From positions 1 to 64,000 of the forward strand of contig JAFREE010000037.1 in the NCBI GenBank assembly GCA_019400425.1: a stretch of 64,000 nucleotides of DNA. Reading direction: 5' to 3'. The notes beneath the pieces are model-generated. The model was not told the DNA's origin. It did not search any database and was given only the letters and a program-made list of their open reading frames with translations. A program made the translations under genes and the position numbers. The stretch is from Hymenochaete sp. R1 (taxonomy: Eukaryota; Basidiomycota; Agaricomycetes; Hymenochaetales; Hymenochaetaceae). Below are positions 1 through 64,000 of this stretch, in pieces (the stretch's first letter is position 1; every line of letters begins with the position of its first letter).

Positions 1-363
1 GTGATTCTGTGCTCGAGCGGGGAAGATACGAGCAATCCGCGCGAAGTGCGCGCGACCTGACCTACTTTGACGCGTCGAGATCATTTTTTGTGGGTCCGGG
101 CTGTCCTTGTATGGTCATAGTCTAACGAGAAAAGGAAATAAATCACGTGCATAGCTTCGTCACAGAGCGTCACAGGAGGGGGGTCTGCACACTTGTTGTG
201 TCTTGCACCTTAATCATTTCCTTTGTTTGCGTCTATTTGCGACTAATATAGCAAATGGCCAACGCCGTTTCCGTGAAGACGAGTCTGCTCTCTCGACGAC
301 GACGACGACATATCACTACTTTTCGCATTTTCATCTACGCCTTCAGACCAAGAAACCTTTTTT
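1..363. promoter_or_regulatory. Upstream region of the first gene
   Basis: No coding signal was seen here. A CACGTG E-box lies at 144-149, about 215 bp before the first start codon of the RRM gene. The stretch just before the start is pyrimidine-rich with CG/GA repeats, which fits a fungal promoter and 5' leader. Confidence 0.4.
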
Positions 364-1485
364 ATGGCATCCTTACTCGATAGAATACAACCCGCGCATC
401 CTGGTGCTGGCCCTGTTCGGAACCGTGGAGGTCGACCATCGCCTACACCATATGTTCGTCCATTCGTCTCTGTCTTCCTCGCCTGAAGCTCAAACTCTGC
501 CTTGTTTGTTCTTTAAACGTGCCATTTCGTAACGATGCGTGGATTGACGTTCTATGGAAAATATGTCTGCACAACGAAAACGTCTCCGATGTTGTAGGAG
601 AGGCCAGGAAAACACTCCAAAGCAGAAACAGACACTGTATGGAAACACGACCGGTATAATGGCCCAGAGAAGAACCTGGGTTCTCGCATTGCCGAGTCAT
701 CCTCTCGTTCCGTTCTGGACACCTCGGGTGCGAACAGTACCCTCCGGACTGCCCTCGGCTTGGAGTCGCGGCGCTCGGTTGGAACGGACTTGAGCATCAA
801 AGGCGCGAGCTCAGCAGGTTCGAATGTCGTGCAAATTGAGAACTTGGCGAGTGGCACGACTGCTGCTGATGTAGAGGTATGTTACAGCTATCCAAGATAC
901 CAGTTTACGTCTTTTTTGAGGGAATTCATTAATACCGGAATTTTCTTGGATGCCTTTAGTCAATCTTCAAGACATGTGGGCCTATCCTCGAAGCACATGT
1001 GCATGGGCCGAAGAACGCAAGTAAAGTCACCGTTCGATTAAAGTTTAAGAGCAGCGAAGACGCCCAACAGGCGAAGCTCAACTACAACGGGAAGAAAGCG
1101 GACGGGAACGAGTTGAAGGTTTCCATTGTAGGGAGCGCGAGCACGACCCTGGGTGGAAGGTTCGGGAACGCGCAACCGTTAAATGGAGCTGTGGACATCT
1201 TACTACAAGACGAAGGAAGCTCTGGTGGATCGTGAGCGTCTTGTTTCTTCTCTTGTTCTCGGCGCTTACTGACGGACCTCTGACTCCGTTGGAAAATTGA
1301 TTAGGAAAATGCGATCGGACGAATTGTTATCTGATCCAAGGGCCCAAGTTCTTACTGTGCCCCCGGGCGTCAATCCAAAGGATTATGGAGGTACCGGAAG
1401 TTGGCAGGGACGTGGTCGTCGGAGGGGCGGGAAAGGCGGATCCCGGCGAGGGCGGGGCGCAGGAACGCCAATGATGATTGACTGA
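364..1485 (+). CDS. RRM-domain RNA-binding protein with Arg/Gly-rich tail
   Basis: Spliced model join(364..453,598..876,960..1231,1305..1485), 273 residues, with every junction phase-consistent. One RRM spans about residues 110-190. Its RNP2-like strand VVQIENL lies at the end of exon 2 and the helix IFKTCGPI starts exon 3; the RNP1-like strand VTVRLKF follows. The C-terminus after LLSDPRAQVLTVPPGVNPKDY is an RGRGRRRGG-type basic tail, as in mRNA export and packaging adaptors of the Yra1/ALYREF type. A similar short N-terminal motif (MASLLDRI) precedes a low-complexity linker. The RRM call is firm. The ALYREF-like role in nuclear mRNA handling is inferred from layout only. The first intron (454..597, GTTCGT donor) is the least certain junction. 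The start is the first in-frame ATG with a hydrophilic N-terminus. Confidence 0.75.
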
Positions 1486-1892
1486 ACGTCTTACCATGCA
1501 GTTTCTCTTCTCTATTTCCTTGGTTTTCTATAGTAAGCGTCTCTTCGTTTAGTTTTCAGTATATTCACTGACTTTTCGTTTGTGCAGAGACCGTTGTGTT
1601 GGCCGCCATGTGATCCCCGCGTTCCGTTCCGTTCCGAATTCGATATCATTATTAAAAAATGGCAATATCATTTTAAGCAATCATTTTTCTTGCATTTCAA
1701 AGCTTCTGCACCTCATTCCCTTGCTTCCTACTCTGGTGGAAGATAAGAATTGTCTTGAACGTTTAGAAAGCACATCGATCGATCAAGATGCTCAGGTGCC
1801 TAAAAATGGATTGAGAGTTGACCAATAGTCGAAGTTGCTAGACAGACAAATGTTGGCATCTTAAGTCGTAAGTACAATCGATTATCACCTAT
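1486..1892. other. 3' flank, no gene seen
   Basis: The 3' side of the RRM gene. Only short open frames with no recognisable motif were found, and the stretch is AT-rich, as expected for a 3' UTR and spacer. Confidence 0.4.
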
Positions 1893-2727
1893 CTACCGTT
1901 CAAAGTTAATAATTCTTATTTGTAAACCCCCATCCCCCGCTATGAAGTCGACAATCAAATATGGATGTGATAGCACGGTTCTTAAAAGCGAGTGGCGGCC
2001 AGAGTGGAACTCGCCTGTGAGCGAATGAACATTTGGCAAGTCTCGGACTCCTTCGTGATCTCCTTCATCCTTCGGAGTACGCATAGCGAGAGCTCCATTA
2101 TGACATGCGCTTCGCTTAAATACAACAGCATTGGCACGAGAAGGGCGTTGGTCAATCCTTCTTCATCTAATAATTCATTCCGCCAATGAAGCCAGTGGCA
2201 CGCTTTACTGTATGTACGTTTTCTTTACCTCAGTGATCTCGCTTGCAGCCTCGGCGTTACCACAAACAGATATTGACATTCTCCGAAGGTCCCAGGCAAT
2301 CTCGTGTTCTCGCCGTTGGCCAATGTCCAGCCAACCTGAAATCTGAAATTGAATCTGTTCGTCATTTACGTCGGGGGAATGACAAGGTCCCATCTCGCTT
2401 TCAACGATAAACGTCAACAACTTCAAAGTTTCCTTCAGGGCTTCACTAGAATTCCATCTCATTCGCGGGGTAAGGATGTGTATGACGATTATCCGTCGAA
2501 GATCAGCGGAGAAATTCAACGCATTTAAAGGACGATTTCACACCTCTCGCTTTTACTGTAGCGTGTATAAAGTGCGTGCCGGGAAAAGACGTAAAGAAGT
2601 AAAGAACAAGGTACACATACGTCTTCCCCGAGAAAACTCCCAAAGCACGACGTAGCTTTTCAAGCTTTGAATAATCAGGACTTAACCTGAGTGGCATGTT
2701 AAGGGTCGTGCAGTGATATTCAGGCAA
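1893..2727 (-). pseudogene. Decayed coding remnant, unknown family
   Basis: On the minus strand three open segments read as ordinary, non-repetitive protein. They are about 2727-2650 (starting MPLRLSPDYSKLEKL), 2519-2225 (a helical segment containing SSEALKETLKLLTF) and about 2190-1990 (WRNELLDEEG followed by LLVPMLLYLSEAH). The last two look like all-helical ARM-type repeats. I could not join the three with any GT-AG introns: the frames are offset and the only splice sites would give a stop or an intron of 10-24 nt. I therefore read it as a frameshifted relic. A real gene with unusual introns remains possible. The family is not recognised. Confidence 0.35.
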
Positions 2728-3299
2728 CGTGCAAAAGGGATTGGATGCGTTTACGGTGGACCTAGGCAGGCGTGTACTGTAGTAGATTATAGATGTTTGA
2801 TTGATCTGCTGATCAACTTGAATTCGGTTCGCTCATTCCGTCAAGACTCAATCAACTCAATAATATCGATTGTATTGGATTCGCAACCTCAAGGATGGCA
2901 ATGGTATGTACCTTCACCAAATACGACCAAGGGACTCTCATCGCTTGGAAGAATCTTGGGAGCCTAAGGTCTTTGGAGTGTTGTATTGAGACAATGAGAA
3001 TCGAATGTGTACACCAAGAAAAAGCAGAGACGACTTCGTCGATGGATTTTCTTTTAGACTCTAGCAACACAAAGCTGCTCATTTTCATTTAATTTCAGTC
3101 AGGTACGAGGTACATTTGTACAAACTGCAACAAACCAAAGTATACATTCTCTTTCGTACGGCATATAGAATAGTATAATATAACATAGCTGTGAACCGTT
3201 TCCTCCTAGAAAATGAATGGAATAGCACAATAATGATGAAGTCTACATCCTCGTGAAAGTCGTAAAGATAAATTTGAAATAACAAAATAATTGTAACGC
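2728..3299. other. Intergenic, AT-rich
   Basis: No coding signal on either strand beyond short chance frames. It lies downstream of the BRCT gene (minus strand) and upstream of the decayed minus-strand remnant. The part from about 3085 to 3300 is very AT-rich, fitting a 3' UTR for the BRCT gene. Confidence 0.4.
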
Positions 3300-6200
3300 T
3301 CAAGTGATTAAGAAACTCCGTCGTCTTGCCATTTCAAGAGGGTTAAAGCTTGATCCGCTACTCGGAAGTCGACCTTCTCCGTCGTCGGCTGGAAAATCAC
3401 GATGAGCGATCGTTCCTTGATTCCAAGACAGAGGCTTACAGTCAGATCCCATACAAGCTTTAGGCACTCCAGCCGACACAGAAGACTTGTTTAACGTGGA
3501 ACCACCGAGGAAAGCATCCATTGGCCCAGCGGCTGATGCTGTCGAAGCTGGCTTGTGCAAAATTGAACGACGGCGCTGGACGAGATACGGAGGTCAGTAA
3601 TCTACATAAAATGTAGTCAAACTGCATGAATACCTTCACGGTACCAGCAACATTCACGCCCTCTAAGTTGATCTGGAAGCGATCGAAATCTACGCAAGCA
3701 CGTTTCTCGACACATTCCACGACCCAGCCGATACCCACAACGTGCGGTCGAGGTTCGTCAAGTAGCCTATTCAAAGAACATAACGCATGAGCATACAAAC
3801 AGTCAACGCGCCTCTCATATAAAACTCACCGATACTTCGTTACTGTACTTGCTGATCCATTCTTATAGACAATGTGGGTGCAAGTTTGCCCAACACGAGT
3901 CAATACCTAATAAACTTAAATACGAAATATCGTAAATTTTAATATCCCTGAGCAACTCACTTTAGCACCAAGACCTCGCAGCATATCAACAAACAAGGCA
4001 CCAGCATCTTCTCCTTCCTCCGTCCGGACATCTACAAATATTGTACAATGGGCCAGGACATCGAGTGAACCGGGCATCTTTGAGCGACCCATTAGTCCCC
4101 GCTTGTTACTCTTGCTTGTTCCCACTTCGCTGTCTGACTCCACCAAGCGCTCTTTCGGGGTAATGCCAATTTGTCGTTCCTTGTGACCCAGAACATCCTC
4201 GCTTTCTGCTCTGTTATAACCGGACGTCAAAGACCGCATGGCGGCTGCCCGCACCGGCCTTGATCCTGTCGAACTTGACAGTGCCAACTTTCCCGCATTG
4301 GAAGGATGAGTTGATTCCGTATCGGATTGAGACGTTCGACCATCATCACTTGGAGTGGATTGAGGACTAGGTGTAGCCAAGGACTGAGCCAGGGCGGAGA
4401 AGGCCATGGATGCACGACGGGAAGCGTTCAATTTGCTTAATCGTTTCAGCTCCTTTCCATTGGCAGACGGCGTGCCATCCGAGGACGAAAGACTTGCATT
4501 TCCAACGTCGCTTTCACTCAACCCAGCCATCCCTCCCGTCCCACTGTTCGCACTTAACCTCTCTTCTTCCTCTACCATGTCGACCACACTGTCAGTAGCA
4601 CTATTCTGAATCCGAGTGCCTTTCACTGGACTTCCTTCGATCGTTTGAAGACTGGTCTTCTGACTCGCTCGAATCCGCGGTATAGGCCTGCCAAATATCC
4701 CTTTCCCTTTCGACCCAGAGCCGAACCCAAAACCAGATTTTGCACTTGGACCCAAGGAGGGTCTAGGAAGGGCACTGTCGCTAGGAGGATGCGGCACCTT
4801 GAAAATATCGTTGCTTGTAGATTTACCAGGAGCCGTGAATCCCGACCTACTTGCAGGTCGTGGACGGGATTCACTTCGTAAGGCCTCCAACGGAGGTAAA
4901 GACAACTCTCTATTGAAGCCAAGACTGGTCGCTGGGCGTATACGCTCTTTTTGCTCGCTGGATGGTACTGGCCTTGTTATGGGCTTGGAAGGTGGGGGCA
5001 TCGAAAGCTTTTCAAGAGCTGAACTGAGATTGTTCAATGTCCGCTGCGATCGAGCGGCGGCGGCTTTGTCGTTTACATCCGGTGGGTATAGGGAAAATGA
5101 AAACGGTTTGGCGTCGAGTTTCTTCGAGCCCGATAAGGGTATCTTAGAGGTAGGCGATGACAAGGAACTCCTGTTGGACGTTGTTTTGATGGGGGAAAGT
5201 GAGGTTGGCACGGTTAGCATAAATTTCTTACGCTTCTGTGCATTATTTGTGTTCGCAGGTTCGTTGATCTGAGGCTCGCCGGCGACTAGGGGCGGAGCGG
5301 GTTGCTCATCTCTGTGATCGTGCCCTTCCTTCTCGCTGCCCTTGGTAGGCCGTTTGTCGCCATCGGATGTCGCTTCGTTCCTCAGACGGCTGGGTATTTT
5401 GGGTGTCGCGGTACTCTTTCGAGGCTGCATAGCTTTTTGACGGAGAAGCTGGGCACGTGTGGTGCGCATACGAGGGGAAGAAGGCTGAGAAGAGAGGACG
5501 CCACAATTGTGCCTTAGTGTAGATGGACGCTTCGAATTTGAAGCGCCCGATCGAGCAGTGACAGACGTAGATGATACGTTCTTCTTTTGCCCTTTGGTTT
5601 TCTTGGTCTTTTTCTCCGGAGGCGTTTTTTCTCGAGATGATGACTGCTTTGTATTGGGAAGTGAGTTGGCCATCTCCCAAGTCGAGGTTGATGACGCGGG
5701 TAACGCTTGCGAGGGTTTCGTGAATGGTCCAATCGCCGTAGAGGCTCCATCGCTGTTCTCGCCTGCAGAAAGCCCTCCAGCCTCTCGCCTTTCTTGTGCC
5801 TTTATTTCACGCTCTTCTTCCTCATAGTCATATATGTCCTCGCCAGGTAGGGGGGTAAGTGGAGAGAACGAACAAAGCGGCCGAGAAGCGAGAATCTGAT
5901 GACGTGGGGTGACAGGTGGTTGCAAGGAGTTCGTAAAGCTTCGTTTGAGAGTCGTCGTTGGTTCCGTGCCGCGATTGACTTGAGCGGGATCGACAGCGTT
6001 TTTCTTTACAGGCATCGGAGCATCCTTCGCAGGCTCAGCGGACTGTGCAATATTCGTATCGGACTCAAGTCTGTCCAGCTTATTCAGCTGCGCAAGTTTG
6101 ATCATATATTAGTTTCTACTCAGTATAATCAGCCAGAGAACGTACTGATGGTGGCAGACTCTGAGAAGGGCCTGTTGAACCCGCCCCCAGCTCCTCAATT

Positions 6201-7129
6201 GGATTCACCATCGAGGTTTTCAAAGACGAGCCTTCGCTGGTGGAACGGAATTGGGCTTTAATTGGGGAAGTCGCTGTCCTGTTAAACTGAAGCGACGGTT
6301 TTCGAGGAGAAGGAGTTACAGTGCGCAAGTCGAGAGATGGCATTGCACGAAGTTGATCAATCGTTGGGGTTGCATAGTCGTCCGACCCGGATGTCACATT
6401 CAATACTTTGTTCAGTAACTTCGGAGTTACAAGATCGACCTTTCGAAAATCTGGACATTGAGATTGCGGAGTGCTAGACTCATCTTGTTGAGCTTTGCAA
6501 GCACTACGCTGGGAGCTCTTCGGCTTTGAGAAGAAAGACTCTAGCGTTCGTTGTCTAGATGTTTGTCCCTCCATGAGTTTTGGTCGTTTCGCCGACGTCA
6601 AAGGAGCCGGTGTATTCTCGTCCAAAGGATGAGCGCTTGACTCCGAAGCCGATTGAAGAGTCGCAGAGTTTTGTGCCTTGGAATCGTCCGGAGTCGAACT
6701 ATTATCTGTAACTTGTACTCTTTCCGATGAAGGGGACCGGGAGCGTTTCTGTGGTTTCATGGATGCATCACCTTCTACGCTTTTTTGCGCGGGTGGAGAG
6801 GGCAACCTCGGTTGCTGCTCCGAGCCATGGCCGACAACCACATCCCCATGCTCTCTTCCTTCATTAAGCTCGCCCTCAGTCGTCCGATTCTCTTCATGAC
6901 CCTCTAGATCAACAGTTGTATTCACCGATCCTTGACCTAATTTAGACGGTGGAGGAGGCGAATGTCGAGCATTCGCGCGACGTAACGCGTCGCGTGCATT
7001 CTTGAGAGGCGACCGTGCATATTCAATGTCAAACTCTGACAATGGTTGCTGACTTCGTGTGCGATGATGTCGTGGCCTCTGTGCATCTATAGTTGCGTTT
7101 GTATCATTGTTGAATGGGCCGCGACCCAT
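3300..7129 (-). CDS. BRCT-domain protein with PCNA-interacting (PIP) motif
   Basis: Spliced model complement(join(3300..3575,3634..3766,3830..3906,3961..6087,6146..7129)), 1198 residues, all phases consistent, introns of 54-63 nt. Most of the protein is disordered, Ser/Pro-rich and full of S/T-P sites. A single BRCT domain lies at about residues 1003-1090. It has the hydrophobic strand HCTIFVDVR, the GLGAKV turn, the THIVYK strand and the conserved Trp1077 in GIGWVVECV. Among BRCTs it most resembles the first BRCT of microcephalin/MCPH1 (recalled similarity). Residues 193-200 read QRTLESFF, a perfect QxxLxxFF PIP box followed by a basic stretch. Together these suggest a nuclear DNA replication or damage-response protein that docks on PCNA. 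The BRCT call is solid, the PIP box is a motif match, and the MCPH1 kinship is tentative. The start is the first ATG, with CACGTG at 7216-7221 about 90 bp upstream. Confidence 0.75.
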
Positions 7130-7404
7130 AGTATCGATAGTGTGATGGAAGAGGTTGTAAGGAAAGACGCGGTGTGGCTTGAGAGTGGATTGACAACAGT
7201 GGAACCTGATTGAAGCACGTGACGCGCGTCGACAAAAATTCTTATTTATTTTCTCGTCATTTCGTAATACGTAACATGCTCAGAGCTCGCATTGGTTTTG
7301 GTTTTAAAAAACCAATTTAAACGATCATTGATAGTTCCATAGCAGTACAATATACATGAATAAGTTAATAAGTAGGGTATTGCGAAGTAGAGATGCGCGA
7401 TTGT

Positions 7405-8238
7405 TTAAATTTTATACCAACCGCTCATCAACCATGCTTCATTATGTAGGGCAATAGCAGTGTCTAAATCTCCCTCAGAGCCTGGACCACCTCCATATGG
7501 CATCGAGTCATTGTGACGACGTTCTAAAGCAAACGCAACTTCGGTGAGCAACTTGCTGCATCCCTTGTGTACTGGCGGACATGCTAGGAAGGCTTCGCGG
7601 TGGTTGAGAATCGTCTCGAAAAGATTGAAGTCCCTATCCCATGATTGGGATGAACACGCAGTTTCGGCAGGTGTAGGAGCGTAGTGAGATCGCAGCAGTT
7701 GCATAAGTGCGCATGTCTGGATATCGACGTTAACAAGCTTGAGCTCTTGGGCAGGCGCAGAGGCATCTTTGACAGATCGAGGAGTCGTAGGCTCGTATAG
7801 CTTGAACTCCGGGTAACAGGCAGAGCTAGAACTTGTCTGCCCGTTACTGGGTCCATCCAAAGCCTCAGCCATCATGGCACCTTCGCATGGAGGTAGCGCT
7901 TGAGATTCGGTCGGCACGTGGGTCTACGAAGGGAAGCTTTAGCAGAGCTGAAAGAAAGATGAAAACAAATCGTTGGAGACGCACCTGATTGCCTACTTCA
8001 GGACTCCAGCCTTTGAGGCTAAGAGAACCAAACATCCTGCTTATCTCCGCATCAAAGACGCTGTCACTTGAGCGAGCCATCTCTCCCTGTGGTGGTGTAG
8101 GTGGTTGAGGATGCCGATACATATGAACCATAATGCAGAATGCAGATAAGTAACATTGCACAACACCCTAGTCACTTGACTAACCTCTTTCGCAAAGTCC
8201 ATCGAAATGGCGGATGCGGTTCGTTGAATTTGCAACAT
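7405..8238 (-). CDS. Hypothetical protein
   Basis: Model complement(join(7405..7923,7985..8086,8185..8238)), 224 residues, phases consistent. I do not recognise the family. The N-terminus (MLQIQRTASAISMDFAKE) and the segment FDAEISRMFGSLSLKGW look amphipathic. The middle is Ser-rich. The C-terminal 90 residues look folded and mostly helical, with Cys and Trp scattered (LLRSHYAPTPAETA, FETILNHREAFLACPP, HNEAWLMSGWYKI at the end). There is no signal peptide or membrane segment. Its upstream region carries a G13 run (8314-8326) and a TATA-like box near 8351. It is head-to-head with the PDAT gene, about 460 bp apart. Confidence 0.5.
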
Positions 8239-8699
8239 TTCTGAAGGCGAGACCAATGTATTAACGGCGAGATGAAGCTATGACAGAAAAGATTGTTGGG
8301 AGACAAGGGAGGAGGGGGGGGGGGGGCGTTCATGGGGCTCATCCGGAGCTTATATAGGGGACAGACATCCCCTCTGCCCTCTGCTATCGGATATCACACC
8401 ATGAGGCACCAATGCTGCACACACATGTCGCAAACTCTGTCCTAATTCACGTTTGAGAGTTCGATGAGCTAGCGTAGATGTGATCGCTGAACGAACGAAT
8501 GGGGTGAATGGTGGAAAAGGGAGAGGGAAGAATGTATCTGAGCCAGCCGCATTCAGCCTGCTCTCGTATTTACGTCAAAAGAGGAACGCCTTCAAGGGGC
8601 GCCAATCTTCTCTCTCACGTGAAAATTCTATGTCATGACGCGACGCGCGCCGAATGCTATGCTCACACTGACGTTTGACTTCCGCCCTCGCCACCCAAC
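8239..8699. promoter_or_regulatory. Divergent promoter region with G13 tract
   Basis: A 460-bp region between the minus-strand hypothetical gene and PDAT. It holds a G13 homopolymer at 8314-8326, a TATA-like stretch near 8351, and a CACGTG E-box at 8616-8621, 84 bp before the PDAT start. No coding signal. Confidence 0.45.
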
Positions 8700-11600
8700 A
8701 TGTCCTTGAGAAGAAGGCAGCCAGCAGCTACGGATACACTCGATACTTGCAGTAGAGACTCATCAACAGACTCGTTGATTGCAGATGAAGTCAAAGACAA
8801 GGCCACAAAGAGAGCCAGAGACCAGCTTAAGAAGGAAAGTACATTTACTAATACTCAAATCTTTGTTCCATAGTGTTTAATACATCACGCTCTCTTCAGG
8901 AGCGAGGCATATTTGCTTCCAGGCGATTTTTATTCCCCTTGGGAATTCTCAGTGAGTAACAAGGAGGCTTGTCGATCGCCAAACCTATCAGTTCTAATAA
9001 AGCGGATACAGTCGGTACAATTCTGGGCATTGGCTTCCTGGCACCGTCTTCAAACCCTTTGGAAATGCCAGCACAATTTGCGCTACTTCTAGACCAATCT
9101 CAGACGGACTTCAGCGCTTTCATCTCAAATGTCATGCCAAGCATGGATATAGATTTTGGGCGTTTCGAAACCGAATGGGCAGCTTTCAAGGCCCGTATAC
9201 CGGAGCCATGGAAGTTGAACAATGACGGTCGCGAATTCAAAGTGGGAGAACACGCGCGAGACCGAGGGCTTAAAGCAAAATATCCTGTCATAATCATACC
9301 TGGAGTGATATCTACTGGACTAGAGTGAGAATTCTGTCGACTTTCTCTCACTTAAGTCTGACTACACGGGTATTAGGTCATGGTCGACAACAGATGAATA
9401 CCTTGGATGGTTCAGAGAAAAAGTGTGGGGTGGTATAAAGTGGGCGTGTTTCATATAAACAGGAACGCTCGAAATTTCTGAAGTTGTTGCACAGTATGCT
9501 ATCTCAAGTGACTTTCAATCGTGATAAGTGGATAAATGCAATGATGCTTGACCCAGAGACTGGGCTTGACCCACCAGGTGTTAAAGTACGAGCTGCCCAA
9601 GGTACGTAGCATATGAAGCATCGCGCTTTACTTTCTCACACACCTATTTTCAAGGAATCGATGCAGCGTCTTCTTTTGTGCAAGGCTATTGGATTTGGTC
9701 CAAAATCGTAGAAAACTTGGCCGTAATTGGCTATGATACAAATAACCTCCTCCTAGCGGCATATGATTGGCGCTTGTCATATTGGAATCTGGAAGAAAGA
9801 GACGGCTATTTCTCTCGGCTCAAAGCAAGCATCGAGGAAATGAGGTAAGCAATAGACAACTGTTAATGAAGTACTTCTTGAAGTGTTCTTTTTTCTTGAG
9901 GAAACGACATAATGAGAAAGTAGTCTTAGCAGCACACTCCATGGGTAGCTCGGTGCGTGTCTTGACGAATTGAACATAGAAAGGTATCTAATAGAAAGTT
10001 CGATAGGTCGTTCTGGTAAAGTAGTGTGCACTGTCCATAGGCGAGACTTTGCTCATCACTTTCCAATAGTACTTGTGAGTGGGGAAGGACGCATCTTAGT
10101 CGATCACCTCATAATTCTATCAGCTTCAAGTGGGTCGAGTCTCCCGAATTCGGTGGAGGTGGCCCAACTTGGGTGGAAGTGAGCATTAATATCCTTCGTC
10201 CTTTAGATCTTCGGCTAATATTTAATTTATGACGGACAGGACCACATCGAATCTTTAGTTGCGATAGCGGGAACTCATCTTGTACGCATTCTCTTCCGGA
10301 ATTCGAACTTCGTATAACATTTGATCCTCTTTCACAGGGTGTGGTAAGCACAACTACGTCACTAACTAATTTATGGTGACATATTTTCGTAGCCAAAAGC
10401 CATGACTGCCTTCCTTTCGGGTGAAATGAAGGATACTGTTGAGTTAAACCCTACTGGAGCTTTCGGTCTGTCACCATCCACCGCGAACGAAATGTGTTGC
10501 TTATAGGTGAATATAGTACTGGAACGCTTTTTCTCGCGCAAAGAACGCGCGCGACTCTTTCGAAGTTGGGCAGGTAGTGCGAGCATGTGGATTAAGGTTA
10601 GTGATACCCAGCCTTCTTCTGTACCGAGTGCTAAACGCTTTCAGGGTGGCAATGCGATCTGGGGAAATCACACGCACGCTCCGGACGACCAACAAAACTG
10701 TTCGGTGACTCACGGTACATTCCTGTCCTTCCGTCCGTCGGAAGTGTTAGGTCAAAATGCAGATGATGCTAACAACAAAGGGAAAAGACTTACCTCTGAC
10801 GCCGCTAATCTGACATCGCAGGACGCAGAAACTTGGATCCTCGAACATACACCAACTTCTTTTCAGGTATACTTCTCATTATTTAAAGACGCGTATAATC
10901 AACTAACAATCATTTATATTTTATAGAAAATGATGGAATCAAACTATTCGTGTGGGATCGAGAGAGACGAGAAAAGGTTAAAAGAGAACGATAACGAGCC
11001 AAGAACGTGGAGTAACCCGCTCGAATCGAGACTACCTAACGCTCCGTCTATGAAGCTGTTCTGTATCTATGGGCATGGGAAAGAGACCGAGGTGACATAG
11101 TCTGTACTGTGTTTAAGTCATAGAGACTAACAAATCGTTCGCAGAGATCTTATTGGTGAGACAGACTGGGAAAGACTTGATATATCATTGCGTCAACAAA
11201 TCTGATAGGTATGCACGAGGCGAATATGAGCACGAGGACTCGGTCATGGACTCGGAGAAAGCTATTTGCATTGACCCATCAAATTGCACAAACCCACGGG
11301 CACCACTTGATCTTCCCCTTGCACGAAGGAACTGGATAGACAACGAGGTTACTGACGAGCGCGCGCTGCCAAAGGTGACAATGTGCAAGAGTCTTCTGTA
11401 ATGAGTAGAACTGAGTTCACTTGCAGGTCAAAAATGGAGTGAAACTTGGGGAAGGCGATGGAACGGTTAGCCTCTTGAGTCTCGGTGCCATGTGCGTCGA
11501 AGGGTGGAAACGCCCGCGCTGGAACCCGAGCGGGATGAAAGTCACCACAATTGAGGTGTGATCCAAATTATCGATTATTTGACGCAAGCTCTTTATCTAT

Positions 11601-11796
11601 TTTAAACCAGCTTCCACATAATCCATCACCTACGATCCCACGAGGAGGCGCCAATACGAGTGATCACGTCGATATCTTGGGTTCAACCGGGCTCAATGAG
11701 CTTTTAGTCAGAGTTGCTGCTGGTGACGGCGAAGACATCGAAGATTCCTTAGTCTCTAGCATCCGGGAATACGCCAAAAGGATGCAATGGGATTGA
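8700..11796 (+). CDS. LRO1: Phospholipid:diacylglycerol acyltransferase (PDAT)
   Basis: PDAT transfers an acyl chain from a phospholipid to diacylglycerol, making triacylglycerol in the ER. Exon 1 (8700-8838) gives a basic cytosolic tail. Exons 2-3 give one membrane anchor (about residues 65-83, RRFLFPLGILIG), then a lumenal LCAT-like alpha/beta hydrolase. Landmarks that match yeast Lro1: GVISTGLESW, MLDPETGLDPPGVKVRAAQG, GYWIWSKI, AYDWRLSYWNLEERD, nucleophile motif AHSMGS (Ala where yeast has Gly), SGEMKDTVELNP, EGDGTVSLLSLG (catalytic Asp) and EHVDILGS-type SDHVDILGS (catalytic His). About 20 exons, including ones of 9 (10007-10015), 5 (10070-10074), 6 (10338-10343) and 11 nt (11145-11155). 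Every splice closes in frame except around 9377-9510, where WGG and MLSQVTFNRDKW cannot be joined cleanly. That spot is either an odd junction or a frameshift. First intron 8839-8873 is only 35 nt. Confidence 0.88.
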
Positions 11797-11999
11797 GAGG
11801 CACTGTAAGATACGGCGGTATTTGCACACTCTTCTAACTTATTTGAAATTATAGACAAGACGATAATGTGGGCATAAGCAGTTGATTTACACGACCTTTC
11901 AGGCATTAATCTCATTTGAAGAAGGGAGTGAATAACACGAAAACAGATGACGCAGTGTTAATCAAGAGTCATTCTGTGCATATCCGAACGTACCAAGTA

Positions 12000-13464
12000 T
12001 CAAACTTCCTCAAGTCCCGAGTGCGCCGCATGACTCCCATGTCCAATCACTCCTGCAATGCCTAATGGCCCACCGATCCCAGTCCCAACTCCTCTTGCGC
12101 GAAGCTCGGCGTGGTGCTGTTCCACCTCGTCCTGCACGCGCTCGATACTGCGGAAGTACCGAACCGTTTTGACGCGTAGCTCGAGCGTGGCATCTTGATC
12201 GGCAACGATGAGTGCCCATGGATGATGTTGGATGGCGGAGAGCGTCCACTAAAACGTGTTGCGAGTGCATACATGCAGTCAGAAAGGCTATTCCATGTCG
12301 TCTTAAATGTGGCTAAGGTTCTTACGAGATGGTTCACGCCTTCTTCGATGGCTTTGCTTAGTGCGAGCGCCTTGCGCTGGCCTGTAACAATGACCACGAC
12401 TTCCCGAGCGTCGAGAACGGTGCCGACTCCAACAGTTAGCGCCATGCGTGGGACCTGAGTTCAACCCGCAATTGCCGTCAATAATGGCGCAAGTGATTCA
12501 ACTAGAAGCAAAAGGCTAAAAGCGTACAGCGTCGATGTCGTTGTTGAAGAAACGTGCGTTGGCAAGAATGGTGTCGTAGGCCAGCGTCTTGATACGCGTA
12601 CGCGATTTCAACGAACTGCCTAGATTCATAATTTCCGACCAATTAAGACTGGTGCTCGAGTATTTATTCATATAGTGTTAATTTGCTCACCGGGTTCGTT
12701 GAACGCGATATGCCCATCCTCTCCAATTCCTCCCAAGAAGAGCTCGATTCCGCCCACGGAACGGATGAGCTGCTCGTATGCGGCGCATTCACCGTGCAGG
12801 TCTGCAGCATTACCGTCCAGGAGGTGCACTTGGTTCGGTGGGATGTCAACTACGAAAAAAACCCGGTATTACCACTTGAAGAAGAGGGTATCCGAAAAAT
12901 AAGATTGAGATATAAGGAAACGGCATACTGTGGCTGAAAAATTCCCTGAACATGAATGTATGATAAGATTCCTGATGATCCCTTGGTCTGTTGCAACAAG
13001 ATCCAAGATCATGAAGTCAGACGACGCGATAGGAATGGTGTATATGTGCATACAGCCCGACATATTCATCCATGTTGAACGTGATGACGTTCTTAAAACT
13101 TGAGGACATTTTTAGCTAACATTTATAATCTAAAACAAAGAATTGATGGAACGCACGAGATCTTGCCATCCTTGTACATCTTAATGAGAGCCCTGTACGT
13201 CGGTATAGGCGACGACCCCGTCGGAAGACCGAGGACGAATGGCCTCTGGGGCGTGGGGTTAAACTCTTTGATGCTATCGCATAGGTGTTCTCAACGTCAG
13301 GAGACTGCATAACCTTAGCTTGCAACTTCTCAGTTTCGTACCGTTTGCATATGTAGTTGGCTGTATACTCTCCTACAGAGGTAGGGCTATCACGGAGGAT
13401 GAGGCCTAGATCTCAGTGTCAGACGTGGAGTATATGCGTTAGATTGGGTTGAGAGCATACGCAT
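12000..13464 (-). CDS. nagB: Glucosamine-6-phosphate deaminase
   Basis: Converts glucosamine-6-phosphate to fructose-6-phosphate and ammonia, the last step of GlcNAc and chitin-sugar use. Model complement(join(12000..12248,12326..12454,12528..12619,12691..12849,12929..12987,13054..13098,13157..13273,13342..13405,13461..13464)), 305 residues, all phases consistent. The first coding exon is only ATGC. Family motifs in order: [26 protein letters not shown] (phosphate/active loop), [11 protein letters not shown] (catalytic Asp), [43 protein letters not shown] (His and Glu of the catalytic set), [13 protein letters not shown], and [16 protein letters not shown]. Length is somewhat longer than the roughly 266 residues of the bacterial enzyme, with a fungal C-terminal tail rich in Gly/His. 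Probably cytosolic. Confidence 0.92.
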
Positions 13465-14030
13465 GTTGAAAAAGAGGCTCGGAGATGGACGTTGTTGGAA
13501 GAAAGGGGAAGATGAAGAATAAAGGAGAACGTCGGTGATTTATACATGAATGTATTGAGAGAGACGGATATATCGGGAACGGGGTACTCTGGTGTTCTTC
13601 GTGTTCGTCGGTGTCCAGCATGTGCTCATCGTCAGCACACTGGTACTCCATCTCCATATGATCCATTGCCCGCAGGTTTCCTTCTGCCACGTCGTCTCCT
13701 CAATCGGAACCATTTCTCATCCCACGTTTGTCCGCACATTCATTTATCATCACTTCTACTTACATTGTAAATCTATCTACCGTATGCTTACCTTCCCTTT
13801 CTTCATCTCCGGCGATACGGCCCGTCATCACCTATATGAACGCGGTAAATCGGTCAGTTCCGGGTCGCATGCGCGGAAAAAGAAAAGTGAACGAGAGGCG
13901 TCAGAGAACCGGGTCTCGACAGAAGCAACATGCTTCAGACGGCACTTCCTAATTGCTTTCGGTTGTTGATCTTCATACAAGATGGAGAATGAAGAAAGGA
14001 AGAATGACCGTAACACTCACACCCACTACC
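13465..14030. other. Upstream region of the deaminase gene, no gene seen
   Basis: Short frames on both strands are low in recognisable content. The minus-strand frame at 13439-13690 runs across the deaminase start and looks like 5' UTR. Confidence 0.4.
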
Positions 14031-14669
14031 TCAGAATCTTTGAGCAAACCAGGTTCGGTGCAATTGTCGGTCACTTGCTACCAGTCGAATATCATCAAGG
14101 CGCATCAAAACGCGTAGATAGTCCCTGAGAAGTAGAGTCAGTCAGACTGTCATAACAAACTAAAGAAAAACAAAATCAGAGGTGTCAAATTCTGGAGCAC
14201 GCCTCGACTGCAAGCAGTCAAGTATACTCCCTGAAGAAATTCAATCACAGAAAGAATGGCATCATAGACGAGAGATTTGAGCCGGGTAGAAGGACATACC
14301 AAGATAACGCATCGCAGATTTCTGTTTCGCAGCCCAACAACGAGAAAAAAAGTCTGCAAAGGCAGAAGGACAGCAAAAAATTGAGATTGCGCCGACCAAG
14401 AGTAAGCCCCATTCCGTTCTGACCATCGTTCTTCTCAACGAAGGAAACGACATTGGTCGCGATCGCATAACTGCATTCATGAGCAACAAGGATGTCAAGT
14501 CGCTTACAGTGCGCCAGGTTTGGAAAGCAAAGTCGAAGGCTCGTTTCTTCGCCTCGACAGAGCCCTGGCGTACAAGGACCAACGTGTAGAGGGCACGCGG
14601 TGGGAGCTCGACGGTTGCCTTTAGTAGGCCAAAGAACATCGAGCAGGGCCATTCCGAGGTTTCAACCAT
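14031..14669 (-). CDS. Possible membrane protein, model unresolved
   Basis: Two stretches look coding on the minus strand. The first starts at ATG 14669 (MVETSEWPCSMFFGLLKATV) and reaches a good donor GTAAGC at 14506. The last exon, about 14127-14031, encodes DYLRVLMRLDDIRLVASDRQ and ends in WFAQRF. Between them lie hydrophobic segments such as WGLLLVGAISIFCCPSAFAD. I could not find a splice set that joins all three in frame, so the middle is uncertain. The family is not recognised. It could equally be an unspliced 135-residue frame (14669-14262) or chance. Confidence 0.3.
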
Positions 14670-15067
14670 CCCCTCACACTGCTTTGCTTAGATGCAGCGG
14701 CTTTCCGATGGGGGACGGGGCTGCGAACAGGAAACCCTCTACAGAGACCTCCGGGGACTTTCCCCGCAGCCAAAGGGGAGCAGGAGCTGGGCGAGCCGAC
14801 TCGACTGCTTGCGTGAGCTGCGAAAGCGATCCTTTGGACGGCGCTGTGGATCGAAGTCTTTGGTTTGTGATGAAGGGTAAGAATGGGAGAAAAATTCGTG
14901 GAAAGTAGAATATTATTTAGGGCAGGTTCTTCGATTTCTTTTGGCACGTGATTCTGACACGGCGCTGTGGCCGTGCTGCTTGCTCTTACAGCCAGCTTAC
15001 TCAAGTACCACATTGTTCAGCATCTCTTGCATCCCTGTTTTCCTTCATTTACATTCCCTTGTCAACC
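14670..15067. promoter_or_regulatory. Divergent upstream region
   Basis: Lies between the doubtful minus-strand gene and the twin CX3C gene. CACGTG is at 14945-14950, 123 bp before the start at 15068. Open frames here are shadows with no motif. Confidence 0.35.
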
Positions 15068-16201
15068 ATGGTTGGCCTCGTGGAACCGAATCCTTTGCCC
15101 CCAAAACAACCAGAGAAGCAGCCAGAACGCTGGTGGTCCTCAGCGCTCTCCAATCCAGTGCAAGTGATGCGCCCCGCCAAAGGTATGTTCGTATATCTGG
15201 ACTTAATCTCAACTTGGTATCCATCATTATAAATAGGGAAATACTCGCCGAAGGTAGACGAACGCTGTATTACTTGGTGCTCTCAAACCGTACGAGGACG
15301 TACCGAAGGACAAGATCCATGGTGTCGGTCCCTCTGCATCCGCCGAGTCTTCGAACATGAAGTCCGTCAACTTACCTCTCACTTCTCTCATGACTCCGCC
15401 GCACACTCTCGGGCAACCGGGTCTGGCTCAAACTCCAACTCTAGCAAGGATGCCATGCTCAAGTACCCCCTCCCTCCCGAAGGCCAGCCCTCTTACTCTG
15501 CGTCATACTCTGATGACCTAGACTCTGATCCCGACCAGAACAATGATCACCGCCAGAGCTACAACTCGTCTTGGCGACGTAACGGGGAACGTGATTCGTC
15601 TAATGTGCGATACTGGCAGGAAGGCTGGTACGTCTGGATGACGAAGAACCGGTGGGCAGCTCAGGAAAAGATGGATCTAATGATGCTGGATTTGGAGAAG
15701 CAGACGGCGTGGCAGCGGTCGAAGGAGCAGGAAGCGAAGTCATGGGCAGAGGAGGCTGAGGCTGGTATGGGCGAATCTAGGATTGGCGGTGTGAAAGCTG
15801 AGGAAGGACATGAACCTCCTGCAGTGGTGACGGACGAGATGGGGGTCGAGAGTGCTGAAGAGGCTTTCAGGCAGACGTATCTTAATGCAACGTATGTATT
15901 TCAGGGGTACAATCTTGTTGAGTTCAATGCTAATGTCGTCATCTGTATCCACAGAGAAGAATCCTTTCTCGTCCGAATACCAACGCGAATACCTGTCAAT
16001 GCTTATACCCAGCAAGCGCTCACTCCAACGCGGAAAGTCTTAGGGATCGTACGAGAGAGTTTCGAATCCGGCGCCCAGAAGGAGCTGGCCTTGCGGGCGT
16101 GGCAGGTAGCTTTAGACGGCGCACCTTTCACGCTTGTGAAGAACGTTGTGAAGACCTGCATGGAGTCATTCAAGGGTGGGCCGCACGACGACCAATCATA
16201 G
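15068..16201 (+). CDS. Hypothetical protein with twin CX3C motif
   Basis: Model join(15068..15182,15237..15891,15955..16201), 338 residues, phases consistent. Residues 49-72 contain two CX3C motifs (Cys49/Cys53 and Cys68/Cys72) separated by 14 residues, within a compact conserved-looking block (CITWCSQTV, DPWCRSLCIRRVF, EHEV). That pattern is the signature of Mia40-oxidised intermembrane-space proteins such as small Tims. The rest does not fit a small Tim: an acidic low-complexity linker (about 90-150), a Trp-rich segment (RYWQEGWYVWMTKNRW), a charged helix, and a C-terminal region that reads as folded. No signal peptide or membrane span. I do not recognise a named family. A mitochondrial or oxidised role is only a motif-based guess. 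Confidence 0.65.
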
Positions 16202-17319
16202 GGACTCTCAATTTGGGATGATATTTTGTTGTCTAACTAGATTTACATCTCCGTTTAATTTACAATCTGTCATTTAGTCAGGCTCTGTAGACATCCGGCT
16301 CTGCCACGTATTATGATCGATTTTGAGGACCACCCCAAACTTCGATTTTCGGCAGACATCTTTTTGAGGACACGCGATGGTCCAATTTTATCCTTTGTGA
16401 AAATCTTCATGATCGATTGTCATGCGGCGCACTTTTGCAAGGCTTGCGTTCACCTTCAGTATTCAGTGATATGACCTCAGACTGTGCGTCTTTCAGAGCG
16501 GTGCACTTTAGTGGGGATTACATTGCGTACTCCTTAAAGACGTCTATCAAGTACTATCCATGACCTTACACTCCGAAATGTGTGCTTCCTGAGCAAATGC
16601 ACTGACTTATGGTTGTCGAGAGAACTTGGACTCGTTTTGCGCCTTGCCTGACTTGAGAGTCTTTCGTCCGGACCAAACGATATCAATGTTCCAACATGTC
16701 GGAAACGTAGTCCTCCTCATGCAGATGGTCTTTTCGGAGCTCCTTGAGCGGTCTAAGCTCCCAAGGCCTGACCAATCTGGCCAATAAGTGAAGGGAGCGC
16801 ACAGTCGAAAAATGGTCGAACTGAAAATATACCCGGACGACTATAGATTTAAAGGCAGGGTTATCCAGCAACCTTGACACCTTCCCCACATGCTCAGTAC
16901 TGTAGTGTCGCGCTCAATCAACCGGATCGGACCTCTTTATTTCGACCTTAGAGCACCAACGACATGAAATGGTGCAACCTTGCTTCCAGCAGCATAGAAT
17001 TTTCTGTACCCGCACGAACCCTTTAAGATGAACTTGGATGCGAAGACAGACCATTATGATGATGCTAGGTAGAAAATTCATGAGGCAAGAATAAGGTTCC
17101 TCCCTCGTATATCTTGAAATACGTCGTAGTCGCCGACTCCGTCGTCACAATGGTGAAGATGATTGAAATAATCGAGATGGAAAAGGAATTTGGGAAAAGT
17201 CGATTCTTTATCGTGAGAAATGCGCTTCGCACGTGAATGTGACGTAACGCGTCCGCTGCGACGCTCGCACTGGCTGGCGCTCTTCAATCAACTTTTCACT
17301 CTCAGACTTAAACAATCGA
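16202..17319. other. 1.1-kb intergenic region
   Basis: No coding signal found. The minus-strand frame at 16683-16889 has no recognisable content and no splice partners. CACGTG at 17230-17235, followed by a TGACGTAACGCG stretch, lies 90 bp before the next start and is probably its promoter. Confidence 0.45.
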
Positions 17320-18246
17320 ATGGACAAACTCGAGGCAACACTCTCAGATTTAGGATCCAGAGTTGACGACGAATATGAAGCCCAATGCATCTACGATCAC
17401 ATCAAGACAAACATCGCACCGAATGTCAGCAAAGATGAATGTCCCCCGGTCAGCGTGCTCTGCTATACTGCGCGGCGTTATATCAGCCCCACACTCGAAT
17501 ACGATGATATACCGCGGCTCTTGTATATTCTCGTGAACGTGGAAGAAGCTCGGAAGAAGGTCGTGCAGCTTGCAACTGAAGCTTTGGATGGTACCGGGAT
17601 GCCATTGCTGACACAAGTATCTAAAGCTCGGGCTGGAAAGAAGCTGAAAAAGGTTGCAAATGCGGAGAAGGCCGCGGACGTCAGGCTTGTTTTTGTATCA
17701 GCAATAATTCTTCCGCTGTGTAAGCTCGTGAGTAATATTAGACTGCCAATACGACGAGCTTATACAAACGCTATGTAGTACATGTTCCATATGTGGAAAG
17801 CTCATGAACCAACCGACTTCTGGGCCTTCTTCAGGGCCTCCTTTCCTTCACTCTTCATCAAAAAGGAGGGGGAACGACCAGAGCCTGGAAAATGGCAAGC
17901 GCTTATCCATAGAGGGTTGGATGATCATGAAAGAGAAAGATTCCATGAAGCTGGGAAGGAACTAAAGCGGTTCGTGAGCGACGCACGAGCTTTCGATGAA
18001 GATCGGTTGGTTCTATACAAAAACGAGTGCGTACCATTCAACTATACCTCACACTTATGAGCTCAAATCCTGCATTCTAGTTTCTCTGATGACGTATTTT
18101 TTGGGGAGAGTGAAAAGCTATCTTATTTAAGAGATTTTGACGCGGAATTTGGGATCAAGGACAAGGAGGAAGAGATTCTGAACTTTCTCAAAAGCTATTT
18201 GCAAAGCGTTGAGAAGATTGTGCAGGAGTTTGAATCAGTAATTTGA
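17320..18246 (+). CDS. Hypothetical helical protein
   Basis: Model join(17320..17727,17779..18026,18081..18246), 273 residues, phases consistent. Almost entirely predicted helix. The N-terminal half holds the segment DIPRLLYILVNVEEARKKVV. A Lys-rich helix follows. Then a semi-hydrophobic stretch (LVFVSAIILPLCKLYMF), too charged at its ends to call a membrane span. The C-terminus is charged and ends in a coiled-coil-like helix (ILNFLKSYLQSVEKIVQEFE). No signal peptide. Family not recognised. The start is the first ATG after the promoter elements at 17230-17250. Confidence 0.55.
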
Positions 18247-18655
18247 GTGAAGTTCTGCTTTTCCGTTGTGTTGTGGCGCCATATACTTAATATTATCATT
18301 ACTGGTATGAGTGAGGCTCCATACAGGTTGAACACTCGACCTTGATGGACGGTGAGTGGTCAGGAACAAGCGCCGACACCGCCGTTGAGGCATTGTCGAT
18401 CCACAAATACATCATCAAAAAAAGAATTTTCTCTGGAACTCGGGACTCGGAGGCGACAAGATAAAGACTGAAAGAGGATCGACGGATAAGCATCGGGAGG
18501 TTGTCTGAATGCTCGTTTGCGCAAATTGCGGACTCAAGGCTCTTTTTGCCCTCTAACCCCCACCTTCTTCTACCTCACGCCCGTTTTTTCCTTGTCGTTC
18601 GCTGAACACGTCCAGTCCTTTCCACACGCCGTCTCCAGCCTAGCTTACTCTCACA

Positions 18656-19584
18656 ATGCAGCCTCTCTTCGCCTGTCTCATTCTCGCCGTGCGTATTCTT
18701 CTCTCACGAGTGCATTTAACCATGAGAACTGAAAATTTGTGTGCTCTTTTCTTCGTTTTAATCGTTGTAGGTTTCAGCGAGCGTCGCATCAGCAGCCAAC
18801 ATATACATTCAAGTTGGAACCAACTCTAGCTCGAGCGATAATAGCACTACCTTTTCACCGCAGCGGGTGACCGCTAGTGTCGGTGACATCGTTTTCTTCA
18901 ATTGTACGCACCTTTCTCGATTTCATTTTCATTCCGCTTTAAATTCCTACCCATTTACATAGTTACGAACGGTAACCATACTGCAACGCAGAGGTAAGTC
19001 GCCTTTCTCTGAGTTGAATTATTGCTCAGTTTGAGCCTTCTACAAATAGCACTTTTGCAGCGCCCTGCCAGCCTGCACACGACACCAACCAGACGATCAA
19101 TGGCTTCGACTCTGGGTTCCGTTCAACCAACAACGGCACCGTTGTTCCCGACCCCCTCTCCGTCCCCATTCTTGACAGCAATGTAGACACGCCTTTCTGG
19201 TTCTACGATGCGAGCCCCGGCGCATGCGGCTCTGGTGCGGTAGGTGTGATCAACAACAACGAAAACGGAAATGAAACCCTTGCGGGCTTTGTTGTAAGTA
19301 AAATTTGCTCATTTGCGGGCGCATTAAATCCGAATTCGCGCCTTCTTTCTTCTTCCCTTCTGCTTCCTGGTTATTCGGCTTATCTTTGATGCTGATTGCT
19401 CTCCTAGCGTAATGCGGAGCGGTTGAACGGAACCTCTACAACATCTTCGTCCTCGCACACATCTGCGTCGCACTCTGCTACCGCGTCTAGCTCGTCGTCC
19501 GACTCAAGCTCCGGCGCTGAAAAGCTCTTCTCGCTTGCTGCTGCACCAATTGCTGTACTCGGCTTCACCCTTACTCTCATGTAA
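18656..19584 (+). CDS. Secreted cupredoxin-like, Ser-rich, GPI-type protein
   Basis: Model join(18656..18688,18771..18903,18963..18993,19050..19293,19408..19584), 205 residues, phases consistent. Signal peptide about 1-20 (MQPLFACLILAVSASVASAA), then a cupredoxin fold typical of fungal extracellular Ser-rich proteins: strand YIQVG, GDIVFFNFTNGNHTATQS (the first copper His in NHTATQ), APCQP, FDSGF, and the block FWFYDASPGACGSGAVGVIN. In copper-binding members that last block reads PGHCQxGMxGVIN; here the His and Met are both Ala. A Ser/Thr-rich stem and a hydrophobic C-terminus (FSLAAAPIAVLGFTLTLM) follow, fitting a GPI anchor. Several N-glycosylation sequons. Likely a cell-surface protein that has lost its type I copper site. 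Confidence 0.82.
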
Positions 19585-20068
19585 GGTTGGTTATGCCGTC
19601 ATGCTTCACCAAAGCATTGCTGGTGCTGCATTTTATACCCTTTTGCTGCCTTTAGACTCTAATCCTCCATGAATGACTTTACAATCTCGTATGGGCCTCT
19701 GTTCGGTTTGTCTTGTTTTGCCTGGGCTCCGTGATATTGTAATTTTTCCCTGTCTGATTTGGTGTTCGTGGTACGTTTTTTCGATATCACCATGTTGTTT
19801 GTTTAAATCTATAGCATACTGTTATTACACCGAGTCGATGAAACACGGGTGCGATGCGTTGCTTGGTTTGCTCATCTTTCGTTAACTACAATGCGCACCA
19901 GACGTCTAGGCCATGAAACCCTTTCGACTTTCTCACTTCCACCTCCGAGACTGAGAGTATGCATGTCAATGTGTCATCTAATTGAGAAGGTACTACAATA
20001 AGGATAAACTAGCTTCAAGCTCGAGATATATGTTAAGAGGTCGTTCGCTGCCATTTCCGGTACAGCAA
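19585..20068. other. Intergenic between convergent genes
   Basis: 3' flanks of the cupredoxin-like gene and the DUF218 gene. No convincing coding frame: the 70-residue plus-strand frame at 19673 has no support. Confidence 0.4.
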
Positions 20069-21387
20069 TCAAGATCGCAAATTATCCCAAGGCAGTTCAC
20101 CATCGAATAGATCCGTTTTCTCGTCGTCATCCGGACACCATTCAACTAGTTCTGCTATCTCAGGTGCGGATATGTGATACGGGTGAATTTTATGATGCAC
20201 ATTACGCGCGCGGCGCTTCGCGAGGAGTTCATCATGGCAGCCATAGATATCACGACTGTATGGTATGTACCCATTGGCTTTCTGTGTAGGGTCAAAACAC
20301 ATGTCAGACATTGTGCTGGATAGGAATTAAGACTATAAAGTATGCTCACTTCTCCCTTTTCCGCCTCGTTCCTCAACGTAGGATCCCGAAAATCTATTCC
20401 CTCGTATCGCCAGTGGTCTAGCCCCTCAGGCCACTTGATCGCTTTCCTATGTAGGTCAGAGAATCGTGACTCTTTCATCGCATACCCGACAACAGTGATG
20501 CGAGAGGGATAATGTCCAGTCACAGCGCGGAATCGAGCCAGTGAAAAGAGGAGGTTCTGGTACGAGTCGAGGGCGAAGTCCTCTGTTGTGGTACGGAGGT
20601 ATGTGTCGTACGGTGATGAGGCTGATGAGATGACTGTTGAGGGCGTTAGGGGAGGGGTGAGGAGGGAAAGGGAGATGGCGAGGGAGAAATAGGACGAGGC
20701 TTCAGTACTTGGGAAGCTGCGTGTTGCGCCACTGTAAAATAAGAATGACTATAGGGCCTGGACACAGAAGTAGTTGTAGCGAACTCACCCACTAAAGACG
20801 AGGAGACTTCGAGGGTCTTCATTTGCTAGCTCAACTCTTTTCGTACACCCTGAGTACAGCTGCAATGAATCCATGGCTCGTGACACTCACCCTCGTCGAA
20901 TGTGTCCCACGAAAGTCTCTATCCGGGACGTTGCAGCATCTCCATTTTTATGGTACTCTAGCAACCATGAGTCTGCTTCGTACGCATCAGAAGGTTCGTC
21001 ACCAAGCCAGACTACGCCAAAGTCGCTAATTGTTGGTTATAGTGTTAACTGAGTTAAAACACCAGGCTACTCACCTCCATGTCCCGGAACGATAATTAAA
21101 TGCTCCAACGCCTTTGATTCATTCGACCTCTCTAGCATATCTTCAACAGATTTATATACCCCATAGGCCCCATTCAATCCCCCAACACTCCAGGTCCAAT
21201 GCCGTACGTTGAGAGTGAGTGACAAGAACAGGAACGTGGAAAGGAGCAAGAGACCCAGGTTCGTCAATCGTGAACGAGTAGAAAGCAAACGAATCCGGTA
21301 TGCCCAGACATCAGCGGGTTGGGTGCCTGTTAGGCTTGATTTTCGGAGTGGTCTATGACGAGAGGAGGAAACGGGTGTTGGGAGCAT
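20069..21387 (-). CDS. DUF218-domain membrane protein (YdcF-like)
   Basis: Model complement(join(20069..20281,20350..20731,20789..20836,20891..21011,21075..21387)), 358 residues, phases consistent. A cytosolic N-terminus is followed by one membrane span (about residues 43-59, LGLLLLSTFLFLSLTLN). The DUF218 fold follows: LIIVPGHGVWLGDEP (the VPGH/A strand-loop), TFVGHIRRG, LLVFSGGATR (the FSGG motif), EDFALDSYQNLLFSL, RITVVGYAMKESRF and DLHRKAIKWP. Bacterial relatives act in the envelope; the biochemical role of the fungal branch is not known to me. An upstream ATG at 21495 is also in frame. I chose 21387 because the extra 36 residues are Cys/Arg-rich and unlike a conserved start. Confidence 0.8.
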
Positions 21388-21679
21388 GAGAAGCTTGACT
21401 TGACATCGCTGGTCGTGCTCGCTGACGCGACTCGCGGCGCAAGGTCTTCGGTTGATTTCTTTCTCACAGACACGCATTGCACACATACGCAACATTTCAA
21501 TCCTAAGAAATATTACTATTTTGCCGTATATGTAAAACGAGTGACTACAGCTAATGTGCTGACATGCCGCAGCTCTACAACGGTCCGTGAAGCCGAACGG
21601 AATGCCTGCGTTTCAAAGGCAGAAGGAAGCTATAATAAGGGAACAGATATGCACTCCGGGGAACGGTAAGCATACATAC

Positions 21680-23030
21680 TCAAAAGCCACTGAAGTCAAG
21701 AAAGGAGTCTTCGATAGACTGCTTCCTGACCACCAGCGCTTCAACGATATAGCGCTTCTCGGTAGGATCATTGGGCACTAGAACACCTTTGTGCATGATC
21801 TCTGGTCCGTCTCCATTGGACCCATTCGGTGCGCACGGAGAACCAGTAGTCGTCGTGGGAGGAGGCAAAGCAATTGGATCGATCAAGCTCGGTGGGGACG
21901 AGATGACAGGGGGAATGAATGTCGGGGTAGAGTCATCGTGGAGTGAGAAGAGGAAAGCAGCAGCTTCGAGTTCGTCGATGGCTTTGCAATGATTCAATGT
22001 GCCAACTGTGTCGACACGCAAAGAGGACGCGGATGGTGGTTCGCTATCCGCATCGCTCTGCCCAATGAATTCATCCCCGACGACAACCTTGGGTACACGT
22101 TTACCAAGACGCTTCAGCTCTTTACGCCTCCACTTCTCGGTCTTCCGAACCGAGGCTACGCCAACGTTCATGGGCGCACTCGCTGCATGGAGCGAAGACA
22201 ACTCTAGAGCAAAGGTGCCTTCTGTCTCGTTTTTTGTCTTTGGATAGCCTAGAGGAGGCGAATGCGCTGGTTTCGGAGCACGCTTTCGATGTGGACGAGG
22301 TTTGTACACTGATGATATTTCAAGCTCGTTTGCAAAGACACCTTCGTCCAAATCCGACACGTCATCATCCTTGCTTTGCCCATTCATATCATCTGCCTCA
22401 GCTTCTGTCGTTGAACAGGCCTCGGATTCATCCGTTGGTGCTGCGGTGAGACTATCGTTGGAGCTAGGCGGCGCTGAGTCTTCGATATAGTCAGCCACAC
22501 GAATCTTGCTCATGCGCATTGCGCCGTCTGCGATCTTGCCGCCGCGATTCTTGCTTTGCGTTGCCTCGACAAGAGTGGATGGGAGCTCAATCTCTTTGAC
22601 AATGATGACAGACGCTCCAATCTCGCCGGCCATCTCTTCTAATGTCTGCAGAGACTGGTCAAGATGTTCGCTTGTGAGACCAATGAGTTGTCCTGAGTCA
22701 GCTACGCCGAGTTCGTAATATGCCTGGCCGCCGCCTTCGAGCAAGCGCCACTTGAGCTGCGTTACAAGGCGAGTGAAACGTTCCGCTGTGGGATTGAGCA
22801 GCCTAAGCTTATATTCAACGTTTCCCTAGAGTAAGGCATGTGAATTAGGTATCTCTCTGAGTGAACGCGAAATGACTCACCTCTTCGACTTCTGGGACGA
22901 GCCTGGGCACAATCATCGGGCTCTTCGCGGGCACAGGGTCATCTGTAGCAGGCGACACTGGGTCGGAAGTGGAGAGTAGATTGTCCCATGGGCTTCCCGT
23001 TCGTGAGTTTTCGTCGGACTCGCCGAACAT
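21680..23030 (-). CDS. GTPBP1/2-like N-terminal domain protein without GTPase domain
   Basis: Model complement(join(21680..22825,22881..23030)), 431 residues. Residues about 50-130 (EYKLRLLNPTAERFTRLVTQ, YYELGVADSGQLIGL, LQTLEEMAGEIGASVIIV) closely recall the N-terminal domain of the translational GTPases GTPBP1/GTPBP2, where it precedes the G domain. Then comes a long acidic, disordered linker with a basic patch (KWRRKELKRLGKRVPK). The C-terminus has KRYIVEALVVRKQSIEDSFLDF and stops. In GTPBP1 the equivalent segment leads straight into the G1 motif. No P-loop follows here, and the next gene starts under 300 bp away. So this is a stand-alone domain: either a fungal partner protein or a truncation product. 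Confidence 0.65.
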
Positions 23031-23642
23031 GCGACGGCAGGAAATTAAAAGAGTGGACTGGTTGACGAGTACAGAGACTCTGGAGGATAGGATTCGAAAC
23101 AGAAAATGAAAGGAAGAAAGGAAAGATAAGAGCGTAGTAGTCGAGTGTATGCAATGTTAAGTATTTGGCGAGGCTGGCTGTATTCGAGTAATCATTTCTC
23201 TTTTTTGCACTTTGAGTTGTTGGTGAGCGTCGTATTCGAGGAGCAAAGAAAGAAAGCTGCGGAAGCAAACCAGCCTTTAAAGTCGATATTACATAACACT
23301 GTCGGACTGACTCTGACTCGAACGTGCTTGGTTCTCAAAAAAAAAATGACTGGGTCTCGAACGCTCAGATAGGGTTAAGAGCTCTCATGTTAGCGCGAAA
23401 ACAGGGTGTTCGGCAGGAATACACATGTTTGAGCCTACATAAGTAGATACAGCAAAGTATATATATAAAAGCTACAAAGTAACACAACACACATATCACT
23501 ACACTTCACGAGACACTAAGGCGGTTTCGCAGAAGTGAAAACGCCTCTTTCACCCTCAAAATATTCTAGAGCGTTCTCCAATCAGTCAAGTGGCACACGA
23601 AATATTTTTCCAAAATCGCGAGGCCCGATTAGCAAGATCGAT
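23031..23642. other. Spacer between minus-strand genes
   Basis: Upstream region of the GTPBP1-like gene and 3' flank of the MAP kinase gene. An AT-rich TATATATATAAA stretch lies near 23460. No coding signal. Confidence 0.35.
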
Positions 23643-25442
<1,800 letters not shown>

Positions 25443-26028
25443 ATTGATATCGAGGAAAAGGGCGAGGAAAGGAAGAGCGCGATGGATGTAAAAGATGAAG
25501 ACTAAATATTAAAGAGGGCGCTCATGCGTTGTGTATGGGATCAGAATCAGAGCGTTGATGAGGCGACCAGACCAGTGCACCTGTAAGATGGGGTTATCCA
25601 GTCAAACCCAGACTCAGTCTGAGAGATTTCCCGATGTGCGACGGCTTCGATTTCTCCGGGATGATCGGCACATATGATCGACGTTTGCACTTTTGCGGCA
25701 TGAGGTTGTGCAGACTCAGAGACTCAACTCAGAGACACACAATCCGATAATTTAAATTTCTTTGACTTCGCTTCAATTCTAAATAGCTCCAGCATTAACG
25801 GAGTCATACTCACAGGCTCTCACTGCTGTCTGTAAGGTCAAAGCTATTCTCTTCAGCTTTCCTGTGCCATTGTCCAAGTCGAATACTCCATTAGTGAGCA
25901 TCATATCTCCCATGTTACGACATCCTCGGCCTTCTGACGGCTTCGTTCCTCCATAAAGCGGCGACAACTTGCGTTACTTGCATTGTTATATCCATTTCCC
26001 TCGCTCATTCGACATCTGAACCCCTTCC
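25443..26028. promoter_or_regulatory. Divergent promoter, MAPK / TRP1
   Basis: 585 bp separating head-to-head genes. No coding signal. It holds pyrimidine-rich tracts just before the TRP1 start and GA-rich sequence before the kinase start. Confidence 0.4.
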
Positions 26029-28662
26029 ATGGATCTCCCAGATGCTCTCAGAAAACCCATAGAATGTCTCATGATCGATAATTTTGACTCGTTCACTTGG
26101 AATCTATACCAATCTCTCACACTACTCGGTGTCGACGTGACAGTCATTCGCAACGATGCTATTGATGCTTCAGTATTCCCTCTTCTCAACGTCAAGCGCC
26201 TCATCATCTCTCCTGGACCAGGCCATCCTCGCACGGACTCTGGTATATCCCGTGATGCCATCCGGTTCTTCTCCGGAAAAATACCTATCCTGGGCGTATG
26301 CATGGGCCTCGAGGTAATTGTAGATGTATTTGGAGGAGAGATTGCGTGCGTGGTATTTCACATTATTCAACATTATAGTCACTTACACCGTCTTAGATAT
26401 GCGGGGGAAATCAAGCACGGGAAACTGAGCCCGATACGTCACGACGGACGAGGCATCTTCAACGGTGTTCGGCAGTCATTCCAGTCTACGAGATACCATT
26501 CACTAAGCGCTTCAATCAAGTCATTGCCCGGTATACTTGCTGTCACGGCAGCAACGGAGGATAGTGGTGTGATCATGGGAGTCCGCCATAGGCAGCTTAC
26601 AATCGAGGCCGTCCAATACCACCCAGAAAGTGTGCTCTCAGAAGAAGGGGACAGTGTCCTATCAAACTTCTTGAAGCTGCGAAGTGGTACATGGGACGAA
26701 AACCCATCTGCACGCATTTCTGATCTTTCACTCCCTCCATTTCCCATTGAAGCTCCAAACGGTACACCCTCGCAGGCTCCTAGCTCGAAGAAGCTTCCTA
26801 CGATCCTGGAAAAAATTCACATCCAAAGACTCAAAGATATCGATCTGGCAAAGAACACGCCGGGCACCTCTTTCGAAGACTTAGAGGAGCTGCTTTCTAT
26901 GAATCTTGCGCCACCACTCGTCAATCTCGTTGATCGGATGCGCACGACGCCGGAAATCAGTCCCGCTCTAATGGCTGAGATCAAACGAGCGTCGCCGTCA
27001 AAAGGTCCTATTGCCATGAAGGCCAATGCTGCCTCCCAAGCAATGACATATGCTATGGCAGGTGCATCCGTCGTCTCTGTCCTTACGGAGCCCACGTGGT
27101 TCAAAGGATCGTTGTTGGATATGCGTCTTGCTAGACAAGCCATTGATGCACTTCCGAATCGCCCTGCAATCTTGCGAAAGGACTTTATTGTTGACGAATA
27201 TCAAATAGCGGAAGCTCGTTTGCATGGCGCGGATACCGTGCTCTTGATAGTTGCCATGTTGCCGGTCCCTAGGCTACGTGCGCTATATGCTTACTCAAAG
27301 CGCCTGGGAATGGAGCCTCTTGTTGAGGTCAACAACGCGCTTGAAATGGAAGCTGCACTCGAACTCGGCGCTCGCGTCATTGGCGTAAACAACCGGAACC
27401 TTCATAACTTTGAGGTCGACATGCAGACAACGACACGCCTTGTGGATATGACGAAGGAACGTGATGTGATTCTATGCGCCTTATCGGGGATTTCGGGCCC
27501 CGCGGATGTGAAGACCTACTTGGAACAGGGCGTTCAAGCCGTTCTCATTGGTGAAGCACTCATGCGTGCGAAGGATACACGAGCCTTCATCAAGGACTTG
27601 CTAGGTTGGACCGTCCCTGAAGAAGATTATGCAACGGATGGGCCTCCGTTAGTCAAAATATGCGGCGTTCGTACAGTCGACGAGGCTATCGCCGCTGCTC
27701 AGTCAGGTGCTGATATGCTCGGGCTCATGTTCGTGCCCACGAGTAAACGAAGAGTTTCCCTTGATGTCGCATGTCGCATTTCGTATGCTGTCCGCGAACG
27801 ACGGACTCAAGCCGAGGCAGAAGTACCTGTCGCGTCCTTGGACGCTTTTATAAACGACGATGTTGTGCAAAGACGAAATCTACCCTGGTTTACAACACAC
27901 GCTATTCGTTTATCGAAGGTCCTCAAGGCCGGGCATGCCCGTCCTCAGCTGATAGGCGTATTCCAAGACCAACCCTTAGAGTATATTCAAGAAATCGTTG
28001 CCGCGGCACAGCTGGACGCTGTGCAGCTTCATGGCTCGGAACCTTTACATTGGGCTGCTCAGATTCCAGTTCCAGTCGTACGAGTATTTCATGTTGGAAA
28101 GGATGCCCACAAGCTAGAGGGAGTTGCTCGTCCTGGACTACACAAGTTTATCTTGCTCGACGCTTTGCGTGCAGATGGTCTGAGCGGTGGTAGTGGCACA
28201 ATGTTGGACTGGTCGCTCGCTCGATCTATTGTCGACTGCGGAGAGATTCCAGAACGGAAACAAGGCAAGCCTTCTATCAATGGGTTGGTCAATGGCCATG
28301 AGACTCTTAGCAATGATGATACTCAAACTTCGGTGGCAAACACTATACGGCTGCCGATAATCTTAGCGGGCGGCCTAACGCCAGATAATATCGCTGAAGC
28401 CGTTGAAAGGGTCCACCCTTGGGCGGTTGATGTATCGAGTGGTGTTGAACGCTCAGATGGGGCCGGAAAGGATTTAGAGAAAATCATTGCGTTCGTGCGG
28501 TCGGCGAAGGGATTAAAATTATCCATGACCCCGGCACAAAATCATGCTACATTGGAGGACGAGAGGACGCCGACCGTGGAGCGAAGGGATAGCGAAGATG
28601 CTACATCGTTAGCGTCTTTGGCGTCCTCCGCATCAAAATATTCGGAGGGGTTCAGTGCGTAA
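26029..28662 (+). CDS. TRP1: Trifunctional tryptophan enzyme: GATase, IGPS, PRAI
   Basis: Three steps of tryptophan synthesis in one chain of about 860 residues. (1) Glutamine amidotransferase subunit of anthranilate synthase, about residues 13-210: DNFDSFTWNL, ISPGPGHP, nucleophile Cys91 in GVCMGLE, and QYHPES with the His/Glu. (2) Indole-3-glycerol-phosphate synthase, about 255-500: LMAEIKRASPSKG, ILRKDFIVDEYQI, GVNNRNL, ALSGISGPAD. (3) Phosphoribosylanthranilate isomerase, about 515-820: VKICGVRTVDEA, DMLGLMF, GVFQDQ, VQLHG, ILAGGLTPDN, VDVSSGVE. One 51-nt intron (26346-26396) is in frame and stop-free, so naive translation adds 17 false residues. Removing it gives EIAYAGEIKHGK. The usual Gln after GVCxG is Leu-Glu here, which I recall in other basidiomycete forms. 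Domain order matches fungal TrpC. Confidence 0.95.
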   Translation: MDLPDALRKPIECLMIDNFDSFTWNLYQSLTLLGVDVTVIRNDAIDASVFPLLNVKRLIISPGPGHPRTDSGISRDAIRFFSGKIPILGVCMGLEVIVDVFGGEIACVVFHIIQHYSHLHRLRYAGEIKHGKLSPIRHDGRGIFNGVRQSFQSTRYHSLSASIKSLPGILAVTAATEDSGVIMGVRHRQLTIEAVQYHPESVLSEEGDSVLSNFLKLRSGTWDENPSARISDLSLPPFPIEAPNGTPSQAPSSKKLPTILEKIHIQRLKDIDLAKNTPGTSFEDLEELLSMNLAPPLVNLVDRMRTTPEISPALMAEIKRASPSKGPIAMKANAASQAMTYAMAGASVVSVLTEPTWFKGSLLDMRLARQAIDALPNRPAILRKDFIVDEYQIAEARLHGADTVLLIVAMLPVPRLRALYAYSKRLGMEPLVEVNNALEMEAALELGARVIGVNNRNLHNFEVDMQTTTRLVDMTKERDVILCALSGISGPADVKTYLEQGVQAVLIGEALMRAKDTRAFIKDLLGWTVPEEDYATDGPPLVKICGVRTVDEAIAAAQSGADMLGLMFVPTSKRRVSLDVACRISYAVRERRTQAEAEVPVASLDAFINDDVVQRRNLPWFTTHAIRLSKVLKAGHARPQLIGVFQDQPLEYIQEIVAAAQLDAVQLHGSEPLHWAAQIPVPVVRVFHVGKDAHKLEGVARPGLHKFILLDALRADGLSGGSGTMLDWSLARSIVDCGEIPERKQGKPSINGLVNGHETLSNDDTQTSVANTIRLPIILAGGLTPDNIAEAVERVHPWAVDVSSGVERSDGAGKDLEKIIAFVRSAKGLKLSMTPAQNHATLEDERTPTVERRDSEDATSLASLASSASKYSEGFSA

Positions 28663-29327
28663 TCTTGAAGATATGTCAACCTTTGGCTTTCAACGATTTG
28701 TCTGGTTTACTTGGATGATGAGAAATCAATATGCTATGTAGTGCTATCCTGTGCAATGAAACCGTGTGGTAGGACTGGTGGCGTGTCGTTTGTTTTTGGC
28801 GAGCTCAAGGTAGAACTTTACACTGCGGTTAAGCACGGCCTGGGATGACCGTCACCCTCAGGCTTCTCCGATTGCGATTCACACCTCAGCGAAGTTCACG
28901 TCGATAAGCCAAGCTCGCTCGCGACCGAACGCGATAATGGCTTTGTTCGTCCGCCGAACTAGAAATACAAAACTTTCTCTGGTCTCACTTCGTTCGCCAT
29001 TCGTAAATACGAAAGAGTTTCAATACTATGTGCGGAAATAGACGTCCAAACTGGCTTCGCATTCCTTGCATCTCACAGCCTTTTGTTTGATGAACCCTCC
29101 TCCGTTGACGGACCAATGCTATGTGTAGCCGATCACTGCCTCATTGATGCAGCGCCGCAAAATCCCTTCCCTCCCCTCGTGAACATACAAATTTAGTCGA
29201 GCAGAACAAAACATATATAAAATGCCCAAACGACGGCTAAAAAGTCAAACCCCTTCGCCCCTCTTTCCTCACCTCTTCCTCGGACTCCTTCGTCGTTTCT
29301 GCACCAAGTATAGCCCGATAATTCAGA
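28663..29327. other. Intergenic, promoter of the tetraspan gene
   Basis: 3' flank of TRP1 and upstream region of the next gene. A TATATAAAA box lies near 29213, about 115 bp before the ATG at 29328. No other coding signal. Confidence 0.4.
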
Positions 29328-30166
29328 ATGGCTTATGGTATCTCTTCGAAAAAGTTCTGCTGCTGCTTGCCTGTCCGATTCGGGGTATTCGTCCTTTCCC
29401 TGTTCCAGTTCGCGTCGACTGCATTCTTAGCTGCCGTAACCTGGTATACTGTCATCCATGATAGTGAGTACAATACTCACATTCAACGTTTCGAATCACC
29501 CTCTAACTACTTTGTAGAGGATAAGCTGCAAAATAAATACAGAATCGTTGCTATTATCATGGCATCCGTTATGTCGGTTGTAGCAATCATATCCTTGCTT
29601 GGGTTCGTACTCAGTTAAACCCCAATCAGTGACGACACATTCTAATTAACAGGGCGAACTCAATAGATTCATCGGTTCTCTCCTTCGACGCATACATTTG
29701 GTTCGAATCTACTCCCTTACGCTGAATTGGCTCTTGGGCTTTAGCATTGGGGCCGGCATTATTTCCATCATCATGCTCTTCATTAGCAGCGACAGCGCGC
29801 TTGTGACTGACTGCATCGAGGGCTCCGATGATCCAATTGTAGCACAGAACTGTCGTCACGTTAATACCTACCGAATTGTAACCACGGTACTAATCGTCTT
29901 CAACTGGGCGGTGCAGCTGTGTAAGCTATCATTTTGCTTTTCATGTGTGACGTGATGTTGAATGAACTTTTTCTGTAGATGAATGCATCATCGTTGCGCG
30001 TTATGTCATTCAGCTTCAGCAAGAGAGGGAAGAGAAATGGCGCCTTTCATCCCTGAAGAACTACCAGCAAGTCGCGAGAAGGGACAGCACTGAGGCTTTC
30101 ATGCACCCCGACATGTCGTACCCATATGCTGACAAGCAACACTCGCATGGATCTGAACACGTATAA
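29328..30166 (+). CDS. Tetraspan (MARVEL-like) membrane protein
   Basis: Model join(29328..29463,29518..29602,29667..29920,29979..30166), 220 residues, phases consistent. Short basic and Cys-rich N-terminus (SSKKFCCCLPVRFG), then four hydrophobic spans: FVLSLFQFASTAFLAAVTW, IVAIIMASVMSVVAIISLLG, LNWLLGFSIGAGIISIIMLF and IVTTVLIVFNWAVQLYECII. The loop between spans 3 and 4 holds two Cys (DCIEG, NCRHV), as in extracellular loops. The C-terminal tail is charged. The layout is that of fungal MARVEL-type plasma or vesicle membrane proteins. The CCC cluster is a plausible palmitoylation site. No specific function can be claimed. Confidence 0.7.
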
Positions 30167-30447
30167 ATTGTCACGCACCCACGTCATCCATCGTCATTCA
30201 CTTTTCGATTGGACCACCTCTCACATCGTTCCTTCAAGCTATGACTCAGACTATCGTCATTTTGGACTTAATACTATCCTTTCTGTTAAGGTTTTCTTGT
30301 TTTCTTTGTATCCGATGTTGAAGCCATTCTCCTATTTTGTAAATCTACCAGAGGCTTTGTATTAACTTTTCAACTTGAAGTTCTCTATGGAATCAACTTA
30401 CTCCACAATAAACCATTTAGGGTAAACGGTACATGCCACAGGGGAAT
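30167..30447. other. Intergenic between convergent genes
   Basis: 3' flanks of the tetraspan gene and PNC1. No gene seen. Confidence 0.35.
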
Positions 30448-31454
30448 TTACCCGCGTAGTGCTTGGACTCGCTCATCATCAATACTGATCAGTTCGACGC
30501 CATTAGCCTTCCATTGAGCAGAAACCTTCTTAGTTGCCTCCTCCCCTCCTACGGCACGTATACCTTCTTCGATGACGAATACTTTGAACCCGGCTCGGTT
30601 GGCATCCAAGGCAGTCGCCCGAACACAAAAATCTGTTGCCAGCCCAACTACGAAGACGGAATCGATTCCTCTGTCACGAAGTTGATTGGTCAACTTTGCG
30701 TTCTCTGGTCGAAGTTGGGGTTCCGATGCAAAGGCCGAGTACGCTTCGTAATCTTTTTGTGAGCCCTACCCGATGTTTAAGATTGACTATTGAAGATGAA
30801 TAGTTAAAATACGCAAGTGCCTTCTGAACGACAATACTGCTCTCCTTCCAAGGCTCCAAAGCCTCAGCAATGGATTTCTCTACATGTGATCCGATGGTCC
30901 CAATAATCTGTTGTAAGGATCAAAAATCTATTCAGATGAGAGTCGGCCTCAAGAAATAGACTGGACACGGACACAATGATCCGGCCAAAGAGTCTGCTTG
31001 ATGGATTTGGGCTCCGTATGGTCGATGGCAGCATAAGGGTTGGGTATCTCAGTCTCGGAAAACGGAGGAAAGCCATGTGCGCTTGCACTGAAATGGAAGT
31101 CATCAGAAGAGAGAAAAACGCCACGGCGGGCGAAACGCGACTCACAAAGAGATATGACCCTTCGGGTGGTAATCCTTATATTTGAAGTCAGACAGGATTC
31201 ATCGATAAAAGTACGGAATCATAACATTACTTGACTAACTACAATGGAACCCCATTTGCTTGAAGGATCGAGGAGCTTCCGGATAGGTGAAAGAATTTCG
31301 CCACCCTCTCCAACAGCAAGGGCCCCACCAGAATGTCCGTCAAGAGGCGGAAGGAAGTCACTATCAGAATATGTGATTTTGATGAACAGGGGATCTGAGA
31401 GAGTAGAAAGCCGACTGACTACTGAACGTCAACAATCAAGAGAGCAGAAGGCAT
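30448..31454 (-). CDS. PNC1: Nicotinamidase
   Basis: Hydrolyses nicotinamide to nicotinic acid in NAD salvage. Model complement(join(30448..30765,30821..30907,30973..31087,31146..31174,31231..31360,31423..31454)), 236 residues, phases consistent. Landmarks match yeast Pnc1: start MPSALLIVDV (catalytic Asp), DFLPPLDG, SQDYHPKGHISFA (metal Asp and two His), TLWPDHC, QKGSQKDYEAYSAF (catalytic Lys region) and nucleophile Cys178 in GLATDFCVRATALDA. Two oddities. The intron at 30766-30820 has a GC donor (AAG|GCACTT); no GT donor gives the right frame. At the first junction the usual QNDF comes out as HDF, one residue short, so the intron at 31361-31422 may have an unusual boundary. Confidence 0.9.
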
Positions 31455-32707
31455 TGAAAGTCAAGCAAAAGGCGAAGAATATCGGAAGCCGTGGGTGGCT
31501 AGAATCTGGTCAATGGACAACGAACATCGAGTTTCATGGGAGAAGCCAGAAGCGTGAACCCGTTCCCGCTTGTCTGTTCCGGAGTCCAATTCGTACATGG
31601 CATGGATGACAAACTCGTACTCCGAGTGCGTGCGAGGTCCGAAATGTGCGTGGGAATGTGCAGCAAGTATTGCGTGCTCGACCTCCAAAATGGTGTCAAC
31701 ATCCTCAGTCAAGGATTCAAGAGTCCATCGTTTCTCTTCCTCTTTTCCTTCTTACCTTCATGTTCTCCTTTGTCTTTTGCGTCGTCGCTGTCGTCGTTCT
31801 TTCACACTTCGCCCTCGCGCAAGCATTCTCATAGTGATCATCATCGTTGAGTATGCTTGACGTCCAAATGAGGAAATCCTTGCATATCACGTGCAACTTT
31901 TCTCCCTGATCTGGGGACCAATAGCGCGGACATCGTACGTTTAGGAAACGTTCCGGAACGACTCAACCGCCCGAGATCACAGACTGGTGCTCAAGATATA
32001 CGACAACATTGCTCTTAGGGGCTATGTGAGCTATGCTACTTCAGCCGCGCATGATGAACTGGTCGGACTAGGTTCTCCAAAACTCTTTTTGTGGTGGTAG
32101 AAGGGGGGAGGGGGGCAAGTCGTCGTCGTCTTCTTTGGTGGTAAACACCCTCCGCTCAACTGCGCAAGACGCACACGTGTCTCTCGGGTCGGATCCTGCG
32201 TCCTTCGCAAATTTCTGGGGTACAAAATCGCCTTCAGCTTTCCATGTCAATCGCGGGCATCGTCCTCGTCGGAGCGATGAACCGGTCTTCTGACCGTTAT
32301 TTGCATCGCATTCCTATCATTTGGTATGCTTCAAGCCGCGTTTCCCGCATTCAAGCTCAAATTGGTCTTCTCACGGGTACGGATTTACGTCGAAAGGCAT
32401 GCCGACTTCTTGAAGCGAGTTTATTGGAGCAAGAACGTGAACCAGCATTGTCAATCACTTATCATTAGCAGGAGCAAATTCATCACCGGGGCTTATCATG
32501 TCTTGAATTCCGTGGTGAGGAAGGGGTAAACTCATTTCAGGGGGACGTAAATCGGGGTACGTGTTCGCTCTTTCCTTCATGCGAATGGGAAGGAATTCGG
32601 AATGGGTCAAATTTGTACGTTAGCCAGAGTTTGTCTTCGTTCAATATAAAAGGAGGCGAGAACACCGTTGCTAGTACCGCAATTGTCTGTCTCTAACCTC
32701 TACTACC
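31455..32707. other. 1.25-kb region upstream of PNC1 and the EgtB-like gene
   Basis: Mostly promoter and possible uncharacterised coding sequence. CACGTG occurs at 31888-31893 and 32174-32179. On the minus strand a frame at 31712-31461, extendable upstream (RWTLESLTEDVDTILEVEHA), reads like real protein, but ends 7 nt before the PNC1 start and in the same frame. Another minus frame at 32250-32068 contains DPRDTCASCAVERRVF. Neither matches a family I know. They could be exons of one short gene or a long 5' leader. Near the plus-strand gene a TATAAA box is at 32645-32650. Confidence 0.3.
32645..32650 (+). promoter_or_regulatory. TATA box of the EgtB-like gene
   Basis: TATAAA 58 bp before the start codon at 32708, close to the expected spacing for a short 5' leader. 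Confidence 0.45.
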
Positions 32708-34937
32708 ATGCAAACTCCAATCGCGCGTTCCGTTTCTCCAAGCTCTTCCTCGTCTTCGCCGTCTCTGCATTTTTCTGAGTTGTCCGCTGCTTCCTCTGCA
32801 ACAGACTTGCACCCTACGAACGTGCAAACTCGATTTGTCGTTGGACCAACCTGCGCTGACGTCGAAGACTTGAAGCAATTCCTTCGAGGCTTCCCGCTCA
32901 ATGAGGGACCCGAGAAAGAATACCTTCTTCTCGCTCTGGGGGCCAAATGCGAACCGACTCCGAAGTCGACCCTAGAGGATGCGGTACGCTCCGTTGAAAC
33001 TATATTTCATGAACAGTGTCATATCAAGCTATCTATGGAAGACCGTAAGCTAAGCCTCATTTTTCAATGAAACCAATACCTAAAGCAGATGTTGGAACAT
33101 GTACAGAGGAATTTTTTAGTAAAGAAACTATTGGTAAATCGAAGGTGAGAAGACTCTGAAATTTACTTTCGCGTTCCCTGAATCTCTGCATCTCCCAGCT
33201 TTCGAGCGTAGAAGCGCATAGTGCTTTTAATGCCGCTGGCATGCATCTCGTTCTTGAGCTGCCTTTCTCGAGCGGGTGCCTTTACGCGCTTGAGAGCTCT
33301 CCTATTCCATTCCCTTCTCTGTGCGAGTCGGAAAGTCCCTATGGACCACCGTCTCGTGAGGAGTGGCGACGACTCTGGGCTGTATGGGATCTGGTCACTC
33401 TCGGAATGATTCCCCCAGAGATGTTGCATCAGAAACCAATCGACCTTCGTCATAAATGTTTGTTCTATATTGGACACATTCCGACGTGAGATTTTTCTTC
33501 TTTTGCATTGGGTTTATTGTAGTGATCATCAAGTCAGGTTCGTCAACATGCTCTTGTCCCATCTTTTCAAGGAACCTTATACAGATCCCAAAAACTACAC
33601 TCGGATCTTTGAGCGGGGTATCGATCCGCATGTGGACGACCCCGATCACTGCCATTCCCACTCGGAAGTTCCGGAGAAGGACGAGGACTGGCCCACCCTT
33701 GAGGACATCTTAGAGTACCGCGACCGTATTCGAGCCCGACTCATGTCGGTTTATGACGATATAGACTCTGGCAAGCGAAGGCTCACGCGCGGCCTCGCTC
33801 GAGTCTTGCAGATGACCCTTGAACACGAAGGCTTCCATGTCGAGGTAAGCAGATCCTTGAATTTCAGACCCATCCTCGTTTAAACTAGAACGATTATGTA
33901 GACTCTCCTCTATATGTTGATCCAACGGGCCGGAACAGGCACTATCCCCCCTCCGGGTTTCACACTTCCTCCCTGGTCAGCACTGGCGAAGAATTGGGCG
34001 GGTATCCCCAAGCCTTCTTCCAGTTGTGTAGTTCTTGGACCGTCAACACTTGTGATGGGCCACGATGATAATGAGGGTGACGATCTCATCGCTGACCTCG
34101 CCGAAGATATCGCTGGACACGCTTTTGGTTGGGATAATGAGTCCCCTCAAAGGAAGGTACAAGTGGGTTGCTTCCGTATCGACTGGCGTCCCATCACGAA
34201 CGGAGAATTCCTTTCGTTTTGGATAGGGACGGGGCGCCGTGGAGGTTTGCCTGGGAGCTGGGCTGAACAAGACGGAGATATTCTCGTGAGTTTTCACACT
34301 GCTTCTCCTGCCTGTTCAGACATCTTATCTATATCTACTTTTAGGTCCGCACAGTCCACGGCCCCGTTCCGATGTCAATTGCTGAGCATTGGCCTGTTCT
34401 TGCGGCCTACGATCAGCTGAAGGACTACGCGGAATCAAAGGGAGGACGTCTTCCAACTGAACCCGAGCTCCGTCTATTTCTCGATACCTTCCAGGTGGAG
34501 TATGATAATGGTGCTAACATAGGATTCCGTAACTGGCACCCCCTACCGTGAGTTTGTGTCTATTGATATCGTTTCGTGGGGTTGCGTTGCAAGGTGACTT
34601 ACCTCTTCGTGACAGAGCGACAGCCGGCATAGGGAATGGCAAGGGATCCAACGGAGGCGTGTGGGAGTGGACATCAACCGTCTTCGAAGGGCACCCTGGA
34701 CTTTCGCCCACTAAACATTTCCCAGGATATTCCACAGACTTTTTTGACGGAAAGCACCAAGTTGTGGTAAGCATTCCTTCTTACTCTTGAGGCCGCACGC
34801 ATTTTTGACGCTTTTAATAGCTTGGAGCGTCATACGCTACTATTCCTCGTTTAGCAGAGAGGCGAACCGTACGAAACTTTTACCAACACAATTACCCTTA
34901 TGCGTGGGTCGGAGGGCGAGTAGCATACAATGCTTGA
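32708..34937 (+). CDS. EgtB-like sulfoxide synthase (DinB plus FGE-sulfatase)
   Basis: Model join(32708..33044,33089..33144,33199..33485,33538..33844,33902..34285,34345..34547,34616..34766,34821..34937), 613 residues, phases consistent. The DinB-like part carries the three-His iron set: His224 in YIGHIPT, and His323 and His327 in LEHEGFHVE. The C-terminal FGE-sulfatase part has VGCFRIDWRPITNGEF, GGRLPTEPELRLFL, IGFRNWHP, GGVWEWTSTVF, YSTDFFDGKHQVVLGASYAT and YPYAWVGGRVAYNA. These match the C-terminal half of fungal Egt1, which joins hercynine and cysteine in an oxygen-dependent step of ergothioneine synthesis. Fungal Egt1 normally also has an N-terminal histidine methyltransferase. Here the first 112 residues are Ser-rich with no SAM motif. 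So this is a stand-alone sulfoxide-synthase-like enzyme whose substrate may differ. Confidence 0.8.
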
Positions 34938-35335
34938 GATGTATTTTTTTGGATCTTCAAGTTGTCTTTTAAATCTTTACGCTTTGGAATAGTTTTTGAC
35001 ACCTGTATCACCATTCTTACTGATTATAATCCTTACACTTCTCATTTCTCTTCCAACTGTGATTTATGATTTTTTTTTATGAATTCATGCGTAAATGATT
35101 AACCAGCTATATCTAATTCGTCAGCTTCATGTACGTACCCTCAATGTGTTATTACGGGATTGGACCCGAAGTTCGGGAGGGGCGGTCCGCTCATGGTTCG
35201 GAACGGCAGCAGTCCGATTCTCCGTAGCGGCGCACCGTTAATCCTCATGGTCTGTCTGTCGGCGATTACTCGAGTTGTCCTTCTACCATCCTTCTCTTAT
35301 GACCATCATAATCAGCTCTATCATAACTACATAAA
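34938..35335. other. Intergenic
   Basis: 3' flank of the EgtB-like gene (T-rich) and promoter of lactate dehydrogenase copy 1. A GC-rich patch lies at about 35150-35240. No gene seen. I looked for a tRNA in the GC-rich patch and found no cloverleaf. Confidence 0.4.
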
Positions 35336-37664
35336 ATGAGCAGAGTGTCGCAACTCATGAAGATCATTCCTTCAGAGGAAATTGTGAAGCACAACAATCG
35401 CGAGAGCTGTTGGATCATTGTCCATGGTCCGCCCGTTCACCTGTTGGGCATTCACGATCTCTGTTCTAACACCTCCTTGTAGGCAAAGTGTACGATGTGA
35501 CTGAGTTCTTAGATGGTGTGTTGACCTCTCTTGCCTTGCGTTGATACCTCTGAACTCAGCCGACGATTAGACCATCCTGGTGTGTAAATGTTAGCGAGCT
35601 GGTTCGAAGATTGGTAGTGCTCATTAGAGCCACTGCCAGGCGGAAGCAGGATCATTCTGAAGTATGCTGGGAAGGATGCAACGTAAGATGGTTGTTATTT
35701 ATCTCATTCGTAGTATTCCAGGAACTGAACAAAACCCACAGCAAGGAGTACGACCCTATACACCCTCCTGACGCCATTACGACCCATTTACCACTGGAGA
35801 AACAGTGCGTCGAGCTTCGTTCAGCTTTTTATAATGAACGATCAGCTCAACGCCCTTGTAGCCTCGGTGCCGTGGATCTATCATCATCTAATGTCGTAGA
35901 AGAAGAGAGTGAAGAGGAAAAGAGGCACAAAGAACTTCTGGCCTCTGTACCACCTATATCTTCCATCCTCAACTTGCACGACTTTGAGTCAATTGCCCGA
36001 AGGGTATTGCAACCCAAAGCTTGGGCATATTACAGCAGCGCTGCAGATGACGAAATTACGCTCAGAGAAAACAGAGGTGCTTACCTTCGGTACGTGAAAT
36101 TTAGTAGTATAATGCACCAATGATCTTTAGGTAATACCAACATTAACGACTTTACCGTAGAATATGGTTCCGACCTCAAATTCTCGTCGACGTGGAGAGG
36201 GTTGACTTCTCGACGACTATTCTCGGTAACCGGTCAAGCATGCCAATTTATATTGTAAGCTTACATTGCCAATGTGAGTCGGTATGGGCACCTAAAATCG
36301 TTGCTTTTGCAGACTGCGACGGCCTTGGGCAAACTAGGACACCCGGACGGCGAGCTCAACCTTACGCGCGGCTCTGCGAAACACAACATTATCCAAATGG
36401 CATGTTACATGGCGTCAAGGGTCCCTGAAAGATATTTTTGACCCGTCTTTTGTAGATTCCCACTCTCGCTTCGTGTTCCTTTGACCAGATTATGGATGCA
36501 GCAGCCCCGAGCCAAGTTCAGTTCATGCAGCTTTATGTCAACAAGGATCGCAAGGTGACTGAACGTATCGTCCGTCATGCGGAGGAACGAGGAGTCAAAG
36601 GCTTGTTTGTAACCGTTGATGCACCCCAGCTGGGCAGACGAGAGAAGGTATGGATCACTCGTGGTACCTCCTTCAAATCCTTATGCTATATCGTAGGATA
36701 TGCGTATGAAATTCGAAGATGACGGTGCCAGCGTTCAACAAGGCGATGCTTCTGTTGACAGAAATCAAGGAGCTGCTAGGGCCATAAGCGTGAGTGCTCA
36801 ACAACATTTTCGAAGTGAATCCTGAGCTCCAAATAGTCATTTATCGACCCATCTTTGAGCTGGAAAGACGTTCCTTGGTTCAAGAACATAACTACGAGTA
36901 AGTGCGCGTGTGTTCAAATGTTCAGATAACTATTAAGCTTTTCGCTGCAGTGCCGATTATTCTCAAGGGCGTACAGCGCTGGGAGGATGCCCTGAAAGCA
37001 TATGATGCCGGTTGTGCGGGAGTAGTCCTTTCGAATCACGGTGGCCGTCAAATAGACACCGCTCCCTCGGGCATTGAGGTTCTCGTTTCAGTAGTGCGAG
37101 CATTCAAGGAAAAGCGCGGTATCACGTTCCCACTAGCGGATGGGCGGTTCCAGATTTTCGTGGATGGGGGTGTGCGGCGAGCCACAGATGTACTAAAAGC
37201 GATAGCTCTGGGAGCGACTGCCGGTTTGTGATATTGCGCTCTGAACCAATGCTTAACGTTAACCTTTCATTTAGTTGGTATTGGCCGTCCATTTCTTTAT
37301 GCATATTCAGCGTACGGAGTGGATGGTGTCGATAAAGCTCTGATGATATTGAAGGTATGGATATTATCCGTTATGATCTCTGTTCACGTCATGATATTTT
37401 GTTCAAAGGACGAGTTTGAGATGAATATGCGATTACTCGGCGCTCCAACTCTGGCACATGTGGGGCCAGATATGGTTGATGCACGCAACATACATCAGCA
37501 CATTGTCTCTGTGCCTAGCGACCGACTATATGATGCAAATTGTACGTTTTATTGTCATTCTTGAGCATAGGCGTACTAACCATCTCGTAGACGAGAGTAT
37601 GAAGAATGCAGAACTTGCTGAGGCCAAGAGAGGTGTCAAGAGTACCCAGCTTTCAAAGTTGTAG
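35336..37664 (+). CDS. CYB2: L-lactate dehydrogenase (cytochrome b2 type), copy 1
   Basis: Oxidises L-lactate to pyruvate, passing electrons from FMN through a b5-type heme to cytochrome c in the mitochondrial intermembrane space. 15 exons, 517 residues, phases consistent throughout. N-terminal cytochrome b5 domain: IVKHNNRESCWIIVHGKVYD and DHPGGSRIILKYAGKDATKEY (the first heme His is in HPGG). The FMN barrel follows: AWAYYSSAADDEITLREN, MPIYITATALGKLGHP, TVDAPQLGRREKDMRMKF, PIILKGVQRWEDA, VVLSNHGGRQIDTAPSG (catalytic His), IFVDGGVRRATDVLKAIALGA, RLLG. No clear mitochondrial presequence before the b5 domain. Exon 3 is only 9 nt (35571-35579) and encodes the heme His-Pro. Intron 36400-36455 has a GC donor (ATG|GCATGT). 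A second copy is at 57840-59604. Confidence 0.92.
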
Positions 37665-38666
37665 GACATAGCAGCTTAACACCCCCCCCCCCCCCGCGGG
37701 CGCTCGCGGGTTTTCTCGATTAAATGGATTGTACGGTACTTCAATATATTCTAGACATGAGCACTCGTGTTTGTCACATACAGGCAGCTATCCCTCGTCA
37801 ATACGCGCGTGTTCCGATTTTCCTAGGAAAAGGGTATATTGGAGCTAATGGAAGTTTTCAACCATGATATCTACGTCAACGGTAGCTCCCTAAATATTGC
37901 TACTCGAGGATTTCAGCCGACACGCAGGATTTGCTTGTGAACGGTGATACCTCCCAAATATCTCGAAGCCCTGCTACCCAAAAACATTCCACTTCCTTCG
38001 GACGAGAATGGTAATGTGCATTTGAGCGCTAAACGGGTCCGTAAAATTGACATAAGTGTGAGGAAAGTCCAACTCCTTCCAAGACGAACCCGAATAGAAA
38101 ACGTCAATTCATGGTTGAGGAAAGGCACCTACTGCGAGATTGATATTAAGTTAGAATGTCTCAATGCCCGAGTCGGAGGTGAGTTGATGAAGAGTCTGTA
38201 GTACTGGTGCTTCAAGTTCTGCATCTCGCAGTGAATCGATGTGCGCTACGTTGGAATTCTCGCAACCGCAATTCCACGAAATGAAGCTCACCGGAACAGC
38301 AGCAGGACTTTACCTGTTCCGGTGACAAGATATCCCATAACCATTATGTCAGATAGGAGTTCTACTGGGAGTTTCCGGCGTAGCACTTAGACGACTGTAT
38401 AACTAAATGTCAGATCGCATCTCGTCCCTTTAAAAGAAAGGCAGTTGTCGTAGAAGATAGCAGAAGAATCGAGTGAGTTATATCCCCCTAGTGTCTTTGG
38501 TCTTATATGTTTGCTGCTTCTTTGACCGCAGTCCAAGCAAAGGCGCTTAACTATTTAGAAATTCATGAGCAGGACATTTGGATCTGATACACGACAATCA
38601 GTCAATAGGAAAACGTCAAGGGTTTTCAAGTAAGAGCCTTGAGTTACACATGCAAGCAATATCAAC
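37665..38666. other. 1-kb intergenic region
   Basis: 3' flanks of two convergent genes. It holds a C14 run (37682-37695) leading into a CCCGCG/CGCGGG hairpin, a coding-like but isolated plus frame at 37944-38201 (no start ATG, not recognised), and a perfect 12-bp inverted repeat at 38288-38325. Confidence 0.4.
38288..38325. repeat. Perfect 12-bp inverted repeat
   Basis: TCACCGGAACAG (38288-38299) is repeated as its exact reverse complement at 38314-38325, with a 14-nt loop. It lies downstream of both flanking genes, so it could be an RNA hairpin in a 3' UTR or a protein-binding palindrome. Confidence 0.6.
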
Positions 38667-41236
38667 TTAGTAAAGGTACCGGAATCCACGTTTTTTCTCC
38701 AAAGCTTCCTCGAGCGTTATGCCTTCCAGCCTTGCTGCTTCTTCAATGCGCTCGCGTTTGGCACCCTTGATTGCTCCTAACTCATCCGCATCCAACCGCT
38801 TATTATCTCGTATCAAGATCCAGCGAATGACTTCACACAATTCGTCAAAATCAAAAATATTTACATATTTGCGTTACTTACCTAAGGAGAGGAGGGTACT
38901 GACGGCCAAAGCACCGATACCAATGAACATTGACTGATGGTAGTCTGGACCCCAAGAAGCTTTCCAAGCAAATGACCCCACACTTTTGCTTATTAGCACA
39001 TACAAGTCAAACACTCTAGGACGAAACGTACAGGTTCCCGAGATTCCCGACCCCGTTGACGACTCCAATGGCCGCCGCACGCTTAGTTGGTGGGCGTGGT
39101 ATTGCATTAGAAACCCAGACGAGAGTCAATGCAAATCCTTTGCGAGTTCAGAATGACCCTCAAAGGGAATCAAACAGTACCAATACCTGCATAACCCGAT
39201 GCCATTAAGAACAACGATACGTATCTCCCACCGATAGAAGCAGTGGAGACTCCGATGATGTAGCCGATCATAACTCCCCACCAAGGAGCCGCAACGTGAA
39301 AGAATCTTTCACCCGTTTTATCTGTGATATCTTTTAGTTAAAGAAAGTTTTGCAGTGTTGATCTCCGTACCAGCATGAAAGGCATTACCACAACAAACAA
39401 TGGTAGCGAATATCCAAGGTGGGCTGTGTTTCTCTGTGAGTTGAAGGAAACGAGGAGGATACGAGACTTTATAACTTACGCTGCTAAAAGCAGGGTAATG
39501 GTTGTGCTGAATCCAAGAGTAGCAGCCAACCTGATGCATTTGATAAGTATAGAATGTAGTTGATTTTACCCCTGTAATGCTCACGTGGGAAAGAAATTCA
39601 CAAAGCTCAAACCGAGCAATTGAAACGTGGTCATTATCGCAAAGATAGGCACTTTAATGTCTTTGCAGGCCATCTTCAAGCCCGTCCACATCCTAGAGGC
39701 CTTAAAAACAACCGCCGCAATCGACAACAGAATGCAATAGACTCACGAGTCTCCCGTACCATCCTGATCAGCTTCGCCAGCATCTTCAGCCAGCCTAGCC
39801 TGCGCAAGCCGACGTTCTGGTGGCGTCATCCATCGAGTGTTGTGTGGCTGGTAGAATATTGATGTGAGGATGTTACCCCTTTGAAGCAGACAGAAAACTC
39901 ACGTAATCAGGTAGGGCCCACCTTTTTGGAGAGCGCAAGTCATCATTACAAAGGCTCGACAGTCAATCTTCATTGACTTACATTGAGAGTAAACCTATCA
40001 CAATTGTAATAGACCCCTTATTCACACTTTAATTTGTGGATGACTACGAAAGTAATCCAGTCTTACCTCTATGAAGAAAAGCCTTGAATATTTCAGATGC
40101 GTAAAGTATTGGCAAGGATTGTATCTCTCTCACCATCTCCATCCGCGTATCCCTCTCTTCCCTTCCATTCCCGAAAGTATCCCAGCTGCCAGGAGCTACG
40201 ACGAAATGTCACCTTTCAGATCTACAGGCAACGAGAAGGTACTCACGCTACCGAAAGCATTGGAAATCAAGAGACCTCCGTAGAGTATCGCGGAACGGAA
40301 TGCCAGCTCCTGCGAGACAGTCCCGTCAATGAGAAAGAAGAAAAAATTGCAAGCACGTCAGCTCACTCTGCGAGTGTACCATCTCGATAAGAGATAGATT
40401 GTCCCGGGATAGAAAGCTGCTTCTGGGAGGCCGATAAAGAAACGGCACGCAACGATGCCGCTAAAATTTTGCGTCAACTAAAAATAAGTGAGATATTTAA
40501 AAACATTGCTGAGGTCGTGTAGAAACATACCCCGGTTAAGGCGCTAGTCAGGCCCCAAAGCATCACACATGATCCGATAAAAAAAGTCGGTCTAGAACAA
40601 ACAGATATAATTGTCTGTGTGCCTCTCATCCGTTCCCCACAAATACATACCTAGAGACCGAGTTTAGGAGCTGAAAAAAAGGGAAGATCAAATCAAGCCA
40701 TCGAACTAAGAAGGACTCCACACCGACCATGTTTGATGGTATTTGGGCGGGACAATAAGATGCATAAAGCACGGCGACCACGGCATCGTATTGAATATCT
40801 ACAGACCCATTGAGTCTCAGAAGATTGGGTCCGGGAATTGAAACAATCCGACTGACCAGATAGTCCCAGATCTTGTTCAAGGCCTTGGAGCCTCGCTGTG
40901 GTAATTGCTGTTCTCTGAGATACATCTATCAGACGAAACAGAGGAGCAGATAGCACACGGGACCAACATCGATGTAATTCATAAGATAGATCAATATCAC
41001 AGTAGGAAGACTGAAGACAGTGATGATTGAGTGTAAATCGCCCCAGAAGACAAAGGACATACTCACAATCTCATATCAAGCTTCCGGACTAAGCGCTTCT
41101 CATCCTTTGCGCGCCTATTACCATCGAGGATACTTGCATTTGATCCTCCGTCATCAATCACTTCCTTCGCGTCTTCAGAAGTGACAGGCGATTCATCAGT
41201 TGAGGCAACGTCCTTTTTATTCCTTTTGCTTTCCAT
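38667..41236 (-). CDS. MFS transporter, Dal5/allantoate permease type
   Basis: Plasma-membrane major-facilitator carrier for organic anions or vitamins (anion:cation symporter family). Start MESKRNKKDV at 41236, end GFRYLY at 38667, with more than 15 exons and many introns only about 45-60 nt. Followed in order: cytosolic N-terminus, KRLVRKLDMRL, LPTVILIYLMNYIDRTAITTARLQGLEQDLGLS (family signature split across exons), QYDAVVAVLYASYCPAQIPSNM, LNSVSRPTFFIGSCVMLWG, FSGIVACRFFIGLPEAAFYPG, LLSRWYTRRELAFRSAIL, LLAAGILSGMEG, GWRW, LPDY, and in the second half GYIIGVSTASI, FLMASGYAGFALTLVW and NLGNLTGS. A charged C-terminal tail follows. The spliced reading stays in frame at every junction I checked, so the gene looks intact. 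Substrate unknown. Confidence 0.82.
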
Positions 41237-41930
41237 TCTTGAGGAGGGTACTAGAAGTCAGAGCGGGCTAAGATCTGTCGTCCGGAGTAAGGTAGGAGCA
41301 AGGGGGGCCTCCCAGCATCCAGCATGGCGCCCTCCTCTGGGTTTTATATGCCAGTTTCAAATATACCTACACCAACGACTGATGCATGAATGGAATTCAT
41401 GTCTGCGACTCGGACCGCCAATGCTCCATTGAGTTCATTCGAACGTTCATTCCACACGCGGAATTTATACAAGGCGGGATAGAACATATCTTCCGAGGTA
41501 CTACTCTGTTGTTGTATCTTGTGACCTTTTTGGGCGTCGTTGTCGGAGAAAGGGTGCCAACAGAAATGCCCGTTTTGGGGAGAAACAGGAAGCGGCATGG
41601 GTCAGGCGAGACGCGCTTTCTCACGGTCTACCAACGCAGCGGAACTCTGTAAACGGCACAAATGCTCAGCAAGGGCCTACAGTTTAATTCCATGCTATGG
41701 TATCAAAGCCAAAAGGCTTGTGTACATGTATATTATATTACTTCCAAGAAGGGGTCATTGCAACGAGTAACTCTACGGTATGATGTGAGCGAAGTACGAC
41801 AGGACAAACGATCAGCTTATGTTCTTACAGCAGGTGAACGAAAGGTAGAATGACGAAAGACCAAGAGAAACAGCAGCCCAATAGCGAATGCAGTAAAAAC
41901 GTTTAAATAGACGGCGGATTAAAGACGGAA
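41237..41930. other. Intergenic
   Basis: Upstream region of the MFS gene and 3' flank of noxR. Several short frames are seen but none has motifs or splice partners. Confidence 0.4.
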
Positions 41931-43801
41931 CTATTTGTCCGTTACCCAAATTTCCAATTTTCCCTCTGGACGACCACGAGCTAGCTCACGAGCCGTCTCA
42001 ATCGCAAGCTCAAAATCAGAGTCGTCACAGAGTGAGACCTTGCCGCCATCTTCGTCTTTGAACTTGAGTCCGAGTGATTCAAATGCGCAGCCGAACTTTT
42101 GAGAGACGCGGGCACAAAACTCCTCCCAGGTCATCTCCGGTACCATCGTCATCCCACGAACATCGTCCTGATAGTGGAGCTTGACGCGAACCTTGGTCAT
42201 CTCAAACACCTCTTCGTAACCACCGCTTACGTAACCTTCTTCTTCTTCTTCATAAGAGCTCATGACTTTCCCGCGGGAGCTACCACCTCCTATAGTACGT
42301 CTCGTCGGTTTGCGGCGTATACTGCCTACAGACGAATAACTACCGAAAGCGGACGGGGCGCGCGAAGGGGGTACGCGCGGCGGGGGATTACTTGGACTCG
42401 CATTCGTACGCGCCCATGCTGCGACGCGACCTGTATTTGAGCCTGGGCCTGAAGGCACCGGTGGGGGCTCTTCATAATTTCCGATGTAATCATCGTAAAT
42501 TTCGGTTAGGCGCGCAGGTTCTCGTTTCTCTGGGGGAGTCGGAGGTCCTAGATTCCCACTTGGCGCCATCGGCTTCTGCGGCGACGATTTGCTACGGACG
42601 CTTAGGCCACGAATGGGAACGTTTGAAGGGGAAGTAGGAGACCGCTCGCGTTCAATGCCAGAGCCCGGGCCTATGCTTGAGCCAGTTGTCGGACGGACGG
42701 TTGTTGCACTTCTCTGGAGACCGGGACCCGGCGAGGAATTAATATTGCTTCGGTCAGCTGTCGCTACCACAGTCCTGGAGCGCATAAGGGTGTCCGGCCT
42801 AGTGTCATCTACTGTGACGCGAGGCGCGGGCACAGTTTGACTGCGGTTAAGACCAGGAGACGTTTCCGGTACGGGCGCGCCAGTCCCTGTGAATCCACGG
42901 TTCCTTCGCGACAGACCAGCGAAACCCGTATCCATTTCATCTTTATTATCAGTTGCGATAAGAACCTGATAGGAGTAGATGTAAGTAAAATTATGACAGA
43001 TTGTTGACGTTGGTCAAGGTTTACTGACAGCTTTTCCCATGTAGTCTTTCGCCTTTGCATTCTTAATTTTGTTCTCGGAAGGTCGATATAGAATGCCCAC
43101 GGGCTGGGTAGATTAGCTTCTGCAAAGACTTGTGGTCGAAATTACAGGCACTCACAATGCTAAAGACGGTGTAACCTTCGCCCTGGTCCGCAATCGCATC
43201 GTCAATCACGTTATGTTCATCCGTTGCCTTCTCCATCCTCGCGTCCTGCATATCTCGAAGACCCTGGTCTGCGTCTCCAAGATAAATTCGGGATAGTCCC
43301 CTATTGAAGAGAATCTCGGCGGAAAAGAGCTTAAATTTGAGCCCTAGTTGTTCATAGTTTATGGCCTGATTGCCTCGCAAATAGAGCAAAGCTTCGTCAA
43401 AGTCGCGAAGGGAGAGTTCATAGCGTCCAAGTAAGAAATTGGATACACCACATTGAAAATATCTGAAAAGAATGATGGATTACGTCAGCGACAAGCCATG
43501 ACAGCCGTTGTTGTTCAACTTGTTGGCACCAAGCAACGTCTCGACGAGCAAGTGGATTGACCATAGAACATGGACGGGACACTCACGCAACAGCAAGGTA
43601 TTGATCCAATCCGACGGCAGCCTGGAATTGCTCTACAGCTGCCTCATGTTCACCTAAGGTCGCATAGATGAGACCCATATTGGTCAATATCTTGGAGGAA
43701 TCAGCAATGCGAGAGAAGAAATCGAGTGCCTTCTCGAAATCCTCCTCATCGTATGCTTTGAGGGCCGACGACCACGTCTCGAGTTCGGCTTTGAGAGACA
43801 T
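41931..43801 (-). CDS. noxR: NADPH oxidase regulator NoxR (p67phox-like)
   Basis: Model complement(join(41931..42965,43029..43103,43156..43462,43587..43801)), 543 residues, phases consistent. The N-terminal TPR domain (about 1-170: WSSALKAYDEEDFEKALDFF, LTNMGLIYATLGEHEAAVEQ, YFQCGVSNFLLGRYELSLRD, LFNRGLSRIYLGDADQGL) binds Rac-GTP in this family. A helical segment follows (NAKAKDYMGKA, similar to the p67phox activation region), then a disordered Pro/Ser-rich stretch with polyproline (PPPVP, PPPRVPPSRAP). The C-terminal PB1 domain (about 455-543) runs from KVRVKLHYQDDVRGM to an acidic OPCA-like CDDSDFELAIETA. No SH3 domain, as usual in fungi. It activates Nox1/Nox2 for superoxide signalling in hyphal growth and fruiting. 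Confidence 0.92.
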
Positions 43802-44192
43802 GGGGGAGTGTGATGGGAGATGGCGAAAGACGTCTTGTACAAGTACAGCGTTGTTTCACTCCGGAGTAAAGACGATTGAATAAGGAAGCTCTTAGCTTCG
43901 CTGCGTGCCGGACGCGATTAAAACCGGGTGAAGTTGAATATTGTTGGGTGTTCCGTGAGGTGCTGTTTCCCGTGCCACCGAAGATGTAAGAAAGGAGTGG
44001 GATTTGAAGTGAAGGGGAGCGAAAGCACCAGGCTCAAAGGAAGGAAGAAGAAATGGAAGGAAAGAAAAAGTGGAAGTGGAAGAAGGCGAAGAGAAAGAAA
44101 GGCTCACGAAGAACACAGGTGCTCCTGGTTAGTTGTAACCGCAGTGGAGATAGTGATAGTTACATGACCTGGTTTCTATTATACGCCATAGA

Positions 44193-44825
44193 ATGTGCTC
44201 GGCTAGCAACGATGGCCTGCATCTGGTATCTGGTCTCCCTCTCTGCCTCCAGGCTCCGTTTCGACCGTCGTCAAGCACTCTCCTCAACACGCCTAGCTCT
44301 GGCAGCTCGCCTTCCCGGCGCTCACCGTGGCTATGTATGCCAACACATCACATTTGGAATGTCTCTGACTTTGCTTTTCCACTTTTCTGTCCCATGTCTT
44401 CGAAGGCCGCCTTTATCTACTGTGCTTTTGTTATGGCCGAAGAGCGGCTTTGCGGCTTGTTTTCTATTAATATTCTAAAGTCGGTTATTTTCCTGCCATT
44501 TGTTCATAAAGCTAATGTCCCCTTGGCACAAGCACCGGACCACGTTCTTCCGGTTTCTCACGAATATCCACGGTGGCTCTCACACGTAACCCCAGAGAAC
44601 GGTAACGAACTGATTCGCTCCTACCGATGGCGATGGAATTCATTTCATCGATGGTGGAGATGGCCGACGGACTGCGCCTTGGTGCATTCAGTGCATTCTC
44701 ATGATTATGGTGTCAATGGGCTTCAGCTTTCTCACAATCCGAGACGTGTCGGCCGCCCCAGCAGCGGCTCGCCTCGTACTCCGCTCCGCCCAAGCTATGC
44801 TACGTATATCCAGCAGCGCGAGTAA
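44193..44825 (+). CDS. Hypothetical protein, doubtful
   Basis: A 210-residue unspliced frame starting MCSASNDGLHLVSGLPLC. It is Ser/Pro-rich and basic near residues 25-50 (SGSSPSRRSPW) and ends SPRTPLRPSYATYIQQRE. A Trp/Arg-rich patch (RYRWRW-type) lies near residue 150. A second frame over the same region is also open and hydrophobic, and a GTATGC donor suggests possible splicing. No family recognised. It lies 390 bp from the noxR start, in head-to-head orientation. Confidence 0.3.
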   Translation: MCSASNDGLHLVSGLPLCLQAPFRPSSSTLLNTPSSGSSPSRRSPWLCMPTHHIWNVSDFAFPLFCPMSSKAAFIYCAFVMAEERLCGLFSINILKSVIFLPFVHKANVPLAQAPDHVLPVSHEYPRWLSHVTPENGNELIRSYRWRWNSFHRWWRWPTDCALVHSVHSHDYGVNGLQLSHNPRRVGRPSSGSPRTPLRPSYATYIQQRE

Positions 44826-45124
44826 GACGACGTAGTCGGCCTTCCGAGATTGAGTCGATCTATTTACCCACGGTATTCATCCAAGGTTGTGGTTTCTTTT
44901 TATTTATTTATTATCACATTCGTCTCTTATTCCCTCGATCTCGCCCGTCATCAGCGACAGTTGTCGCCAATCTCGGCGAATTCTCCCGCTCATTAACAGG
45001 TGTGAGAGTTAACATGCTTTCGGAACCTCAAAAGCCTATCCTGAGATGAATTCCAATAAATACGCACGGTGATTGTTTGCTGACGAACTTACGGATGAAG
45101 AATATTAATGTCAGAATTTTTAAG
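44826..45124. other. Intergenic, AT-rich
   Basis: Flank of the MITE-like element. Contains a TTTATTTATTTATTA stretch; no coding signal. Confidence 0.35.
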
Positions 45125-45404
45125 AAGACTAAGCTAACACAGCAGGCATAGTCGAATCATTTGGCTGAACATATTCATCAAAAAGCGTGAAACATATGCA
45201 TTATATGTTTTGGGGTTTTTTTGTGTCAATAAATCTGAAAATATATCCTTACTTTGGCAGGGGGATTAGAATATATTTTCGAATATTAATGACCTTGAAA
45301 CCCCCAAAACATATAATGAATATATCTCACACTTTTTGATGAATATGTTTGGTCAAATAATTCGACTACGCCTGCTGTGTAAGCTAGTACTAGTACTAGT
45401 CTTT
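45125..45404. mobile_element. MITE-like inverted-repeat element
   Basis: Two arms of about 115 bp face each other with a short unique centre: left about 45125-45245, right about 45265-45404. The outer ends read AAGACTAAGCTAACACAGCA and, reverse-complemented, an AAGACTAG...CTTACACAGCAGG counterpart. The shared inner block CATATTCATCAAAAAG is identical in both arms and many other positions are diverged. The right arm is interrupted near its end by a TACTAG microsatellite (about 45385-45400). AT-rich, no open frame, about 280 bp: the properties of a non-autonomous DNA-transposon relic or a foldback element. I could not define a target-site duplication. Confidence 0.7.
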
Positions 45405-45611
45405 TTTAGTAGTACTAGTTATAAGCGCGGATTCAGATTCTCCGATAGGTCACGTGGTAAATTGTGGCTCTTCCGCTGCCCTTCCGCTACCGGTACCTTT
45501 GACGACGACAAAGCTTTTCGACGAACATGATGCCGCCACATCGTTCGTTCGCTATCTACTCCGAATTCTTCAAAGGCTCCCGAACAATCTTAACCCCATC
45601 TCACTTTGGCC

Positions 45612-47714
45612 ATGGCACGTAAAGCTAGTAAACCCCAACAAGCTTCTCGCGTTCAGCAAGTATCATCGCCTATACAGCCAACTATGTTGCAAATGCTAGT
45701 GCTAGGAAACGATGCATTTTCCTTGCTTTCTTTACCACTGGCACTCTCTGTCATCGAGTCAGAGCTGAGGCCCCTCTTTGGAGCCGTGGCCACGAACTTG
45801 TACTTCACATATATTTCGTTTGTAGTCATCCTTTTATCAACGATGCTGCCGCGGCCAAGTTGGGTCACGAATAATGCCCCGTCGCTCATATGCGCAATGA
45901 TGTGCTGCATACCACCGTTCGTCCACTGGCTGGGCACCAAAGCGGCCGGTCTTGAGGATCCATTTATAGGACCTCTGGTTGCGTATACTCCTGTGATGTT
46001 TCCAGCCGCTTACGTGGCGATGGACCACACGGCACATTCACTCGTATGAGAGTTTATCTGATGTTCTAGTGAAGTGACTGAAGGAAATTTTAGACCAGCC
46101 TTTCGCTTCCCGTCAAAGCGATGGGCTCTCTGATTGTAGCTCTTATCCATATAAAACTTCGTCACATCTGGACATTCATCCCTTTCAACCGAGTTTTCAG
46201 TCAACCTATTGTTGTACGTCTTTCTTGATTTTGTGCCTATTTGTTATTTTTTGACTCCGTTTCTAGCTCGTCTTCATAAGCTTCACATTATTCTTCGTCA
46301 AGTTGCACCTTAATTCGAAAGCGAGGGCTTCATGGTCAATTCGTATTGGTGCTGTGGCTTTACCCGTGGTGGCTATATACATTGCACTCTCGCAACCTCC
46401 ACTACGATTCCACTCTCTCCCATATCTACATCCTAACGGGCTTCTTCGCATTATTTCATCCACCCCAAGTATCACTGGTCGAATTGTTGTCGCCGAAGAT
46501 TATACGCACAATTTCCGGTTCCTCCGCGCGGATCACAGTCTGTTGGGCGGTGTATGGTTAAGTAACAGGTATATAATGCGGATGAATGACGAAACCGACT
46601 TCGTAAAGGACAAAAATGGTGTCATACTCGGAGACTCGATATACTCGGCTTTCGTCCTTCAAGAAGCAGCGCGCCTGCAGGTCAGAGAGCACCCGCAGGA
46701 AACTGCATTAATTATGTATGGACCTCATCTTCACTTTGTTGTACGGAATTAATACAGTATTCTATCTTACAGAGGTCTCGGAGCAGGGTGGGTAATCTTA
46801 CTGTATTAAAATGAGTGAAATGATACTGAGTGGGGTGCTTTGATCAGCATAGCAGCGCAGGCTTTTATGAGCCACGGACTAAAAACGTCGATAGTGGAAA
46901 TCGACCCGGTTGTCTATGACGCTGCCCGAAATTATTTTGGAGTTCCAGAACCTTCTGCTGCATACATTGAAGACGCACGAGGCTGGGTAGCAAGACAAGC
47001 TCTTTCACGCAATGAGACTTATGATATTATTGTACACGATTGTTTTTCTGGTGGTGGGGTTCCCGCACACCTTTTTACTTCAGAGTTCTGGGGAGACTTG
47101 AAGCAAATAGTTGACCCGGAGGGCATCATTGCTGTAGTACGTCTTTTCGCTTCGGGCGCGATTTTAACATGCTCAATGCTTTTATAAGAATTATGCTGGA
47201 GTCATTGGGAGCGAGTCATCCAAGGCGGTTTTATCGACCTTGAAAGCAAGCTTTGGTCAATGTCGTGTCTTCCACGACTTTAAGACAGAAGCCACTCCAG
47301 AGGAGCTTACTTCCGAGTTTATCAATCTTGCAAGTGAACCTAATGACCTTCCGGCTATCTACTCATCGTCTATGTCAGGTATTTTTCTGTTCTCCGTCAC
47401 CAAGAACTCTTGAATTTCGACTTTCCAGGGAGAAGGATTATCTTTCATCATATCTCCGCGAACACGTGTTACGCCTTCTCCCATATAGGGAAGTGGGATC
47501 AAATTTGATTCTTGGAGAATATGAAGAAGTGGAAGAGAACCAATGGGTATTGACTGATGCGAGAAACCCGCTGGGTGCTTGGGAGGATGCAGGGGCATTA
47601 GATCATTGGAAAGGTCAGTCGAGTGTTCCGCGGCGCGGTGCAGCAAGATATACTGACTTGTCATTTTTAGTCATGCGATCTATTCTTCCTGATTATGTCT
47701 GGTCTACATATTGA
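45612..47714 (+). CDS. Membrane-anchored spermidine-synthase-like protein
   Basis: The N-terminal half (exons 45612-46043, 46094-46213 and the start of exon 3 at 46267) holds several hydrophobic spans (FSLLSLPLALSVI, FTYISFVVILLSTML, LICAMMCCIPPFVHWLG, LVFISFTLFFVKL). The C-terminal half is a Rossmann fold of the spermidine synthase/methyltransferase type: SNRYIMRMNDETDF, ALIIGLGAGIAAQAF (SAM-type Gly motif), IVEIDPVVYDAARNYF (acidic ribose ligand), YIEDARGWV and YDIIVHDCFSGGGVPAHL. Fungal proteins of this layout exist, but whether they make polyamines is unclear; key putrescine residues were not assessed. The Gly-rich motif sits in a 15-nt exon (46773-46787). The junction near 47380-47420 is uncertain. 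End ILPDYVWSTY. Confidence 0.75.
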
Positions 47715-47963
47715 TTGATCAGCTTGCTTGCTTTTTGTACTGTATCCATGTTTTGCTAGTGGTAGCGTCTGAACTTGAACTGTTCCTTTGTTTTACGTCA
47801 TTATGGGACGGTGCCCTAACGCTTTGGCCCTGCGGGTTGGTTCCTCTTTCACCACAATAATGCTTCCACGCCGTGCTCGACTTCTCGACCACCTGGCATG
47901 CAGCTCATTATTTTCGCTTTATTCTGCCATCTATCTTTCCTACGCGTGAACACCTAAGCAACT
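47715..47963. promoter_or_regulatory. Upstream region of the nuclease-helicase gene
   Basis: 250 bp between two same-strand genes; no coding signal and no clear TATA box. Confidence 0.3.
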
Positions 47964-50900
47964 ATGCGCTCGAAAAGCGTCTCAGCGACAAATATTGCCG
48001 TTCACCATCATCTTCAGTGCGACCTCTACCTTTATAATACGTACCACGGAGCTGCAACATTCAACGGTCCAGACAAGGTTAATTCAAAGTCTCGGAATGG
48101 ACAACTCACACTCTCGGAGACGGCGAAGGCTACCATGACTCGGGGCAACGACTGGGAAGCCAGCTTGCTGAGATGGCTCGATGAGAAAAACCTCCTGGTG
48201 CGAGTTCTTTGCAGCCGACTCGAAGGCCCAGAGATACAAGATCTCATCATGATTGAACTCGATGGGGGAAGGGAGCACTTTTTTTTAGCTGGTCTAGTGT
48301 TCGCGCCTCCCGCTGAGGCTTTCAAGGCTCGATTCCGCGAGAGCGGGGAAGAACCTGTGCAGTTCGGCATTGCGAAGCCTGACCTAGTGGAGATCAAACG
48401 AGATCAGGATGGAATAATACTTTGGAGGGTTATAGATGCGAAGTCTTCTGTAAATGTTAAGGTGCGGTTGTGTATACTATCGTATCGGTTCTTGAATGAC
48501 TGAAGAACCTCTTGTGAAGACGTCGCACCATGTTCAGATATACTTTTATCACCTTTGTCTTGAGCATATACTTCCTCAGCCCGCTTTCAAACCCTTGGGG
48601 ACATCAGCCGTTTGGGTCCCTCCAACTTTCTATGGTGCTACTCCCAAACCCTCTCTAGACGGTTTAAAGTCCATTGCTACACCTTTGTTAGCGCTTCCTC
48701 TGGATACATTTTTCTTTAGCAAGCTCCCTCAAATCTTGACATCGGACAAGAAGAACGTGAAATGGCATTTCAATCCTCTGTGCTCCGGTTGCCCCTTTGA
48801 GAACGAGTGCAGACGGGATGCGACACAGAAGGGCGAATTGGGAGCTATGGCGAATATCTCCATTCTCGATGCCGAAGTCCTTAGGTCTTTTCTCGCGGTG
48901 TCGGATGTTCGAAAACTGGCTTCGTCGTCAACAGATATTGAAGACCTGTACCAAACCATCTCTTCAGCTCCAGAAATGGCTCGGTTGGAATATCGACACC
49001 CCTCTATGACCAAGAAAGCGAAAAAGATACTAAAGGTCAAGGGCACTCGGAGTCCCCTCGTTGATGCAGCGCGTACTAAGCAAGTTCAGGTGAGGAATAT
49101 AGGTGTAATTAAAGGTGAATTAGTCTGATACTCTCTGACTCGAAGGTCTTGAAGAAACGGACGTCGATGCTCCCACGCGAAGAAGACATAGCCATTGTCA
49201 TCTCTCTGTTGCTGGACCCTGCGGACAATGGAATTGCGGCGTACTGCATCTCAGCTTTCTTCAAACCCAATTATTTTCCCTTGCCCTGGGTTGCCTCAGG
49301 AAAGTCGGAAACTCTCGTCGAAGACTTATCGACAATCATACAGCACATTCTCGACATGAATGATATCCAAGACGTACCCCCACGGACGCAAACGTATATT
49401 TTCTCTGAAGCAGAAAGAGAAGCCTTGCAGCGAACGCTAATTGAAGTAGCCTTGACGAGTGACCCTCTTGATGATTTTCAGGACAAGGTTCGTCTGTGCA
49501 TTGGTGCACTTTGTGAGGGGGCATCGTTATTAGCAACATCTTTTCAACCCCTTGTCCTGTCAGGCGCTCTGCTTGATTTCCTGGGTACCAAGGTTGGACT
49601 CTCAACAACAGACTTACAGGAATGTTGCAGGCGCCTGGGTTTGCCTTTTCGTTCTGGATCTGACGAGGATCTTAGAGGGCGAATAAGGGACGAACTTGCG
49701 CGATTGCGCAAGGTTACAGGTTATAGCTCGGATACGAATTCGGAGTCCAGTAATGTAACAGAAAATAGACCTGACTTGCATTGTCGCTCAGAAATTGGAC
49801 GACTACCGCGCGTGGTTGTTATCAAGAATGCAATCGACCAACTTCTCGCGCTACCGCTTCCAGGGTATTGGGGTCTGCAACAGTGTTGTGCAGCTTTGCA
49901 GACCAACGAAGCCGAGTCGTGTCCTTCGAGCGATACTATTTATTCAGCTTTCGTATCAAACCAGACCGAGGAAATGAGCCGGCTATTGGAGACAAGTACA
50001 AAATGCACATACGACGTTGTAACTAAAACACGAGACGTGGCCAATCGTGTCACAGAGAAAATGAGCGACATGTTCCTCAATGATGCTCGAATATTAACTT
50101 CTGAGTTCATGGATATATGCCGCCAGGATCGTCTACGCAAACTCTTTTTCATGCAACAGGTAAGCTCGTTATTTCGTCGACTCGTCACTCATTAATAGGC
50201 CCATGTGTAGTTTGAAGCTCTAGCCAAGCTAAATGTTTTATGGCACGACAGGATAGAAGGTTGCTATGATGCTCCTCGGATGGAATATTGCCATTCGACA
50301 TACTCAAAAGAAATGGGATACCTTCATACATTTACTCTACATTCCGGTTACGTCGACTTGGCTGGCGAGAAAGAGAGATCATATTTTGGTTATATCCTAA
50401 CTGAAGACAGTGACTCGGAATCCGAGGTCCCAGTTGAAGCACTTTTCGATGACTTGGCTGTCTTCAACCTCGTCTTCCCTCTTAATAGGTATATTCGCAG
50501 CCGTTGGTTATCGCAGCATATCCGAGTTCAACGAGAGCTTTTCGTTGCAGATGTGCAAGAAATGAATGTACGAGATTTCAAAACTTTCGTCATTCTGAGG
50601 ACGTACGGGAATCCGAGTTTACGATTCAGACACGATACGACGTATCGCCTATCCCCCCGATTTGTGGACTTCAATATTACAAAGATTCTCAGTGCACTCG
50701 TGGAGATGGATCTCGATACCCCATCCCATCCGGGTTACATGCTCCTTCATCCCTTTTTACAACTTTTTACCGATCCGAGAGCATTTGCGAAGCTTTCGAA
50801 TGATACAGATATAACTGTTCGGTATGTTGAGAAAGAAAAGGGAATCCAGCGAAGCTTGAGAGAACTAAGCAACCTTGATCATTCATCGGCCCGTTCATTG

Positions 50901-52636
50901 CTGTTTAAGCCATCCCAACATCAAGCCCTCGATCGGATGTTGAAGAATCGCCTTGCTGTCATATGGGGCCCACCTGGTAGGTTAATTCTAGTCGCTTTCC
51001 TTCCGAAAATACGGGCTTAAACGACGCACAGGAACTGGGAAGACATACACCATTGCTTTGTCTCTTTTAAGGCTAATTCAGATTAGGTCAGCCTGTGGGA
51101 TAGTTGGCCAACAGCTAATTTTCCTGACGGCGATGACTCATGCGGCCATAGAAGCTTGCCTCTCAAAGTTGGACTCTTTGATGAAAGATTATCATCACTG
51201 TGGATCGTTGGGCATGGACACGGCCTGGCTGCAGAAGATAAGGCTTGAACGCGTAACGTCTGGCGCACTTCATGCTCCGCCATCTAAACAGGATGAAACA
51301 TATATTTATGCCGGAACAGTTTATCAGGTACCGTAAGACATTTCATGGAAGCAATCGTAACGATATTTACGCTTATTCTGTAGCTGTTTTCCTTCTCAAA
51401 GAAGCGTAAGTTAAAGGCAGACTATGTCGTCATTGACGAAGCCGGTCAATTGGGCCTAGGTCCGGCTTCTTTGGTCCTGAAAGCGCTGCAAGCTGACGGC
51501 AAAGTTATTGTGGCAGGAGACTCAGAACAACTGGCTCCGATTTTAACTTCGCAATACCCTCAAACGGAGGCACAATTATTTGGTTCAATATTGGACTGCC
51601 TTATGGCGAAATTAGCAAAGGAGGACAAGACTGCGAATTTGTCTATCTCTCCTCTATCCATTACCGGGACAGAGTCATCAATGGAAAGTACGGTTGTCCA
51701 GTTAACGGAGAACTTTAGGCTCAATCCTGATCTCGGAGACTTCATCTCTACCATTTACAAGCGTTCTTTTGCTCCGCAGAAAACTCAAGCCGTCAAAGTA
51801 GCCAGACTCCTCCAGAGGCTCGACCAAGTTGAGGGCAACGATAATAATTTCCTACAGGCAAGAAGAATATTGTTGGGTCTTTCTGCCGCAATGCGCCGAA
51901 AACCTCAGGATGTATTGGACGAACCAAAGTTCAAGGACAAGCAGCCATCCGCTGTCCCTGAGCTTGATACACGTGCTATATCATTGGCTCTAATACGGTT
52001 AGACACAATATCATTGGAGCCAGACCAGCTAGGCTACGAGGTTCATGTTAGAGCCGAAGCTCTATTCGCGGCGACTTTGGTCCAATTGCTTCAGAAAGCT
52101 GCACCAGACGAAACGATATTTGTAGCAACACCGCATCGAGTTCAACGTCAAGCTGTAAAAGATGCACTTTTGACATCGACCCTATCGTCCTCGTCCGTAG
52201 ATGATTTAACAGCTGCTCTCAGTTCCCTGCAACTGGGTAGTGGAAATGCCGGAGCGGAGATCCAAAATGTAACGGTCGATACGATCGAAAGACTGCAGGG
52301 TATATGCATTTTGCGTATGTGATGCTGTTCGCTTTTGATATATCAATTACAGGCTCTGAGGCTGCATTCGTAATATGCCTGTTTTCGCACACATACGGCG
52401 GGAACGCCAATCTGGCCGTCGACTTCCTCCTTGAGAGGAGGCGACTTAACGTCGCCATTAGTAGATCAAAGCAGTTGTGCATCCTCATCTCATCCAAGGC
52501 CGTCCTCCGCCCCTCAATAAGAGTCTTATCTAATCAGCGCACTGCAAAAGGGTTTGCATTTCTAAAGGCATTCGAAGATCGAGCTTGGTCTACGACTGCG
52601 ACAGTCGACCTCGATAGCTTCATAGATAGTGTCTAA
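47964..52636 (+). CDS. Cas4/RecB-like nuclease fused to SF1 helicase
   Basis: Model join(47964..48461,48520..49089,49146..50159,50211..50976,51032..51327,51384..52299,52353..52636), 1447 residues, all phases consistent. Nuclease, residues 1-270: Cys19 in LQCDLYLY, Asp140 in KPDLVE, Asp158/Lys160 in VIDAKSS (PD-(D/E)XK), Gln172/Tyr176 (QxxxY, RecB motif), and Cys254, Cys257, Cys263 in CSGCPFENEC, completing a four-Cys Fe-S site. Residues about 360-930 match no domain I know. Helicase, about 930-1447: Walker A GPPGTGKT (Lys953, split by an intron), Walker B VVIDEAG (1063-1069), VAGDSEQLAP (motif III), LTENFR, VDTIERLQGSEA (V), VAISRSK (VI). It resembles bacterial TM0106-type nuclease-helicases more than Dna2: the nuclease is at the extreme N-terminus and the linker is long. 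Likely processes DNA (or RNA) ends. Catalytically intact by motifs. Confidence 0.88.
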
Positions 52637-52855
52637 TATGATTATATACAGGATCCGTTTTTATGGAAAGGGTATAGGGTGAAAATGAAAGAGGAAAGCA
52701 GGACAGAAAGCCATAACAATTGGTGTACATCCATGTATGTTTGAAAGTATCTAAAATCCGGAGCCGAGATGTGAAAAACTATCTATGCGAATCAAAAGGT
52801 ATAATTTATGATGGTTGTAAGGATGAAGTAACGCAATGGTCACGCCAGACGCACT
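52637..52855. other. Short spacer between convergent genes
   Basis: About 220 bp joining the 3' ends of the nuclease-helicase and TRK1 genes. No gene seen. Confidence 0.35.
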
Positions 52856-55800
52856 TCACGATTGATTCGATTGTTCCTGAACAGAGCCAATATGGGTTGC
52901 CTGCTCTTTTCTGCCAATGCCGTCTATGCCATTTGACTCCTGAACGACTTCATCATCATCTCCCATATTCGATGTCTTCTTGAATTCGTGAGGCAGAATA
53001 ACGGCACGGTCGATAGCATTCGGTAACCCGCGATGCCTGCCGCGTATCATGACGAAACAGATGATGAGTTTAGACAATGGAGTAAGTGCTCCGGAGAAAG
53101 AGAAATTCGCCTACAGATCACTGTTAGCAGGAACTGGATTTGGTGTATCATCAAGGGAGTACGTACATAAGGAACTCCGAGACTCAGGCCAACGGTACCG
53201 TACGCCGAGATGAGTTCGAAAACTACTGACAATTAATAATAGACAACGAGAGGGAGCAAAAACTTATTTACCAACAGCGAAAATGGTAAACCATTCTAGA
53301 TTTACTTCGTCTTGTATCTTCCCTCGCTCAATGATACAGACTAAGAACAATGCCAAACCCAGCCACCACATATCTAGACCGCAGTCAGCACAGTGAACAA
53401 GAAAATAATCAGTAGTATATACCAAATGCTAGTTGTCTCCGCGCGTGCCACGCGAGATAGCGGCCCCAGACAGCCATCCGAGGCCCTTCGGCGCTCGGTT
53501 CTTCCTCGTCTTCATCCTCGTCCTCAAAAATTCCCAACGTCTTTTCCTCGTACACATTAGTTGATCGAACACTGAGAACATTCTTAGTAGCGGGGCTGAC
53601 AGATCATTGCGACTCGTACCTCATGGCCACTGGATCTAAATTTACCGTTCAGTGATTGTGTGTCGTGTATTTAACATTACTTACAGACACTGATATACAT
53701 CATCATTACATATAATGTCCTAAAGTTGAAATTAGCCACATAAATATACAGTTGGAGAAACGGGCTTACTGAACGGCAGGTGCGAGTTCGGAGATTGTGA
53801 CTGTCGCAAAGCCAGAAGCTCGTACGCAAATTGCCTGAAGAAACCCAATCGCGAATCGAACACCCAGAGGTATGGCTTCAAAGTAGCTGCTACCAATATC
53901 CAGGACGAGGAAGAATAGCCAATCAGTCGCACTGTCAAGTCACAATCAGCTCGATCTGCCTCAGAAGACAGCTAGACTTCACGTACTTCAGGGCGATCAA
54001 GACAGTGAGAAGGAACCAAGTCTGGTGGGACGGGAAGAGATAGACAAAACATCTCCTTGGATGATCGAGTAAAAAGTGCAGTGTATCATTCAAACGTGAG
54101 TCACGAGGGATGCACTTGGTGATAAGCCAGCTGCATGAAAAACTTAGATACGTCATTGATTATCAAAACCACAATGTCCTTACATCAGCAAACGAAGGCT
54201 GTGGCGTCAAAAATACGTGAGTTCAGAACGAATATTTTGGGTTCTCACTTACAAAATAGGCTTAAATATTGTCCCGTCAGCGAGGAACTTTTGCATCGAA
54301 GGGAGAAGAGGGACGTACGAAAGCAGTATTGCCAGCAAGGACAAGGTATGCCATCACAAAAATCATTGGATACGCCTTTTGAAAAGGGATCATCGACTGA
54401 TCAACCAAGGACATGCCAGTGTTCGTAAATGCTGATAGGATCTGAAAAACAGAGAACCAGGCAGGAGGTACAAAGCGATGTAGATTTGGCGGCTCGAAAT
54501 CACTGCGCCATTGTGAAGTGGACATATACGGCGTTATGATAACATATGCAGTGAACAAAATACCAAAAAAATACTGTCGTTGCATTTTTAGTGCGTAGAA
54601 GTTTAAGAGTTACGTGCTGTGTTGACTCACGAAGGCAACAATCCAAAGTAAAGCCGTAAGAGCGCGGTACTCAACGCCTCCTAGTTCTTGAAGATGTTCG
54701 TCAGTGAGCATATGGAACTTCGAGTTCCTTCCAATAATGGCGTCGAAGGAAAAATACGATAACGTTTGTTCTCGATCTCCTTGTCCAGTCGAGCTTATCA
54801 GCGTCTGGGTCCGAGGCATTGTGACTGTCCGCACCAGACGCCGCTCCACCGAAGGGAAGAACCTCCTCAACAATCGAAGTAAAATATCGGTTGGATAAGG
54901 AAAGCCTCCAAAATTACGATTCATAACCGGGATGCGCGCTTTGGAGCTGGTCTGGGATCGTTGTGACTGCCTTGTCGTGGCTCGCGTTGTAAGAGGTACG
55001 CCTCCCACAGGAACAAAACCTAGAAATTAAGCGTGAGTTTGCATGAGCTCTCAGCCAACTTTTAAATGACATACTTCGATCATCGTGAACTACAGAGCTA
55101 GGATGGCGAGAATTTGTGGGAGATCTAGAGCGCATGCTGTGTGTGTGCACGAACGATGCCCTTCGGTCTCTCTCTCTTGAACGATTTCTTCCACGTAAAT
55201 CGTGCTCTGGCATTTTGAATTCGACTGTCATTGTGTGTCCTAAAGGAACGCCTGAGTTGGAATTGCCTTGCTGAAGTGTCGGAGACCTCGCAAGAATAGG
55301 TGCACTAGGGACCTTTGAAGATCCAGGGTCCATCTCGCTGTTGCTCGACGATTCCTCTATTTCTTCAATCGCTGAGCTACGGTACAACATTATAATAAAC
55401 GGAGCTTTACAAAGCCTTTGAACTTACCCGTGAAGATTATGTTGCATTTCTGCGATGCTCACAGAAGCGCCTCTATGCCTACGAGGAGGTATGATAGTGG
55501 ACTCCTGTGAGACCCATCCGCTTGGATCAACGGGTTTAGGAGCGTCGTCCATTCGGCGAATCATTTCCGGGCGCAATTTATGCAATGCCTTTTTCTTAAA
55601 AAAGCTAAAGCGCGCATTGTCCCTTTTCCCGAGCTTTTCGTCCTCCAGAGAGTTGTTGCCACTCTCTGGAATAGGCGTTAGAGGACCGTTTTGCGATCGA
55701 GTGCGCGTGAATACTTGTGATAACCGCCTTGAAAAGGGAACCGATCCTGAAGTTGATCCTCTTTCGATACGAGCTTTCTGCCTTTCGATTTCTGCCTCAA

Positions 55801-56298
55801 TTATGTGTGCGAATGATTTGGCAAAATAACGCCTGGGTCAACTTTTAAGCCGTACACTCCCATAGAAGAGCAGGCGTTACGCACCTCCTAATATAAACCA
55901 TAACCCACGAGACAGACACCTTGATCATACATTTCAGTCACTATCATATCGAGCGAAAGTATACTCCAAACGCACCAGATTCCCTATGACCATCTGTATT
56001 ACAAGGAGCGTTTGCTGGAATCCAGTAAGGGAGCTGAGGTCCACTGTCGCAAGACCACATACGGCCATGGCACTGACACAATTGAACAAAGAGTCGATAT
56101 AGCTAATGCGCGTTGCACCATTAGACGCATAAAAGATAATAGAAAATATGAGGGGTCCGAAAGTGCTGGAGACAGGCAACGCTTATTTGATGTTTTGAAA
56201 CCAGTAGTCCTATGTTCCACTCACAAGTACAGAAGATGTATCCGATAAAAATTGAGGTGCTGCCGTAAAAAACCCCAAAGGTAAGTCACAGCTTGCAT
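52856..56298 (-). CDS. TRK1: TRK-type high-affinity potassium transporter
   Basis: Plasma-membrane K+ uptake system with four membrane-pore-membrane repeats. Start MQAVTYLWGFLRQHLNFYRI at 56298. First repeat: FTFGPLIFSIIFYASNG, YIDSLFNCVSAMAVCGLATV (pore and filter, Gly kept), GFQQTLLVIQMVIGNL. Then a long cytosolic loop (about 55840-54900), charged and Ser/Arg-rich, as in yeast Trk1. Second repeat: YRALTALLWIVAF, YFFGILFTAYVIITPY, AWFSVFQILSAFTNTGMSLV. Later: FLLTVLIALK, FAIGFLQAISVRASGFATV, LGLALFLVCIIERG, and FTIFAVVFELISAYGTVGLS (fourth pore). The C-terminus ends GSVQEQSNQS. Many short introns; the hydrophobic segments and pore motifs all stay open, so the gene appears functional. The upstream start is a little uncertain. 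Confidence 0.88.
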
Positions 56299-57007
56299 GT
56301 TGAGCAAGCAACAAGTCTAGCGTGAGCCTGAATATGCTCTAGCAGCGGATGGAGGGGTGATAATGGACAAGGTGGAAGGGGGCTGGGAAGTCAAGAGGAC
56401 GAGGACGTTGCTCTTTCTTCGTCAGTTTCAACGCCGATCCGCGTTCCTCAATATTGCCGACTGCATTGTACAAGACTTCTCCATTCAGTCCTTTACCGCC
56501 GAACTTTCATCGCCTCTCCTGCGCCAAACCAGCCAAAGTTATTGCTCGAAGCAGGTCCGAAACATCCTTAAAGCACCAAATGAAAAAGTCATTTCTAAGT
56601 ACCTCCTTTAGCTCGACGTCCGACAGTAAATTAACATTTATGCTTAAGCTTGACACTGCAGTAGCTTTCTCCAGCCACCTCCGAAGCGCCGCTGTCTCGT
56701 CGTTGGTTGTCAAGCTCTTTCTCAGTATTCAACCTACGTCTTTAAGCATACGGTCCGGTTATGTCTTGCCATGAGGCCAACGGGGATTGTGGCGGACCTA
56801 CTCTTTATGGGCGCCCACTTCCTCGCAATGCACCCGTAACACGCCGAGTTTGCTTTTCTCCGTCACTTCGATGAATAGGACTCCGACATCGGCCTTTTAG
56901 TTCGCTCGAGGGCAAACGTCGGCGGTACACCTACCGCCTGTTTCGTTCGACTGACCATACAATTTAGGAACAAAAACCAATTCTTCTAATGCCGATGAAT
57001 GGATGCC
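56299..57007. other. Intergenic
   Basis: Upstream region of TRK1. Minus and plus frames at 56357-56774 overlap each other and show no family features. Confidence 0.35.
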
Positions 57008-57150
57008 TCAGGTGTCATTCTTCTTAACTGTTTTGACGTCAGCGAACTTGGGCCACCTGAAGACAAAGGCGTAGATGGCAACCATACCTCTGATCATCAG
57101 AGAGAGCAAGAACCGCCATATTTGGACATAAACTGTATGTGACTTATAAG
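57008..57150 (-). CDS. Possible last exon of a small membrane protein
   Basis: A minus-strand segment reads YVQIWRFLLSLMIRGMVAIY, then FRWPKFADVKTVKKNDT and stop. It is preceded by a CACATACAG acceptor, and further upstream by the hydrophobic VVGLLISATFFAG frame. It looks like the C-terminal membrane span and tail of a small protein, but I could not link it in frame to a start. Its upstream exons would overlap, antisense, the first exon of the plus-strand gene at 57299. Confidence 0.3.
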
Positions 57151-57298
57151 GGAACAGGCTGATGTATAGCAACATTGTATTCGGTGGAAGCATATATACC
57201 AGCAAAGAAAGTAGCAGATATCAGTAATCCCACAACATACGCTCTTTATTTTTCCACGGCATTCATCGTCCGTCACTTTATCACTCGAATCGAGAATC

Positions 57299-57715
57299 AT
57301 GTTTGCAAGCCACTTCCGCCTACCGGCTTTCATTACCATTCTTTTCATAGTCTCCCTCTGTGAGCATGCTCCGAACCTCACACGTATCTAACAAGCTAAT
57401 GCTTTTTTTTAAAAAAAAGTTTCAATGCAAGTCTGTGCAAGCCCAGTATGGCGTACAGCTCAGATTGTTGCGCAGAAAAACCGAATGGGCTGTATCAATG
57501 GCTGTGCCGTGAGTGAAAACCTTCGGGAATCCAAAATCCAGTACTCACTATCCTTACAGAGCCACGTAAACGGCACCACTCACTTTGATACTCCTTTCGA
57601 CGATACACTGGTAGCATTCAGGTTGCCAGAAATCAGTGCCGGTCACGTTCTGGTCATTCCTTTTGCTGCTATCCTAGTCGTATGCTGGCAGATGTTCAGG
57701 GGAAGAAGCAAATAA
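57299..57715 (+). CDS. Small type I membrane or secreted protein
   Basis: Model join(57299..57383,57420..57508,57560..57715), 109 residues, phases consistent. Signal peptide MFASHFRLPAFITILFIVSL, then a short ectodomain with N-glycosylation sequons (NLT, NGT) and four Cys (Cys after the signal, MQVCASP, GCINGC). A C-terminal hydrophobic span HVLVIPFAAILVVCW and a basic stop-transfer tail QMFRGRSK follow. The first intron is only 36 nt with a T9/A8 tract before the acceptor, which is unusual. It was not recoverable as a single frame. Family not recognised; by size and layout it could be a surface or cell-wall signalling protein. Confidence 0.55.
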
Positions 57716-57839
57716 CTCGATAAAATAATTGACACGATAGAAAAGAACGAAAGATATAAAAAATTGCGACACCTGCGACACCTTATACCAGCTCACAAGA
57801 CTATGCCAATACATTCGAATATATGCAACATGTTTGTCC
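57716..57839. other. Short 3' spacer
   Basis: AT-rich spacer between convergent genes; nothing else seen. Confidence 0.3.
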
Positions 57840-59604
57840 TTAGAGTTTTGCATCCCTGAATTTCACGAGCTGGAGCTTCTGATCTGTAATTCAAATCAAT
57901 TGAAGACCTTCAATAATAAGTGAAACCAAGCTAGGCTCACAGGTGTTGTTGTATAAGACGTGCTCCGGACTTGGTACCGTGTGAACAAATAACCCTCGAG
58001 CATCAACCATCTCCGGAACCAATTCGCTCAGCTTTGAGATGCCAAGTAAACGCATGTTCATCTCCATCTCGTCTTTTAAGATCTTGATCGCGTGTTCTGC
58101 ACCTTCCTGGCCGTACGCACAGTATGAATAGAGGAAGCCCTTTCCAATGCCAACCGCGCTAGCTCCGAGTGCAAGCGCTTTAAGGATGTCAGATGCACGT
58201 CGTATACCCCCATCAACGAAGATATGGAAGTTCGGATTGGGCCACAGCTTGCGTTCCTTCAGCTTGTCAACAACTTCGGCGAGGATCTCGAGCCCGGACC
58301 GAGCCATGTCAAGCTGACGTCCACCATGATTAGAGAGGACTACTCCTTGAACGCCTGCTTCAATGGCAAGGAGGGTGTCTTCCCAAGTCTGAATCCCCTT
58401 AAGAATAATCGGTACTGGGCAACTTTAAGTACGACGTGAAAGAGATAAGTATGAAATACGCACAGGTAGTGATGCGCTGAAAGCACGGTATTTCTCCCCA
58501 ATCCAAGCTAGGGTCAATAAAGGACTGAATAATGTCAGAAGAGAAAGGTTTCCAAAAAAAGAGTGAACGCACGCTGATGGCCCGAGTGTGGCCCTCACCC
58601 TTCTCGACTTTCTGACTCTGCCCCTCCTGAATCTTTGCACCCGCGTCGTTGTTCCCGTCCTCTGCATTCTTCGCCCGCATATCCTTCTCCCGGCGTCCTA
58701 GTTGAGGTGCATCAACGGTAATGAAAAGTCCTTTCGAACCTCGTCGCTCAAGGTTCTGGACATATTTCTTCGTCAAATCACGGTTCTGGTTCACGTATCT
58801 ACGCGTTATTAGTACCCGTCAAATACATTCCTCGGATGTACTTACAGCTGAGAGAATATTGTTTGTCCAGGCACGCGGGCATCAGCAAGTTCGTCAAAGC
58901 TAAACGAGGCAAAGGTCGAGGTCATCATTATGACGTCGTTCTTCCCAGCGGCACGGATTAAGTTAAGCTCGCCCTCAGAGTGCCCAAGACGACCAAGAGC
59001 CATAGCTGAGATATAGAAAGGCATAGCCGTCTTCTGTCCTAGAATAGTGTGACTGAAGTCAATACTTGAAACATTTTTGAGAACCCGCGGTCGAAACCAG
59101 ACGCGTTGGAATGCGTTATGGTTCTCTCTGATTGCGATCTCGTCATCGGAGCCACTGCTATAGTAAGACCAGGTTTTAGGTGGGAGTAACTCCCTAGATA
59201 GTACTTCAAAGTCGAAGAGGTTAAGGATCTCCGAGACGGGGGGTCTTGCTGCATAGAGAGCGGCTCGTCTTTGCTCCTCTGGGGTCTGTTCTACGATGGT
59301 CTGCGTCACAGACGACATGTCGACAGGTCCAAGATGTTTATCCTTGGGAAGGTGGGTCGTGACAATATCAGCAGAATGGATGGGTTCGTATTCTTTGGTC
59401 GCATCTTTGCCAGCATACTTGAGAATGATCTTGGATCCACCCGGATGTTCTGTAGCGACATGCTTAGTACCGGACACACACATAGCCGAATAACATACCA
59501 TCGAGAAAATTTGTTACATCATAGGCTTGCCCATGAATGACAATCCAACAACTGTCTCGGTTGTTGTGCTCGGCAATGACGGAACCAGTAATCAAGGACG
59601 CCAT
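57840..59604 (-). CDS. CYB2: L-lactate dehydrogenase (cytochrome b2 type), copy 2
   Basis: Same reaction and layout as copy 1. Start MASLITGSVIAEHNNRDSCW at 59604; end YQKLQLVKFRDAKL at 57840. Cytochrome b5 domain IVIHGQAYDVTNFLD and EHPGGSKIILKYAGKDATKEY. FMN barrel: TWSYYSSGSDDEIAIREN, FYISAMALGRLGHSEGELNL, MMTSTFASFSFDELADA, YVNQNRDLTKKYVQ, ITVDAPQLGRREKDMRAK, LPIILKGIQTWEDTLLAIEA, VVLSNHGGRQLDMARSG, FHIFVDGGIRRASDILKALA, GFLYSYCAYG, MNMRLLGI. The active-site signature is the canonical LDMARSG, where copy 1 has IDTAPSG. Splice joins remain open through all exons, so it appears functional. It has a lysine/glycine-rich insert after the DMRAK block (NAEDGNNDAG). Confidence 0.92.
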
Positions 59605-60142
59605 ATGGCGAGAAAGCAGCTTGCGAATTTAGATTAACAGGGCTAGGAGACTTGACCAGTCTTTATACGAGGAGTGCTCAACGAAATCGCGGAGCTCTCG
59701 GAGCGCCTTTCAGGCGAACCGAAGGAGTAGAGGCGGAGCGAGCAGTATGGGCCGTGGTGATATGGCTCTGTCGAAGTGAAGCGCGTTTTCCGTCTTTAAC
59801 CGCTTGAAAAGCAAGTCAAATGCAGTGAAGTCTAGGTACAAAAAAAAGGAAGACACTCACATCTTTCAACCATTCCCTTTATGCGGACTTTGTTCGGCAT
59901 CTGCCAGTTCGCATGTAAGTAGTCTTGGTTCAGCGGCCTCATGCACTGTAACAGATTGTTTGCCTAGGAAGCTAGAAGAAAGTGAAAGGTGGCACCACCT
60001 TTTACCAGATTTTAGACGACCACCCAGTCCTTGCTACATTGTTTTTTTTTTCCCAAAGTCATTCGGTACAAAAAAATGAAACAGTAAAGATTGTTCAGTC
60101 TGCAATGAGTAAATACGCATGGATGCCGCAGCTCTAGTCCAC
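59605..60142. other. Intergenic
   Basis: Upstream region of lactate dehydrogenase copy 2 and 3' flank of PPM1. No coding signal beyond short chance frames. Confidence 0.4.
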
Positions 60143-61510
60143 TCAATCTCCGCGTGGAAAATTGACCAAAATTCCTTCGTCAGATTCATCAGGATCTACA
60201 AGATGAGCGTCCCATTTGAGATCCCATTCATCCCACTGCACGGATTGGTTCAAGTGTCCTATCAATTGTGATCCAACCTGTGCCCATGTGATTGCGTAAT
60301 GAGAAAGAATGAGATCAAGCTCTTCCACTTCATCGATGTTTTCTTTCTGCCTTATCCTTCCATAGATGTAAAAATACCATACACACAATGAAAACAAAAG
60401 GCACTTACACTCTTTCTATGTCAACAGGTAGCAACCGCGTCCTAATTTCCTTGAGGGAAACGGCTTTCGACATAGTAAAGCCCAGCTCTTTGAAGCGATT
60501 TTCGAGCGAAAGCTTGTCGTGAAATGGTTGAACTCCTGGAAGTTCAATATTCCGAGCCTTCTGAAGTCCGAGTCAAGAGTGAAACGATCCTTCACCAGAT
60601 AGACACTCACTAAATTGGACTTCATCACATTCCCAAAGCTATCGTTTAAGCCGAACATCTACATACACGACAAATAGATCAATCCAAGGCCATAAAAATA
60701 GAGACTGAATGGCACGAACCTCGTAAACAATAGTACCAAGAGGAGCGGAGCCGGTGAAATGTTTAACAATCCAGGAGATGATAGAGGCAGATTGTGATGG
60801 TGTCATGTATGCCAAGACACATTCAAATAGTATTACGGTCGGGAGTGACTTATCGAGCAAAGGAGAGTCACCATTGTAAAGTAAGGGTTCAAGAGCAGTT
60901 AACGGTGTCCGGATATCTCCAGCAATGAGATTGTAAATGTCGGAGAACAAGCAAGTTCCCCCACCACCTACGAAATCTTGAGAACAAGCGGGCACAACGG
61001 GATATATCTTGCTAACCAACAACGACACGCTCTCCAAGAGCGGAGTTCAGCTCTTTGTTCTTTTGGATAATCATTGCTTTCCTGGCCGTAATCTCTGCGA
61101 AGTCTACTTCCACATACTTTGCAACATTGGGAATCCGTTTATCATTCTATCCCTACCATATATACTGAACGTCGTCAGGATAAATGGACGTGGAAACGCA
61201 CGGTGAATCGCCAGAATCGCGTGTCGCTGCCCGCTCCTAGATTCACGATCTGTGCCCGCTGCCCAGCCGCAGAACACAAATCAAGCCACGAAAAAAGCAA
61301 CCGGTCGATACTTTCCGAGCGAATATAAGTCCCAATGTTGATCACCGGCGACCGTGGCTCCTGCTGCTTTGAGCGGGACACAAAGAAATGAACGTAGGGG
61401 TCATGAAGGTAGTTTCTGCGGACAGCAGATGACCGTGCGATAGATGCGTCCAGGTCCGTGCTCCTGATGCCAGCGTCAGCATCTTCCTGTCTCAGAAGAG
61501 GAGAGAACAT
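60143..61510 (-). CDS. PPM1: Leucine carboxyl methyltransferase 1
   Basis: Methylates the C-terminal leucine of the PP2A catalytic subunit, steering holoenzyme assembly. Start MFSPLLRQEDADAGIRSTD at 61510; end GILVNFPRGD at 60143. Motifs in order: YLHDPYVHFFV, IGTYIRSESIDRLLFSWL, QIVNLGAGSDTRFWRF (SAM motif I, as in LCMT1), KYVEVDFAEITARKA, GGTCLFSDIYNLIAGDIR, VILFECVLAYMTPSQSASII (acidic plus strand), GTIVYEMFGLNDSFG, ELPGVQPFHDKLSLENRFKE, HYAITWAQ. The exon junctions I followed (61260-61040) close in frame with phase 0 and phase 1 introns. Cytosolic/nuclear enzyme, single domain, length close to the family's usual 330-370 residues. Confidence 0.92.
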
Positions 61511-61805
61511 AGTATTCGAGAGTGAGAACGAGAGAGGCTTGGGGGATACGTGGATGGTGTGTTTTATGGTGTGTTGTATGGTTAAAGTTAGGCGAGGCCA
61601 GTATGAGGTTGAGTCCAACTTGTTTGTTGACTCGAGCTCGATCATGCTTGCATATATTAATATTATGATATAATTTTAATATTAATATTAATAGCGGTGA
61701 TCCTCACGTGGGTTTTTGCAGCCTCTCAGTCGTCTTCGTCGCCTGTAGCCTTCGTCCGACTGGTCTTGCGCTCACCCAAGTCTTCCTCCCTCCGACACGT
61801 CTGAT
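61511..61805. promoter_or_regulatory. Shared divergent promoter, PPM1 / TIM22
   Basis: 295 bp between the two start codons. It contains an AT-only palindromic tract at about 61652-61694 (repeated TATTAATATTA) and a CACGTG E-box at 61705-61710, 96 bp before the TIM22 start. The AT tract is a likely nucleosome-free core. Confidence 0.5.
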
Positions 61806-62539
61806 ATGCCATGGCCTCCAGTAACTCCCGTATTCGCGGCGGGTCAGGAGCCTCTCCCTCCCGGTATGACCGAGGAAGATCGAGCCCAGCTTAACCAAGC
61901 GAAAAGGTATCAGGATTACCTCGCCGCAATACCTGAGTCATGTGCCTTTAAAACAGGGATGGCTGGCGTAGCAGGTGCGTAATCTCAACTTAGGAGATTC
62001 AAACAAGGACTTATACCTTCTGGAAGGTGTCGGATTGGGTGCTTTCTTCTCCCTCATGTCCGCATCCTTTGCATACGAAGATCCATTACTACGCCCTCAA
62101 GCACAAACTAATCTAAACACGACGCAAAAAGCACGCGAAATATTCAAGGATATGGGTAAAGGGATGTGGAGGAGTGGGAAGGGATTTGGTAAAGTTGGTG
62201 CTTTGTTTGCTGGATTGGAATGTGCTGTCGAGTCGGTATGTCCTTACTTCTATGCTACCGCGCCGGCCAAATGAATACCAACTATATGGGTCTTTTCGTT
62301 TTAGTATCGAGGAAAGAACGACATCGTGAATCCTGTCGTGGCTGGTTTCATGGCTGGTGGGATCCTTGCTCGAAATTCTGGTCCTAAAGCAGCTCTGGGT
62401 GGTGGCGCCGCCTTTGCTGCCTTTTCCGCGGTCATAGACCTTTTTCTCAAACGAGAAACATCAGAGTGCGTACATCTACTTCCTTTCTGTATATATGCCA
62501 TGCTGACGATTTCTGCTTTGTGTTAGTGATGACGACTAA
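61806..62539 (+). CDS. TIM22: Mitochondrial import translocase subunit Tim22
   Basis: Pore subunit of the TIM22 complex that inserts carrier proteins into the inner mitochondrial membrane. Model join(61806..61974,62027..62235,62305..62465,62527..62539), 183 residues, phases consistent; the last exon is 13 nt. Tim17/22/23-family features: the [20 protein letters not shown] helix with the conserved Cys and Gly zipper, [20 protein letters not shown] (loop and second span), [20 protein letters not shown] with the family signature, [20 protein letters not shown], and [14 protein letters not shown]. The two Cys that flank spans 1 and 2 in Tim22 are present ([14 protein letters not shown]). Starts [11 protein letters not shown]-terminus acidic (DDDD). 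Confidence 0.93.
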
Positions 62540-63364
62540 TGACACATCTCGGAGGAGCTTACACATTAATTTATCTACGATCTAGAGCAACTATAGTATC
62601 TCCTTAATGCAATAAAGCACGTCTCCGTCACTTACCTTCTGTCCCGCTCAAGAGCTTTTAAAGTAGATCAGGTAGACCTATGACGCCGAATCACTGAAAT
62701 AAAGATATCACTTGGATTTCTCAATCGCATCTGCGATCTCTTCCGGCTGTCAGACTGGTTGCCGCAACAATACGCTGACATAGCATACTATGGGCGCGAT
62801 ATAGGGCCTTTTGACCACAGCCCTTTTCTCTCAGAAAAAAGTGTACTCTTAGTACGCGCAGCCTTGTTCGACTTTGTGGGTCCGCATCAAACAAAACAGG
62901 TGCGCCTTGTTTCTGTTATTCTTTGTATCCCGTTAGTTATCAGAGGCTCCGAGTCGGCATTTTCATAAAAATGTTCGTAGGATTTTTCTCAAGCTTCCAC
63001 TGTTATAACTTAAGGTTTTTTAGGGATGTCCAAGAAAGCAAGTCATTCATAACAACCTTGTGAAAATGATTGCAGGGAAAAACTAACAACGAAGTTTCAC
63101 TGTGCGACGTTTTAAAGAGAACAAACGGAACAACAGAGGTGGCCCGCGCGCTTAGAGTCCGTTAACAACCTTATTCCTCATCACCTGGATCCCACGTCGC
63201 CCTGCTATAAATAAGGGCTCCAGAAGGACTGACATCGATTCCCAGAGCCTCGTTGATCGAGTAGTGTACTGTCTCTGTTTTTGTTTTCCCCTTTCTTCCC
63301 CTCCTCTCTGGTTTGTATACTACAGCCACTCCTTTACGACTTTTCTCAAGGGTTTACAAAAAAA
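62540..63364. other. Intergenic, promoter of the small GPI protein gene
   Basis: 825 bp with no supported gene. TATAAATA at 63206-63213 lies 152 bp before the next start. Long pyrimidine-rich tracts occur between 63270 and 63350, as in highly expressed fungal promoters. Confidence 0.4.
63206..63213 (+). promoter_or_regulatory. TATA box of the small GPI protein gene
   Basis: TATAAATA followed by a pyrimidine-rich region before the ATG at 63365. Confidence 0.5.
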
Positions 63365-63769
63365 ATGAATCCCTGCTCTATTTTGGTCACACTCTGCATT
63401 TCCAGTCTCTTCGGTGTGTTCTCTGTCCACTATTAGCGGGACATCTATGACTCAATCGAAGTGCTCTTAGCATTTGCTGCTCCCAATCCGACTCCCATAG
63501 ATTCTGGTACAGCTCGTGTCATCGCTGTCAATGATAATCTCGCCTGCTCTTCAGGATCTTGCAATACAACTGTATGTTTCGGTGTTTCCCTCTTTCACGG
63601 CTGTGAACAAGAACTCACGACCCCATCCTTTGCGAAGCTTGCATCCAGTTCTTCACGAAGCTCCAATTCATCCACGAGTACTGCAACTTTTCAGTACGAA
63701 GTCGGCTCGTTATCCTCGTTGACCTTTTTAGCGGCCGGAAGTATAGCCTTTACCACCGGCATGCTTTAA
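63365..63769 (+). CDS. Small secreted Cys/Ser-rich protein with GPI-type tail
   Basis: Model join(63365..63413,63471..63769), 115 residues, phases consistent. Signal peptide MNPCSILVTLCISSLFAFAA. Short Cys-bearing core (LACSSGSCNTTVCFG, HGCEQ; five Cys after the signal). Ser-rich stem (SSSSRSSNSSTST). Hydrophobic C-terminus (SSLTFLAAGSIAFTTGML) fitting a GPI signal. The second exon has an internal GTATGT that could act as a donor, but splicing there destroys the GPI tail, so I left it unspliced. Not recognised as a named family; small size plus Cys suggests a cell-wall or effector-like protein. Confidence 0.6.
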
Positions 63770-64000
63770 TCCATAGTGGGCAGAGGGGACATTGACATTC
63801 ATTCGCAGATGCATTTACACCATCTTACTCCGTGTTATATACCACTGGACTACATTATAATAGAAACATGTCATTATAAAAGTCTACGATCATTTGTAAC
63901 GAAGTCGAATTCCGATCGTCTGATCTACAAAGGCAAAATAGCGAGTTGGCACATTTAAAAAGCGTCACTAAAATACAATACACATGCCGAAAATGAACGA
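63770..64000. other. 3' flank at window edge
   Basis: No gene seen; AT-rich sequence to the end of the window. Confidence 0.35.

Follow-up and report, generated by a model that had tools for sequence, protein, structure and literature searches.

The gene at positions 47964..52636 of the window, as we call the whole stretch of 64,000 nucleotides of Hymenochaete sp. R1 DNA that was analysed (contig JAFREE010000037.1), encodes a protein whose parts are ordinary and whose place is new, since by sequence comparison it represents an old, second fungal nuclease-helicase of Cas4-DEDD-SF1B type. In eukaryotes, the role of nuclease-helicase is generally attributed to Dna2. We consider it probable that the fungal protein, which has prokaryotic relatives, shares the mechanics of Bad and Dna2 and serves in DNA maintenance beside Dna2, most likely in the nucleus.

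Gene structure and domain architecture

The gene is intact. Splicing out six GT-AG introns of 51-58 nt each leads to exactly 1447 residues with the end at 52636, in full agreement with the initial annotation, which had described a single chain of this length joining a nuclease to an SF1 helicase. The following features were assigned:

47964..52636, plus strand: whole gene, 7 exons, 1447 residues (splice model and full-length match to Sanghuangporus baumii)
47964-48461, 48520-49089, 49146-50159 and 50211-50976, plus strand: exons 1-4 (splice model)
51032-51327, 51384-52299 and 52353-52636, plus strand: exons 5-7 (splice model)
50977-51031, plus strand: intron 4, inside Walker A between GPPG and TGK (splice model), where homologous gene models often stop
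47964..48837, plus strand: Cas4/RecB-type Fe-S ("iron staple") nuclease, residues 1-272, with intron 48462-48519 within
49173..50054, plus strand: middle domain, residues ~366-659, predicted DEDD-type exonuclease fold with its catalytic acids replaced
50055..50903, plus strand: linker and pre-helicase region, residues ~660-925, with intron 50160-50210 within (predicted strands and helices; conserved positions in the family alignment)
50904..52636, plus strand: SF1B (Dna2/Upf1-type) helicase, residues 926-1447 and stop (Pfam AAA_11/AAA_12, PDB sequence match, residue audit)

When intron 4 is left unspliced, an in-frame stop is reached at 51018-51020. Of the 84 basidiomycete-type gene models, at least 16 terminate at this intron, within Walker A (WGPP), and eight at intron 5 (51328-51383); such models may reflect an annotation habit or, alternatively, real intron retention that would yield a nuclease product lacking a functional motor. 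Elsewhere in the window, an RNase MRP RNA gene is located at 14390-14844 on the minus strand (83.3 bits vs. a gathering score of 50).

Pfam places PDDEXK_1 at residues 105-264 (25.5 bits, cut-off 22) and AAA_11, AAA_19, AAA_30 and AAA_12 between residues 927 and 1402. The domain ends leave about 650-660 residues between nuclease and helicase, close to the gap of about 650 residues originally proposed, and the Fe-S cysteines 19, 254, 257 and 263 as well as the RecB/Cas4 motif residues are found where the initial annotation had put them. With four cysteines and the RecB-family motif residues present, the nuclease belongs to the iron-staple class (Cas4, AddB, Dna2), its cluster being a predicted one. 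The helicase is assigned to SF1B (Dna2/Upf1 type) on the basis of motifs I, II, III, IV, V and VI, all of which are present, the characteristic strings being GPPGTGKT (K953), DEAGQ (D1066/E1067), GDSEQLAP (Q1097), ENFRLN (R1160), ERLQGSE (Q1353) and NVAISRSK (R1391).

With regard to the middle part, about 290 residues of the predicted structure model as a DEDD-exonuclease fold, an assignment made with VIA-align over Foldseek's own top chains, while plain Foldseek with the N-terminal model gave no matches at E 0.001 or better. In a profile alignment, S376 and L378 occupy the D and E positions of the TM0106 protein P0092; the third DEDD acid (D) is replaced by a hydrophobic residue and the fourth is poorly aligned. 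The domain is probably inactive as an exonuclease and, going by the model, is the counterpart of the RNase_H_2 domain in TM0106 proteins. It had escaped the initial annotation. Two further candidate features were tried and rejected, i.e., a SAP domain in the middle part (SAP_new25 at 511-538, E 0.098; in the family, SAP in 1 of 19 with a best E of 0.012 and SAP_new25 in 2 of 19) and a PCNA-binding motif, the pattern of which is present in one out of 11 family proteins. Strings resembling nuclear localization signals are detected by a simple pattern in only five out of 11 family proteins, which counts against a nuclear location.

The fungal family and its prokaryotic relatives

Among the matches listed, the closest to the window protein stem from Sanghuangporus baumii (58% full-length identity), Coniferiporia (57%) and Rickenella (51%). 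Sanghuangporus likewise belongs to Hymenochaetales. Further relatives are P0060 of Coprinopsis cinerea and P0034 of Pleurotus ostreatus. The protein search returned 84 matches. Of these, 78 have E values no higher than 6e-165, and the next match is at 5e-13. The 78 comprise 76 proteins with basidiomycete names and two without a name (P0041, P0074), and in 46 of them a single aligned block starts no later than residue 25 and reaches at least residue 1423. Six more basidiomycete proteins and one from Benjaminiella poitrasii (2e-57) were found by profile search, and a search starting from the latter gave 66 matches, 65 of which are family members of Mucoromycota type. In these searches the candidates sharing most words were scored (7991 and 7993 in the basidiomycete-type searches, 5232 in the Benjaminiella search), so that the relatives found amount to at least 84 of basidiomycete type and at least 65 of Mucoromycota type. 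The named members of the second type belong to Mucorales, Umbelopsis, Glomeromycotina, Mortierellales and Jimgerdemannia; the placement of Linnemannia was checked. No yeast relative occurs among the matches listed, a statement that does not imply absence from Ascomycota, animals or plants.

The basidiomycete profile matches all 22 chosen Mucoromycota-type proteins in the nuclease, the helicase and parts of the middle. In the residue audit, gapped sequences were counted separately. Every non-gapped sequence among the 84 basidiomycete-type proteins keeps the nuclease residues except for C263 in two cases (73 C, R in P0048, H in P0069), and the same applies to the 65 Mucoromycota-type proteins except for two cysteines in P0113. 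The Walker A lysine is retained in 67 of 70 non-gapped basidiomycete-type and 53 of 54 non-gapped Mucoromycota-type proteins, and the four exceptions (P0064, P0066, P0071 and P0155) are short gene models.

A full-length tree of 31 fungal and five prokaryotic-type proteins (columns filled in less than 80% of rows removed, supports taken from the unrooted tree) separates Basidiomycota (100) from Mucoromycota-type fungi (100). Mixia is placed outside the Agaricomycetes (support 69) with Serendipita next (100), while Mucorales plus Umbelopsis, Glomeromycotina and Mortierellales each group together. As the tree follows the fungal groups, the gene appears to be old, and the pattern agrees with inheritance from a common ancestor. 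For some species two family proteins are listed, e.g., P0024 and P0044 for Mycena indigotica, P0039 and P0078 for Galerina marginata, and P0125 and P0128 for Zychaea mexicana, and the family is therefore not strictly single copy everywhere. In their source records the members are named "hypothetical protein", after general domains, or "Tripartite DNA replication factor", which is a Dna2 name. The last is found on ten entries (P0134, P0144, P0156, P0157, P0159-P0161, P0163, P0164 and P0166), four of which were confirmed as family by the basidiomycete profile.

A profile of 42 fungal proteins matches ten relatives at E 7e-84 over 1133 columns with about 17% identity, eight of the ten stemming from named prokaryotic records and two (P0082, P0167) being unnamed, and it matches 13 TM0106-type proteins at E 9e-48. 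For the prokaryotic profiles, 8 and 10 locus rows were hand-picked from the best 45 of 1187 ORFs, with L039 and other nuclease-less ORFs left out, and the same best 45 provided the 25 hand-picked locus rows of a 45-row helicase tree (columns filled in less than 70% of rows removed; re-rooted support labels may sit one branch off). In this tree the fungal family constitutes one clade that adjoins the Lachnospiraceae protein L048 and falls into a wider group with Chlorohelix, Aphanothece, haloarchaeal and Lokiarchaeota proteins. By the full-length profile match as well as by its position among the helicases, the family belongs to a prokaryotic Cas4-DEDD-like-SF1B group (L002, L037, L048, P0082). 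A scan of the genome contigs with P0082 as single query confirmed nothing. In metagenome proteins of about 1770 residues, namely P0079 and, going by its listed Pfam domains, P0081, an SF2 helicase of BREX/Lhr-like type shares one chain with a Cas4-like nuclease and the SF1B motor.

The layout had originally been compared with that of bacterial TM0106-type proteins. This likeness holds at the level of profiles (E 9e-48), but the TIGR03491 model is not listed for the window protein at E up to 1 (curated cut-off 97.45 bits) and the nearest relatives in the tree constitute another prokaryotic group (E 7e-84); a sister relationship with TM0106 is not favoured by the tree and not rejected by the AU test (p 0.107). 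The notion of an acquired system is unproved. If the gene is of prokaryotic origin, the tree would date its arrival before the split between Basidiomycota and Mucoromycota-type fungi. That the family has been overlooked is borne out as far as the open-licence literature goes (most subscription journals lie outside it): no paper describing it was found there by title or abstract start, and the term "TM0106" occurred in two papers, which by their titles deal with corrosion. Other prokaryotic Cas4-helicase fusions (PMC5704561) and YprA/DpdJ systems (PMC12458937) have been discussed, and the fungal proteins are not named in the available text of either paper.

Gene neighbourhoods and proposed function

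Restriction, defence or repair-type genes lie near seven of the nine prokaryotic loci examined:

L003: restriction endonuclease nearby
L004: helicase with MrfA zinc domain and RNase_H_2 protein nearby
L005: SacI-type endonuclease and Dcm nearby
L006, 5995-14648: Dpd genes; the motor resides in the DpdJ N-terminus and the nuclease part is an adjacent separate protein of 771 residues
L007, 5617-14459: two-gene arrangement as in L006, DpdJ being the sole Dpd gene
L037, 73-11765 (Aphanothece): relative between Cas12k and a Mu-type transposase, adjoining a Schlafen AlbA_2 protein
L054, 5300-14009 (Lokiarchaeota metagenome-assembled genome): relative followed by Metallophos and SMC_N genes, read as Mre11/Rad50-like

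No such neighbours were found at L002 and L048, the latter being located among ordinary genes. The TM0106 locus L008 contains genes annotated as DNA repair exonuclease and double-strand-break ATPase. Owing to its position between Cas12k and the transposase, the L037 relative may be cargo of a CRISPR-associated transposon. For the protein combining nuclease and middle part in L006 and L007, PADLOC gave no match in either locus; in L006 it also lacks a Pfam match and has only a sub-threshold match to TIGR03491. It may represent an unlisted Dpd component.

By analogy with Dna2 and Bad, the window protein would load on a single-stranded 5' end, its SF1B motor would move 5' to 3', and the Fe-S nuclease would cut the strand near the motor, resulting in 5' flap trimming or end resection as in these two enzymes. 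The dead exonuclease domain would hold or read DNA or a partner, and dead domains play such roles in Pol alpha and AddB. For this explanation as a whole speak the intact gene, the conserved catalytic and cluster residues and the lack of a second copy in the genome. The preference for DNA rather than RNA as the likely substrate is based on the relatives.

Several prokaryotic relatives reside beside restriction or defence genes, so that defence can be argued for as much as maintenance. The fungal protein could then be a genome-defence enzyme that has retained a prokaryotic task, the destruction of single-stranded DNA that is unmodified, foreign or displaced, e.g., transposon intermediates or viral DNA, a possibility that we take seriously while regarding it as the less likely one. 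It draws on the endonucleases and Dcm at L003 and L005, the DpdJ arrangements at L006 and L007 and the Cas12k and transposase genes around L037, and also on the gene for Bad, which lies beside a Type III-like methyltransferase according to the available text of PMC7430649. On the other hand, a single copy and a tree that follows fungal groups are less usual for defence genes, and the relatives L054 and L048 are situated among repair-type and ordinary genes, respectively. Maintenance is therefore favoured by the one copy here and the old descent, defence by the neighbours of the relatives. More tentatively still, fungi might have acquired a nuclease-helicase of prokaryotic immunity before Basidiomycota and Mucoromycota separated, and it would still act in defence at the DNA level against transposons or DNA viruses, the dead exonuclease serving as target reader.

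An RNA surveillance or R-loop factor, in which a Upf1-like motor would act on RNA and the nuclease would cut RNA or hybrid DNA, appears improbable. In a weak AlphaFold model of the helicase half (P0070; pLDDT 67.3, pTM 0.42), the core is about equally similar to Dna2 and to Upf1, Ighmbp2, Sen1 and Aquarius, with scores tied among Dna2, Aquarius and Ighmbp2; as the model is weak and the matches are tied, it was not used for the choice between DNA and RNA. Beyond this broad similarity between the motor and Upf1-type helicases, nothing was found in favour of RNA surveillance. Studied members of the Cas4/RecB nuclease class cut DNA. The nuclease belongs to this class (for its DNA-cutting members see the available text of PMC5704561), and the prokaryotic relatives adjoin DNA-modification and repair-type genes.

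We give even less credence to the window gene being a duplicate of fungal Dna2 with an added long middle part. The Cys pattern of Dna2 matches that of the window protein, the order of nuclease and helicase is common to both, the best PDB sequence match is DNA2 (5eax, residues 926-1105), and ten entries from the Mucoromycota search bear the name discussed above. The initial annotation had nevertheless held the protein to be distinct from Dna2, and this view is upheld. The Hymenochaete genome (27.8 Mb, 336 contigs) contains a separate Dna2, with the nuclease domain at G000:C333:6008-6586 (157 bits) followed by a helicase on the same strand, as well as a separate Exo5 at G000:C276; a genome search with P0001 recovered the window gene and one weak helicase match and no second copy. 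HMM search of the protein finds PDDEXK_1 and AAA_11/AAA_12, PF08696 (Dna2 nuclease) is not among the 19 Pfam families obtained at E up to 1, and PF09810 (Exo5) has no match in the same listing. In the 45-row helicase tree the organism's own Dna2 is found away from the family, which groups with prokaryotic proteins, and the middle domain matches prokaryotic proteins, too. The AU test rejects grouping the family with its own Dna2 (p 0.0003; one Dna2 row, partial with 248 of 457 alignment columns) and with five sampled eukaryotic SF1B rows (p 2e-5); long branches weaken the tree, and the 457-column helicase alignment, from which columns filled in less than 60% of rows were removed, is based on a profile for which family members and their relatives, but no Dna2, were used. 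The least likely explanation is a decaying leftover without function, as hinted at by gapped or short gene models among the relatives, against which stand the intact frame here and the active-site residues kept across both fungal groups.

If a large share of the fungi have an old, conserved and unnamed second nuclease-helicase, yeast would not be a sufficient guide to how mushrooms resect DNA ends and process flaps. Many mushrooms and some distantly related moulds carry this second protein, and it may offer them a so far unexplored route for dealing with broken or foreign DNA. In addition, the family suggests which fold the central region of a prokaryotic enzyme class may have and ties that class to eukaryotes.

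Comparison with known systems

Dna2 shares with the window protein the combination of an Fe-S nuclease and an SF1B motor, and the mechanics are likely similar, whereas the two differ in helicase clade and are encoded by separate genes in the same genome. TM0106 proteins resemble it in uniting nuclease, RNase_H_2 (DEDD) domain and SF1B helicase in one chain (P0092) and differ in that their DEDD acids are intact rather than replaced. The prokaryotic relatives, i.e., Chlorohelix WP_341472082 (L002), Aphanothece L037, Lachnospiraceae L048, the metagenome protein P0082 and L004, a haloarchaeal "bifunctional RecB family nuclease/DEAD/DEAH box helicase", have the same three parts by full-length profile and are nearest in the helicase tree, and the same four cysteines are present in five aligned prokaryotic relatives. 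In contrast to these, the fungal genes contain introns, and unlike the fungal gene, L006 and L007 have the parts divided over two genes.

Bad from Geobacillus stearothermophilus, as described in the available text of PMC7430649, is an Fe-S protein with single-stranded DNA endonuclease activity, a 5'-3' translocase and helicase that prefers 5' overhangs. According to its authors, the central domain of Bad is without known relative and absent from eukaryotic Dna2 (PMC7430649). Bad and the window protein have in common an N-terminal Fe-S nuclease, a conserved middle, likened here by description, and a C-terminal SF1B helicase; they differ in length (1245 vs. 1447 residues) and in the distance from nuclease to motor, which is 665 residues between D150 and K815 in Bad and 795 between D158 and K953 in the window protein (PMC7430649, available text).
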